DNA of 39,495 nucleotides from contig JAGQYO010000032.1 in NCBI GenBank assembly GCA_020435995.1, forward strand, positions 1 through 39,495, in the 5' to 3' direction. Position 1 is the first letter of the stretch, and each line of letters starts with the position of its first letter. Origin of the DNA: Flavobacteriales bacterium. Its GTDB lineage: Bacteria; Bacteroidota; Bacteroidia; Flavobacteriales_G; Salibacteraceae. Under the pieces are notes generated by a model. The model worked only from the letters and a program-made list of their open reading frames with translations. It ran no database searches and was not told where the DNA came from. Both the position numbers and the translations under genes were made by a program. Positions 1 to 39,495 of this stretch are shown here, in pieces.

Positions 1-1
1 A

Positions 2-526
2 AGTCAGTTTTCCGATGAGGATAATAATCCTGGGTTAGGGCAAATACTAAACGTCGAAAAGGATATTTACCCAGTGGGAAGACTAGACAAAGATAGCGAA
101 GGTTTACTTATACTAACGAACGATAAAATACTGAATAACAAATTACTAAACCCAAGATTTGAACATCAAAGAACTTACGCCGTTCAAGTCGATAGAGAGA
201 TTACCCAAGAAGCGATTGAACAGTTAGAAAAAGGAGTAGATATTAAATTAGGCAAGACCAACTACCACACTTTACCTGCAGAAGCTCAGGTCATCAAAGA
301 ACCCATTTTACCAGAAAGAGATCCTCCAGTTCGATTCCGATTAAACGTACCTACCAGTTGGGTTGAAATCAAACTCATTGAAGGAAAAAACCGCCAGGTT
401 AGAAAAATGTGTGCGGCAGTCGGTTTTCCTTGTTTGAGGTTAGTGAGAACGGCAATAAAGAAGCTAGAACTTGGAACTCTAAAACCTGGCGAAATCAAAG
501 AAATTGCTCGCGAACAAATAACATGA
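2..526 (+). CDS. rluE: RluE-like 23S rRNA pseudouridine synthase (5'-truncated by window edge)
   Basis: This is the C-terminal 174 residues of an RsuA/RluB/E/F-family pseudouridine synthase; the reading frame is open to the left edge, so the start lies outside the window. The catalytic motif GRLDKDSEGLL is intact, its Asp being the nucleophile of this family. The later motifs EGKNRQVRKM and VGFPCLRLVR are the family's C-terminal signature. The short partial sequence resembles E. coli RluE (23S rRNA U2457) more than RsuA or RluB, but that assignment is by memory of motifs, so the exact target uridine is an inference. It acts on rRNA in the cytoplasm. The next gene starts 19 nt downstream on the same strand and could be co-transcribed, although no functional link is evident. 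Confidence 0.9.
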   Translation, partial: SQFSDEDNNPGLGQILNVEKDIYPVGRLDKDSEGLLILTNDKILNNKLLNPRFEHQRTYAVQVDREITQEAIEQLEKGVDIKLGKTNYHTLPAEAQVIKEPILPERDPPVRFRLNVPTSWVEIKLIEGKNRQVRKMCAAVGFPCLRLVRTAIKKLELGTLKPGEIKEIAREQIT

Positions 527-545
527 TTTTACATTTACAGGGAAG

Positions 546-2006
546 ATGAAATTAACCCTCAATTGGTGGAATAGCACACAATACAAAGGCATAGCAATGG
601 GATTAACCTCCCTTCTGCTGTTGGTGTTAGCAATCAAAAAAGCGGCAACAGCCCCATTTACCCATGATGAAAGTTATACCTACCTCAATTTTACTCACAA
701 TAGTTTTATAGATGTCATCTCACTAAAGGACAGTTTTACCAACAACCATTTGCTTAATACCCTACTGATAAAATACACCGAAACCATTTTCGGAAACTCC
801 GAAATTGCCTTAAGAAGTCCGAATATTCTGGCATTCGGCCTATTTCTATTCTTTCTATATAAAATGGCGCAAAAATCTTCAACCATTACCTCCATGAGCC
901 TCTTGATTATAACCGGTTGCTGCATACCCTTATTCGACATCTTCACATTGGCAAGGGGCTATGGATTATCAATAGCCTTTATGGTTGGGAGTTTTTATTT
1001 TATGCTTCAATACTTAACTGAATCCAAAAAAAAATTCCTTTATGCCTACCACATATTGGCACTACTGGGCGTACTTAGCAACTTCACCGTCCTAATTTTT
1101 TATTCAAGTTCTTTACCTCTTTCGGTGCTGTTTCAAGTATTAAAAAACGACCAAAAGATCACCAAAATTGACCTCTTGGGGGCAATGAAGGCCCACTTCA
1201 TCCCACTGATAATCAGTTTTGTCTTTTTATACGAACCCATCAGGCGTGTTAAAGGTCAATCTTTCGATTTCGGTGGAAAAGAATCCTTTTTTAATACCAC
1301 ACTTCCAAGTTTCTTTAGTCCATTTTTTCATGGAACCAATATTGGATTTGACCCACAAGTTGCAACGAGCGTGCTGGTCATATCGATTCTTGCTATTTCA
1401 TCTTATCAAATAATTAGGAATCAACTCAAACAGCCAATAGATGAACTGACAATATCAACTTCGCTACTGCTTACCATGATGCTGGCAATCATCGCTCAAC
1501 ACAAAATATTAGGCACAGACTACCCTATTGGACGCTTCGCACTATTCCTGTTTCCACTTTTTGTTTTGCAAATATTCTTTCTCCTTCAATCTTATAAGGA
1601 TAGGAAAACCTTCAAAGGACTTTCGCTAATTTTTGTTGGTGTGGCGTGTTTCGGCTTACTAAACTTCTCAAGCCAACTATCTTTCAAATATCATCAAGAA
1701 TGGAAGTACGATATGCACACTCCTTTGATGTTAGAGGCACTCAATACAGATAGGAAGCAGAATGCCGAACCACAACAAATGGTGCGACTGGGAGTGGATT
1801 GGTACTTTGAGCCGAGTATTAACTATTATCGAAAACGCAACAACCTGACTTGGTTGCATCCTGTAACCCGTGATAGGATTTCAAAAGATTTTGACTATTT
1901 ATACTTTCATTTTGAAGGAAACGATCAACTTAAGACCAATCAATACAGAGTGGTTTCCGATTTTTTTGAAACCAAAACAAGATTGATAAAGGTTTTGGAT
2001 GAATAG
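546..2006 (+). CDS. GT-C-fold membrane glycosyltransferase (ArnT/PMT-like, GT39/83 type)
   Basis: A 486-residue polytopic membrane protein with a first membrane helix at about residues 15-33, followed by THDESYT with the Asp41-Glu42 pair in the first long periplasmic loop, and then NNHLLNT at about 66-72. An acidic pair in this loop is the catalytic and metal-binding feature of GT-C lipid-phosphate-sugar-dependent transferases such as ArnT and PMT. About ten further hydrophobic segments follow, and the last roughly 100 residues form a soluble tail. Such enzymes move a sugar from a polyprenyl-phosphate donor to a lipid or protein on the outer face of the inner membrane; donor and acceptor here are unknown. 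It begins with ATG 19 nt after the RluE-like gene. It converges on the SMUG2-like gene with only 15 nt between stop codons and no visible terminator. Confidence 0.7.
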   Translation: MKLTLNWWNSTQYKGIAMGLTSLLLLVLAIKKAATAPFTHDESYTYLNFTHNSFIDVISLKDSFTNNHLLNTLLIKYTETIFGNSEIALRSPNILAFGLFLFFLYKMAQKSSTITSMSLLIITGCCIPLFDIFTLARGYGLSIAFMVGSFYFMLQYLTESKKKFLYAYHILALLGVLSNFTVLIFYSSSLPLSVLFQVLKNDQKITKIDLLGAMKAHFIPLIISFVFLYEPIRRVKGQSFDFGGKESFFNTTLPSFFSPFFHGTNIGFDPQVATSVLVISILAISSYQIIRNQLKQPIDELTISTSLLLTMMLAIIAQHKILGTDYPIGRFALFLFPLFVLQIFFLLQSYKDRKTFKGLSLIFVGVACFGLLNFSSQLSFKYHQEWKYDMHTPLMLEALNTDRKQNAEPQQMVRLGVDWYFEPSINYYRKRNNLTWLHPVTRDRISKDFDYLYFHFEGNDQLKTNQYRVVSDFFETKTRLIKVLDE

Positions 2007-2021
2007 AGTTATAAGAATGAC

Positions 2022-2693
2022 CTAAAGGAGAGGCTTGCTTAATTCGGAAATAAATTCTTGAATAAAAGACTCTTTTTGCTTCAACTTATACTGCATTACC
2101 CACCTCGGATGGGGCAACACTTCAAGCTTTTTAAAATATCTCTCTTCCCTATTTAGCTTTTCCAAAAACTTCTGATTTTTTCCTTTACCTATACAAAATG
2201 CGACATCTCTTCTCAGAAACGGTAACTGTTTTTTAATCTGAGCTTTGATATATGGTCTAAGTTTATTCTCTAATTCTTTGTCATCATAATAGTTGAGATT
2301 GATTCCATTTCGTGTGAACCCGAGCGGTACCACGGATGTGATGTAAATATGGTTGTAGAATGCCTCTAATCCCCCAAATGCATCAATAACTTCATATACA
2401 AATCGAGAGGATAATTCGCTTTTTTGGTCAAGGGCATTTTCAATTTGGCATTTAACTGCAAGGTTAACGGGGTCCGTAAATCCAATTCCTGTAAGTCCGG
2501 ACCCATACCTACCCGGATTTATGCCTATAAAGGCCAACCTCTTATTCTCGTCGGAATAGTATTTATTGTAAAAAGCAGCGACTACCCTTTTTGTTTCTGG
2601 GTTTAGAAAAGGATTTAGGACTTCCACTTTCGAATCAGTGACTCGCGGCTCTTTTAGATTCAACAGAAATTCAAGGATTTGATCAGAAATCAT
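2022..2693 (-). CDS. SMUG2-like uracil-DNA glycosylase family protein (DUF4918)
   Basis: A 223-residue soluble protein of the uracil-DNA glycosylase superfamily. The motif FIGINPGRYG (about residues 55-64), followed by TGIGFTDPVNL, is the first active-site motif of the SMUG2/DUF4918 group, which is common in Bacteroidota. HPRW at residues 195-198 is the second motif, carrying the active-site His of the DNA-intercalating loop. The family removes uracil or related damaged bases from DNA to start base-excision repair. The gene is transcribed opposite to both neighbours. A TAGATTTG element lies 8 nt upstream of its ATG, so the transcript may be nearly leaderless. Assignment to the family is firm; substrate specificity is not visible. 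Confidence 0.88.
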   Translation of the reverse strand: MISDQILEFLLNLKEPRVTDSKVEVLNPFLNPETKRVVAAFYNKYYSDENKRLAFIGINPGRYGSGLTGIGFTDPVNLAVKCQIENALDQKSELSSRFVYEVIDAFGGLEAFYNHIYITSVVPLGFTRNGINLNYYDDKELENKLRPYIKAQIKKQLPFLRRDVAFCIGKGKNQKFLEKLNREERYFKKLEVLPHPRWVMQYKLKQKESFIQEFISELSKPLL

Positions 2694-2700
2694 ATAGGTG

Positions 2701-2708
2701 CAAATCTA
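2701..2708 (-). promoter_or_regulatory. Candidate Bacteroidota -7 element (TAGATTTG) for the SMUG2-like gene
   Basis: Read on the minus strand, TAGATTTG matches the Bacteroidota -7 consensus TAnnTTTG. A TTG lies 16 nt further upstream, slightly closer than the usual spacing to the -33 element. Transcription would begin about at the ATG at 2693, implying a very short or absent leader. An 8-mer with two free positions occurs often by chance in AT-rich DNA, so this is weak. Confidence 0.3.
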
Positions 2709-2807
2709 GGTTATGCTACATTTTCAAAATAAATAATTAAACGAGCAAAGGATTATTAAAATAATGACGTCTAAAACTCAAAATTCACGAATATTATTTT
2801 TATCAAA

Positions 2808-5078
2808 ATGAAATATACCCTTCTTTTTGCCTCCTTATTTTCTGGTGTTACTGTCTTTTCTCAGGCGTTTTACGACATGAACACTGTTCAGAAAATCGAA
2901 ATTGTATTTACACAATCCAACTGGGATCAACTCTTGGATAATGAAAAAGCCACTACCGAAAACTACATAATGGCCAAAAGCGTTACCATTAACGGACAAA
3001 CTTTTGACAGTGTGGGTGTAAAATATAAGGGCAATAGCACTTATAAAGCTAACCAGACCAAAAACCCATTGCACATTGAACTCGATACTTATAAGGATCA
3101 GATGTACGAGGCTTATACTGATATAAAGTTAAGTAACGTAGCCAACGACCCATCGTTTGTGCGCGAAGTACTGTCATATCAAATACTTAGGCAATATATG
3201 CATGCGCCACTTTCGAATTATGCCAATGTGTATATCAATGGAAACCTCATCGGTTTGTACTCTAATTCTGAATCAGTATCAAAGAAATTTGTAAAAGATC
3301 GATTTGGCTCAAAGAAAAATACCTTCATAAAATGTAACCCTCCGGCAGGTGCAGGACCTGGCTCGAGCGATTACCCCAACTTGGTTTACTTGGGAACTGA
3401 CAGTAGCAAGTATTACGCTGCTTACGAATTGAATTCGGATTATGGCTGGAAGGAGTTGATTCATTTGTGCGACACGCTTTCTAATTCGACCAACAACATC
3501 GAGAAAATCTTAGATGTAGATCGTGCATTATGGATGTTGGCGTTCAATAATGTATTGGTCAATTTGGATAGTTATAGTGGGGCTTTTGCCCAAAATTACT
3601 ACCTATATAGAGACGACAACAGAAGATTTGTTCCTGTAGTTTGGGACTTGAATGAATCTTTTGGGCGGTTTTCGATGACGGGAACCTCAAATTTGAATAG
3701 CACTACTGCCAAAGCTCAATTAACACATTTGCTACATGCCAATGACGCAACATACCCATTAATCAAGCAGCTGCTCGCCATTCCAATGTTTAAGAGAATG
3801 TATTTGGCTCATTGCAAAACCATGGTTCAGGAAAATTTCGCAAATGGCGCTTTTTTTACCCAGGGGCAAGCACTTCAAGCAACCATAGATGGTGATGTAC
3901 AGGCCGATCAGAACAAGTTTTTTTCTTACGCGAACTTTACCTCTAATTTGAGCACAGATGTTTCTGTTGGTGGTGGACCTGGTGGTGGAACTACACCTGG
4001 CATCGCCAATTTAATGAATGCTAGAAGCACCTATTTACTGGCCTTATCTGATTTTTCTCAAACCGAGCCTAGCATATCAAATATTGCGCTTTCTAATTCA
4101 GCGCCTTCGCTTAAAGACACCGTTTTTGTGGTGGCTACCATTGCCGATGAAAACAAAGTGTACATGGGTTATCGTTCTGCAGCTAATTTGCCCTTTTCCA
4201 GAGTAGAAATGTATGATGACGGCCTACACGGTGATGGTGCGGCAAACGACCAAGTTTATGGGGCACAGGTTATTCTATCCAGCATTTCTACCCAATACTA
4301 TATTTACGCTGAGAACAACACCATGGGAAAATTTTCTCCAGCTAGAGCTGAGCATGAGTATCATACCATTAATATTTCTGGAGGATTAGTGATTAATGAA
4401 CTTCAGGCATCGAATAAAACTACCGTTGCGGCACCAAATAGAAATTACGAAGATTGGATTGAAATCTATAACCCTACGGACGCGGCCGTACAATTAAGTG
4501 ATTATTATTTATCCGATGATTCAAAAAAGCCAATGATGTGGCAATTGCCCAATGAGACTATCGCTGCCAAAGGTTTTAAAATGATTTGGGCCGCCGATGA
4601 TTCGGTGCCAGGTAGTTCTTATGCCAATTTCAAACTCTCGAAAAGTGGTGAATCTCTTGGACTGTACAAAAAAGACGGAACCTCTGCAATTCTCCACGAC
4701 TTGGTTGAATTCGGTGTGCAAGTAACCGACTACTCTTATGGCAGGTCAAGCGATGGAGCCTCTACTTGGATAACCTTTGAAGTGCCTACCCCCAATTCCA
4801 CCAACATCATTATTGAAAAACCAAATGGAATTGACGAATCTAGCAGTGCAGATTGGCATTTTTATCCAAATCCATATTCCAAGGAATTAAATATTCATAA
4901 TCCCCTAAATGAAGTAATTAGCGTTACTATTTACTCGCTTGGCGGTACGGTACTATTGAGCACAACTTTGAATCCTACTGAAGAATTGAATTGGAATGAT
5001 CACTTTTCTACAGGTATGCGAATCATCAGAATTGAATCAGGTACTACTTCAGAGATTTTTAAGGTTATCGCTCAATAA
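2808..5078 (+). CDS. CotH-kinase family protein with lamin-tail domain and T9SS type A sorting domain
   Basis: A 756-residue secreted protein with a signal peptide (cut near FSQ-A, residue 19). The CotH domain covers about residues 25-410: KYKGNST at 72-78, FVREVLSYQI, the NLDSYSG motif with Asp254, and WDLNESFG with Asp280 and Asn282. These match the lysine, catalytic Asp and metal-binding DxN positions of CotH-type atypical protein kinases. A central beta-sandwich segment (about 420-520) follows, then a lamin-tail domain from about 528 (VINELQASN, DWIEIYNPTDAAVQLSDYYLSDD). The last roughly 75 residues start with FYPNPY and look like a T9SS type A sorting domain, so the product should reach the cell surface. 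It opens the run that includes the VTC and DUF4956 genes. Substrate and whether kinase activity is retained are inferred from motifs only. Confidence 0.88.
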   Translation: MKYTLLFASLFSGVTVFSQAFYDMNTVQKIEIVFTQSNWDQLLDNEKATTENYIMAKSVTINGQTFDSVGVKYKGNSTYKANQTKNPLHIELDTYKDQMYEAYTDIKLSNVANDPSFVREVLSYQILRQYMHAPLSNYANVYINGNLIGLYSNSESVSKKFVKDRFGSKKNTFIKCNPPAGAGPGSSDYPNLVYLGTDSSKYYAAYELNSDYGWKELIHLCDTLSNSTNNIEKILDVDRALWMLAFNNVLVNLDSYSGAFAQNYYLYRDDNRRFVPVVWDLNESFGRFSMTGTSNLNSTTAKAQLTHLLHANDATYPLIKQLLAIPMFKRMYLAHCKTMVQENFANGAFFTQGQALQATIDGDVQADQNKFFSYANFTSNLSTDVSVGGGPGGGTTPGIANLMNARSTYLLALSDFSQTEPSISNIALSNSAPSLKDTVFVVATIADENKVYMGYRSAANLPFSRVEMYDDGLHGDGAANDQVYGAQVILSSISTQYYIYAENNTMGKFSPARAEHEYHTINISGGLVINELQASNKTTVAAPNRNYEDWIEIYNPTDAAVQLSDYYLSDDSKKPMMWQLPNETIAAKGFKMIWAADDSVPGSSYANFKLSKSGESLGLYKKDGTSAILHDLVEFGVQVTDYSYGRSSDGASTWITFEVPTPNSTNIIIEKPNGIDESSSADWHFYPNPYSKELNIHNPLNEVISVTIYSLGGTVLLSTTLNPTEELNWNDHFSTGMRIIRIESGTTSEIFKVIAQ

Positions 5079-5193
5079 TGGTTTTTTAGACCGAAGACGC
5101 AGTTATTTACATCGAATTAGTTGAACAATTCTTTATGCCTCCGAGTTCCCTTTCAACATTACGTTAATTTTACCGCCTAATAAATTTTTTCGA

Positions 5194-5925
5194 ATGAAGT
5201 TACTTTTTGCTTTTTTAATTCAATTCATAGCATTTGCGGCCATTGGCCAAACCGTTATGATTAATGAAATACTTTCTTCTAACGACAAGGTGATCCGCGA
5301 TCCAATTGGCGACTTTGATGACTATGTGGAGTTATACAACCCAACAAACGCAGCGGTCAACATCGGAAAGTACTTTATTACTGACGACAAAGACTCCTTG
5401 TTTAAGTGTATGATTCCAACTGGAACGATGATAAGCGCAAACGGCTATTTGCTTGTTTGGATTGATGGTGAAATGGATCAAGAAGGAATCCATTGTAATT
5501 TCAAATTAAACTCTAAGGGAGAGCGAATTATTCTGAGCAATGCCAGTATGGACAAATTGGATGAAATCAATTTGAAAAGACAATATGATGACATTGCCTT
5601 TGGAAGAATCCCGAATGGAGGTTCCGAATGGAATTACATGAACCCTACGCCTAACAAAGCCAACGTTAAATCTAAGGTGCTCGGAAAAGACCGTTCTAAA
5701 AAAGGTGAAAAAATGAGTTTAGCTATCGATCCCTCAAAGGATAAATTTAATGTATCAATTGACGATGGTGGCAAATTAGCCTACCGGGTAATGGACAAGG
5801 AAGACAAAATATTTCTGAAGGGTAATATTGACGGAAAAGGCGAAATAAACATCACGAGCCTTCCTAATGGAAAATACAACCTGGTGATTGGAAAAAATGA
5901 ATATCGAATTATAAAAATGCACTAA
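5194..5925 (+). CDS. Secreted lamin-tail-domain protein with T9SS-like C-terminus
   Basis: A 243-residue protein with a clear signal peptide (cleavage about IGQ, residue 19). A single lamin-tail domain covers about residues 22-150, with VMINEILSSND, DDYVELYNPTNAAVNIGKY and GRIPNGGSEWNYMNPTPNKAN. The same domain occurs in the CotH protein just upstream, so the two probably share an origin or a binding partner. The last 70 residues contain INITSLPNGKYNLVIG and IIKMH, close to the end of T9SS type A domains, but the usual YPNP opening is missing; it may be a divergent sorting domain. The lipoprotein gene starts 3 nt after its stop codon. The biochemical role of bacterial lamin-tail domains is poorly known; adhesion or anchoring is a guess. 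Confidence 0.82.
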   Translation: MKLLFAFLIQFIAFAAIGQTVMINEILSSNDKVIRDPIGDFDDYVELYNPTNAAVNIGKYFITDDKDSLFKCMIPTGTMISANGYLLVWIDGEMDQEGIHCNFKLNSKGERIILSNASMDKLDEINLKRQYDDIAFGRIPNGGSEWNYMNPTPNKANVKSKVLGKDRSKKGEKMSLAIDPSKDKFNVSIDDGGKLAYRVMDKEDKIFLKGNIDGKGEINITSLPNGKYNLVIGKNEYRIIKMH

Positions 5926-5928
5926 ACC

Positions 5929-6675
5929 ATGTATAGACTGTTTATATCATTAGTTGCAGTTCTCACCCTCTTCTCTTGCAAAAAAGAAGCTGGTAAAGGC
6001 GGCAAGGCAAGCATTTCAGGAGTAGTTGTGGCAAACTATTATTGCGACGACAACAACACACTCTTAGAAACTTCAAATCCAGGAGAACAGAGGGTTTATT
6101 TGACCTATGGTTCTAATACAAGCTTTGACGACGATACTCGAACTGCGAGCGACGGATCTTACACCTTCAAATTTCTAAATCCTGGAACGTACACCATCAG
6201 TACTTTTTCGGAATGTAGAACTTGCCCAAAAGGAAGCAATGTGGTTTCAACAACGGTAGAAATCGGTAAAAAAGATCGTGAATTAGAGGCTACTCAACTT
6301 TCAATTGATGATTATTCGAACAGGGCTTGTCCGGCAGATAAACTAAAAGGCTTTGCTTCTATAACTGGTACGCTTCAGGTGATTTACATTGATGAAAACA
6401 ACTACGACACAATTGCAACAGAAACCCTAGCTAACGAACGTGTTTTTATTTCACGGGCCAATGAGCTAACTCACTTTGAAGATGTGCGTTCGAGCGCTGA
6501 TGGTACATTTAGGTTTGTAGAAATGCCCATAGGCGATTTTCAGATATACGCCTATTCTGAATGTATAGTGTGCAATGCTGGAAAAGAAGCTAAGGTGATC
6601 AAAGTTTCGGTAAAACAAGAAGCTGAGAGTGTTCAAGCAGGAATCCTTTCTGTGGTAGTACTTAAAAAACGCTAG
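5929..6675 (+). CDS. Lipoprotein with two tandem cysteine-bearing beta-sandwich repeats
   Basis: A 248-residue lipoprotein: the signal peptide ends in the lipobox LFSC with the lipidated Cys17. The body is two homologous repeats of about 105 residues (about 28-130 and 140-245). Each has a strand-rich start (ISGVVV, ITGTLQV), an acidic stretch, DGSYTFKFLNPGTYTIST or DGTFRFVEMPIGDFQIYA, then SECRTCPKG or SECIVCNAG. The DG(S/T)(Y/F)xF..(P)xGxY/F pattern is that of carboxypeptidase-regulatory-like or SdrB-like sandwich domains. The C-x-x-C pair in each repeat may form a disulphide or bind metal. It sits 3 nt after the lamin-tail gene and is followed after 6 nt by the VTC gene, so it is almost certainly co-transcribed with them. 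Function unknown; an envelope-anchored partner of the exported CotH or lamin-tail proteins is plausible. Confidence 0.8.
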   Translation: MYRLFISLVAVLTLFSCKKEAGKGGKASISGVVVANYYCDDNNTLLETSNPGEQRVYLTYGSNTSFDDDTRTASDGSYTFKFLNPGTYTISTFSECRTCPKGSNVVSTTVEIGKKDRELEATQLSIDDYSNRACPADKLKGFASITGTLQVIYIDENNYDTIATETLANERVFISRANELTHFEDVRSSADGTFRFVEMPIGDFQIYAYSECIVCNAGKEAKVIKVSVKQEAESVQAGILSVVVLKKR

Positions 6676-6681
6676 GTAAGC

Positions 6682-7440
6682 TTGCAGAACCAAGTTGAAA
6701 TAGCTAACACTTTTTCGTCGATTGATTTGCAACAATTGACCAAAGTAGATTTTGATGGGCGAATTGACACCAAATTTATCTTTCATCAGGATCAACTTCC
6801 AGCATTTCTACATTCCATAAAGCAGGATGCCGTTATTCTTGAGGTAGCTGGTAAGCGTTTGTTTCCATATCGCAATATTTACTTCGATACAGCCGAATTC
6901 AAATACTTTGGTTACCACCAAGCTGGTAGAGCTACTCGGTTAAAATTAAGAGCGAGAGCGTATAATATTAATGGTCCCTTTGTATTTGAAGTAAAGCGGA
7001 AAACCAATAAAGGGCTTACTGTTAAGAAAAGGCTTTCTCTACCCAACTTTGACCGTGCTGTGTCGCCTGAAACAGAGGCTTTTCTTCAATCGGAACTAGG
7101 TTTTGGGTTTAATGAGCTTCCCAAGCAAGTGGTCGTTAACTATTCTCGAATGACTTTTGCCAACAGGGCCATGACAGAAAAATTCACACTTGATATTGGG
7201 TTAGAAACTAAATTGAATGGAGAGCCTCTCCCCTTCCACAACTTAGTAATTGCCGAAGTAAAACAAGAGAAATTTAGCAACCGAAGTGTTTTTGTAAAAA
7301 ACTTAAAGGCTTTGAGAATTTATCCCCATTCGTTTTCAAAATATTGCGGGGCTGTAATGAAAATCAACCAAGAAATAAAGAAAAATAGATTTAAACCCAT
7401 TCTTAGAAAATTAGAAAAAATAGAACATGGAATTATATAA
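6682..7440 (+). CDS. VTC-domain polyphosphate polymerase
   Basis: A 252-residue cytosolic protein that is essentially one VTC domain (CYTH-like triphosphate-tunnel fold). Residues matching the charged tunnel of yeast VTC4 are present: RIDTK (Lys31), LKLRAR (Arg90, Arg92), FEVKRK (Glu103, Lys105), NYSR (Arg156), LDIGL (Asp171), IAEVK (Glu192, Lys194) and SFSKYCG (Lys220). The eukaryotic enzyme makes polyphosphate from ATP, and an intact set of residues suggests that this one can too. Unlike VTC4 it has no SPX domain and no membrane segment. The membrane part is probably supplied by the DUF4956 protein, whose gene overlaps this one by 14 nt. The start is a TTG, because an in-frame stop (that of the lipoprotein gene) lies 6 nt upstream and no ATG precedes the domain. 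Confidence 0.87.
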   Translation: MQNQVEIANTFSSIDLQQLTKVDFDGRIDTKFIFHQDQLPAFLHSIKQDAVILEVAGKRLFPYRNIYFDTAEFKYFGYHQAGRATRLKLRARAYNINGPFVFEVKRKTNKGLTVKKRLSLPNFDRAVSPETEAFLQSELGFGFNELPKQVVVNYSRMTFANRAMTEKFTLDIGLETKLNGEPLPFHNLVIAEVKQEKFSNRSVFVKNLKALRIYPHSFSKYCGAVMKINQEIKKNRFKPILRKLEKIEHGII

Positions 7441-8080
7441 TGACCTTTTGCTTCAGATGCCTTTGGCGGCCAAACTTTTTGGTATTAAGTTTTATGATGA
7501 AGACCTCATAGAATTGCTACTCAGGCTTGCGCTAAATATTGGTGTTTCTTACACCATTATTCTGGGTATTTTCAAATCCACCAAAAAAGATTCGGAATAC
7601 ATATTCACTTATTTGGTATTCAGCCCCATGCTCTTTTTTATATGCCACCTTTTTGCTTCTACCAAATTGAGCATTGGATTCGCTTTTGGATTGTTTGCTG
7701 TGTTCTCTATTTTGAGATATAGAACCACCACCATTCCTGTGAAAGAAATGACCTACATGTTTGTGATAATTGGGGTAGCCGTCATCAACGCAATTTCTAC
7801 TAAGAAAATCAGTTATGCCGAATTGTTGTTTACCAACTTTTTTATCATGGTGCTTTTGTATTTAATGGAGCGCTATTTATTTACCAATAATGTTCAAACT
7901 CAAAACATTATTTACGAAAACATTGAAAACATTAAAGTGGGCAAGGAGCAAGTATTAATTGCTGATTTAAAAGAGAGAACGGGCCTAGATATTCTTCGCT
8001 ATGAAGTAATTGAAGCCGACTATTTGAAGGATGCGGCTCGTTTGAGAATCTATTTCAAATCAAAAGAAATCAACGATTAA
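7427..8080 (+). CDS. DUF4956 membrane protein, partner of the VTC polymerase
   Basis: A 217-residue inner-membrane protein with about four helices in residues 25-150. The family signature AVFSILRYRTTTIPVKEM lies in the loop after the third helix. A cytosolic C-terminal domain of about 65 residues follows (DLKERTGLDILRYEV, RLRIYFKSK). Its start overlaps the end of the VTC gene by 14 nt, indicating translational coupling. As I recall, DUF4956 and VTC genes sit together in many bacteria, so a membrane-bound polymerase complex is a reasonable inference: DUF4956 would anchor the polymerase and perhaps move the chain across the membrane, as the VTC membrane domain does in yeast. No enzymatic motif is recognisable apart from the conserved RYR and KE residues. 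Confidence 0.85.
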   Translation: MELYNDLLLQMPLAAKLFGIKFYDEDLIELLLRLALNIGVSYTIILGIFKSTKKDSEYIFTYLVFSPMLFFICHLFASTKLSIGFAFGLFAVFSILRYRTTTIPVKEMTYMFVIIGVAVINAISTKKISYAELLFTNFFIMVLLYLMERYLFTNNVQTQNIIYENIENIKVGKEQVLIADLKERTGLDILRYEVIEADYLKDAARLRIYFKSKEIND

Positions 8081-8717
8081 AATTTCCACTTACATATCGG
8101 TTTCAATTGTTTGCCTATGCGGCGCTAGCCATCTTTATGGTCAAAACAACGACTTCAAACTTTGGCTAGGTGCCGAAGCCAGCAAGGAGGTTATTAAAAA
8201 CCTCGATGTTGGAGGCCGAATTCAAAGTAGGTTAGGCCAAAACGCAAGTTTTAGCGAAAAATACCTCGCCGAAATTGGTTTTCAATATGCCGTTAAAAAA
8301 TATTACGCTACGGGTTTAAAGTATCGCCTCTCCGATTTTGGAATAGTAGCCGCACACAGAATTGATTTTGACAACAACTTTGCTTACGAGCGGTTTAATG
8401 ATAAAATCGACCTTAGAATTAGGTACCAGCATCGTTTTTTAACTGAGTCATCATTAAGTAAAGATCGGCTTCGGTTTCGATTGGGGTACACGCACAAATT
8501 CAGTAAAAAACTGAGGGTTTATGGCAAGGCGGAGTACTTCTATACCAGCTACTATAGGTACAACCACTGGGACCAACAACGATATACTGTAGGTACTAGG
8601 GTTCGGATCTATAAAATTCACTTTCTCGATATTTACTATCGCTACCAAAACCAATTTAATGTAGAATACCCCCAAAGTGATTATATATTGGGTATGACCT
8701 ACATTTTGAATCTGTAA
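8076..8717 (+). CDS. DUF2490-like outer-membrane beta-barrel protein, non-canonical (ATT) start
   Basis: The frame is open from 8046 to 8717 and encodes about 213 residues from an ATT at 8076. It reads MKISTYISVSIVCLCGASHL, then a YGQN cleavage region, which makes an ordinary signal peptide. The rest is alternating amphipathic strands rich in Tyr and Arg (FQYAVKKYYATGLKYR, KIDLRIRYQHRF, LRFRLGYTHKF, VGTRVRIYKIHFLDIYYRY) and ends YILGMTYILNL, typical of small Bacteroidota barrels resembling DUF2490. No in-frame ATG, GTG or TTG precedes the signal peptide, and the first ATG (8481) would leave only 78 residues. The ATT overlaps the DUF4956 stop (ATTAA), which suggests coupled translation. It is the last gene of the run and meets the second CotH gene 2 nt from its stop. 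Possible alternatives are ACG at 8073 or ATT at 8052. Confidence 0.72.
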   Translation: MKISTYISVSIVCLCGASHLYGQNNDFKLWLGAEASKEVIKNLDVGGRIQSRLGQNASFSEKYLAEIGFQYAVKKYYATGLKYRLSDFGIVAAHRIDFDNNFAYERFNDKIDLRIRYQHRFLTESSLSKDRLRFRLGYTHKFSKKLRVYGKAEYFYTSYYRYNHWDQQRYTVGTRVRIYKIHFLDIYYRYQNQFNVEYPQSDYILGMTYILNL

Positions 8718-8719
8718 GT

Positions 8720-10924
8720 CTATTGTATAACCAACCTTCGAGAAATAACTTCACCTAGGTCGGTTCTCAAATTAACTAAATACATCCCTGGTTGAAAATT
8801 CGTACAGTTTATGGAATATGTTCCAGTCCATAATTGGGAATTAGATTGAAGCATTCGTCCATCAATACTCATTACATCAATCGATACAATGTTGCGCTTG
8901 GTTTCAAAAGTTACCTCTCCACTACTAGGATTTGGATACATAAGTAATTCAGGAATGCCTTGCTTTTCAATTTCGTAAGCGGACAAATCTTCCATATCGC
9001 AATCGCCAGGCATGTTGATGTCCATCCAGTGCACACGTTCAAGAACCCAGTTTCTTAAATAGTCAATTTCTTCCTGATATGTATCCCCAACAAAATAATT
9101 CGGCCACACATATCTTCCTAATGTCTTCCACAAATAATGGCTTCGAGTGACAGCTTCACCCAACTCCGCAACACTATTGTCTATAATTCTATTTATGCTC
9201 TCATCCGACATAATATGGGCCCTATGGTATTCCCAACGACACTGTGTGATGTTTGCAAATTTAGGGTCATCCATCAATCGTTCGAACCAAAACATACGGC
9301 TACCCCCTTGGTTAAACATCCAGCCTCGGGGCAATTCTGATCTTTCACTTCCATAATTGATATTTCCATAACCGATATTAAAATCCCAAGTAGGTCCCAT
9401 ATTCAATTTTCCACCATCATCAATGTGATCCTTGTACATATAAACGCTATATCTATAACTGTCCAGTTCTTTAGCTAACTCTCGAGTAAACATGTAATCA
9501 GCAAACGTGGAAATATCAATGTATTTATTATAGCCAATCAATGGATCATCAAAATGATCTGAAAGAAGCATTTCTTCAAATTCTTTAAAAAAACTAGAAA
9601 TGTATTCTTTTTGTTGAGGTTGAATTGCATCTGCAGATGGCTCATAATAAATGAACTCATTCTGGACATAATCATGATAGGGTTTTTGGTGTTGGATCAT
9701 GAAAAATTCATCTTTTTTTAATCCAAAGGTCCAATCTCTTTTGATTATGTAGCCACCTGTCAATTCCTTCCCTGTGGTATCTTGCGGATTTAACTTTTTT
9801 ATATCTACTCGGTGGTCGTCTCTTTTTATTTTCTCCATTAAATAATACACCCCAATGTAATAGTCGTTAAAAAAAACTTCACAAGGTTGTGTGAGTACAC
9901 CATAAGCATCGGTTTTGTAGGCTATTTTATAAGAAAGCTGATTCCGAATAAGGCTTTTATCCATGTAGGGCCCATTCAATACCCAATCATTCTCTGTAGG
10001 AAGGCCAAGAAGCGGCACATTTAGATTCTCGCCTAAAGAAGTTTGTGTTTCTAATCGAAATGATTTTTTTGGGAATTGTAAGGTGCTATTTCCCCTATAC
10101 TTAATTGAAATTCGCCCATCATAATGATTTGGAGATGCTCCAAAATCGTGAATTTTATTTTTTCCATAAAAAATAACCTGCATTGTTCCTGGAATTTTAA
10201 CACTGTCATTAATTGTCGTATCACAATACAGTTTTACGATAGGCAAAATGGTTGTAGGCGAAAACAATGGTGGCCTAATAAACCATTTAGGAGCAGGAGA
10301 AAACTGTTGAGTTTTATCCTTCATTCCAAAATGTAAATTAATCCATGCGCTCATATCGGATGAATTGGAGTCTATATTATGCACTTGTACGGCAAGAACA
10401 TTATCTCCATTCCGTAAAAAATTAGTTATGGCGTTCGGATGAATAACAAAATCATCGTATTTACCATGCTGATATAATTGTGCCTCTCGCTCATAATCTG
10501 CCGTATCCGTATATTTAGGCTCATGCCATGGCTTTCCAATACCTTCTCGTGTAATTTCAAAACCATTTAAATAAACAACTAATGCATCATCATAATCTGC
10601 GGAAACTACTGCAGCATGAATCGTTGCTGTATCCAATACGGTGAATACCTTTCGCATGTAAAGCGAAGTGGTCTTGGGAATTACAGTTGAATCATCGCCA
10701 TCCCCGTAACCTATACCACCTTTTCCTGATGCCCAAGCAGTGTCCACAAAAAATCTCCCATTCCAGTTAGAATCTGGTGGCGTTAAACCCACATGGTATT
10801 TCCAAACTTCACTTGCATAAATGGCAGTTTCCCAATGATCTACATGACCGTATTGGGCTTGAACAGGCTTGATTGAGCAAAGGCTTATCAACACAAAAAA
10901 AGAAAGGAATATTTGTTTTTGCAA
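8720..10924 (-). CDS. CotH-kinase family protein with N-terminal beta-sandwich and T9SS type A sorting domain
   Basis: A 734-residue exported protein with a signal peptide (cut near VQA-Q, residue 23). Residues about 35-205 form a galactose-binding-like sandwich (YMRKVFTV, DDALVVYLNGFEI, NVLAVQVHN). The CotH domain follows at about 235-640: IKYRGNST with Lys275, KKSFRLE, IRNQLSYKI, a KELDSYRYSVYMYKD motif and WDFNIGYGN with Asp514 and Asn516, matching catalytic and metal positions of CotH kinases. The last roughly 75 residues (MYPNPSSGEVTF to VISRRLVIQ) are a type A T9SS sorting domain. Translation must start at TTG 10924; the frame closes upstream at 10942 with no ATG. It lies 10 nt after the carboxypeptidase gene in a three-gene operon and faces the cluster holding the first CotH gene. 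Confidence 0.88.
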   Translation of the reverse strand: MQKQIFLSFFVLISLCSIKPVQAQYGHVDHWETAIYASEVWKYHVGLTPPDSNWNGRFFVDTAWASGKGGIGYGDGDDSTVIPKTTSLYMRKVFTVLDTATIHAAVVSADYDDALVVYLNGFEITREGIGKPWHEPKYTDTADYEREAQLYQHGKYDDFVIHPNAITNFLRNGDNVLAVQVHNIDSNSSDMSAWINLHFGMKDKTQQFSPAPKWFIRPPLFSPTTILPIVKLYCDTTINDSVKIPGTMQVIFYGKNKIHDFGASPNHYDGRISIKYRGNSTLQFPKKSFRLETQTSLGENLNVPLLGLPTENDWVLNGPYMDKSLIRNQLSYKIAYKTDAYGVLTQPCEVFFNDYYIGVYYLMEKIKRDDHRVDIKKLNPQDTTGKELTGGYIIKRDWTFGLKKDEFFMIQHQKPYHDYVQNEFIYYEPSADAIQPQQKEYISSFFKEFEEMLLSDHFDDPLIGYNKYIDISTFADYMFTRELAKELDSYRYSVYMYKDHIDDGGKLNMGPTWDFNIGYGNINYGSERSELPRGWMFNQGGSRMFWFERLMDDPKFANITQCRWEYHRAHIMSDESINRIIDNSVAELGEAVTRSHYLWKTLGRYVWPNYFVGDTYQEEIDYLRNWVLERVHWMDINMPGDCDMEDLSAYEIEKQGIPELLMYPNPSSGEVTFETKRNIVSIDVMSIDGRMLQSNSQLWTGTYSINCTNFQPGMYLVNLRTDLGEVISRRLVIQ

Positions 10925-10934
10925 GGTGTTTATT

Positions 10935-12650
10935 TTAATCTATTCGCACTATTGGATACCTGTTGTGTGATTTTTCATAATAAGGTGTTTGTTTGTAAAT
11001 CCAATACAACTGTGCATTGTGATTGGCCGCAAAGATACTATCCTGCGCCCTCTTTTTTTCAAACTCCTTTTTCATTTCCAAATCTTGTTCTAACCATGTA
11101 TTGGCAATTGATTCGAATGCAAAAGGAGAAAACCACTCTTTTTGTTGAAGCACATTATCAAAAAAGTTCCAATTGAAGTAGGAGTCCTCAAATTGAGGTT
11201 CAAGCACCTCAACTATGTACCGCCTGCTTCTTTGCGTTGTTGAAACTAAATAATCGCCCTTGTAAAATTGAATCATTCCCTTTACTTGGCGCACCTGTAC
11301 GGCTGAATGCAAAAAATGGTTTTCATAAGGAGTGTTAACCGTTTTATAATCCTCCACATAATAGTATGTTCCATATATCAGCGAATCTTTATCGAGGATT
11401 TTAAGCTCCACCTTATTGGCTCGCAGCCTCTCAATAGCATCGGGATAACATTGCGGAATAACATAATACTCTGGGGCATTCACAGTGATTTTAGCTTTGT
11501 AATTTCGGTAATAAGGAATCTCCACATCGAGTTTCTGCGATGGGTCGTAGGTTGTGAATTCGCATTTGGTCACTTCACTCGTTTTGGTCACCGTTTTATA
11601 GCCCTTAAAGAAAAGTTTTTGAGCCTCAGTGGTGTCTAACTCCCAAGCACCCGCGAAGGTCGACTGCATCAAACTCGCCTTCCTTGCCTCAGCTCTAACT
11701 CCTTTGATGTCCTTCGCGTTTTCATTTCCAAAACGAACCATCTCTTCCAAAAATGCATGGGTGTGCAATACCCTATCTTCAAACGACTTGTACTTGTGTG
11801 CCTCTGTAATAAATGCCATACAGTCGAACAGCGTTGCGTAACCTGAAGAAAAACGAGGTGTTTCCATAAAGTCTGCAATGCCTTTGTCGGGTGTGCCTTT
11901 TACGGTGTTTACGTAAGGTATTACTTCCTTATTTCTGGCCTTCATGTTGGTGTAGATGGTCGGCTCCAAAGCACCTAAAACATACTGCTTCAATACAGGA
12001 TTCATTTTACTTATCTGACTCGTAATTACCGTAAGCGTATATTGGTGGTCTGAGCCGTTGGTGGTATGTGTGTCGATAAATACGTCGGGGTCATAAGCGT
12101 GAAATATTTCAATAAATGAAAAAGCATTTTTTGAATCACATTTGATAAAATCGCGGTTGAGATCTAGGTTTTGATAGCTACCTCGAAAACCACATTCAAC
12201 TGGCCCTGGTTGCCCTGTTCTGTTATAAGGCGATCTATTCAGCATTCCACCAATGTTGTACACAGGAATCACAATAACAATCACATTCTGAAATTCTTTT
12301 CTTCTTAAGGTGAGCTCTTCCATAAGTAAAATGGAGGCGTCAACTCCACAACTTTCTCCTGGATGAATAGCGTTGTTAATAAGAATCACCGTTTTGTCTG
12401 AAGCGGAAATTGCCCCTGAATCAAATTCTTCCGCATCATTAAAAATACAAACGTGAAGTGGCCTTCCCACATCAGTCTTGCCCCACTCCACCATTTTTGC
12501 ACAAGAAAATGTTTTACTCATTGTCTCAAAGGCCGAAATTGCCTCGTCGTAAGTATAACTTTCATTTTGGAGGTAGGCCTTTTTCAATTGGCCAAAGCAC
12601 AAATGGCCTAAAAACAGAATGACCACGGTATTTATTATTCCCAATTTCAT
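10935..12650 (-). CDS. Secreted M14-family zinc carboxypeptidase
   Basis: A 571-residue exported metallopeptidase with a signal peptide (HLCFGQ, residue about 21). Zinc ligands are His96 and Glu99 in NNAIHPGES and His195 in FIDTHTTNG. The substrate-binding Asn165-Arg166 lies in LDLNRDF, and the catalytic Glu283 in FITEAHKY. The set is complete, so the enzyme should be active. M14 peptidases remove C-terminal residues or cleave cell-wall peptides; the specificity here is unknown. About 240 residues after the catalytic domain form a C-terminal extension without recognised motifs, and no T9SS signal is apparent, so the product is probably periplasmic. The gene starts with ATG 2 nt after the histidine kinase stop and precedes the CotH gene by 10 nt, which implies co-transcription of kinase, peptidase and CotH. 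Confidence 0.87.
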   Translation of the reverse strand: MKLGIINTVVILFLGHLCFGQLKKAYLQNESYTYDEAISAFETMSKTFSCAKMVEWGKTDVGRPLHVCIFNDAEEFDSGAISASDKTVILINNAIHPGESCGVDASILLMEELTLRRKEFQNVIVIVIPVYNIGGMLNRSPYNRTGQPGPVECGFRGSYQNLDLNRDFIKCDSKNAFSFIEIFHAYDPDVFIDTHTTNGSDHQYTLTVITSQISKMNPVLKQYVLGALEPTIYTNMKARNKEVIPYVNTVKGTPDKGIADFMETPRFSSGYATLFDCMAFITEAHKYKSFEDRVLHTHAFLEEMVRFGNENAKDIKGVRAEARKASLMQSTFAGAWELDTTEAQKLFFKGYKTVTKTSEVTKCEFTTYDPSQKLDVEIPYYRNYKAKITVNAPEYYVIPQCYPDAIERLRANKVELKILDKDSLIYGTYYYVEDYKTVNTPYENHFLHSAVQVRQVKGMIQFYKGDYLVSTTQRSRRYIVEVLEPQFEDSYFNWNFFDNVLQQKEWFSPFAFESIANTWLEQDLEMKKEFEKKRAQDSIFAANHNAQLYWIYKQTPYYEKSHNRYPIVRID

Positions 12651-12652
12651 TC

Positions 12653-15256
12653 TTACATTTTAGGTTTAGGTAGGAGTATTTTAAAAGTACTACCCTTATC
12701 TATTTCGCTTTCAACAGATAGCGAGCCGCCTAAGGTTTCAACTTGAGTTTTTACCAAGTGAAGCCCTATTCCTCGCCCATTGATTTCTGGATGAAACCTT
12801 TCGTAGAGTTTAAACACTCGGTCTCGGTTCACCTCCATATCTATCCCCATTCCGTTGTCCTTAACCGTTATCTCTACATGGTTACCAATAATTGAACTTT
12901 GCACCTTTATGACCAAATTGCGGTCAGGGTTCCTAAATTTTATAGCATTAGAAAGCAAATTGTAAAGGATATTCTTCAGGAAGCTGCGGTTGGTCACAAA
13001 TGATTGCCCCTCTGGAATGTCAACCACCACCATCGCCTTACTCTTTTCTATCCGATCGGCAAGAGCTTGTTTCACCGAACGAAGAGCTTGGTTTGTTTCC
13101 ACCTTTTCCATTTGATCGAAGCTGATTTTCTTGATGCTCATGGTTTTGGCTAAATCTTGAATTACCTCGTCCAAGTTTTGGGTGGAGCTTAAAAGATGCC
13201 CCATCATTTCTTCATTTTGAGAAGAGAATTCTGATGGGTCCATCAATTCAATTAATCCAAGAATAGAAGCTACTGGACTCCTGAGCTTATGGGATATGAT
13301 ATAGGAAAAGTCTTCTAGGTTTTTGTTTTGGGTAGTCAAGCGATCAATCAATTCATTTCTTTCTATTTCAGATCTTTTGCGATCGCTAATGTCAAATACT
13401 ACTCCTAATAATGCCGGGTTTCCTTCAAAATTGATAATAGAAGTTGTTATCTCAGCATAACGCTCTGTTTTATCCTTCCTCACTACAATTTGCTCGTTTC
13501 TAAATCTTCGCGAGCGCCTTTTTAATAGTTTTAGAGGAAAATTAGCAGCTTCCTTGCGAATAGAAGGATGCAGAAATTCTAGAAAATGAATTTCGGTTAA
13601 TTCCGGAATGGAATATCCTGTGATTTCTGCAATGGCAGGGTTGGCGTAAGTAAGTCGGTCATTTTGCATGATAAAAATACCTGCGATGGCATTTTCAGCT
13701 ACCGCCTCAAACTTCTTATCGCTTTCTTTTCTTTTGTTGATGTCTACAACGGACCCAATTCCTTTGCTGGGCCTTCCATTTTTGTCCCACTCAAATATTT
13801 TACTGTGTATAGCTACCCAAACCCAATGGCCCTCGCGATGTTGTAGCCTAAACTCTGTAGGAACAACAGTTCCCTTCTCCGAACTAGCTAGGAGAAGTTC
13901 TTGTTTTTGAACGGCTTCAATGTCATCGGGATGAACCAAATCATCAACTCCATTTGGCATCACTTCTACCTCTTCGGGTGAATATCCAAAATACTCAGCA
14001 AATCGTTTCATCCCGTGAGTCATAAGCTTGGTGTTGTAATCTATCACGTAAATAATACTGGGCGAAGTTTCAATAATACTTTCAATAAACTTTTTAGATT
14101 CATTGATTTTTTGCTCGCTTTCCTTTCTATCAGTTATGTTCTGGGTCGTGCCCAAAAACCCTTTTAACTCGCCATTTTGGTTTCGAAGGGCCCTTAATGT
14201 AGTTTGCACTTGAATGCGATCGCCACGGTTTGAAATCACAGAGTGGTCATGTTCCTTGGCTTGCCCATTGAGTGACACTACATCGAGAAACCTACGTATT
14301 TCGGAACGTTCTTCTATGGGTACAAAATGCTCCAAAAATTGAGGAGAATCCAACATTTGCTCTTCTTCAATTCCCAAAATACGTTTTAGCGAATCCGATA
14401 TTTCGAGATGACTTTTTTCTATGTCATATTTCCAACTTCCCATATTGGCCAAGCGTTCAGCCTCAGCGAGCAACAGTTGCTTTGTTTCCAATTCCTTGGT
14501 GGCTTTGTGTTCTGCATCCACATCTCTCGCAATACCTACTAATTGAGAAACAGCCCCAGCTTCATTGGTTACCGTGCTGATATGATCTTCTATCCACACG
14601 TATTCTCCCGACAAATGATGACGCATACGATATCTCCTATACCCGCTCTTCTGTGACCGGATAACAAGCCTCGTTTTTTCTGTCATTTCATAAATATCAT
14701 CGGGATGAATGATACTTCCCCAAAGCACTTGATTTTCAAGAAAATGATTCGTTTTATACCCCAGTATTTTTTCAAAACTTGGGCTCAAATAGTTAAGCTT
14801 CCATTTTTGATGTTGTGTAGGTGAATAATCAAATTCAAATATGATTTCATCTAAATACTCGGCAAGCATGTGCAAATAATGGCCACTTGCCTTTGATTCA
14901 ATTTTATCTTGATAATTAGGAATTAATTCACGAACAACACTTTCTAATTCATCATAACGAGAAATATCAAGCACGTCGTCAACTCCCAGTTTCATCCATT
15001 TCACGGCTGTCTGCACATCAACTGTATCGGTAAGAATAACAACCGGACTGAACATCCTTCGTTTTCGCACGGTAGATATAATCTCTGAAGACATTTCGTT
15101 CATCACCTCCAAGCCAGTATAACTTACATGCTCAAACGAGGCTTCAAACGACTTTAGAAAACGAGATTTTTCAATGGCAATTTCCAAATTTCGGTTCACC
15201 GAAGAAATCATCTCTTCGCTTGAAAGTTTTAAGAAACAAATGACTTTATTTTCCAA
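12653..15256 (-). CDS. Cytosolic multi-PAS hybrid-like sensor histidine kinase with degenerate receiver
   Basis: An 867-residue soluble protein without membrane segments. Residues about 1-120 look like a response-regulator fold (VVILTDTVDVQTAVKWMKLGVDDVLDI) that lacks an obvious phosphoacceptor setting. Four PAS/PAC units follow at about 130-255, 260-380, 385-510 and 515-635, recognisable by HPDDI, GIARDV, GTTQNITDRK and GVVFDISDRKRSE. The dimerisation box has His656 in SYIISHKLRSP (Lys instead of Glu after His). The ATPase domain shows the N box (NLLSNAIKF, about Asn770), DNGMGID and the GRGIGLHLV lid. It ends with the ATPase domain and has no C-terminal receiver. The only ordinary start is TTG at 15256; the frame closes upstream at 15301. 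It heads an operon with the M14 peptidase and CotH genes, and no response regulator gene is nearby. Confidence 0.9.
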   Translation of the reverse strand: MENKVICFLKLSSEEMISSVNRNLEIAIEKSRFLKSFEASFEHVSYTGLEVMNEMSSEIISTVRKRRMFSPVVILTDTVDVQTAVKWMKLGVDDVLDISRYDELESVVRELIPNYQDKIESKASGHYLHMLAEYLDEIIFEFDYSPTQHQKWKLNYLSPSFEKILGYKTNHFLENQVLWGSIIHPDDIYEMTEKTRLVIRSQKSGYRRYRMRHHLSGEYVWIEDHISTVTNEAGAVSQLVGIARDVDAEHKATKELETKQLLLAEAERLANMGSWKYDIEKSHLEISDSLKRILGIEEEQMLDSPQFLEHFVPIEERSEIRRFLDVVSLNGQAKEHDHSVISNRGDRIQVQTTLRALRNQNGELKGFLGTTQNITDRKESEQKINESKKFIESIIETSPSIIYVIDYNTKLMTHGMKRFAEYFGYSPEEVEVMPNGVDDLVHPDDIEAVQKQELLLASSEKGTVVPTEFRLQHREGHWVWVAIHSKIFEWDKNGRPSKGIGSVVDINKRKESDKKFEAVAENAIAGIFIMQNDRLTYANPAIAEITGYSIPELTEIHFLEFLHPSIRKEAANFPLKLLKRRSRRFRNEQIVVRKDKTERYAEITTSIINFEGNPALLGVVFDISDRKRSEIERNELIDRLTTQNKNLEDFSYIISHKLRSPVASILGLIELMDPSEFSSQNEEMMGHLLSSTQNLDEVIQDLAKTMSIKKISFDQMEKVETNQALRSVKQALADRIEKSKAMVVVDIPEGQSFVTNRSFLKNILYNLLSNAIKFRNPDRNLVIKVQSSIIGNHVEITVKDNGMGIDMEVNRDRVFKLYERFHPEINGRGIGLHLVKTQVETLGGSLSVESEIDKGSTFKILLPKPKM

Positions 15257-15412
15257 TTGCCTTTTAGTCGTGCGTATTTCTTCAAAAATAGCTTCAACTC
15301 AAGGCCGTAATGCGCTAGGTCTTGCGGAATATTCACGAGCAAAAAGGGTCGAATTGTTAATAACGTTCACCTTATTTTCGGCACATTTAGAAGCTAAAAA
15401 GAGCTATAATTT

Positions 15413-15420
15413 TACATTTG
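15413..15420 (+). promoter_or_regulatory. Candidate -7 element (TACATTTG) next to the lipoprotein start
   Basis: TACATTTG matches TAnnTTTG exactly and ends 4 nt before the ATG at 15425. A start of transcription 5-7 nt downstream would fall on the start codon, giving a leaderless message. No clear TTG is found at the -33 distance, only TTT. Confidence 0.35.
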
Positions 15421-15424
15421 ATGC

Positions 15425-15976
15425 ATGATTCGATGTACTACAATTCTGTTCTGTGTTTTTCTAGTAGCCTGCAAAGGAAATAAGGAAGTGCCAGCCGCTG
15501 CCGAGGAAATAAAAACGGCTCCTGCTCAAAAAGCGAAAGCCAAAGGCCTTGTTGATTTCAAGGCGCATTTTCATTTATATAGCCCCTATTGTGGAGGTGC
15601 AGCTCCTTCTGAAGAAATGGAGGAATTGAGGAGAAAGGGGTCGAACTATTCAGCGGAAAACGTGATTTTCATTCATGTAGAATCACAAAAAGAATATGAA
15701 TTTCAAACCGACGAAAATGGCGATGTCGAGCTTTCCCTGCCACTCGGTAATTACTTGATATTCTCGCAAGGCAAGCGAAGTCAAGCTAAAATAGAAGAAT
15801 ACAAAAAGAACAACTGGAATTTTGATGAAGAATGCCTTGCAAAGTATTTGGCCGAGAGTGACCATAAATTAGAAGTAACTTCTGAAACTGGAGATCAAGT
15901 TTTTAGGGTGAACAAAAGATGCTTTTATGAAGGGCCAATACCATGCACTACCAATGATATCACTCCTCCTCCATGA
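15425..15976 (+). CDS. Hypothetical lipoprotein with SPYCGGAAPS motif
   Basis: A 183-residue lipoprotein: signal peptide with lipobox LVAC (Cys16), then a low-complexity Ala/Lys/Glu linker to about residue 40. The conserved-looking core starts FKAHFHLYSPYCGGAAPSEEM and contains VIFIHVESQKEYEFQTDENGDVELSLPLGNY, which resembles a small transthyretin- or CNA-B-like sandwich. Four Cys residues beyond the lipid Cys (about 59, 137, 165 and 172) could pair in the envelope. I recall lipoproteins with an YCGGA(A/Y)P motif in other Bacteroidota but know no function. Its stop codon overlaps the start of the next gene in ATGA, so the two are translationally coupled. It is transcribed divergently from the histidine kinase operon across a 168-nt gap. 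Confidence 0.78.
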   Translation: MIRCTTILFCVFLVACKGNKEVPAAAEEIKTAPAQKAKAKGLVDFKAHFHLYSPYCGGAAPSEEMEELRRKGSNYSAENVIFIHVESQKEYEFQTDENGDVELSLPLGNYLIFSQGKRSQAKIEEYKKNNWNFDEECLAKYLAESDHKLEVTSETGDQVFRVNKRCFYEGPIPCTTNDITPPP

Positions 15977-16521
15977 AAAATTCGGTTGCTGTATCAGACC
16001 AACTCCTTGATCTTTTACAAAACCGACAAAACCGAAAACATTTTGATGACATCGCGCTCCTCGTAATCGATTCGCCGGAACTCATCCAAAAATTATTCGA
16101 AATAGCAATTTCTCAAAAAACTAATTTGGGCATGAGGGCCAGTTGGGTACTGGACATTGTTTCTCAACAACGACCGAAGTTATTGGAACCCATCATTTCG
16201 CAAGTATTGCCTCTACTAGAAAATTTATCGCCTAGCGGAAACAAACGGAACTTCATGAAAATAATTTCTAAATCGGCTCAAATTGAAAAACTAGGTGGCC
16301 CTCTCTTGGACATTGCGTTTAAATGGGCGAGCAATCCGGAAATGCCGGCAGCGGTTCGAGTTCACAGTATTGAAACCATTTATCGTTTTGCCCATGCTGA
16401 ACCAGATATCATCCCAGAACTTATATTGATACTAGAAGATATAAAACTAAGAGGAAGCAATGCAGAGAAAGCCAAGGCTAGAAACACCCTAAAGCTCCTC
16501 GAAAAGCTTAAAAAATTGTAG
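15973..16521 (+). CDS. HEAT-like alpha-helical hypothetical protein
   Basis: A 182-residue soluble protein predicted almost wholly alpha-helical. Helix pairs resembling HEAT/ARM repeats are visible: MRASWVLDIVSQQRP-LLEPIISQVLPLLENL, then KIISKSAQIEKLGGPLLDIAFKWASN and VRVHSIETIYRFAHAEPDIIPELILILED. No catalytic motif, signal peptide or membrane helix is present, so it is probably a cytosolic protein-binding adaptor. The start ATG overlaps the stop of the lipoprotein gene by 4 nt. The pairing of a cytosolic scaffold with an envelope lipoprotein suggests only shared expression, not a known complex. Confidence 0.75.
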   Translation: MKNSVAVSDQLLDLLQNRQNRKHFDDIALLVIDSPELIQKLFEIAISQKTNLGMRASWVLDIVSQQRPKLLEPIISQVLPLLENLSPSGNKRNFMKIISKSAQIEKLGGPLLDIAFKWASNPEMPAAVRVHSIETIYRFAHAEPDIIPELILILEDIKLRGSNAEKAKARNTLKLLEKLKKL

Positions 16522-16557
16522 AATATGAACAATTTAAGAAGATTTTTAACAGATTCC

Positions 16558-16586
16558 TTGTGAAATTGAGAATTTATACTACTTTG
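16558..16586 (+). promoter_or_regulatory. Possible promoter for the 81-residue gene (TTG-N19-TACTTTG)
   Basis: TTG at 16558-16560 lies 19 nt before TACTTTG at 16580-16586, the usual Bacteroidota -33/-7 spacing. The -7 box has one base fewer between TA and TTTG than the consensus, so this is tentative. The predicted leader would be about 65 nt. Confidence 0.25.
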
Positions 16587-16657
16587 GCATCACAATTATA
16601 AATATAGCAAGTTCCTAATAATGAACGATTAGGGTATTGCGCAACAATAAGAAAACT

Positions 16658-16903
16658 ATGGGAAGACCCCCTACAAAACCGAAAAAACTAAAAGACGGTT
16701 ATTATATAGAAGTACGAAACAAAGGTGCGAGCTCAGGAATTAAGATCGTAAGAGACACTGAAGAACTCATGCACCAAGCGGTAGAAGAGTATACTCGCAC
16801 CAAGCAGGTTACGATTTTAGGTGAATCTATTGATGGAAAATGGGCTAATGACATTGCCGCCAAGAAGGCGAGAAAAGCAAATAAGAAAAAGAAGAAGCCT
16901 TAG
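16658..16903 (+). CDS. Small basic conserved hypothetical protein, 81 residues
   Basis: Reads MGRPPTKPKKLKDGYYIEVR, then NKGASSGIKIVRD, a helical EELMHQAVEEYTRTK segment, ILGESIDGKW and a Lys-rich tail (AAKKARKANKKKKKP). The Lys/Arg content is very high, as in small nucleic-acid-binding proteins. I recall similar short proteins starting M(G/A)RPPxKPxKxKDGxYIEVxNKG in many Flavobacteriia, but none has a function known to me. An ATG at 16658 is preferred over the TTG at 16637 because the conserved-looking sequence begins there. A strong hairpin terminator follows 33 nt after the stop, so it is probably a single-gene transcript. RNA or DNA binding is an inference from charge only. Confidence 0.75.
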   Translation: MGRPPTKPKKLKDGYYIEVRNKGASSGIKIVRDTEELMHQAVEEYTRTKQVTILGESIDGKWANDIAAKKARKANKKKKKP

Positions 16904-16936
16904 TTTCCTCAGGAAATAGGTAAAAACTATTGTTGA

Positions 16937-16973
16937 AAGCCTCCAATTCTTTATGAATTTGGAGGCTTTTTCT
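16937..16973 (+). terminator. Intrinsic terminator after the 81-residue gene
   Basis: A 10-bp perfect stem (AAGCCTCCAA pairing with TTGGAGGCTT) encloses a 12-nt loop, followed by TTTTTCTG. It stops transcription from the small basic gene. The opposite strand has only a short T run, so it is weaker for the facing SulP gene, whose stop codon lies in the loop. Confidence 0.85.
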
Positions 16974-18732
16974 GTTTAAAGTCGCTCGATTGAAGTACAA
17001 TTTCTTGTGGTGGTAAGTTCATTTTCTTTTCAAACACTTGCACCCCCTCATGAACATTCATAAAGAAATTTTCTTTGCCAATCTTTTCTTCTAAACCACT
17101 CAAATGTATCTTATCACGAACTGGCCCCTTTACCCCAGCAAACTGTAGGCATATCTTCATTTCCCTGAGACTTTGGTGTAGATCATCGAGCATCAACAAT
17201 GCGCTCGAATCTATGTTGTTGATAGGTTGTGCATCAACCAAAACCACCTTTCTTCTAGGCTCATTTCGGATATCTTTTAAAATACACTCTTGAAAAAAGC
17301 TGGCATTCGCAAAAAATAATTGCGCATCAAATCGTAATATCATCATCTCGGGCACAGATTCTGATTCCTTAAACCTGAGAATATTGCGATAGTAGTTGGT
17401 TCCTTTTATTCTTCCGAGAACTGCCACATGCGGGTAGGTAGAGCGATAAACTACCATCACAATGCTAATAAGAACACCAACTCCTATTCCGTTGGCAATG
17501 CCCAGTGTAAGGGTCGCAATGAAAGTGGCTACGAGCATAGCAAAATCCTTCTTTTCTAGATTCCAAAGCCGTATAGGTTCCTTTAGGTCGATTAACCCAA
17601 ATACCGCAACCATAATCACGGAAGCTAGAATAGCCTTGGGCAAAAAATAGAAAAGAGGGGTAAGAAACAACAAGGTTAACCCAACCAAAAGCGCACTAAT
17701 AATACTGGCCATTCCAGTTTTTGCGCCCGCTTGATCGTTTACGGCGGTTCTTGAAAATCCTCCTGTAACAGAAAATGACTGAAAAAATGAACCAAACACG
17801 TTGGAAAGTCCGATGGCTATAAGTTCTTGATTTGGTTTTACTTCATAATCCTTGTGTTTGGCTTGAATAGCCTTGGCAACCGAAACAGCTTCCATAAAAG
17901 CAACTAAGGCCAAAGTGAGGGCAAGTGGAAACAGTTCGCTGATGAGTTCCCAATGAATGTTGGGTATGGAAAAAGAAGGGAGTCCTATTGGTACCTCTCT
18001 CACTATGTCCAATCCCTTTAGAGAAAATATAAAAACAAATTCAACGAGTATACCGAGAATCACTGCGATTAATGCGCCTGGGAGTTGTGGTGTATATTTC
18101 TTAACCAGCTTTATCAATACAATGCCTCCAAGCCCAACAGTAAGGGTAATCCAAGACCATTCATCAAATTGCTCCACCGCCTGAATCACTATGGTGTGCA
18201 AGTATTTGGAAGACTCTATGGGAACTCCTAGAAGGTATTTTAATTGACTCAATCCAATGATGAGGGCGGCAGCACTGGTAAATCCAGAAATAACAGGTTG
18301 AGATAGGAAATTAACCAAAAAGCCCAATCTTGCCAACCCCAGTGCAACTAAGATTAAACCCTCCATCAGGGCCAAAAAAATAGCAATTGAAATAAAGTTT
18401 TCGGAGCCTGCCTGCGCAAAAGCACTTACACCAGCCATTACCAAAATAGAATCCATGGCTACGGGGCCTACGGCAAGTTGTCTTGAAGTCCCAAACACGG
18501 CATAAGCAAGCAGCGGAATGGTGGCTGCATACAGCCCGTAAATAGGTGGCAGTCCTGCAAGCATCGCGTAAGCCATTCCTTGTGGAATGAGCATTACACC
18601 AACCGTAAGTCCGGCAGCTAAGTCATTTTTAAACCAAGCCTTTTGGTAGTTGGGTAGCCAACTGAGTATGGGAATAAAGTTCTTCAACAGGCAAGCAAAA
18701 GTAGACCAGAATATTCCTATCCATTGTGACAA
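16951..18732 (-). CDS. SulP-family anion transporter with STAS domain
   Basis: A 593-residue inner-membrane transporter. The SLC26/SulP signature is present near the N-terminus (DLAAGLTVGVMLIPQGMAYA, AGLPPIYGLYA), then about 12-14 membrane segments with SQPVISGFTSAAALIIGLSQ and FSQSFSVTGGFSRTAVND. A C-terminal STAS domain spans about residues 440-560 (ILRFDAQLFFANASFF, VLVDAQPINNIDSSALLML). These proteins carry sulfate, bicarbonate or other anions; the substrate cannot be read from sequence. The frame closes upstream at 18738 and the only nearby start is TTG at 18732; a second TTG at 18687, just before KNFIPILSWLPNY, fits the family N-terminus equally well. It follows the TPR gene by 17 nt. 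The C-terminal codons run into the terminator of the facing gene. Confidence 0.88.
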   Translation of the reverse strand: MSQWIGIFWSTFACLLKNFIPILSWLPNYQKAWFKNDLAAGLTVGVMLIPQGMAYAMLAGLPPIYGLYAATIPLLAYAVFGTSRQLAVGPVAMDSILVMAGVSAFAQAGSENFISIAIFLALMEGLILVALGLARLGFLVNFLSQPVISGFTSAAALIIGLSQLKYLLGVPIESSKYLHTIVIQAVEQFDEWSWITLTVGLGGIVLIKLVKKYTPQLPGALIAVILGILVEFVFIFSLKGLDIVREVPIGLPSFSIPNIHWELISELFPLALTLALVAFMEAVSVAKAIQAKHKDYEVKPNQELIAIGLSNVFGSFFQSFSVTGGFSRTAVNDQAGAKTGMASIISALLVGLTLLFLTPLFYFLPKAILASVIMVAVFGLIDLKEPIRLWNLEKKDFAMLVATFIATLTLGIANGIGVGVLISIVMVVYRSTYPHVAVLGRIKGTNYYRNILRFKESESVPEMMILRFDAQLFFANASFFQECILKDIRNEPRRKVVLVDAQPINNIDSSALLMLDDLHQSLREMKICLQFAGVKGPVRDKIHLSGLEEKIGKENFFMNVHEGVQVFEKKMNLPPQEIVLQSSDFKQKKPPNS

Positions 18733-18749
18733 GCATTACCAAATCGAAA

Positions 18750-19748
18750 TTACCCATTGGTGAGCCGGTTTACTCCTTGAGCGGCTAAGGTATGAGAGGC
18801 AGAAAATGACAATACTTTTCGGTAATGGTTTAAGGCCTTTTCCTTGTCACCTTTTAACTCATAGCAATAGCCCAAGTTGTATAAAGCATTGTCATAATTC
18901 GGTTTTATTTGCACCACCTTTTCAAAATAATAAAACCCTGAATCTACATTTTCTTCCAAAATCAGATTTACATAACCCAAGTTATAAATCGCTTTGAAGT
19001 TGTTTGGCTCCAATCCTAAGATGGTAAAATATTGATTTTTCGCCTTTTCAATTTCTCCTTTTGTTTGAAGTGATAATCCATAGGCATAGATAGCCTCTAC
19101 GTTCTCCGGTTGAACCCTCACCGCATTGGCATAATAATCTGAAGCTAAAGGATGCTGCGCAATCTCAAACAACTGCCCGAGTTGAATAAATGAATTGAAA
19201 TGATCGGGATCTTGTTCTACCGCCGTACGAAAATTGGAAACCGCCATTGAAGTGTCGCCCGATCCTTTGTGGGCGAGTCCTTTTAAGTAATACGCTTGGG
19301 CCAAGTATTTATCAAAACCCAAAGCGGCATTCGACCAATTGATACATTTCTGATAGTCGCCTGCCCAAAAGTAAATTTCACTTATTAAAAGCATCATACC
19401 AACCGAGCTAGGAACAATATATATTGCCTTATCCAGCATACTCTTAGCTCGACCTATTTCCTTCATATCGATGAGCAGACGGGCTTTTTTCAGGTACCAT
19501 TCATCATTCAAACTATCCAATTCAATAGCTCGATTAAAATCGGCCAATGCGGGGTCATTATCACCTTCCATAGCTCGCCAATCACCTCTAAGTGCGTATA
19601 GGGCAGGGTTATTCGGGTCACCTTTAATCACCGTATTGAGGCTATCCATAGGTGTAATTATTTCCGTTTTTTGGTCATTTGAACCACAACTAAAAAGGAA
19701 GGGGATTAATATAAAGGATGTGATAAGGAGATAAATCTTCATTTTCAT
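18750..19748 (-). CDS. TPR-repeat lipoprotein
   Basis: A 332-residue envelope lipoprotein made of a signal peptide with lipobox LFSC (Cys21) and about eight TPR units (for example ALYALRGDWRAMEGDNDPALADFNRAIELD, where the A/G/Y pattern repeats every 34 residues; the later ones read IYNLGYVNLILE and ALYNLGYCYELKGDKEKALNH). TPR proteins bind other proteins; the partner is unknown. The start at ATG 19748 is chosen because the longer frame to 19781 runs through the recA terminator and encodes MKPRLNRGFLV without a purpose, while the chosen start gives a normal lipoprotein signal peptide. The SulP gene follows after 17 nt. Confidence 0.85.
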   Translation of the reverse strand: MKMKIYLLITSFILIPFLFSCGSNDQKTEIITPMDSLNTVIKGDPNNPALYALRGDWRAMEGDNDPALADFNRAIELDSLNDEWYLKKARLLIDMKEIGRAKSMLDKAIYIVPSSVGMMLLISEIYFWAGDYQKCINWSNAALGFDKYLAQAYYLKGLAHKGSGDTSMAVSNFRTAVEQDPDHFNSFIQLGQLFEIAQHPLASDYYANAVRVQPENVEAIYAYGLSLQTKGEIEKAKNQYFTILGLEPNNFKAIYNLGYVNLILEENVDSGFYYFEKVVQIKPNYDNALYNLGYCYELKGDKEKALNHYRKVLSFSASHTLAAQGVNRLTNG

Positions 19749-19752
19749 AACT

Positions 19753-19778
19753 AAAAAGCCCCGATTTAGTCGGGGCTT
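19753..19778 (-). terminator. Intrinsic terminator of recA
   Basis: On the minus strand a 9-bp perfect stem AAGCCCCGA/TCGGGGCTT encloses the loop CTAAA and runs into TTTTT. It sits 26 nt after the recA stop codon and just before the TPR gene start. Confidence 0.9.
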
Positions 19779-19803
19779 CAAATTTATATGAGTATTGTTA
19801 TAA

Positions 19804-20811
19804 TTATTCGCCAGATGAGCCAGTGGTAATAAGTTTGGCTCTCACTTTAGCCTCAATTTCATCAGAAAGCTCTGGATTATCCGAAATTAGTTCTTTCACA
19901 GAATCTCTTCCTTGTCCCAATTTGGTATCGCCGTAGCTAAACCACGAACCGCTCTTTTGTACAATTCCATTTTCAACAGCAAGGTCCAATATCTCACCTG
20001 ATTTAGAAATGCCTGTTCCGTACATAATATCAAATTCAGCTTTTTGGAATGGTGGAGCTACTTTGTTTTTCACCACTTTCACTCGTGTGCGGTTACCTAC
20101 TACATTCTCACCGTTTTTAATTTGACCAATTCTGCGAATATCCAAACGAACAGAGGCATAGAACTTCAATGCGTTACCACCTGTAGTGGTTTCGGGATTT
20201 CCAAACATTACCCCAATCTTCTCTCTAAGTTGATTAATAAAAATGCAGCAACAGTTCGTTTTGTGAATTGTTCCTGTAAGTTTTCTCAAGGCCTGTGACA
20301 TTAACCTTGCCTGCAAGCCCATCACAGAGTCACCCATTTCACCTTCAATTTCTGCGCGAGGTGTGAGTGCAGCCACAGAGTCAATTATTATTAAATCAAT
20401 AGCGCCTGAGCGAATTAAATTGTCGGTAATTTCTAGTGCTTGCTCTCCATTATCAGGCTGCGAAATCAATAAATTTTCGGTATCAACACCAAGGTTTTCG
20501 GCATAGAAACGGTCGAATGCGTGCTCTGCATCAATAAAAGCGGCAATTCCACCTTTCTTTTGACATTCAGCAATGGCATGTATAGCCAGCGTAGTTTTTC
20601 CAGACGATTCGGGGCCATAAATTTCGATAACCCTTCCTTTGGGAAGGCCTCCAACACCTAAGGCCGAGTCGAGGGTAACAGATCCAGTACTAATGGTTTC
20701 CATTTTCTCGATGGCGTTATCGCCTAATTTCATCACGGAACCCTTTCCGTAAGTTTTATCTAGTTTATCGAGTGTAAGCTTTAAAGCTTTGAGTTTTGCT
20801 TCTTGTGACAT
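19804..20811 (-). CDS. recA: RecA recombinase
   Basis: A 335-residue RecA, the ATP-dependent strand-exchange and SOS co-protease protein. It has Walker A GPESSGKT (residues 66-73), Walker [11 protein letters not shown], loop 1 region [24 protein letters not shown] (visible in pieces), the [28 protein letters not shown] loop 2 region (Gln and Arg positions intact) and the C-terminal domain with SGSWFSYGD and LGQGRD. The length is normal for the family, and no frameshift or intein is seen. It starts with ATG. Upstream (20812-20959) I find no clean TAnnTTTG box; the closest is TACGGTTTG (one base too many) at 20855-20863. A terminator follows the gene. Confidence 0.98.
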
Positions 20812-20959
20812 TCAAGTAGAATTTTAAAAGTTTATGATGGCAAATAAAAAGGTGCAAACCGTAACCTTTTTACGTCGTGAAATTACAATTTAGGAAGGTT
20901 TCGTATAAATTGTATTTCGAGATTTTATCAAAAGAAATCACAACGTGGATTTAAGCGCC

Positions 20960-21322
20960 TTAATCGAGTTCTCGAAACTGCTTTTTATTTTTTTTATCTG
21001 GAGCCAAAAGTGAGTTCACAATCGAAATCACCAAGCCAAAACCAACGGCCCACCAAAAGCTATCAACTTCGAATCCCGTAACGGCCCAATCGGCCAAAAG
21101 AATAATCAAAGCATTAACTACAACTAAAAAAAGTCCTAGGGTGAGTATCGTAGCGGGGATGGTTAAGACAATAAGGATGGGCTTCACAAATGCATTGAGA
21201 AAAGAAAGTACCAATGCTAGAATAACCGCTGTGAGCCAATGATCGATGTGAACACCCGAAAGCAGGTATTCGGCCACCATAATGGCAAAAGTGCTTATTG
21301 CTGTGCGTGCGGCGAAATTCAT
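20960..21322 (-). CDS. Phage-holin-superfamily-IV-like small membrane protein
   Basis: A 120-residue inner-membrane protein with four hydrophobic segments (FAIMVAEYLL, LALVLSFLNAFVKPILIVL, LFLVVVNALIILLADWAV, WAVGFGLVISIVNSLL), in the pattern of the mycobacterial-4TM holin-like family (DUF2339-unrelated, COG1950-type). Despite the name these are ordinary chromosomal membrane proteins with no lysis role shown; no phage genes are nearby. It starts 9 nt after the DUF819 gene, so the two are probably one operon. Function unknown. Confidence 0.8.
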   Translation of the reverse strand: MNFAARTAISTFAIMVAEYLLSGVHIDHWLTAVILALVLSFLNAFVKPILIVLTIPATILTLGLFLVVVNALIILLADWAVTGFEVDSFWWAVGFGLVISIVNSLLAPDKKNKKQFRELD

Positions 21323-21331
21323 GTTAACATA

Positions 21332-22585
21332 TTAAGTAGATAATATTTGCATGAGTTGGGCACAAATGATAGCGCCAAAAGTACCTACGGCATAACCAAA
21401 CACTGCTAACAAAACACCCACAGGCGCTAGAGATGGGCTAAAAGCGGAAGCTACAATTGGAGCTGATGCCGCACCACCTACGTTGGCCTGGCTTCCCACA
21501 GCAACGAAGAAAAAGGGCGCTTTAATCAGTTTGGCTACACCGAGTAAAATAATCACGTGAACAATCATCCAAATTATTCCTACCAGAAACAAACCCAAAT
21601 TATTGAAGATGGCCGTAATGTCCATTTTCATCCCAATAGTAGCCACAAGAATGTAAAGAAATGCACTTCCAAATTTTGATGCTCCAGCTCCTTCATATTT
21701 TTTGAACCTCGTAAATGATAAACCCAATCCCGTGAGGGTGGCAATAACAACTATCCAAAAGAATCCACTTGCTAAAGAAGTTAAACGATATTCTGTTAAC
21801 CATTCTTTTTTGGTTTCCATTATCGGGGTGATAAAATCCGCCCCTAAATGCGCCAAGGCCGTCCCTCCGAATCCAATAGCACAAATCACCATGATATCCG
21901 TAAGGTTTGGAATTTTGGCCACACCCAAACTAAAAGTGTACATCTTCTCCTTCACTTCCTCAATGGCCGAGGCGTCGGCTTTAAATACTTTATCCACTTT
22001 TTCGGACATTCCAGCACCGACTAAAAGAAAAGCCATCCAAATATTGGCTACAATGACATCCACCGTAATCATTGCAGAAAACAGTTTGTCACTTGCACCG
22101 TAAATTTCCTTCATGGCTGTTTGGTTGGCTCCCCCACCAATCCAACTACCTGCAACTGTGGCCAATCCCCGCCAAACTTCATCTGGACCAGAACCTCCTA
22201 CAATATCAGGAGCAAAAGCGGACACCGCCAAAATAGCGACCGGCCCTCCAATGATAATTCCGACTGTACCCGCCAAGAACATAATGATGGCTTTGGGGCC
22301 CAATTTGAGAATCCCATCAATGTCAATGCTCAAGCATAATAAAACCAAACTGGTAGGCAGTAAATAACGAGATGCCACAAAATACAAATTGGAAGACTCA
22401 CCAGAGATAATGCCGAGCGAGTTGAGCACTGATGGCAAGAAATAACAGAGCAATAAAGCTGGTATAACCTTATAAAATGAATGCCAAGCACCATTCTTCT
22501 TGCTAGATGTGTAAAAAATAAAGGCCAGAAGACACAAAAGTATCCCCAAAACCGTGGCGTCATTAGTAATTAAAGGTTCTTCCAT
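21332..22585 (-). CDS. DUF819-family membrane transporter (YjcL-like)
   Basis: A 417-residue inner-membrane protein with about ten to eleven hydrophobic helices, glycine-rich. Marker stretches are LLPTSLVLLCLSIDIDGILK, GSWIGGGANQTAMKEIYG, TVDVIVANIWMAF and GGAASAPIVASAFSPSLAPVGVLLAVFGYAVGT. This matches DUF819, a family thought to be secondary carriers of the same broad fold as glutamate or malate permeases, with no confirmed substrate. The gene starts with ATG and diverges from the large T9SS protein gene across about 120 nt. The holin-like gene follows after 9 nt. Confidence 0.82.
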   Translation of the reverse strand: MEEPLITNDATVLGILLCLLAFIFYTSSKKNGAWHSFYKVIPALLLCYFLPSVLNSLGIISGESSNLYFVASRYLLPTSLVLLCLSIDIDGILKLGPKAIIMFLAGTVGIIIGGPVAILAVSAFAPDIVGGSGPDEVWRGLATVAGSWIGGGANQTAMKEIYGASDKLFSAMITVDVIVANIWMAFLLVGAGMSEKVDKVFKADASAIEEVKEKMYTFSLGVAKIPNLTDIMVICAIGFGGTALAHLGADFITPIMETKKEWLTEYRLTSLASGFFWIVVIATLTGLGLSFTRFKKYEGAGASKFGSAFLYILVATIGMKMDITAIFNNLGLFLVGIIWMIVHVIILLGVAKLIKAPFFFVAVGSQANVGGAASAPIVASAFSPSLAPVGVLLAVFGYAVGTFGAIICAQLMQILST

Positions 22586-22633
22586 AATTCGTAAATCGAG
22601 AGGGTAAAGAAATAAAAAACTTATTAGTTCGGC

Positions 22634-22641
22634 TAAATTTG
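22634..22641 (+). promoter_or_regulatory. Candidate -7 element (TAAATTTG) for the T9SS type B gene
   Basis: TAAATTTG matches the TAnnTTTG consensus 68 nt upstream of the ATG at 22709. No clear TTG is seen at -33. An inverted repeat AGATTT-AC-AAATCT at 22646-22659 follows directly, covering the expected transcription start, and could be an operator. Confidence 0.4.
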
Positions 22642-22645
22642 GCGT

Positions 22646-22659
22646 AGATTTACAAATCT
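22646..22659. repeat. Palindromic sequence AGATTT-AC-AAATCT
   Basis: Two 6-bp arms separated by 2 nt, in the gap between the divergent DUF819 and T9SS genes and just after the candidate -7 element. It could be a regulator-binding site, but a 6-bp AT-rich palindrome also arises by chance. Confidence 0.3.
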
Positions 22660-22708
22660 GGCATCAGAAAGGCAACGAATTGAGGATTTACAAGTATTAC
22701 AATTGAAG

Positions 22709-25700
22709 ATGAACAGCAAGAAAAGGGCTTTTCTATACTTACCCATTTTTATTATTCTTTTTACCTGTTTTTTTATGGGAGGAAAAGGGTATGCGCACGA
22801 TCACGATCCACCTCATCTATTTATTCTCAACAAAGGGCAATGGCCTGCCCAGGTGCAATACAAAACTGAGGTAAGCGCGGGCAACATGTATTTCGAAAAC
22901 AACCGAATAGTCTACAACCTTTGGGATAAATCTTTGGTTTCTCGACTCCATGCCAATAGTGAAAAAATTGATTTGGAAAAAGAACTGGTTAAAAAACACA
23001 ATTACCATGTGTATTTTGACGGGGCATCTCCTCTTTCAAATCTTCAATCTTTTTCTAAAATCAAGCAATACCACAACTATTTTCTGGGTAGCGATTCTAC
23101 CAAATGGGCAGGTGGGGTTCCGCTTTTTGAGGAACTGGCCTACAGGGAACTCTATACCGGCATTGATCTCAAGATTTTATCAGTACATGGCCAACTTAAA
23201 TATGAATTTGAAGTAGCTCCAAATGTAAACCCCAACCAAATTAAATTGCGATATGAAGGCATTGATAAACTTCGAAAAAAAGGAGATGAGCTTTGGATTA
23301 AACTCCTTGTAGGGGATGTGTATGAATCGAAACCCTATTGCTACCAAGTTGTCAATGGAGAAAAAATTGAGGTAAGTTGTGCATATAAAATTGACGGCAA
23401 CATGCTCCAATTTGATATGGGTCCAGAATACAATCCTAAGCATGCCTTAGTCATTGATCCCACCTTGGTGTTTTCGACATTTTCGGGCTCACGTGCCGAC
23501 AACTGGGGGTCTACAGCTACCTATGATGATTACGGGTTTTTATATGCCGGAGGAATTGTTTTTGGACAAGGTTACGACACCACACTTGGAGCATTTCAGA
23601 GAACCTACAGTGGAGGAGCTTGTGATATGGCGATTAGTAAATACGATACCACAGGTTCCTCAATGATTTATTCGACTTATTTGGGCGGTTCGGGGCCAGA
23701 GCAACCCCAATCGATGATTGTAAATGAAAACGGAGAATTATTTGTGTTTGGGGTTTCAGGTTCACTCAACGATTACCCAACCACACTTGGCGCGTTTGCT
23801 CGAGCTATGCATTCAGGAAGCTCAACCACGGATGCCGTTAATGTAAACGGAATTATATATCCCCGTGGTAGCGATATGGTTGTTACACGGTTCAATAACA
23901 CAGGCACTGGGCTTATTGCCAGTACTTATGTTGGTGGAGCCAGAAGTGATGGATTGAACAACCCCGCACCTATTATTACAACCACTTTTATCACAAATTA
24001 TAACTACGCTGACGAGAATAGAGGCGAAATTGAATTGGATAAGTTTGGTAATGTCATTATTGCTTCCTCTACCCTTTCCAATAATTTCCCGATGGTGGGA
24101 AGCACCTTTCAAAAAACCTTTGGAGGCGGCCAAGACGGCGTTGTTTTTAAAATGAGTCCATTTCTCAACACCATTACTTGGAGTACCTACTTGGGAGGGC
24201 AAAATGTAGATGCAGCCTATTCACTCGCCATTGAAAAAAACCAAAACATCGTAGTAGTTGGTGGAACCAATTCTCCTGGTTATTTCGGTCGTCCTGGCTC
24301 GGCTTTTAGTTCAATTCAAGGAGGAAGAACCGATGGTTTTGTTACCATTATCAAATCGGATGGATCGGCCATTGTGAACACAACTTATTTCGGCACAGGC
24401 TTTTATGATCAAGTGTACTTTGTAGAACTAGATAAAAAAGGAAACAAATATTTGTTGGGGCAAACCGAAGACTCAACCCAAAAACTGATTCTTAACGCAA
24501 CATTTAGAACCCCAAGTGCGGGTCAGTTTGTTTCAAAACTCAATCCGAGTTTAAGTTCGATTGTATGGTCTACACGATTCGGAACACCAGTGAGCTCAGG
24601 GATAGCCCGTCCGAGTTTATCGCCAACAGCATTCTTGGTTGATTTATGTGAATCCATTTATATATCGGGATGGGGTGGAAATGCCAATGTAGGAAGTAAA
24701 AACAATTCGCAACTGATGAACAGGATGGATACCACTTCCGATGGATTTCAAAAAACGACCGATGGTTCGGATTTTTACCTTATGGTGATGGACGATGTGG
24801 CCAGCAGAGTAAGATATGGGACTTACTTTGGAGGGAGCGCTGCAGAACACGTTGATGGAGGAACTTCGCGCTTTGATAAGAAAGGCCAAGTATATCAATC
24901 CGTTTGCGGCAATTGTACACCAAACGTGACATTCAATCCGCCCTTTCCAGTAACGCCAAATGCGCATGCCAGCCTGAAACCATTTGCCGTTAATTGTAAT
25001 AATGCCGTTTTCAAAATTGACTTCTTACTCCCTGTAATATTGGCAGATTTTAAAGCTCCAATTACTGTTTGTGTGAATGATTCCTTCGACCTAGAAAACT
25101 TGAGTAAGGAACTCACCTCCACCCATTATTTATGGGATTTTGGGAATGGTAAGTCAGACACAATTAAAAACCCACTTAAATATGCTTTTGACAGCGTAGG
25201 TGTTTATGAAATAAAACTGGTTATTTCGGATACGGCTTCTTGTAATTCAACCGATACACTTTCCAAGTTTGTAAATGTAGTGGCGCCCAACTCTAGCCGA
25301 TACCCCAATGATACCATTTGCCAAGGAGACACCATTCAAATCGGTTATTTTAACCCACCTTGGTTTAATTCAGTATGGAGTCCCGGGGCTTCATTAAACG
25401 ATAGCACCATACATCGACCGGTTGCCTCGCCAATGGCACCTACGGAATATTTACAACTTTTATTTAATGGGATTTGCGCCGATACTTTTAAGAAATTCAT
25501 TCATGTTGATTCTCTTGTAAATGCCGATTATTTGGTTGACGATTCGGTTTGTATTCCGGCGCTCGTAAAAGTAGTGAACAACAGCATTATCCTAAAAAGC
25601 TCAGTCTATGAATGGAACATGGGTAAGCTCGATACTTCCTCTGCCCTTGAGCCATCGATCTCCATCACCAAAAAAGGAACCTATCGCATAGTGTTCTCCA

Positions 25701-27499
25701 TAAAAGACAGCTTATCCTGTAACAAAGAAGATAGTTTGGTGAAAATTATAGTTGCCTTAAAAGATTCAACTTACTATTTACCCGACACTTCGATTTGCCT
25801 TGGTGACACCATAAAAATTGGTACTTCGCAACCCAGTAAATACACCTACATCTGGTCACCTGATTCTTCATTGGATAACAAAAATGACATTCAGCCAAGT
25901 GCCTTCCCATGGTCCGATACGGATTACGAATTATTTCAAATTAAGGAAGTGTGCACCGATACTTGGCGACTCTTTGTTGAGGTGGATTCAGTGCTTAGAG
26001 CAGAATTTCTTATTCCAGATTCAGTTTGTGTACCAGATACCGTAAAATTATCGAACCAAAGTACCATTTACCAAGGTACAACCTATACATGGGATTTGAG
26101 CGGCTTGGGAAATACGGCAGACTTCAATCCAACACTTAGTATAAATTCTAAAGGCGTTTTTAAGGTAGAAATTAGTTTAACGGATACTTCCACCTGTAAT
26201 CTCACATCCAAATCAACCAAGTATATTGAGGGAAAATCAGACACCTCATTTACACTTACACCTCAATTAATTTGTAACAATGTGGCTCGTGTAATCGGCA
26301 TTCCAAATAACCCAAGTTATACCTATTTCTGGAACACGTCCTACAAGCTGGGCGATAGCACATCTTCTAGGACATTGGCCAGACCAGCTACCGACACCAC
26401 TTATTGGTTGCATATCAGTAAAGGAGTTTGTGTAGACACCGCTTACCAAAAAATATTTAAAGACACCATTTCGGTAGACGCAAAAGACCGAGTAGATGTC
26501 TGTTCGTTTAATAAAATTACAGACCTCACTGCCAACAGCTTCGGATTGGCTAGCAATTTTCATTGGAGTAATTTCAAAAATTTTAGCGATTTAATTCCCA
26601 GTTCTAAAAACGACAGTACCGTTACCATTGATCCACCTCAATTTAGAAATAGGTATTATATAAAAACAACTTCAACAAGAGGTTGCACCCAAATAGATTC
26701 AAGCACGATTTATATATCCGATTTGGGAATTGGGGTGAGTGAGGACACGGCTAAATGTATGCACGACACGGTTCAGTTATTTGTTTTCAGTGATCTACCC
26801 GATGATAAACTAACGGCTATATGGACACCATATAAGGACATGATAACCCCCAATGACACCACGCACGTGTTAGTTACACCCACAACTACAAGGTCTTATT
26901 ACGTTGATGTGCTCAATTATTTAGGTTGTCAAAAAAAGGATTCCATTCAGGTGACGGTTTCTACTTTTGATAGCGACAGTGCCAGCATTACTGCATCCTT
27001 AGATACCATTGTAAAAATATGGGACACTCGCCTCACAGCTTATCCTCCGGGGTTTGCTTATGCATGGACACCTTCCGAATCGCTGAGCAACGCCACCATA
27101 CTTGACCCTATTGCAAGCCCGTTTCAAACTACCGATTACTTCGTAACGGTATATGACCCCAAATATCCAGAGTGTAAGCAAACCGCTACCAAACGAGTAT
27201 ATGTAGAAGAAATATATTGCGATGAGCCGTATGTATTTCTACCCAATTCATTCACACCAAATGGCGATGGAAGAAACGAAGAGCTTTTTATTAGGGGTAA
27301 GTACATCAAGGAAGTGAAGCTTATTATCTATAACCGATGGGGAGAAAAAGTATTTGAAACTACCGATCAAAATTTAGGCTGGGATGGCACATTTAAAGGC
27401 GCATTGGTTAACCCTGATGTTTTTTCATATTATCTATATGTGCAGTGTATAGATGATCAAGTTTTTGAGAAAAAAGGAGACATTACTGTCATTCGATAA
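22709..27499 (+). CDS. Large T9SS type B surface protein with SBBP/PKD-like repeats
   Basis: A 1596-residue exported protein. The signal peptide is followed by a DUF7948-like N-terminal domain (HLFILNKGQWPAQVQYK). SBBP-type beta-propeller repeats cover about residues 250-720, each with the pattern YSTYLGG or WSTYLGGQ plus a D-A motif. From about 780 come Ig/PKD-like modules; three of them start at about 866, 1025 and 1185 (DTICQGDTIQIG, DTSICLGDTIKIG, QLICNNVARVIG), roughly 159 residues apart. The last roughly 90 residues (LPNSFTPNGDGRNE, YNRWGEKVFET, GWDGTFKG, VFSYYLYVQC) are the type B gliding-motility-associated C-terminal domain, so T9SS should export and retain it. ATG 22709 is preferred over TTG 22703. 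It is followed by PorP- and OmpA-family genes, which is the usual neighbourhood of a large type B protein. Confidence 0.92.
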   Translation: MNSKKRAFLYLPIFIILFTCFFMGGKGYAHDHDPPHLFILNKGQWPAQVQYKTEVSAGNMYFENNRIVYNLWDKSLVSRLHANSEKIDLEKELVKKHNYHVYFDGASPLSNLQSFSKIKQYHNYFLGSDSTKWAGGVPLFEELAYRELYTGIDLKILSVHGQLKYEFEVAPNVNPNQIKLRYEGIDKLRKKGDELWIKLLVGDVYESKPYCYQVVNGEKIEVSCAYKIDGNMLQFDMGPEYNPKHALVIDPTLVFSTFSGSRADNWGSTATYDDYGFLYAGGIVFGQGYDTTLGAFQRTYSGGACDMAISKYDTTGSSMIYSTYLGGSGPEQPQSMIVNENGELFVFGVSGSLNDYPTTLGAFARAMHSGSSTTDAVNVNGIIYPRGSDMVVTRFNNTGTGLIASTYVGGARSDGLNNPAPIITTTFITNYNYADENRGEIELDKFGNVIIASSTLSNNFPMVGSTFQKTFGGGQDGVVFKMSPFLNTITWSTYLGGQNVDAAYSLAIEKNQNIVVVGGTNSPGYFGRPGSAFSSIQGGRTDGFVTIIKSDGSAIVNTTYFGTGFYDQVYFVELDKKGNKYLLGQTEDSTQKLILNATFRTPSAGQFVSKLNPSLSSIVWSTRFGTPVSSGIARPSLSPTAFLVDLCESIYISGWGGNANVGSKNNSQLMNRMDTTSDGFQKTTDGSDFYLMVMDDVASRVRYGTYFGGSAAEHVDGGTSRFDKKGQVYQSVCGNCTPNVTFNPPFPVTPNAHASLKPFAVNCNNAVFKIDFLLPVILADFKAPITVCVNDSFDLENLSKELTSTHYLWDFGNGKSDTIKNPLKYAFDSVGVYEIKLVISDTASCNSTDTLSKFVNVVAPNSSRYPNDTICQGDTIQIGYFNPPWFNSVWSPGASLNDSTIHRPVASPMAPTEYLQLLFNGICADTFKKFIHVDSLVNADYLVDDSVCIPALVKVVNNSIILKSSVYEWNMGKLDTSSALEPSISITKKGTYRIVFSIKDSLSCNKEDSLVKIIVALKDSTYYLPDTSICLGDTIKIGTSQPSKYTYIWSPDSSLDNKNDIQPSAFPWSDTDYELFQIKEVCTDTWRLFVEVDSVLRAEFLIPDSVCVPDTVKLSNQSTIYQGTTYTWDLSGLGNTADFNPTLSINSKGVFKVEISLTDTSTCNLTSKSTKYIEGKSDTSFTLTPQLICNNVARVIGIPNNPSYTYFWNTSYKLGDSTSSRTLARPATDTTYWLHISKGVCVDTAYQKIFKDTISVDAKDRVDVCSFNKITDLTANSFGLASNFHWSNFKNFSDLIPSSKNDSTVTIDPPQFRNRYYIKTTSTRGCTQIDSSTIYISDLGIGVSEDTAKCMHDTVQLFVFSDLPDDKLTAIWTPYKDMITPNDTTHVLVTPTTTRSYYVDVLNYLGCQKKDSIQVTVSTFDSDSASITASLDTIVKIWDTRLTAYPPGFAYAWTPSESLSNATILDPIASPFQTTDYFVTVYDPKYPECKQTATKRVYVEEIYCDEPYVFLPNSFTPNGDGRNEELFIRGKYIKEVKLIIYNRWGEKVFETTDQNLGWDGTFKGALVNPDVFSYYLYVQCIDDQVFEKKGDITVIR

Positions 27500-27502
27500 A
27501 AA

Positions 27503-28522
27503 TTGAAGCTCAATATTTACATACGGTTTTTGGCTCTATTTATATTTGGATGTACGTGGCAAAGCCAGGGTCAGGATTTGCATTTTAGCCAGTTTCTCTA
27601 CTCACCTCTCAATCTGAACCCTGCCATGACTGGAAATTTCGACGGGAGGTATCGGGTGGCATTCAACTACAGAAACCAATGGAGAGCTGTTTCTCGACCT
27701 TTTCAAACAACTTCAATTTCGGGCGATGCTCGGGATTTTCTGAATGTAAAAAACCTTGGACTAGGGGCATTGTTTTATTACGATGTTGCAGGCTCTTCAC
27801 GTTACCGAACCATTCAATTTGGCATTCCAGTTTCGTACAGAATAAATTTATCCAAGGACAGTGTTCATTCTCTTATACCGGGCCTTACCCCGAGCTTCAA
27901 TCATCAAGGAATTGATTTTTCTCAATTAAATTTCGATGATCAGTATAACGGCACACGCTACGACCCCAATAGCACCACCAACGAATCGTTTCAAGTAAAT
28001 AGGCAAAACTACCTGGACTTGGCAGCTGGGCTTGCTTACAACCTTGAACTAAAAAATGGAATCAGAGGAACTTTGGGAACTGCCGTACACAACATTTTTG
28101 AACCATCAGAAGCCTATTTAATGGGTGAGGATATTTCTCTTAACAGAAGGTACACCATGCATGCTGGAGCAACTGTACCCATTGGTTTGTCGTTTTTTAT
28201 AACTCCCGGGCTATTGTATATGACTCAGGGTGAATACAAGGAAGTTATGTTCGGTGGAGAAGTGAATTATGTGACAAGCCCGGCCCCATACAGATACAGA
28301 GCCTTTTTTATTGGTGGTTGGAATCGTGGGAAGGATGCAGCCATATTTGACTTAGGAATGTATTACAATTCATGGCGCTTCGGTATTAATTATGACATCA
28401 ATTATTCTGCGCTTAATGTAGCCACCAATAACCGTGGAGGCTGGGAAGTTTCCATAATTTATATCTTGCGCGAATTGCTTCCAAAGCGTGCAAATTTCAA
28501 ACATTGTCCAAACTACATTTAA
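27503..28522 (+). CDS. PorP/SprF-family type IX secretion-associated membrane protein
   Basis: A 339-residue outer-membrane beta-barrel. After the signal peptide (residues 1-23) comes the family opening LHFSQFLYSPLNLNPAMTGNF and NYRNQWRAVSRPF; the rest is Tyr/Gly-rich amphipathic strands (FGGEVNYVTSP, GMYYNSWRFGINYDINYS). PorP/SprF proteins bind type B C-terminal domains and the PorK/N or PorE machinery, and often sit beside the gene for the protein they help export; here that is the 1596-residue protein just upstream. The TTG at 27503 is the only plausible start: the upstream stop is in the same frame 3 nt before, and it gives a full signal peptide. The next gene begins 5 nt after its stop. 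Confidence 0.93.
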   Translation: MKLNIYIRFLALFIFGCTWQSQGQDLHFSQFLYSPLNLNPAMTGNFDGRYRVAFNYRNQWRAVSRPFQTTSISGDARDFLNVKNLGLGALFYYDVAGSSRYRTIQFGIPVSYRINLSKDSVHSLIPGLTPSFNHQGIDFSQLNFDDQYNGTRYDPNSTTNESFQVNRQNYLDLAAGLAYNLELKNGIRGTLGTAVHNIFEPSEAYLMGEDISLNRRYTMHAGATVPIGLSFFITPGLLYMTQGEYKEVMFGGEVNYVTSPAPYRYRAFFIGGWNRGKDAAIFDLGMYYNSWRFGINYDINYSALNVATNNRGGWEVSIIYILRELLPKRANFKHCPNYI

Positions 28523-28527
28523 TCGTT

Positions 28528-30531
28528 ATGTGGGTTAAAAAGGTGCTTATGGCCCTTCTTCCGTTGGTATTCGCAACGAACTTGGTTTGGGCGCAATCGC
28601 CGCAGCAATGGAGTCGTTTTGCCAGAGAATCCGCCGAACAAGGAGATTTGTTTGCCACCGCATTTTATTACAAGAAGGCGGCACAAGCCGATAGTGCCAA
28701 TTTAAGCGTATGGCTCGAATACGGCGATGCATTGAGAATTACCAACGACTACCAAAATGCAGAAGCAGTATATCGCTATGTTTTTGAACATCCCCTGCGT
28801 ACTTCCGATTTGGATGTGTCGCTGTATTGGCAGGCCAAAATGCAGCAACACCTAGGTATGTATGAAGAGGCCGAGGTAAACTTTACAAGCTACGCCAACT
28901 ACTACAGTGAATCAGGTTCCTTTTCAAAAGCGGATGCCATTCAACAAAGAAAAAGTTGCCAATGGGCGATACAGCATATTGCAGATACAGTAGATGTTGA
29001 GGTAAAAAACATCGGGGTCAACTCAAATTCGAATTATGCCGATTTTGGCGGAGCCCTACTCAACGATACCACACTGATTTTTACTTCCCTGAGGTATTTA
29101 AAAAAAGACAGCAGCATGGTGTTGCATAAATCTGAATTTGGCGAGCGGCTTAAAATTATGAAGGCGGTAAAACGTGATTCAACGTGGATTTCCATTGCAC
29201 TTTTAGATTCCATGTTTTACAAAAAAGATAGGCATATTGCCAACGCGAGTTATTATGAACCCAACAAGTGGCTGGTCTTTAGTCAATGTCCAAGCTACGG
29301 TAATTGTAAGATTTATTATTCAAAATGGAATGGTGCTTCATTTGAAGAGCCAGAGGAATTTCCAGACAATATCAATTTAGAAGGATTCAATACCACCCAG
29401 CCTTTTGTGGCAACTATCGATGGAGCCCCCACCTTATTTTTTTCATCAAACCGGCCCCAAGGAAAAGGTGGAATGGACATTTGGTATTCAATTTATAAAG
29501 AACGCCACAAGACCTTTGCCTTCCCTAGAAACATGGGCAGAAACGTAAATACCAAAGGAAATGAGATCACTCCTTTTTGGAACAGCGACAGCAACTTGTT
29601 GTTTTTTAGTAGTGATTGGCATGAAGGATTTGGCGGGTTCGATATTTTCGAATCCAAATCGAATAGCCTGGCTTCGATGAGGCCACCTGCTAATATGGGT
29701 TATGGAATTAATACAAGCGCAAATGATTTGTACTTCGCTGAGTTTCCAAAAGATAGTATGGCAATTTTTACTTCAAATAGAGAAGGCGGTATGAAAATGG
29801 AAGGGCAAACATGCTGTAACGATATCTATTATTACAAAATAAAATCTCCAATTGCCCCCATTATAGATACCATAGTGCCAGATACTACACCTTTAGTTCC
29901 AGTACTTGTAGAAATTGAGGAATTAAACAATTATTTACCTGTGCTCTACTTCGACAATGACCAACCCAATCCAAAATCTTTGGCCTCCACTACTACCAAA
30001 TCATATTATGACTGTTTTCATGAATATCTGTTGAGACGGGGAGAATATCTAAACGAATATACCAAACACAAAAAAGATGCGGAACGCGATACGGCTCATC
30101 AGCGAATCACTAATTTTTACTTAAAAAAAGTTGAAAAAGGAATGACCGATTTTGATCTATTTTGTGAGCTGCTATTAAGGCAATTGGAAAAGGGAGATTC
30201 GGCCACCATTACCATTAAAGGATATTCATCTACATTGGCAGGCACAAAATACAACCTTCATTTAACAGAGCGGCGCATCGAAAGTTTGATCAATTATATG
30301 GACCATTACAATGGCGGGATTTTAAAACCATATTTACCCCATGCCGACAAGCCAATAGCTGCCATTACATTTGAAAAAATACCTTACGGCGAATCAAAAG
30401 CCAGCCCCATTACCAGCGATGATTTAAACGATAAAGTAAACTCCATCTATAGCCCCGATGCCATGAACGAAAGAAGAATTGAAATTCTTCACGTCACTAA
30501 AAAAGAATCTCCTCAAAATGATTTAGAATAA
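28528..30531 (+). CDS. OmpA-family protein with TPR and PD40 repeats (PorE-like)
   Basis: A 667-residue exported protein. The signal peptide (MWVKKVLMALLPLVFATNLV) is followed by TPR-like helices at about 25-150 (WSRFARESAEQGDLFATAFYYKKAA). A beta-propeller of PD40 repeats spans about 170-440 (FFSSNRPQGKGGMDIWY, FFSSDWHEGFGGFDIFESK, IFTSNREGGMK). A degenerate OmpA-like peptidoglycan-binding domain comes at the end (ATITIKGYSS, NLHLTERRIESLINYM). The TPR-PD40-OmpA architecture matches PorE-like proteins, which link the T9SS outer-membrane ring to peptidoglycan, and accompanies a PorP gene and a type B protein here. ATG 28528 is chosen over TTG 28504, which lies inside the PorP reading frame. 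It is likely the last gene of that operon, 13 nt before the hydrolase. Confidence 0.88.
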   Translation: MWVKKVLMALLPLVFATNLVWAQSPQQWSRFARESAEQGDLFATAFYYKKAAQADSANLSVWLEYGDALRITNDYQNAEAVYRYVFEHPLRTSDLDVSLYWQAKMQQHLGMYEEAEVNFTSYANYYSESGSFSKADAIQQRKSCQWAIQHIADTVDVEVKNIGVNSNSNYADFGGALLNDTTLIFTSLRYLKKDSSMVLHKSEFGERLKIMKAVKRDSTWISIALLDSMFYKKDRHIANASYYEPNKWLVFSQCPSYGNCKIYYSKWNGASFEEPEEFPDNINLEGFNTTQPFVATIDGAPTLFFSSNRPQGKGGMDIWYSIYKERHKTFAFPRNMGRNVNTKGNEITPFWNSDSNLLFFSSDWHEGFGGFDIFESKSNSLASMRPPANMGYGINTSANDLYFAEFPKDSMAIFTSNREGGMKMEGQTCCNDIYYYKIKSPIAPIIDTIVPDTTPLVPVLVEIEELNNYLPVLYFDNDQPNPKSLASTTTKSYYDCFHEYLLRRGEYLNEYTKHKKDAERDTAHQRITNFYLKKVEKGMTDFDLFCELLLRQLEKGDSATITIKGYSSTLAGTKYNLHLTERRIESLINYMDHYNGGILKPYLPHADKPIAAITFEKIPYGESKASPITSDDLNDKVNSIYSPDAMNERRIEILHVTKKESPQNDLE

Positions 30532-30544
30532 CTAAATTGGAGCC

Positions 30545-31339
30545 GTGCAATTTTTGGTTGTCATATTGGTGTTTTTCGTAGTCTTTTTTGGACTCGTTTG
30601 GTTCTTTCTTTATTTCAGGCAGGAGAAAATGATTTTCCAGGCAGAGAAATTGCCCAAGCATTTTGTATTCAATTTTCCTGGAACTTATGACGAACTCACC
30701 TTCAAATCGGAGGGAAATGTACATCTACACGCATTACATTTCAAGAACAAAAATTCTAAGGGAATTGTCTTCTATTTTCACGGAAACGCAGGCTCTCTGG
30801 CCTCTTGGGGCCAATGGGCGACCTTGTTTCAGAAATACGAATTTGATGTGCTTATGTATGATTACAGAAGTTATGGTAAGAGTACAGGAAAAATTTCGAA
30901 TGAGGCCCAAATACATCGCGATGCCTTGGTGGTGTACAAAGAAGTTATTGGGCTGTACACAGGAAAGCGTGTGGTTTTCTATGGGCGGTCTTTGGGTACG
31001 GGTATTGCGGCCAAATTGGCAACTATCCACGAACCTGAATCTTTAATATTGACCACGCCCTACTTTAATTTCACCCAGCAGGTAAAATCTATGTATTCGT
31101 TTATTCCAGTGAGGGCATTGCTGAAGTATAAGTTTAAAACCAATGAATACCTACCTCTATTAAAGTGTCCTGTGTATTTAATACATGGCACTGATGACGA
31201 ATTGGTTCCTTACGAATCGAGCCTTATGTTGGAAAAATTAGGAGATCACATTCACCTCACCACCATCAAAGGGGGAACCCACGGAGATTTGCCCAATTTT
31301 AAAGAATTTAGAGATGTACTAAAAAAAGCACTGACTTAA
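30545..31339 (+). CDS. Alpha/beta hydrolase, membrane-anchored (BEM46-like)
   Basis: A 264-residue protein with one N-terminal membrane helix (residues 1-24), then an alpha/beta-hydrolase domain. The catalytic Ser149 is in GRSLG (147-151). The acid is Asp217 or Asp218 in HGTDDELVP, and His246 is in GGTHGD. The oxyanion motif FHGNAGS is at 79-84. The Ser-Asp-His arrangement and anchor are those of BEM46/ABHD-type esterases. The substrate is unknown. The GTG at 30545 is chosen because it supplies the anchor, and the next in-frame ATG (residue 29) would remove it. The stop codon overlaps the stop of the facing flavoprotein gene by 4 nt (TTAA). Confidence 0.85.
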   Translation: MQFLVVILVFFVVFFGLVWFFLYFRQEKMIFQAEKLPKHFVFNFPGTYDELTFKSEGNVHLHALHFKNKNSKGIVFYFHGNAGSLASWGQWATLFQKYEFDVLMYDYRSYGKSTGKISNEAQIHRDALVVYKEVIGLYTGKRVVFYGRSLGTGIAAKLATIHEPESLILTTPYFNFTQQVKSMYSFIPVRALLKYKFKTNEYLPLLKCPVYLIHGTDDELVPYESSLMLEKLGDHIHLTTIKGGTHGDLPNFKEFRDVLKKALT

Positions 31340-32832
31340 GCACCAGAATTGGTCATCAACCCAAATAAATCCTCTACCCTGCCATCTCTAAATCGGTAGC
31401 ATTTTAATTGTCGATTAAACACCCGAGGCTTCACAATTGATTTGCCCAATAACATTCTCGCACATTCTTGTAAACCTTCAGTAATTGCGGGATGCGGAAA
31501 AATTAAATTGGCCAACTCATGAACCGATTTTCCCATTGAAATTAGCAAAGCAACCGATTCAATGGTTGATGATGCTTGATCTCCCACAGCTCGCATCCCA
31601 AGTATTTTCATTTCAGCGTCGTCGGTTACAATCAATTTAAAAAAACCTTGGCACTTCCTCTTGGCAATAGCGCGATTTACAAATCTGTAATCCATCAAAG
31701 CCATTTTGTAGGGTATTCTTTCTTTTCTACATTGTATTTCGTTCATTCCCACACCTGCCACCTCGGGATTCAAAAACATGATGGTCGAAATGTTGTTATA
31801 ACTCATCTCGCAGTCCACTTTTCCTGCAATTCTTTCAGCGGCATAGCGCCCTTCCATTTCCGCAATATTCACCAATGCAATGTCTGCAGTTAAATCCCCT
31901 ACGGCGTAAATATTAGGTATAGAAGTCTGGGTTTCATCATCCAAGGCATAGCCCCTTGAGCTGAGCTTCATTCCCACTTCCTTTAAGCCGATGTTTTCTA
32001 CATTAGGAATTCTTCCAACCGAAAGCAGCGCTCTTTCTACGGTATGAATTTCTTCTCGTCCGTCAGGATATTCTAGGGTATATTCAACTTGACCATTTAC
32101 AATTTCCATCTTTTTGAGGCCGCAAGTGCTGTGAACCGTAACACCACTCTCGCTCAAATTTTGAGCAACTATTTGGGCAATATCATCATCTTCAAAAGGT
32201 AAAATGCGATCAGCTTTGTCTATCAAATAAACTTTGGTTTTGCCAAAATTGGAAAAAATAGTAGCAAATTCACAGCCTATAACCCCTGCTCCTACGATAA
32301 CTATGCTTTTGGGAAAATCTTTTAAATGGGTAATTCCATCAGAAGTTAAAATTATTTCCTCATCAATAGGAATGGAATCTAACAACCTAGGTCGGCTACC
32401 CACAGCCAGTATAAAATTGTCAGCCGCGAAATCCTGAATTATACCATCCAGCCCAGTTACTTCAACAGTGGTACTCGTTTTTAGCCTTGCCCTTCCCTTT
32501 ATGAATCTCATGCAGCCCTCTTTTTCCAGCGCTTGTATCTGCTCCATAATTTGGCTGTGCTTTTCATTCTCAGCCTTGTGCATTTCACCCATTACCGCAC
32601 GGTAGTCTAAGTCACTGTCAAATACATAGTATCCATAATTAGTGGATCTAACCGTTTTGTAATTCTCCGAAATTTCCCAGAGTGTTTTCGAGGCCAGCGC
32701 ACCATTAAATACACCTGCACCACCCACTTTTCCCTTTTCAATTAGCAGCACCTTATGACCCAAATCAATTGAACGCATCGCAGCCGCTATTCCCGAGGGG
32801 CCTGCACCTATTACACAAACATCAAAATGCAT
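31336..32832 (-). CDS. Dihydrolipoamide-dehydrogenase-like flavoprotein lacking the redox cysteines
   Basis: A 498-residue FAD/NAD(P)H oxidoreductase of the pyridine-nucleotide-disulphide-reductase family. FAD binding: VIGAGPSG at 8-14. NAD(P) binding: IVIVGAGVIGCEFATIF. Second FAD motif: NIYAVGDLT. Dimerisation domain from about 370, with FPHPAITEGL in place of the usual HPTLSE catalytic loop, keeping the His and Glu. The segment normally reading GGTCLNVGCIPSK is here GGAGVFNGALASK (residues 37-49), so both redox cysteines are replaced (Gly40, Ala45). It therefore cannot do disulphide exchange in the standard way; a transhydrogenase, diaphorase or direct quinone/metal reductase activity is more likely. 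It is not next to 2-oxo-acid dehydrogenase genes. It starts with ATG. Confidence 0.87.
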   Translation of the reverse strand: MHFDVCVIGAGPSGIAAAMRSIDLGHKVLLIEKGKVGGAGVFNGALASKTLWEISENYKTVRSTNYGYYVFDSDLDYRAVMGEMHKAENEKHSQIMEQIQALEKEGCMRFIKGRARLKTSTTVEVTGLDGIIQDFAADNFILAVGSRPRLLDSIPIDEEIILTSDGITHLKDFPKSIVIVGAGVIGCEFATIFSNFGKTKVYLIDKADRILPFEDDDIAQIVAQNLSESGVTVHSTCGLKKMEIVNGQVEYTLEYPDGREEIHTVERALLSVGRIPNVENIGLKEVGMKLSSRGYALDDETQTSIPNIYAVGDLTADIALVNIAEMEGRYAAERIAGKVDCEMSYNNISTIMFLNPEVAGVGMNEIQCRKERIPYKMALMDYRFVNRAIAKRKCQGFFKLIVTDDAEMKILGMRAVGDQASSTIESVALLISMGKSVHELANLIFPHPAITEGLQECARMLLGKSIVKPRVFNRQLKCYRFRDGRVEDLFGLMTNSGA

Positions 32833-32914
32833 AAAATCTATTTTAGAATTACTAATTTAACTAAAGTGTGGTATGTAGGCGCGATGCTTGCCATAGAAGT
32901 GATAAAAGTAGGCG

Positions 32915-33196
32915 TTATTTGTTTTTTCGTCGATAAAAGTAGATACCAATGGCCACCACAAGCAATAGGGCTGCTACTCCCAATTGTGAAGAGTATGTGT
33001 CCAGTATTTTCCTCTTTTTATCGAATTTTTCAGTAGCTTCAATTGATTTAAGCTCTAATTCTTGTTTTTGTAGAAGCTGGCTTTGCTTGCGGTTCTCCAG
33101 TTCTACTGCAATAGAATCTTGTAAGGTGGATTGGGAAATGACCAATAACCACGAACTCATCGCGATAAATAAACAAATACTTTTTAACCGACTCAT
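32915..33196 (-). CDS. Small exported protein with coiled coil and C-terminal membrane helix
   Basis: A 93-residue frame: signal peptide (ICLFIAMSSWLLVISQS), then a charged heptad-like region (LENRKQSQLLQKQELELKSI, EATEKFDKKRK), then a membrane helix (LGVAALLLVVAIGIYFYRR) with a positively charged end. The amino-acid order is that of a real small envelope protein rather than an antisense shadow; no overlapping gene exists on the other strand. No family is recognised. It stands alone between the flavoprotein and the T9SS type A protein with gaps of 82 and 119 nt. Confidence 0.55.
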   Translation of the reverse strand: MSRLKSICLFIAMSSWLLVISQSTLQDSIAVELENRKQSQLLQKQELELKSIEATEKFDKKRKILDTYSSQLGVAALLLVVAIGIYFYRRKNK

Positions 33197-33315
33197 AATG
33201 AGGTCTATAAAGAATATCCTTCCTTGTCTAATATCAGCCGAAAGACTCTAAGGTAACTAACGGCATTTTGAATAGTTTGGACCAAATTAACCAATTCGGG
33301 AAAGCAGCTTTGCGA

Positions 33316-36102
33316 TTACTCCAATTTTAAAATATTGAAATACACTGATCTGTCTGAACTTGCAAGCTTAATGAGATAATAACCAGTAGGTAATCCGGCT
33401 AATGAAAATTCAAATAACTCAGTCTCATTCAATTTGACTATAGATTGTTTTTCAAAAACCAAGGAAGAATTTGAATTGTAAATAAACAAATCGAATTCCT
33501 TCGTGTGTCCTCCAGAAATTCGCAAGTTTATTATGTCTTCTACTGGATTAGGAAAAAGGCGGTAATGATCATTTTCAACTTCAACTAACGAGGGCACCCC
33601 CACCTCAAATAAGGTATAAATTGGTGAGCTTTCCTCACATCCATTTATATCCACTGTGGTTACTTGGTAATCGCCTGGTGTAGTGGTGGCGAATCTGCTG
33701 GCATATTCCCCAACTACTACTTTACCATTAAAAGTCCAGATGTAGTAGGCCAAGCCTCGGGTAGTGTGCAAAAATCCTGAAGCATTTTTTATGACGGGAT
33801 ACACGGGAGAATAGCGGCTTATGTTAACAGAGTCGGAAAACTCGTTGCAGCTGTTTGAAGAATACAACCAATAGGTTCCTGGTGGGCCAATTATAGCAAA
33901 GCTATCGGTTAACCCCGTACTCCATGTATAGTTAGGAGGACTGGGTATTGGCACTGCCTTAATTGTATCAAAAGGACAAAGTGTGCCATCTGGCCCGAGG
34001 CTAAACCAAATCTTGGAATCTACTTGTACCCGAATGGTATCCGAATCTACCCCACATATATTGCTCACTTGTGCCCAGTAGGTGTCGGTTATAAAAGGCT
34101 GGATAATATCTAGCGAATCACCTGTACTCCATACATAACTTCCGCCCGGTGTATTAGCGGATAAAACAAAACCCGTAGTGTCACACACAGCGGTATCGCG
34201 CCCAAGTGCCAGATGAGGAACATCGTACACCTCAACTATAACCGAATCTTGATAAACGCCACAAAAATTAGAGCTTCGTGCCCAATAGGTTCCTGCTGCG
34301 GATATGCTTCTAACTGGAGAGGTGGAGCCGTTATCCCAATAATAAATAGAGCCTGTGTCGCTAATATCCCAAGTAATGCTGTTTCCCTTACAAATAGCAG
34401 TGTCTGAGCCTAAATTCAGTCCCTCATTGTACAGTTTTAGCACTTTTACTTGACTCGAATCCGATCCACATTTATTGGTTGCCTTTAAGCTAAATGTACC
34501 GGCTCGGCCAACTTCGCGGTATTTATATCTGCTCGAATCATCCCAAATACAAATCGGCTCCCAAGTGGATGTTATTTTGGGAAAAAGAGTGTCCTTCCAG
34601 CACATCGAAGTATCGGCTCCAAATATTACTTGAGGCGGCAGTCCTATCAATATAGAATCTACTAAAGTGTCTTTCAACAAAGCGCCTTGCGAGTTGTGCC
34701 TAAAAATGATGGCTTGAATCCCATACTTACCAGCCGAATTGTAAATATGGTATGTTTTAATAAGTGTACTCGTGTTTCGCAAGCCGCTTGAAGGGTCACC
34801 GAAGTTAAACTTTACAGAATCAATTCCTGTGCTTTGACTTATCGAAATGGCCACCGTATCACCCACGCAGCCATCTTTAGCTTTTATTCCAAGCTCTTCA
34901 AATAAATGTGACGAAAACGTCGGTAGTCCTAATCTTATGCTTGACCCAGCAATTGCACGAAGTGCCACCTCTGTAAATTGTGAGCTGAGTCCACCTTTAT
35001 TCGGAAATTCTACCGCACTTAAGTAGTTTTTGTTGATCCTGGTGTAGTAAATCTTTCCATTGGGTGCTAATTGAATTTGGCCATTTTCGTAATCACTCGA
35101 TTTGGGGTGCAACATAACTCCCGATGCGCTTATCAAATCAGCGGAATCAAGTTGTAAATTAAACTGTATCAAGCCATAGGAAGTAACATACAAGTATTTG
35201 TTATTTGGAGAAAACTCAATCCCATAAGGTAAAAAATCGGAACCTTGTGGTGGGTAAGTGATGGACCTTTGGTTCGAGAATTTCCCCCCGCCCTTGTCGA
35301 AATCAAACAACAACACTTGCCTTCCAACACCTAAAGCAATGGCCAACATAGTTCCATCGGGTGAGAACTTCATACATCCATAGTGCGGAAAATTGACCAT
35401 TCCCTTGGGTTTGTCGATAAGAATTTTAGCTTTTGAATTCTCCACAAACCCTGCCCCTACAGTCGTGAGCATCAACTCCCAAGTGGGCGTAAAAACTGAT
35501 GCGACCCAATAGGAGCTTCCGCCCGCCTTTACGGTTGACGCAACTTTATCACCTACATCCTCGTGCAACTTCCTATTTTTTCGAGCAAATGGATTTGGAT
35601 AATCCGGTTTCCTAATTGGATAAAACGCGGTGTCGATATCGCCCAAACCACCATTAAGACTCATATCTACCTCCGACACATGGAAACCAACAGACTCGGG
35701 AAATGGAATAGTAAAAATATAATACCGCTGTGTATCTTGTGGATGTGGAACTATACTAGCCGAATGAGAAGACGATGTATGACCTAATAAGCCATATCCG
35801 TTTGGCATTCTGTTGTGGTTTTTATCCCATACTGAAATTCCATCTGTATAAAAAAGTAATTGGCCCGTTTTCGGATGAGAAATAGAAGCGGAACCTTCGA
35901 ACTGATTCATAGTTCCTTTTGTTGAAATAATCGGGTTAGGGGAATTAAAATCGATAGCAACCTTGTCGCCAAAATACCACCAATTGTCTTCGTTTTGGGC
36001 TTTAGAATTTAAACTAAAAAATAACAAAGTAGCCAACATCAACGGCGAAATGCCATAACTCAACAATGTTGAGTGGAATGATTTGCTGAATAACTTACTC
36101 AT
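33316..36102 (-). CDS. T9SS type A surface protein with beta-propeller and Ig-like repeats
   Basis: A 928-residue exported protein. The signal peptide (TLLSYGISPLMLATLLFFSL, then NSKAQ) precedes a WWYFG-type N-terminal beta-propeller to about residue 400 (NWWYFGDKVAIDF, LLFYTDGISVWDKNHNRMPNG, MKFSPDGTMLAIAL, LQLDSADLISASG). A PKD-like domain (KFNFGDPSSG) follows, then four Ig-like modules with LGxDTxxC-type starts (FGADTSMCW, NLGSDTAICKG, ALGRDTAVCD, SLGPDGTLCP). The last 75 residues (YRLFPNPVEDIINLRIS to FNILKLE) are a T9SS type A domain. The ATG at 36102 matches the start length of the paralogue next to it; the longer frame starts at ATG 36168, overlapping the previous gene's stop in ATGA, and is a real alternative. 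It is paired with the following type B paralogue. Confidence 0.88.
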   Translation of the reverse strand: MSKLFSKSFHSTLLSYGISPLMLATLLFFSLNSKAQNEDNWWYFGDKVAIDFNSPNPIISTKGTMNQFEGSASISHPKTGQLLFYTDGISVWDKNHNRMPNGYGLLGHTSSSHSASIVPHPQDTQRYYIFTIPFPESVGFHVSEVDMSLNGGLGDIDTAFYPIRKPDYPNPFARKNRKLHEDVGDKVASTVKAGGSSYWVASVFTPTWELMLTTVGAGFVENSKAKILIDKPKGMVNFPHYGCMKFSPDGTMLAIALGVGRQVLLFDFDKGGGKFSNQRSITYPPQGSDFLPYGIEFSPNNKYLYVTSYGLIQFNLQLDSADLISASGVMLHPKSSDYENGQIQLAPNGKIYYTRINKNYLSAVEFPNKGGLSSQFTEVALRAIAGSSIRLGLPTFSSHLFEELGIKAKDGCVGDTVAISISQSTGIDSVKFNFGDPSSGLRNTSTLIKTYHIYNSAGKYGIQAIIFRHNSQGALLKDTLVDSILIGLPPQVIFGADTSMCWKDTLFPKITSTWEPICIWDDSSRYKYREVGRAGTFSLKATNKCGSDSSQVKVLKLYNEGLNLGSDTAICKGNSITWDISDTGSIYYWDNGSTSPVRSISAAGTYWARSSNFCGVYQDSVIVEVYDVPHLALGRDTAVCDTTGFVLSANTPGGSYVWSTGDSLDIIQPFITDTYWAQVSNICGVDSDTIRVQVDSKIWFSLGPDGTLCPFDTIKAVPIPSPPNYTWSTGLTDSFAIIGPPGTYWLYSSNSCNEFSDSVNISRYSPVYPVIKNASGFLHTTRGLAYYIWTFNGKVVVGEYASRFATTTPGDYQVTTVDINGCEESSPIYTLFEVGVPSLVEVENDHYRLFPNPVEDIINLRISGGHTKEFDLFIYNSNSSLVFEKQSIVKLNETELFEFSLAGLPTGYYLIKLASSDRSVYFNILKLE

Positions 36103-36164
36103 TGTTTTACTAGGCGCTAAGAACACCTTTAAATAGCGAACATCACTCAATCTTTTGTGCAAAC

Positions 36165-39101
36165 TCATCTTATAAGTTGTACCTCGCCGACTATCACTTT
36201 TTGCGCGGGACTATTGGTTTCTACATATTCAATTTTGTACAAATACGTCCCTATAGGTGATGCTTCACCTGTGTTGAACCGGTTTCCGTTCCATCCTTCG
36301 GAAATGTCGGTAGATTCATATAAAACCTCATTCCACTGGTTGAGTATCATCATTTTAAAATCCCTAACACCTTCCTTGTTTACCAAAAACACATCATTCA
36401 ACAAGTCATTATTTGGTGAAAATGCACTGGGAATATAAAAGGGTTTGTCGCATAAAACCACTTCAAAATCTTCTTTAGAAGCACATCCGTTTTCATTGGT
36501 CAACACGAACGAATAAGTTCCTTGATCAATAAACTCTTTGCGTAAATTGGTGTCACCATCGTTCCACAAGATTTTCCAAGGGTAAATTGAAAAATCCATC
36601 ACCACTGGCTCTTCACAAGCTTCGTATTCAAAAAGTAGATCTATTTTGCTTGGCTCGGCCAACTTTACAAAAACGGTATCGCGAATTTCCCCACAATCAT
36701 TTTTGGCATAAACCCAATACTTCCCTTCTTTCTTCGCGTGATATTGATTTACCTTTTCCCTACCCTGCCAAAAAACTGTGGTATATTCTAACATTTGGCT
36801 AGTTAAATCAGGCGTTATGATCAATTTTTTGCCCTCACAAAACCACATGTTTTCATCTAAGTCAAAATCCGGTTTAGTTTGTTCATAAACCTGAAATGAC
36901 TCCTCTCCTGTGCCACACACATTGGTAATGGTTAAGGTATATTCACCACCTTGAGTGATGTGCAGCTCATCATCTGTTGACCCCGTGCTCCAAAGAAATT
37001 GCGTAGAATACGGGATATCTATTTTTTGATGAATAGTGTCTCCTGTACACAATAATGTATCCTTTATGGGGTAAAATGGAAGCTCATCAAAATAAGCAAA
37101 TATGGAGTCAATGTCTTCGCCACACTCATTGGTTGCTTTCACATAATAAAGTCCAGATCTCCAAATTTGAAGGTGGGCTGTAGTATCACCTGTATTCCAC
37201 TTAAATGATGTGGCATGGGACGAATTGCCCAAAACGGCAGTGTCACCCTTGCAAAGCAAAGTATCCTTTTTAAAATAATTAATTGGAAACTGTAGGGTAG
37301 TGATATTAATTGTATCGACGGCGGTGTTACAAGCATTTTGAACAGTTACCCAATATTTACCACTCTGAGTTATTCGGATAGTTCTTGTTGTATCGCCAGT
37401 GTTCCATGTATAAATAGCTTGGGCAGGCTTGGCTGCAACCAAGAAGGTATCACTTACACAAACGGTAGTGTCTGGACCCAATGCGTTTTTAATTGTATCC
37501 GCCATAAACACATAAATACTATCTCTAGTGGCGCCGCATTTATTAGAAACATCCACATAATATAAACCTGAATTAAAAACAAACCTAGTTCTTGAAGTTC
37601 CGCCATCATGCCAGCGAAAATCATCGCCTTGAAATCCAGCATTCAAAAAAAAGTAAGGTTGGCGGCACAAAGAGGTGTCGTTACCCAAATTTACGCGCGG
37701 CAAGTCTTGAATTTTAATGCTGTCAACCAGTGTGTCAATAAATACTTGGCCATTGATTCGCGCAAATACCAAGGCCTTAATTTTATACATGCCCGGTGTT
37801 TTATAAAAATGCGAATCCAACATATTGGTTGAATAATTTTTGGTACCCGAAGCAGGATCTCCGTAGTCAAACCACACCGAGTCGTAATAAATATGGTTGT
37901 GTAGTGCTATTTTGGCATATTGGTTTACGCAGGTATTCTCAAATTCAAATTTATTCTTGTAAATCAATGAATTAACAACATTCGGTAGCCCAGCGCGCGC
38001 ATCCATTCCACTTGGTAAGGTGTGCGCCACATTATCGAAATTGCAACCAGCACCAGGCACATTCGGGTTTCTTATGGCACTGATAAATGGTTTGAACAAG
38101 GGAGCAATATAAATCCGTTGGTCTTTTCCTAACTGCAAGGCCGTATAGACAAAAAGGGTATCTGCGTGAACCAAATGAGAAGATCCATTAAACCTAGACC
38201 CCGTATAACTCTGATAAATTGATCTTAATGCGCTCACATACAACAGCTTTCCATCTGGCGAAAACTCTAGACCATAGGGAATGAGCATGGATTTAACCTT
38301 TGCATTTTTCACCCTTCCCGTTTTATTGTCAAAGTCCATTAGCACAACCTTATTCGCACCGGTAAGGCAGTAAGCCAACTGATCCCCTTGCACACTGATT
38401 TTCATGATACCAATATCGACGCCGTTGACGGCCGTGGTTGACGAATTTATAGGGCCCGCTCTCGATATAACTGGTGGCGATATTCCTTTGGCATCCACTA
38501 AATAGGAGTAATACTCGTTACTCCGGTATCCTTGCACTACAAGCCAAAACGCATTTTTATTGGCATGTCTTGTTGCTACCAAACGTTCGGCGGTAGGTTG
38601 CCTTATAAGTTTCTCTCGGTAAAATGGAAGCACATCTCCTTTTCCACCATTAAGTCTTAAATCAACAATCGAATAACGTAGCCCATTAATCCCTTTATTT
38701 AAAAATCCATCATCGATCGTAAAAACATAATATCGGTATTTATCATTTGGGATAGGTATAATTAAAGCCGCTTGAGATGCACTGGGATGTCCACTTAACC
38801 CAATCCCATTGGGCATTGGACCATGATCTCTAGAAAATATGGTGGCACCATCTGTATATAGTTGCAATTCTCCCGTAAGCGGATGTGAAATGGAAGCCAC
38901 TCCTTCCATCATGTTCATGCCACTTACTACGCTATCGGATACCAGCGTGTCTTTGTCGAAATGCATGTTAGCTCCTCTTCCAAAATACCACCAATCATAT
39001 TCTTTTTGAGCAGCTAGGTTGAGCGACAAAAACAAAACAAAGAGACTCATCCAAGTAAAGGAAGAAAACAAGAATTTGTATGGTATTTTATTTTGGTACA
39101 A
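36165..39101 (-). CDS. T9SS type B surface protein, paralogue of the neighbouring type A protein
   Basis: A 978-residue exported protein. The architecture follows the neighbour: WWYFG propeller to about residue 380 (MHFDKDTLVSDS, LQLYTDGATIFSRDHGPMPNG, MKISVQGDQLAYCL, LEFSPDGKLLYVSAL), a PKD-like domain (DYGDPASGTKNYSTN), then Ig-like repeats (NLGNDTSLC, ALGPDTTVC, FKKDTLLC, PIKDTLLC). The C-terminus is different: IPSAFSPNNDLLNDVF, NQWNEVLYES, GWNGNRF and YLYKIEYV form the type B gliding-motility domain. It starts at TTG 39101, with no ATG suitable for the signal peptide (ATG at residue 18 would leave too short an n-region). A TACCTTTG element lies 24 nt upstream. The stop overlaps the ATG at 36168 of the next frame. 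Confidence 0.88.
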   Translation of the reverse strand: MYQNKIPYKFLFSSFTWMSLFVLFLSLNLAAQKEYDWWYFGRGANMHFDKDTLVSDSVVSGMNMMEGVASISHPLTGELQLYTDGATIFSRDHGPMPNGIGLSGHPSASQAALIIPIPNDKYRYYVFTIDDGFLNKGINGLRYSIVDLRLNGGKGDVLPFYREKLIRQPTAERLVATRHANKNAFWLVVQGYRSNEYYSYLVDAKGISPPVISRAGPINSSTTAVNGVDIGIMKISVQGDQLAYCLTGANKVVLMDFDNKTGRVKNAKVKSMLIPYGLEFSPDGKLLYVSALRSIYQSYTGSRFNGSSHLVHADTLFVYTALQLGKDQRIYIAPLFKPFISAIRNPNVPGAGCNFDNVAHTLPSGMDARAGLPNVVNSLIYKNKFEFENTCVNQYAKIALHNHIYYDSVWFDYGDPASGTKNYSTNMLDSHFYKTPGMYKIKALVFARINGQVFIDTLVDSIKIQDLPRVNLGNDTSLCRQPYFFLNAGFQGDDFRWHDGGTSRTRFVFNSGLYYVDVSNKCGATRDSIYVFMADTIKNALGPDTTVCVSDTFLVAAKPAQAIYTWNTGDTTRTIRITQSGKYWVTVQNACNTAVDTINITTLQFPINYFKKDTLLCKGDTAVLGNSSHATSFKWNTGDTTAHLQIWRSGLYYVKATNECGEDIDSIFAYFDELPFYPIKDTLLCTGDTIHQKIDIPYSTQFLWSTGSTDDELHITQGGEYTLTITNVCGTGEESFQVYEQTKPDFDLDENMWFCEGKKLIITPDLTSQMLEYTTVFWQGREKVNQYHAKKEGKYWVYAKNDCGEIRDTVFVKLAEPSKIDLLFEYEACEEPVVMDFSIYPWKILWNDGDTNLRKEFIDQGTYSFVLTNENGCASKEDFEVVLCDKPFYIPSAFSPNNDLLNDVFLVNKEGVRDFKMMILNQWNEVLYESTDISEGWNGNRFNTGEASPIGTYLYKIEYVETNSPAQKVIVGEVQLIR

Positions 39102-39112
39102 CGAGTTAATTA

Positions 39113-39124
39113 ATAATGCATTAT
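39113..39124. repeat. Palindrome ATAATGCATTAT
   Basis: A perfect 12-bp palindrome lying between the candidate -7 element (39125-39132) and the TTG start at 39101, that is, over the expected transcription start of the type B gene on the minus strand. It may be a regulator site or chance. Confidence 0.25.
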
Positions 39125-39132
39125 CAAAGGTA
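39125..39132 (-). promoter_or_regulatory. Candidate -7 element (TACCTTTG) for the type B paralogue
   Basis: Read on the minus strand, TACCTTTG matches TAnnTTTG exactly and lies 24 nt upstream of the TTG start, giving a leader of about 18 nt. A TTG lies 24 nt upstream of it, a little beyond the usual spacing to the -33 box. Confidence 0.45.
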
Positions 39133-39228
39133 GGTAATATTATTTTTCACACGCTACAAGAATTTTAGCACATAACAAGTACTAAGAGTTTCTGATATCT
39201 GCTTGGTTTTCATGCCTAAATCCAAGGG

Positions 39229-39495
39229 TTACTTAACTATGTGAACTTCACCTAGCTCTTGTTGGAGCTGCTTGTTAGCATTTTCTCTATAGGTTACTTT
39301 ATAGAGGTATGTTCCCACCGGGCATTTTGATTCCGTGTTATGCAACAGTCCATTCCACTCATCGGTTATGGTGTATGTTTCAAACACGACTTCGTTCCAG
39401 CGGTTGAATACTTGTAGGTGAAAATCATAGATGTTCTCTTTGTAAACTCGCCATGTTTCGTTCTTTCCATCTCGGTTGGGGGTAAAGGCATTGGG
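39229..39495 (-). CDS. C-terminal end of a third T9SS type B protein (5' end outside window)
   Basis: The frame is open from the right edge to TAA at 39229-39231 and encodes 88 residues: PNAFTPNRDGKNETWRVYKE, then FHLQVFNRWNEVVFET, DEWNGLL, CPVGTYLYKVTYRE and GEVHIVK. These are the blocks of the type B gliding-motility-associated C-terminal domain. The rest of the protein lies upstream, beyond the window edge. It is one more large surface protein gene on the same strand as the two paralogues at 33316-39101, separated from them by 127 nt that include their candidate promoter. Confidence 0.85.
   Translation of the reverse strand, partial: PNAFTPNRDGKNETWRVYKENIYDFHLQVFNRWNEVVFETYTITDEWNGLLHNTESKCPVGTYLYKVTYRENANKQLQQELGEVHIVK

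Follow-up and report, generated by a model that had tools for sequence, protein, structure and literature searches.

How two neighbouring genes with a common surface-protein architecture come to end in different T9SS tails is the question raised by this locus of the window, the whole 39,495-nt stretch analysed here (contig C133 of the Flavobacteriales genome G000). The first-pass annotation had described two adjacent genes, here P1 and P2, sharing propeller, PKD-like and Ig-like parts, and this description holds at the coordinates collected in Table 1. BLASTP aligned P1 residues 48-783 with P2 at 31% identity (E 5e-104), so the common architecture is well beyond chance. Both proteins begin with a hydrophobic N-terminus, read by eye as a signal peptide, and the genes are probably co-transcribed, P2 before P1. 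The sequence TACCTTTG (window 39125-39132, minus strand), 5′ of P2, resembles the Bacteroidota -7 element, TAnnTTTG, and the P2-P1 pair may therefore have its own promoter. In the AlphaFold model the propeller and PKD part of P1 (residues 62-510) has a pLDDT of 87.3, and the top Foldseek match of the N-terminal part of the model was 1l0q, a tandem YVTN propeller and PKD domain of an archaeal surface-layer protein. Order and fold are the same as in the N-terminal half of P1; identity is approximately 13% over the alignment, and membership is not claimed.

Table 1. Features of the propeller array in the window (numbering from the first base of the window).
Feature	Position	Strand	Basis
P1, 950-aa surface protein, type A T9SS tail	33316..36168	-	ORF; PF18962 and TIGR04183 above cut-off
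P1 propeller, residues 62-421	34906..35985	-	Alignment of relatives; AlphaFold model; Foldseek 1l0q
P1 PKD-like domain, ~residues 427-510	34639..34890	-	PF18911 at 432-485, weak, below cut-off; Foldseek 1l0q
P1 four Ig-like LGxDTxxC modules, starts 516, 586, 655, 724	33817..34623	-	Motif positions; BLASTP
Junction, ~P1 residues 785-788; likeness to type B relatives ends past it	33805..33816	-	Matches in family genomes
Pre-tail Ig-like module of the type A cassette, ~residues 786-866	33571..33813	-	Profile matches; abuts type A tails elsewhere
P1 type A T9SS tail, residues 871-948	33325..33558	-	PF18962, TIGR04183; model vs. solved type A CTDs
P2, 978-aa surface protein, type B T9SS tail	36165..39101	-	ORF; PF13585 and TIGR04131 above cut-off
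P2 propeller, residues 36-378	37968..38996	-	BLASTP; HMM
P2 type B T9SS tail, residues 890-976	36174..36434	-	PF13585, TIGR04131
Overlap of P2 stop codon and P1 ATG (ATGA), 4 bases	36165..36168	-	Sequence
Type B tail of the third gene, 88 residues, cut by contig end	about 39229..39495	-	Last 264 bases of window
Lipoamide-dehydrogenase-like (lpd-like) gene closing the array	31336..32832	-	Orthologues in other genomes

The assignment of different tails to the two proteins, made by the same annotation, was borne out, each tail scoring above both its Pfam and its NCBIfam cut-off. P1 matched PF18962 (residues 871-941) with 32.1 bits (cut-off 27) and TIGR04183 with 25.1 bits (cut-off 23); P2 matched PF13585 (residues 890-965) with 45.4 bits (cut-off 27) and TIGR04131 with 35.4 bits, barely above the cut-off of 35. 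The model of the P1 tail (pLDDT 75.5) aligned with the CTD of NucA (8glk_D) at Z 9.7 and rmsd 2.1 over 74 residues with 26% identity, and with that of RemA (8gl6_D) at Z 8.9 and rmsd 2.1 over 75, indicating that the tail is likely to form the same Ig-like sandwich as the solved type A CTDs. The type A domain of P1 differs from these in sitting on a propeller family with mostly type B tails. The tail of P2, like the one ascribed below to a third gene, P3, belongs with type B CTDs, of which a relative has been solved in GhpA of Aureispira (9flp); a profile of 35 type B tails matched the C-terminus of GhpA.

According to PMC12618676, PorV carries type A tails, PorP/SprF-type barrels carry those of type B, and engineered exchanges of the two redirect SprB, AmyB and RemA. 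PMC9143113 describes that PorP-like proteins hold type B proteins and that type A proteins are joined to A-LPS in P. gingivalis. Both export routes exist in the genome of the window, since it has one PorV above the cut-off (at C185) and nine PorP/SprF (PF11751) places. None of these PF11751 places adjoins P1 or P2; the sole one on the window contig (27566-28462, +) lies beyond the lpd-like gene on the opposite strand. P2 would thus be an 'orphan' type B protein, while many type B genes adjoin a PorP/SprF gene; such a neighbour is usual for the type, not universal, and so is not decisive. By analogy with the other proteins described in PMC12618676 and PMC9143113, different export or anchoring of the two proteins is a sound prediction, with P1 directed to the PorV route and P2 to the PorP/SprF route. 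The P1 head would be carried by PorV and then attached to lipopolysaccharide or released, whereas P2 and P3 would be carried and held by PorP/SprF-type barrels.

A different tail might also mean nothing for function, the modules having drifted and both proteins being static at the surface whatever their ends. PMC12618676 lends this some credit, as RemA (type A) can be anchored and Fjoh_3952 (type B) is static; the same study also reports that the tail dictates the localisation of chimeras and that the A and B shuttles differ, which argues against it. We regard drift of this kind as rather unlikely, and retain the prediction of two routes.

P1 and P2 are part of a larger array. The last 264 bases of the window (39232-39495, minus strand) encode a further type B tail, overlooked in the first-pass annotation. 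The N-terminal part of P3 is the propeller gene C193:1-1716 (-), which runs off the contig start and is adjoined, beyond its propeller ORF, by a divergent M3 peptidase gene. The window end and the start of C193 do not overlap exactly over any length from 11 to 200 bases. The locus is conserved at the sequence level: in the relatives G011, G009 and G025 a single locus reads M3 peptidase gene, array, lpd-like gene, with bracket orthologues 57-61% (M3 peptidase) and 73-76% (lpd-like) identical. Because this bracket is common to the three genomes, C193 and C133 are most likely neighbours; the contig ends having no exact overlap, it is synteny that argues for the join. The tail at 39229..39495 thus most likely belongs to the P3 gene of C193, and through this join P3 would most likely be type B. 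Comparison of synteny and C-termini in relatives, as had been suggested for this locus, revealed type B genes only within the bracket of G011 (BBBB), G009 and G025 (two genes each), and a type A tail in the P1-like gene on contig C48 of another relative, G002 (G002:C48). Orthologues of the lpd-like gene, 73-78% identical, close the array in G002, G009, G011 and G025. The brackets of G002 are split over two contigs, with a P3-like gene by the M3 peptidase gene and a P2-like gene by lpd. The latter, on C37 (L293:9683-14882), is interrupted by an ISXO2/IS1595-family transposase ORF (L293:12743-13705), and its distal part ends with a type B tail. One type B gene within the bracket of G009 (L304:5953-9486) and of G025 (L305:6012-9527) had no WWYFG propeller by HMM, with Ig modules present in that of G009; like the tail, the propeller head may be exchangeable.

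Where the likeness of P1 to its kin ends was determined by alignment, a check also proposed with the first annotation, and a sharp stop was seen by about P1 residue 788. With 26 candidates scored per genome in 35 family genomes, 23 places matched P1 at E≤1e-80. Only P1 itself and G002:C48 matched through to the P1 end; the remaining 21 ended at or before query residue 727, equal to P1 residue 788, two of them (C193 and G002:C44) through a contig end. The alignment of P1 with G002:C48 begins at P1 residue 43 and runs through the P1 C-terminus (36%), and G002:C48 aligned with the first G011 gene at 39%, ending at G002:C48 residue 769. The four Ig modules of P1 are in register with those of G002:C48 (motif starts 482, 552, 621 and 692) and of the G011 type B relative, where motifs start at 482, 552, 621 and 692 and then at 761, 830 and 974. 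From these registers and match ends it follows that four modules were retained and that a single Ig-like module of another kind, followed by a type A tail, took the place of the rest. This cassette of approximately 165 aa stands where the kin have later Ig modules and a type B tail, and the N-terminal part up to the sharp end of similarity is still homologous, the pattern by which we recognise an exchange; recombination would be the process behind it. That type B secretion may need >200 residues, as stated in PMC10202324, is in keeping with an exchanged segment that extends beyond the tail itself.

The pre-tail module keeps company with type A tails. Its five best non-self matches in the same genome lie in frames with a type A tail (C186, C98, C123, C159 and C132), directly before that tail in three of the five as read from coordinates. 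A model of the P1 and G002:C48 modules scored >20 bits with 8 of the 17 type A propeller proteins held out from it, and with 1 of 167 of type B. When 42 genomes of the order were scanned with the complete P1 cassette, G002:C48 was its best match other than P1 itself. Compared by the cassette alone, P1 scored 73.9 bits with G002:C48 and 63.2 with the next match, an unrelated protein of the P1 genome; the G002:C48 cassette found its best non-self match in L224 (74.3). We rejected a named donor, the nearest cassette of the own genome (C186:3343-3816) being too distant at 34%. Foldseek on the P1 cassette returned mostly generic Ig matches; the T9SS tail 8glk_D ranked 40th, and VIA-align placed T9SS CTDs near the top, behind DUF3244 proteins.

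The tree built from 45 propellers pairs P1 with the type A gene G002:C48, which comes from another genus, with support of 99/90, within a nine-row set (98/96) that holds P3, the G002 P3-like gene and five G011 genes; the P1 branch is long (1.38). P2 stands with genes of G002:C37, G011, G009 and G025 (97/94). A 20-row tree of the propeller, PKD and first Ig part again joins P1 with G002:C48 (99/98) and places P2 elsewhere, on a long branch in a weaker clade (93/88). The 45-propeller tree supports P3 as the sister next to P1, a placement that the 20-row tree leaves unsettled. The two neighbours thus fall into separate clades, and each has a relative of its own outside its genus. The type A state of P1, being common to G002:C48, predates the split of the genera.

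We therefore consider it likely that an old exchange of a type B for a type A tail took place in the lineage of P1 and G002:C48, before their genera split, in a family arranged as a tandem array. P1, P2 and P3 would be old members of a family of secreted propeller, PKD and Ig-like surface proteins, whose array stands between the M3 peptidase and lpd-like genes and whose ancestral tail would be type B. In the P1/G002:C48 lineage, the further Ig modules and type B tail after the fourth Ig module would have given way, before the genera parted, to a different Ig-like module with a type A tail, a combination that also occurs in type A proteins of this genome that are unrelated to P1. Because the unrooted tree gives no direction, it is the type B majority and the bracket that point from B to A. 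G002:C48 lies outside the bracket, and a move or a loss must therefore be added.

The majority was counted in a sample of 218 unique full propellers, drawn from 237 propeller ORFs at 100 loci of relatives, named loci (the best 80 of 549), the window and C193. The 100 loci were chosen by hand among the matches listed, from which weaker and contig-end places were partly left out. The 218 comprised 167 type B and 19 type A propellers; a further 18 had neither tail or a broken frame, and 14 were truncated where a locus or contig ends; without the last two groups type A is a minority of 19/186. TIGR04183 and PF18962 matched all 19 type A tails (2 also touch PF13585 weakly), and TIGR04131 matched all 35 type B tails tested of the 167 (5 also touch TIGR04183 weakly). 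On a FastTree tree of the 218 rows the label changed between A and B at least 14 times, vs. a mean of 18.4 (16-19) for shuffled labels, and with strong calls only (180 rows, 16 type A) at least 11 times; as many branches are weak (70/215 inner branches open), these numbers are a rough floor under that topology. Changes of tail type recur in this propeller family. Both tails could be typed in 31 pairs of adjacent genes on one strand, of which 27 were BB, 3 AA and 1 AB, the last being P1/P2; mixed neighbours are thus unusual. In the 3.76-Mb genome of the window at least 150 places matched PF18962, with 150 of 225 initial candidates scored, and 27 matched PF13585.

Such scatter of type A on the tree would also suit two separate acquisitions of a type A cassette, one by P1 and one by G002:C48, and cassette similarity by itself singles out no one origin. 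Against two captures stand the Ig modules, which are equal in number and in register and lead up to one and the same junction, the full-length alignment of the two proteins, their sisterhood in both trees and the 42-genome scan, where nothing but P1 itself matched the P1 cassette better than G002:C48. We hold separate captures to be improbable, and favour the single old exchange. A broader reading, to which we give a tentative and somewhat less than even chance, is that the Ig module and type A tail move together as a cassette, whose exchange has turned type B T9SS surface proteins into type A ones more than once, with tail type a labile targeting switch. Were this so, tail type would not be a fixed property of a protein family, and the same propeller head would have been rerouted between shuttle systems during evolution.

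The first-pass annotation had placed a C-terminal exchange after duplication of the two neighbours. The exchange stands; its timing and partners do not. Adjacency, the 4-base overlap and the common architecture are what one would expect if P1 and P2 were recent tandem duplicates of which one later swapped its tail, but identity is only 31%, the two fall in separate clades in two trees, and the type A state of P1 is common to another genus. Forcing P1 and P2 together cost 45 log-likelihood units and was rejected by the AU test (p-AU 0.004), which with both trees rules them out as each other's closest relatives; recent duplication is thus very improbable. An artefact of assembly or annotation, which the contig end within the neighbouring gene might suggest, is scarcely credible given that the P1 reading frame is unbroken and lies within the contig, and that another assembly holds a full-length chimera like it.

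The nearest known parallel is the engineered exchange between SprB (type B) and AmyB or RemA (type A) in Flavobacterium johnsoniae, which in PMC12618676 involves the two shuttle classes predicted for P1 and P2 and, as in P1, a type A tail where the kin use type B. Those exchanges are laboratory-made, whereas that of P1 is natural, takes in the preceding Ig-like module and is common to two genera; P1 looks like a natural counterpart of the laboratory tail swap. The roles of the tails, in the papers cited here, have been learned from engineered fusions and mutants in few species. P1/P2 offers a natural experiment, with homologous heads, opposite tails, one probable operon and an outgroup locus that is all type B, and thus a matched pair for asking whether tail type alone sets release, static anchoring or movement. 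The propeller family further allows the tail switch to be counted and dated. Among the papers listed by our literature search no natural exchange between type A and type B tails was apparent, which argues only weakly that none has been described. Surface virulence factors of Porphyromonas gingivalis, a T9SS bacterium, have reportedly undergone domain rearrangement and allelic exchange, in a study apparently not about change of tail type.

Two further observations concern other ways in which T9SS or propeller proteins are arranged in these genomes. A probable type B operon at 22703-30531 (+) of the window comprises a 1598-aa DUF7948/PKD/CHU_C protein, a PorP/SprF gene and a PD40 protein. Two tail-less propeller ORFs of the sample (L217:3520-5064 and L228:1416-3311) have, by eye, OmpA-like ends, perhaps a third way of fixing the same propeller head to the cell.
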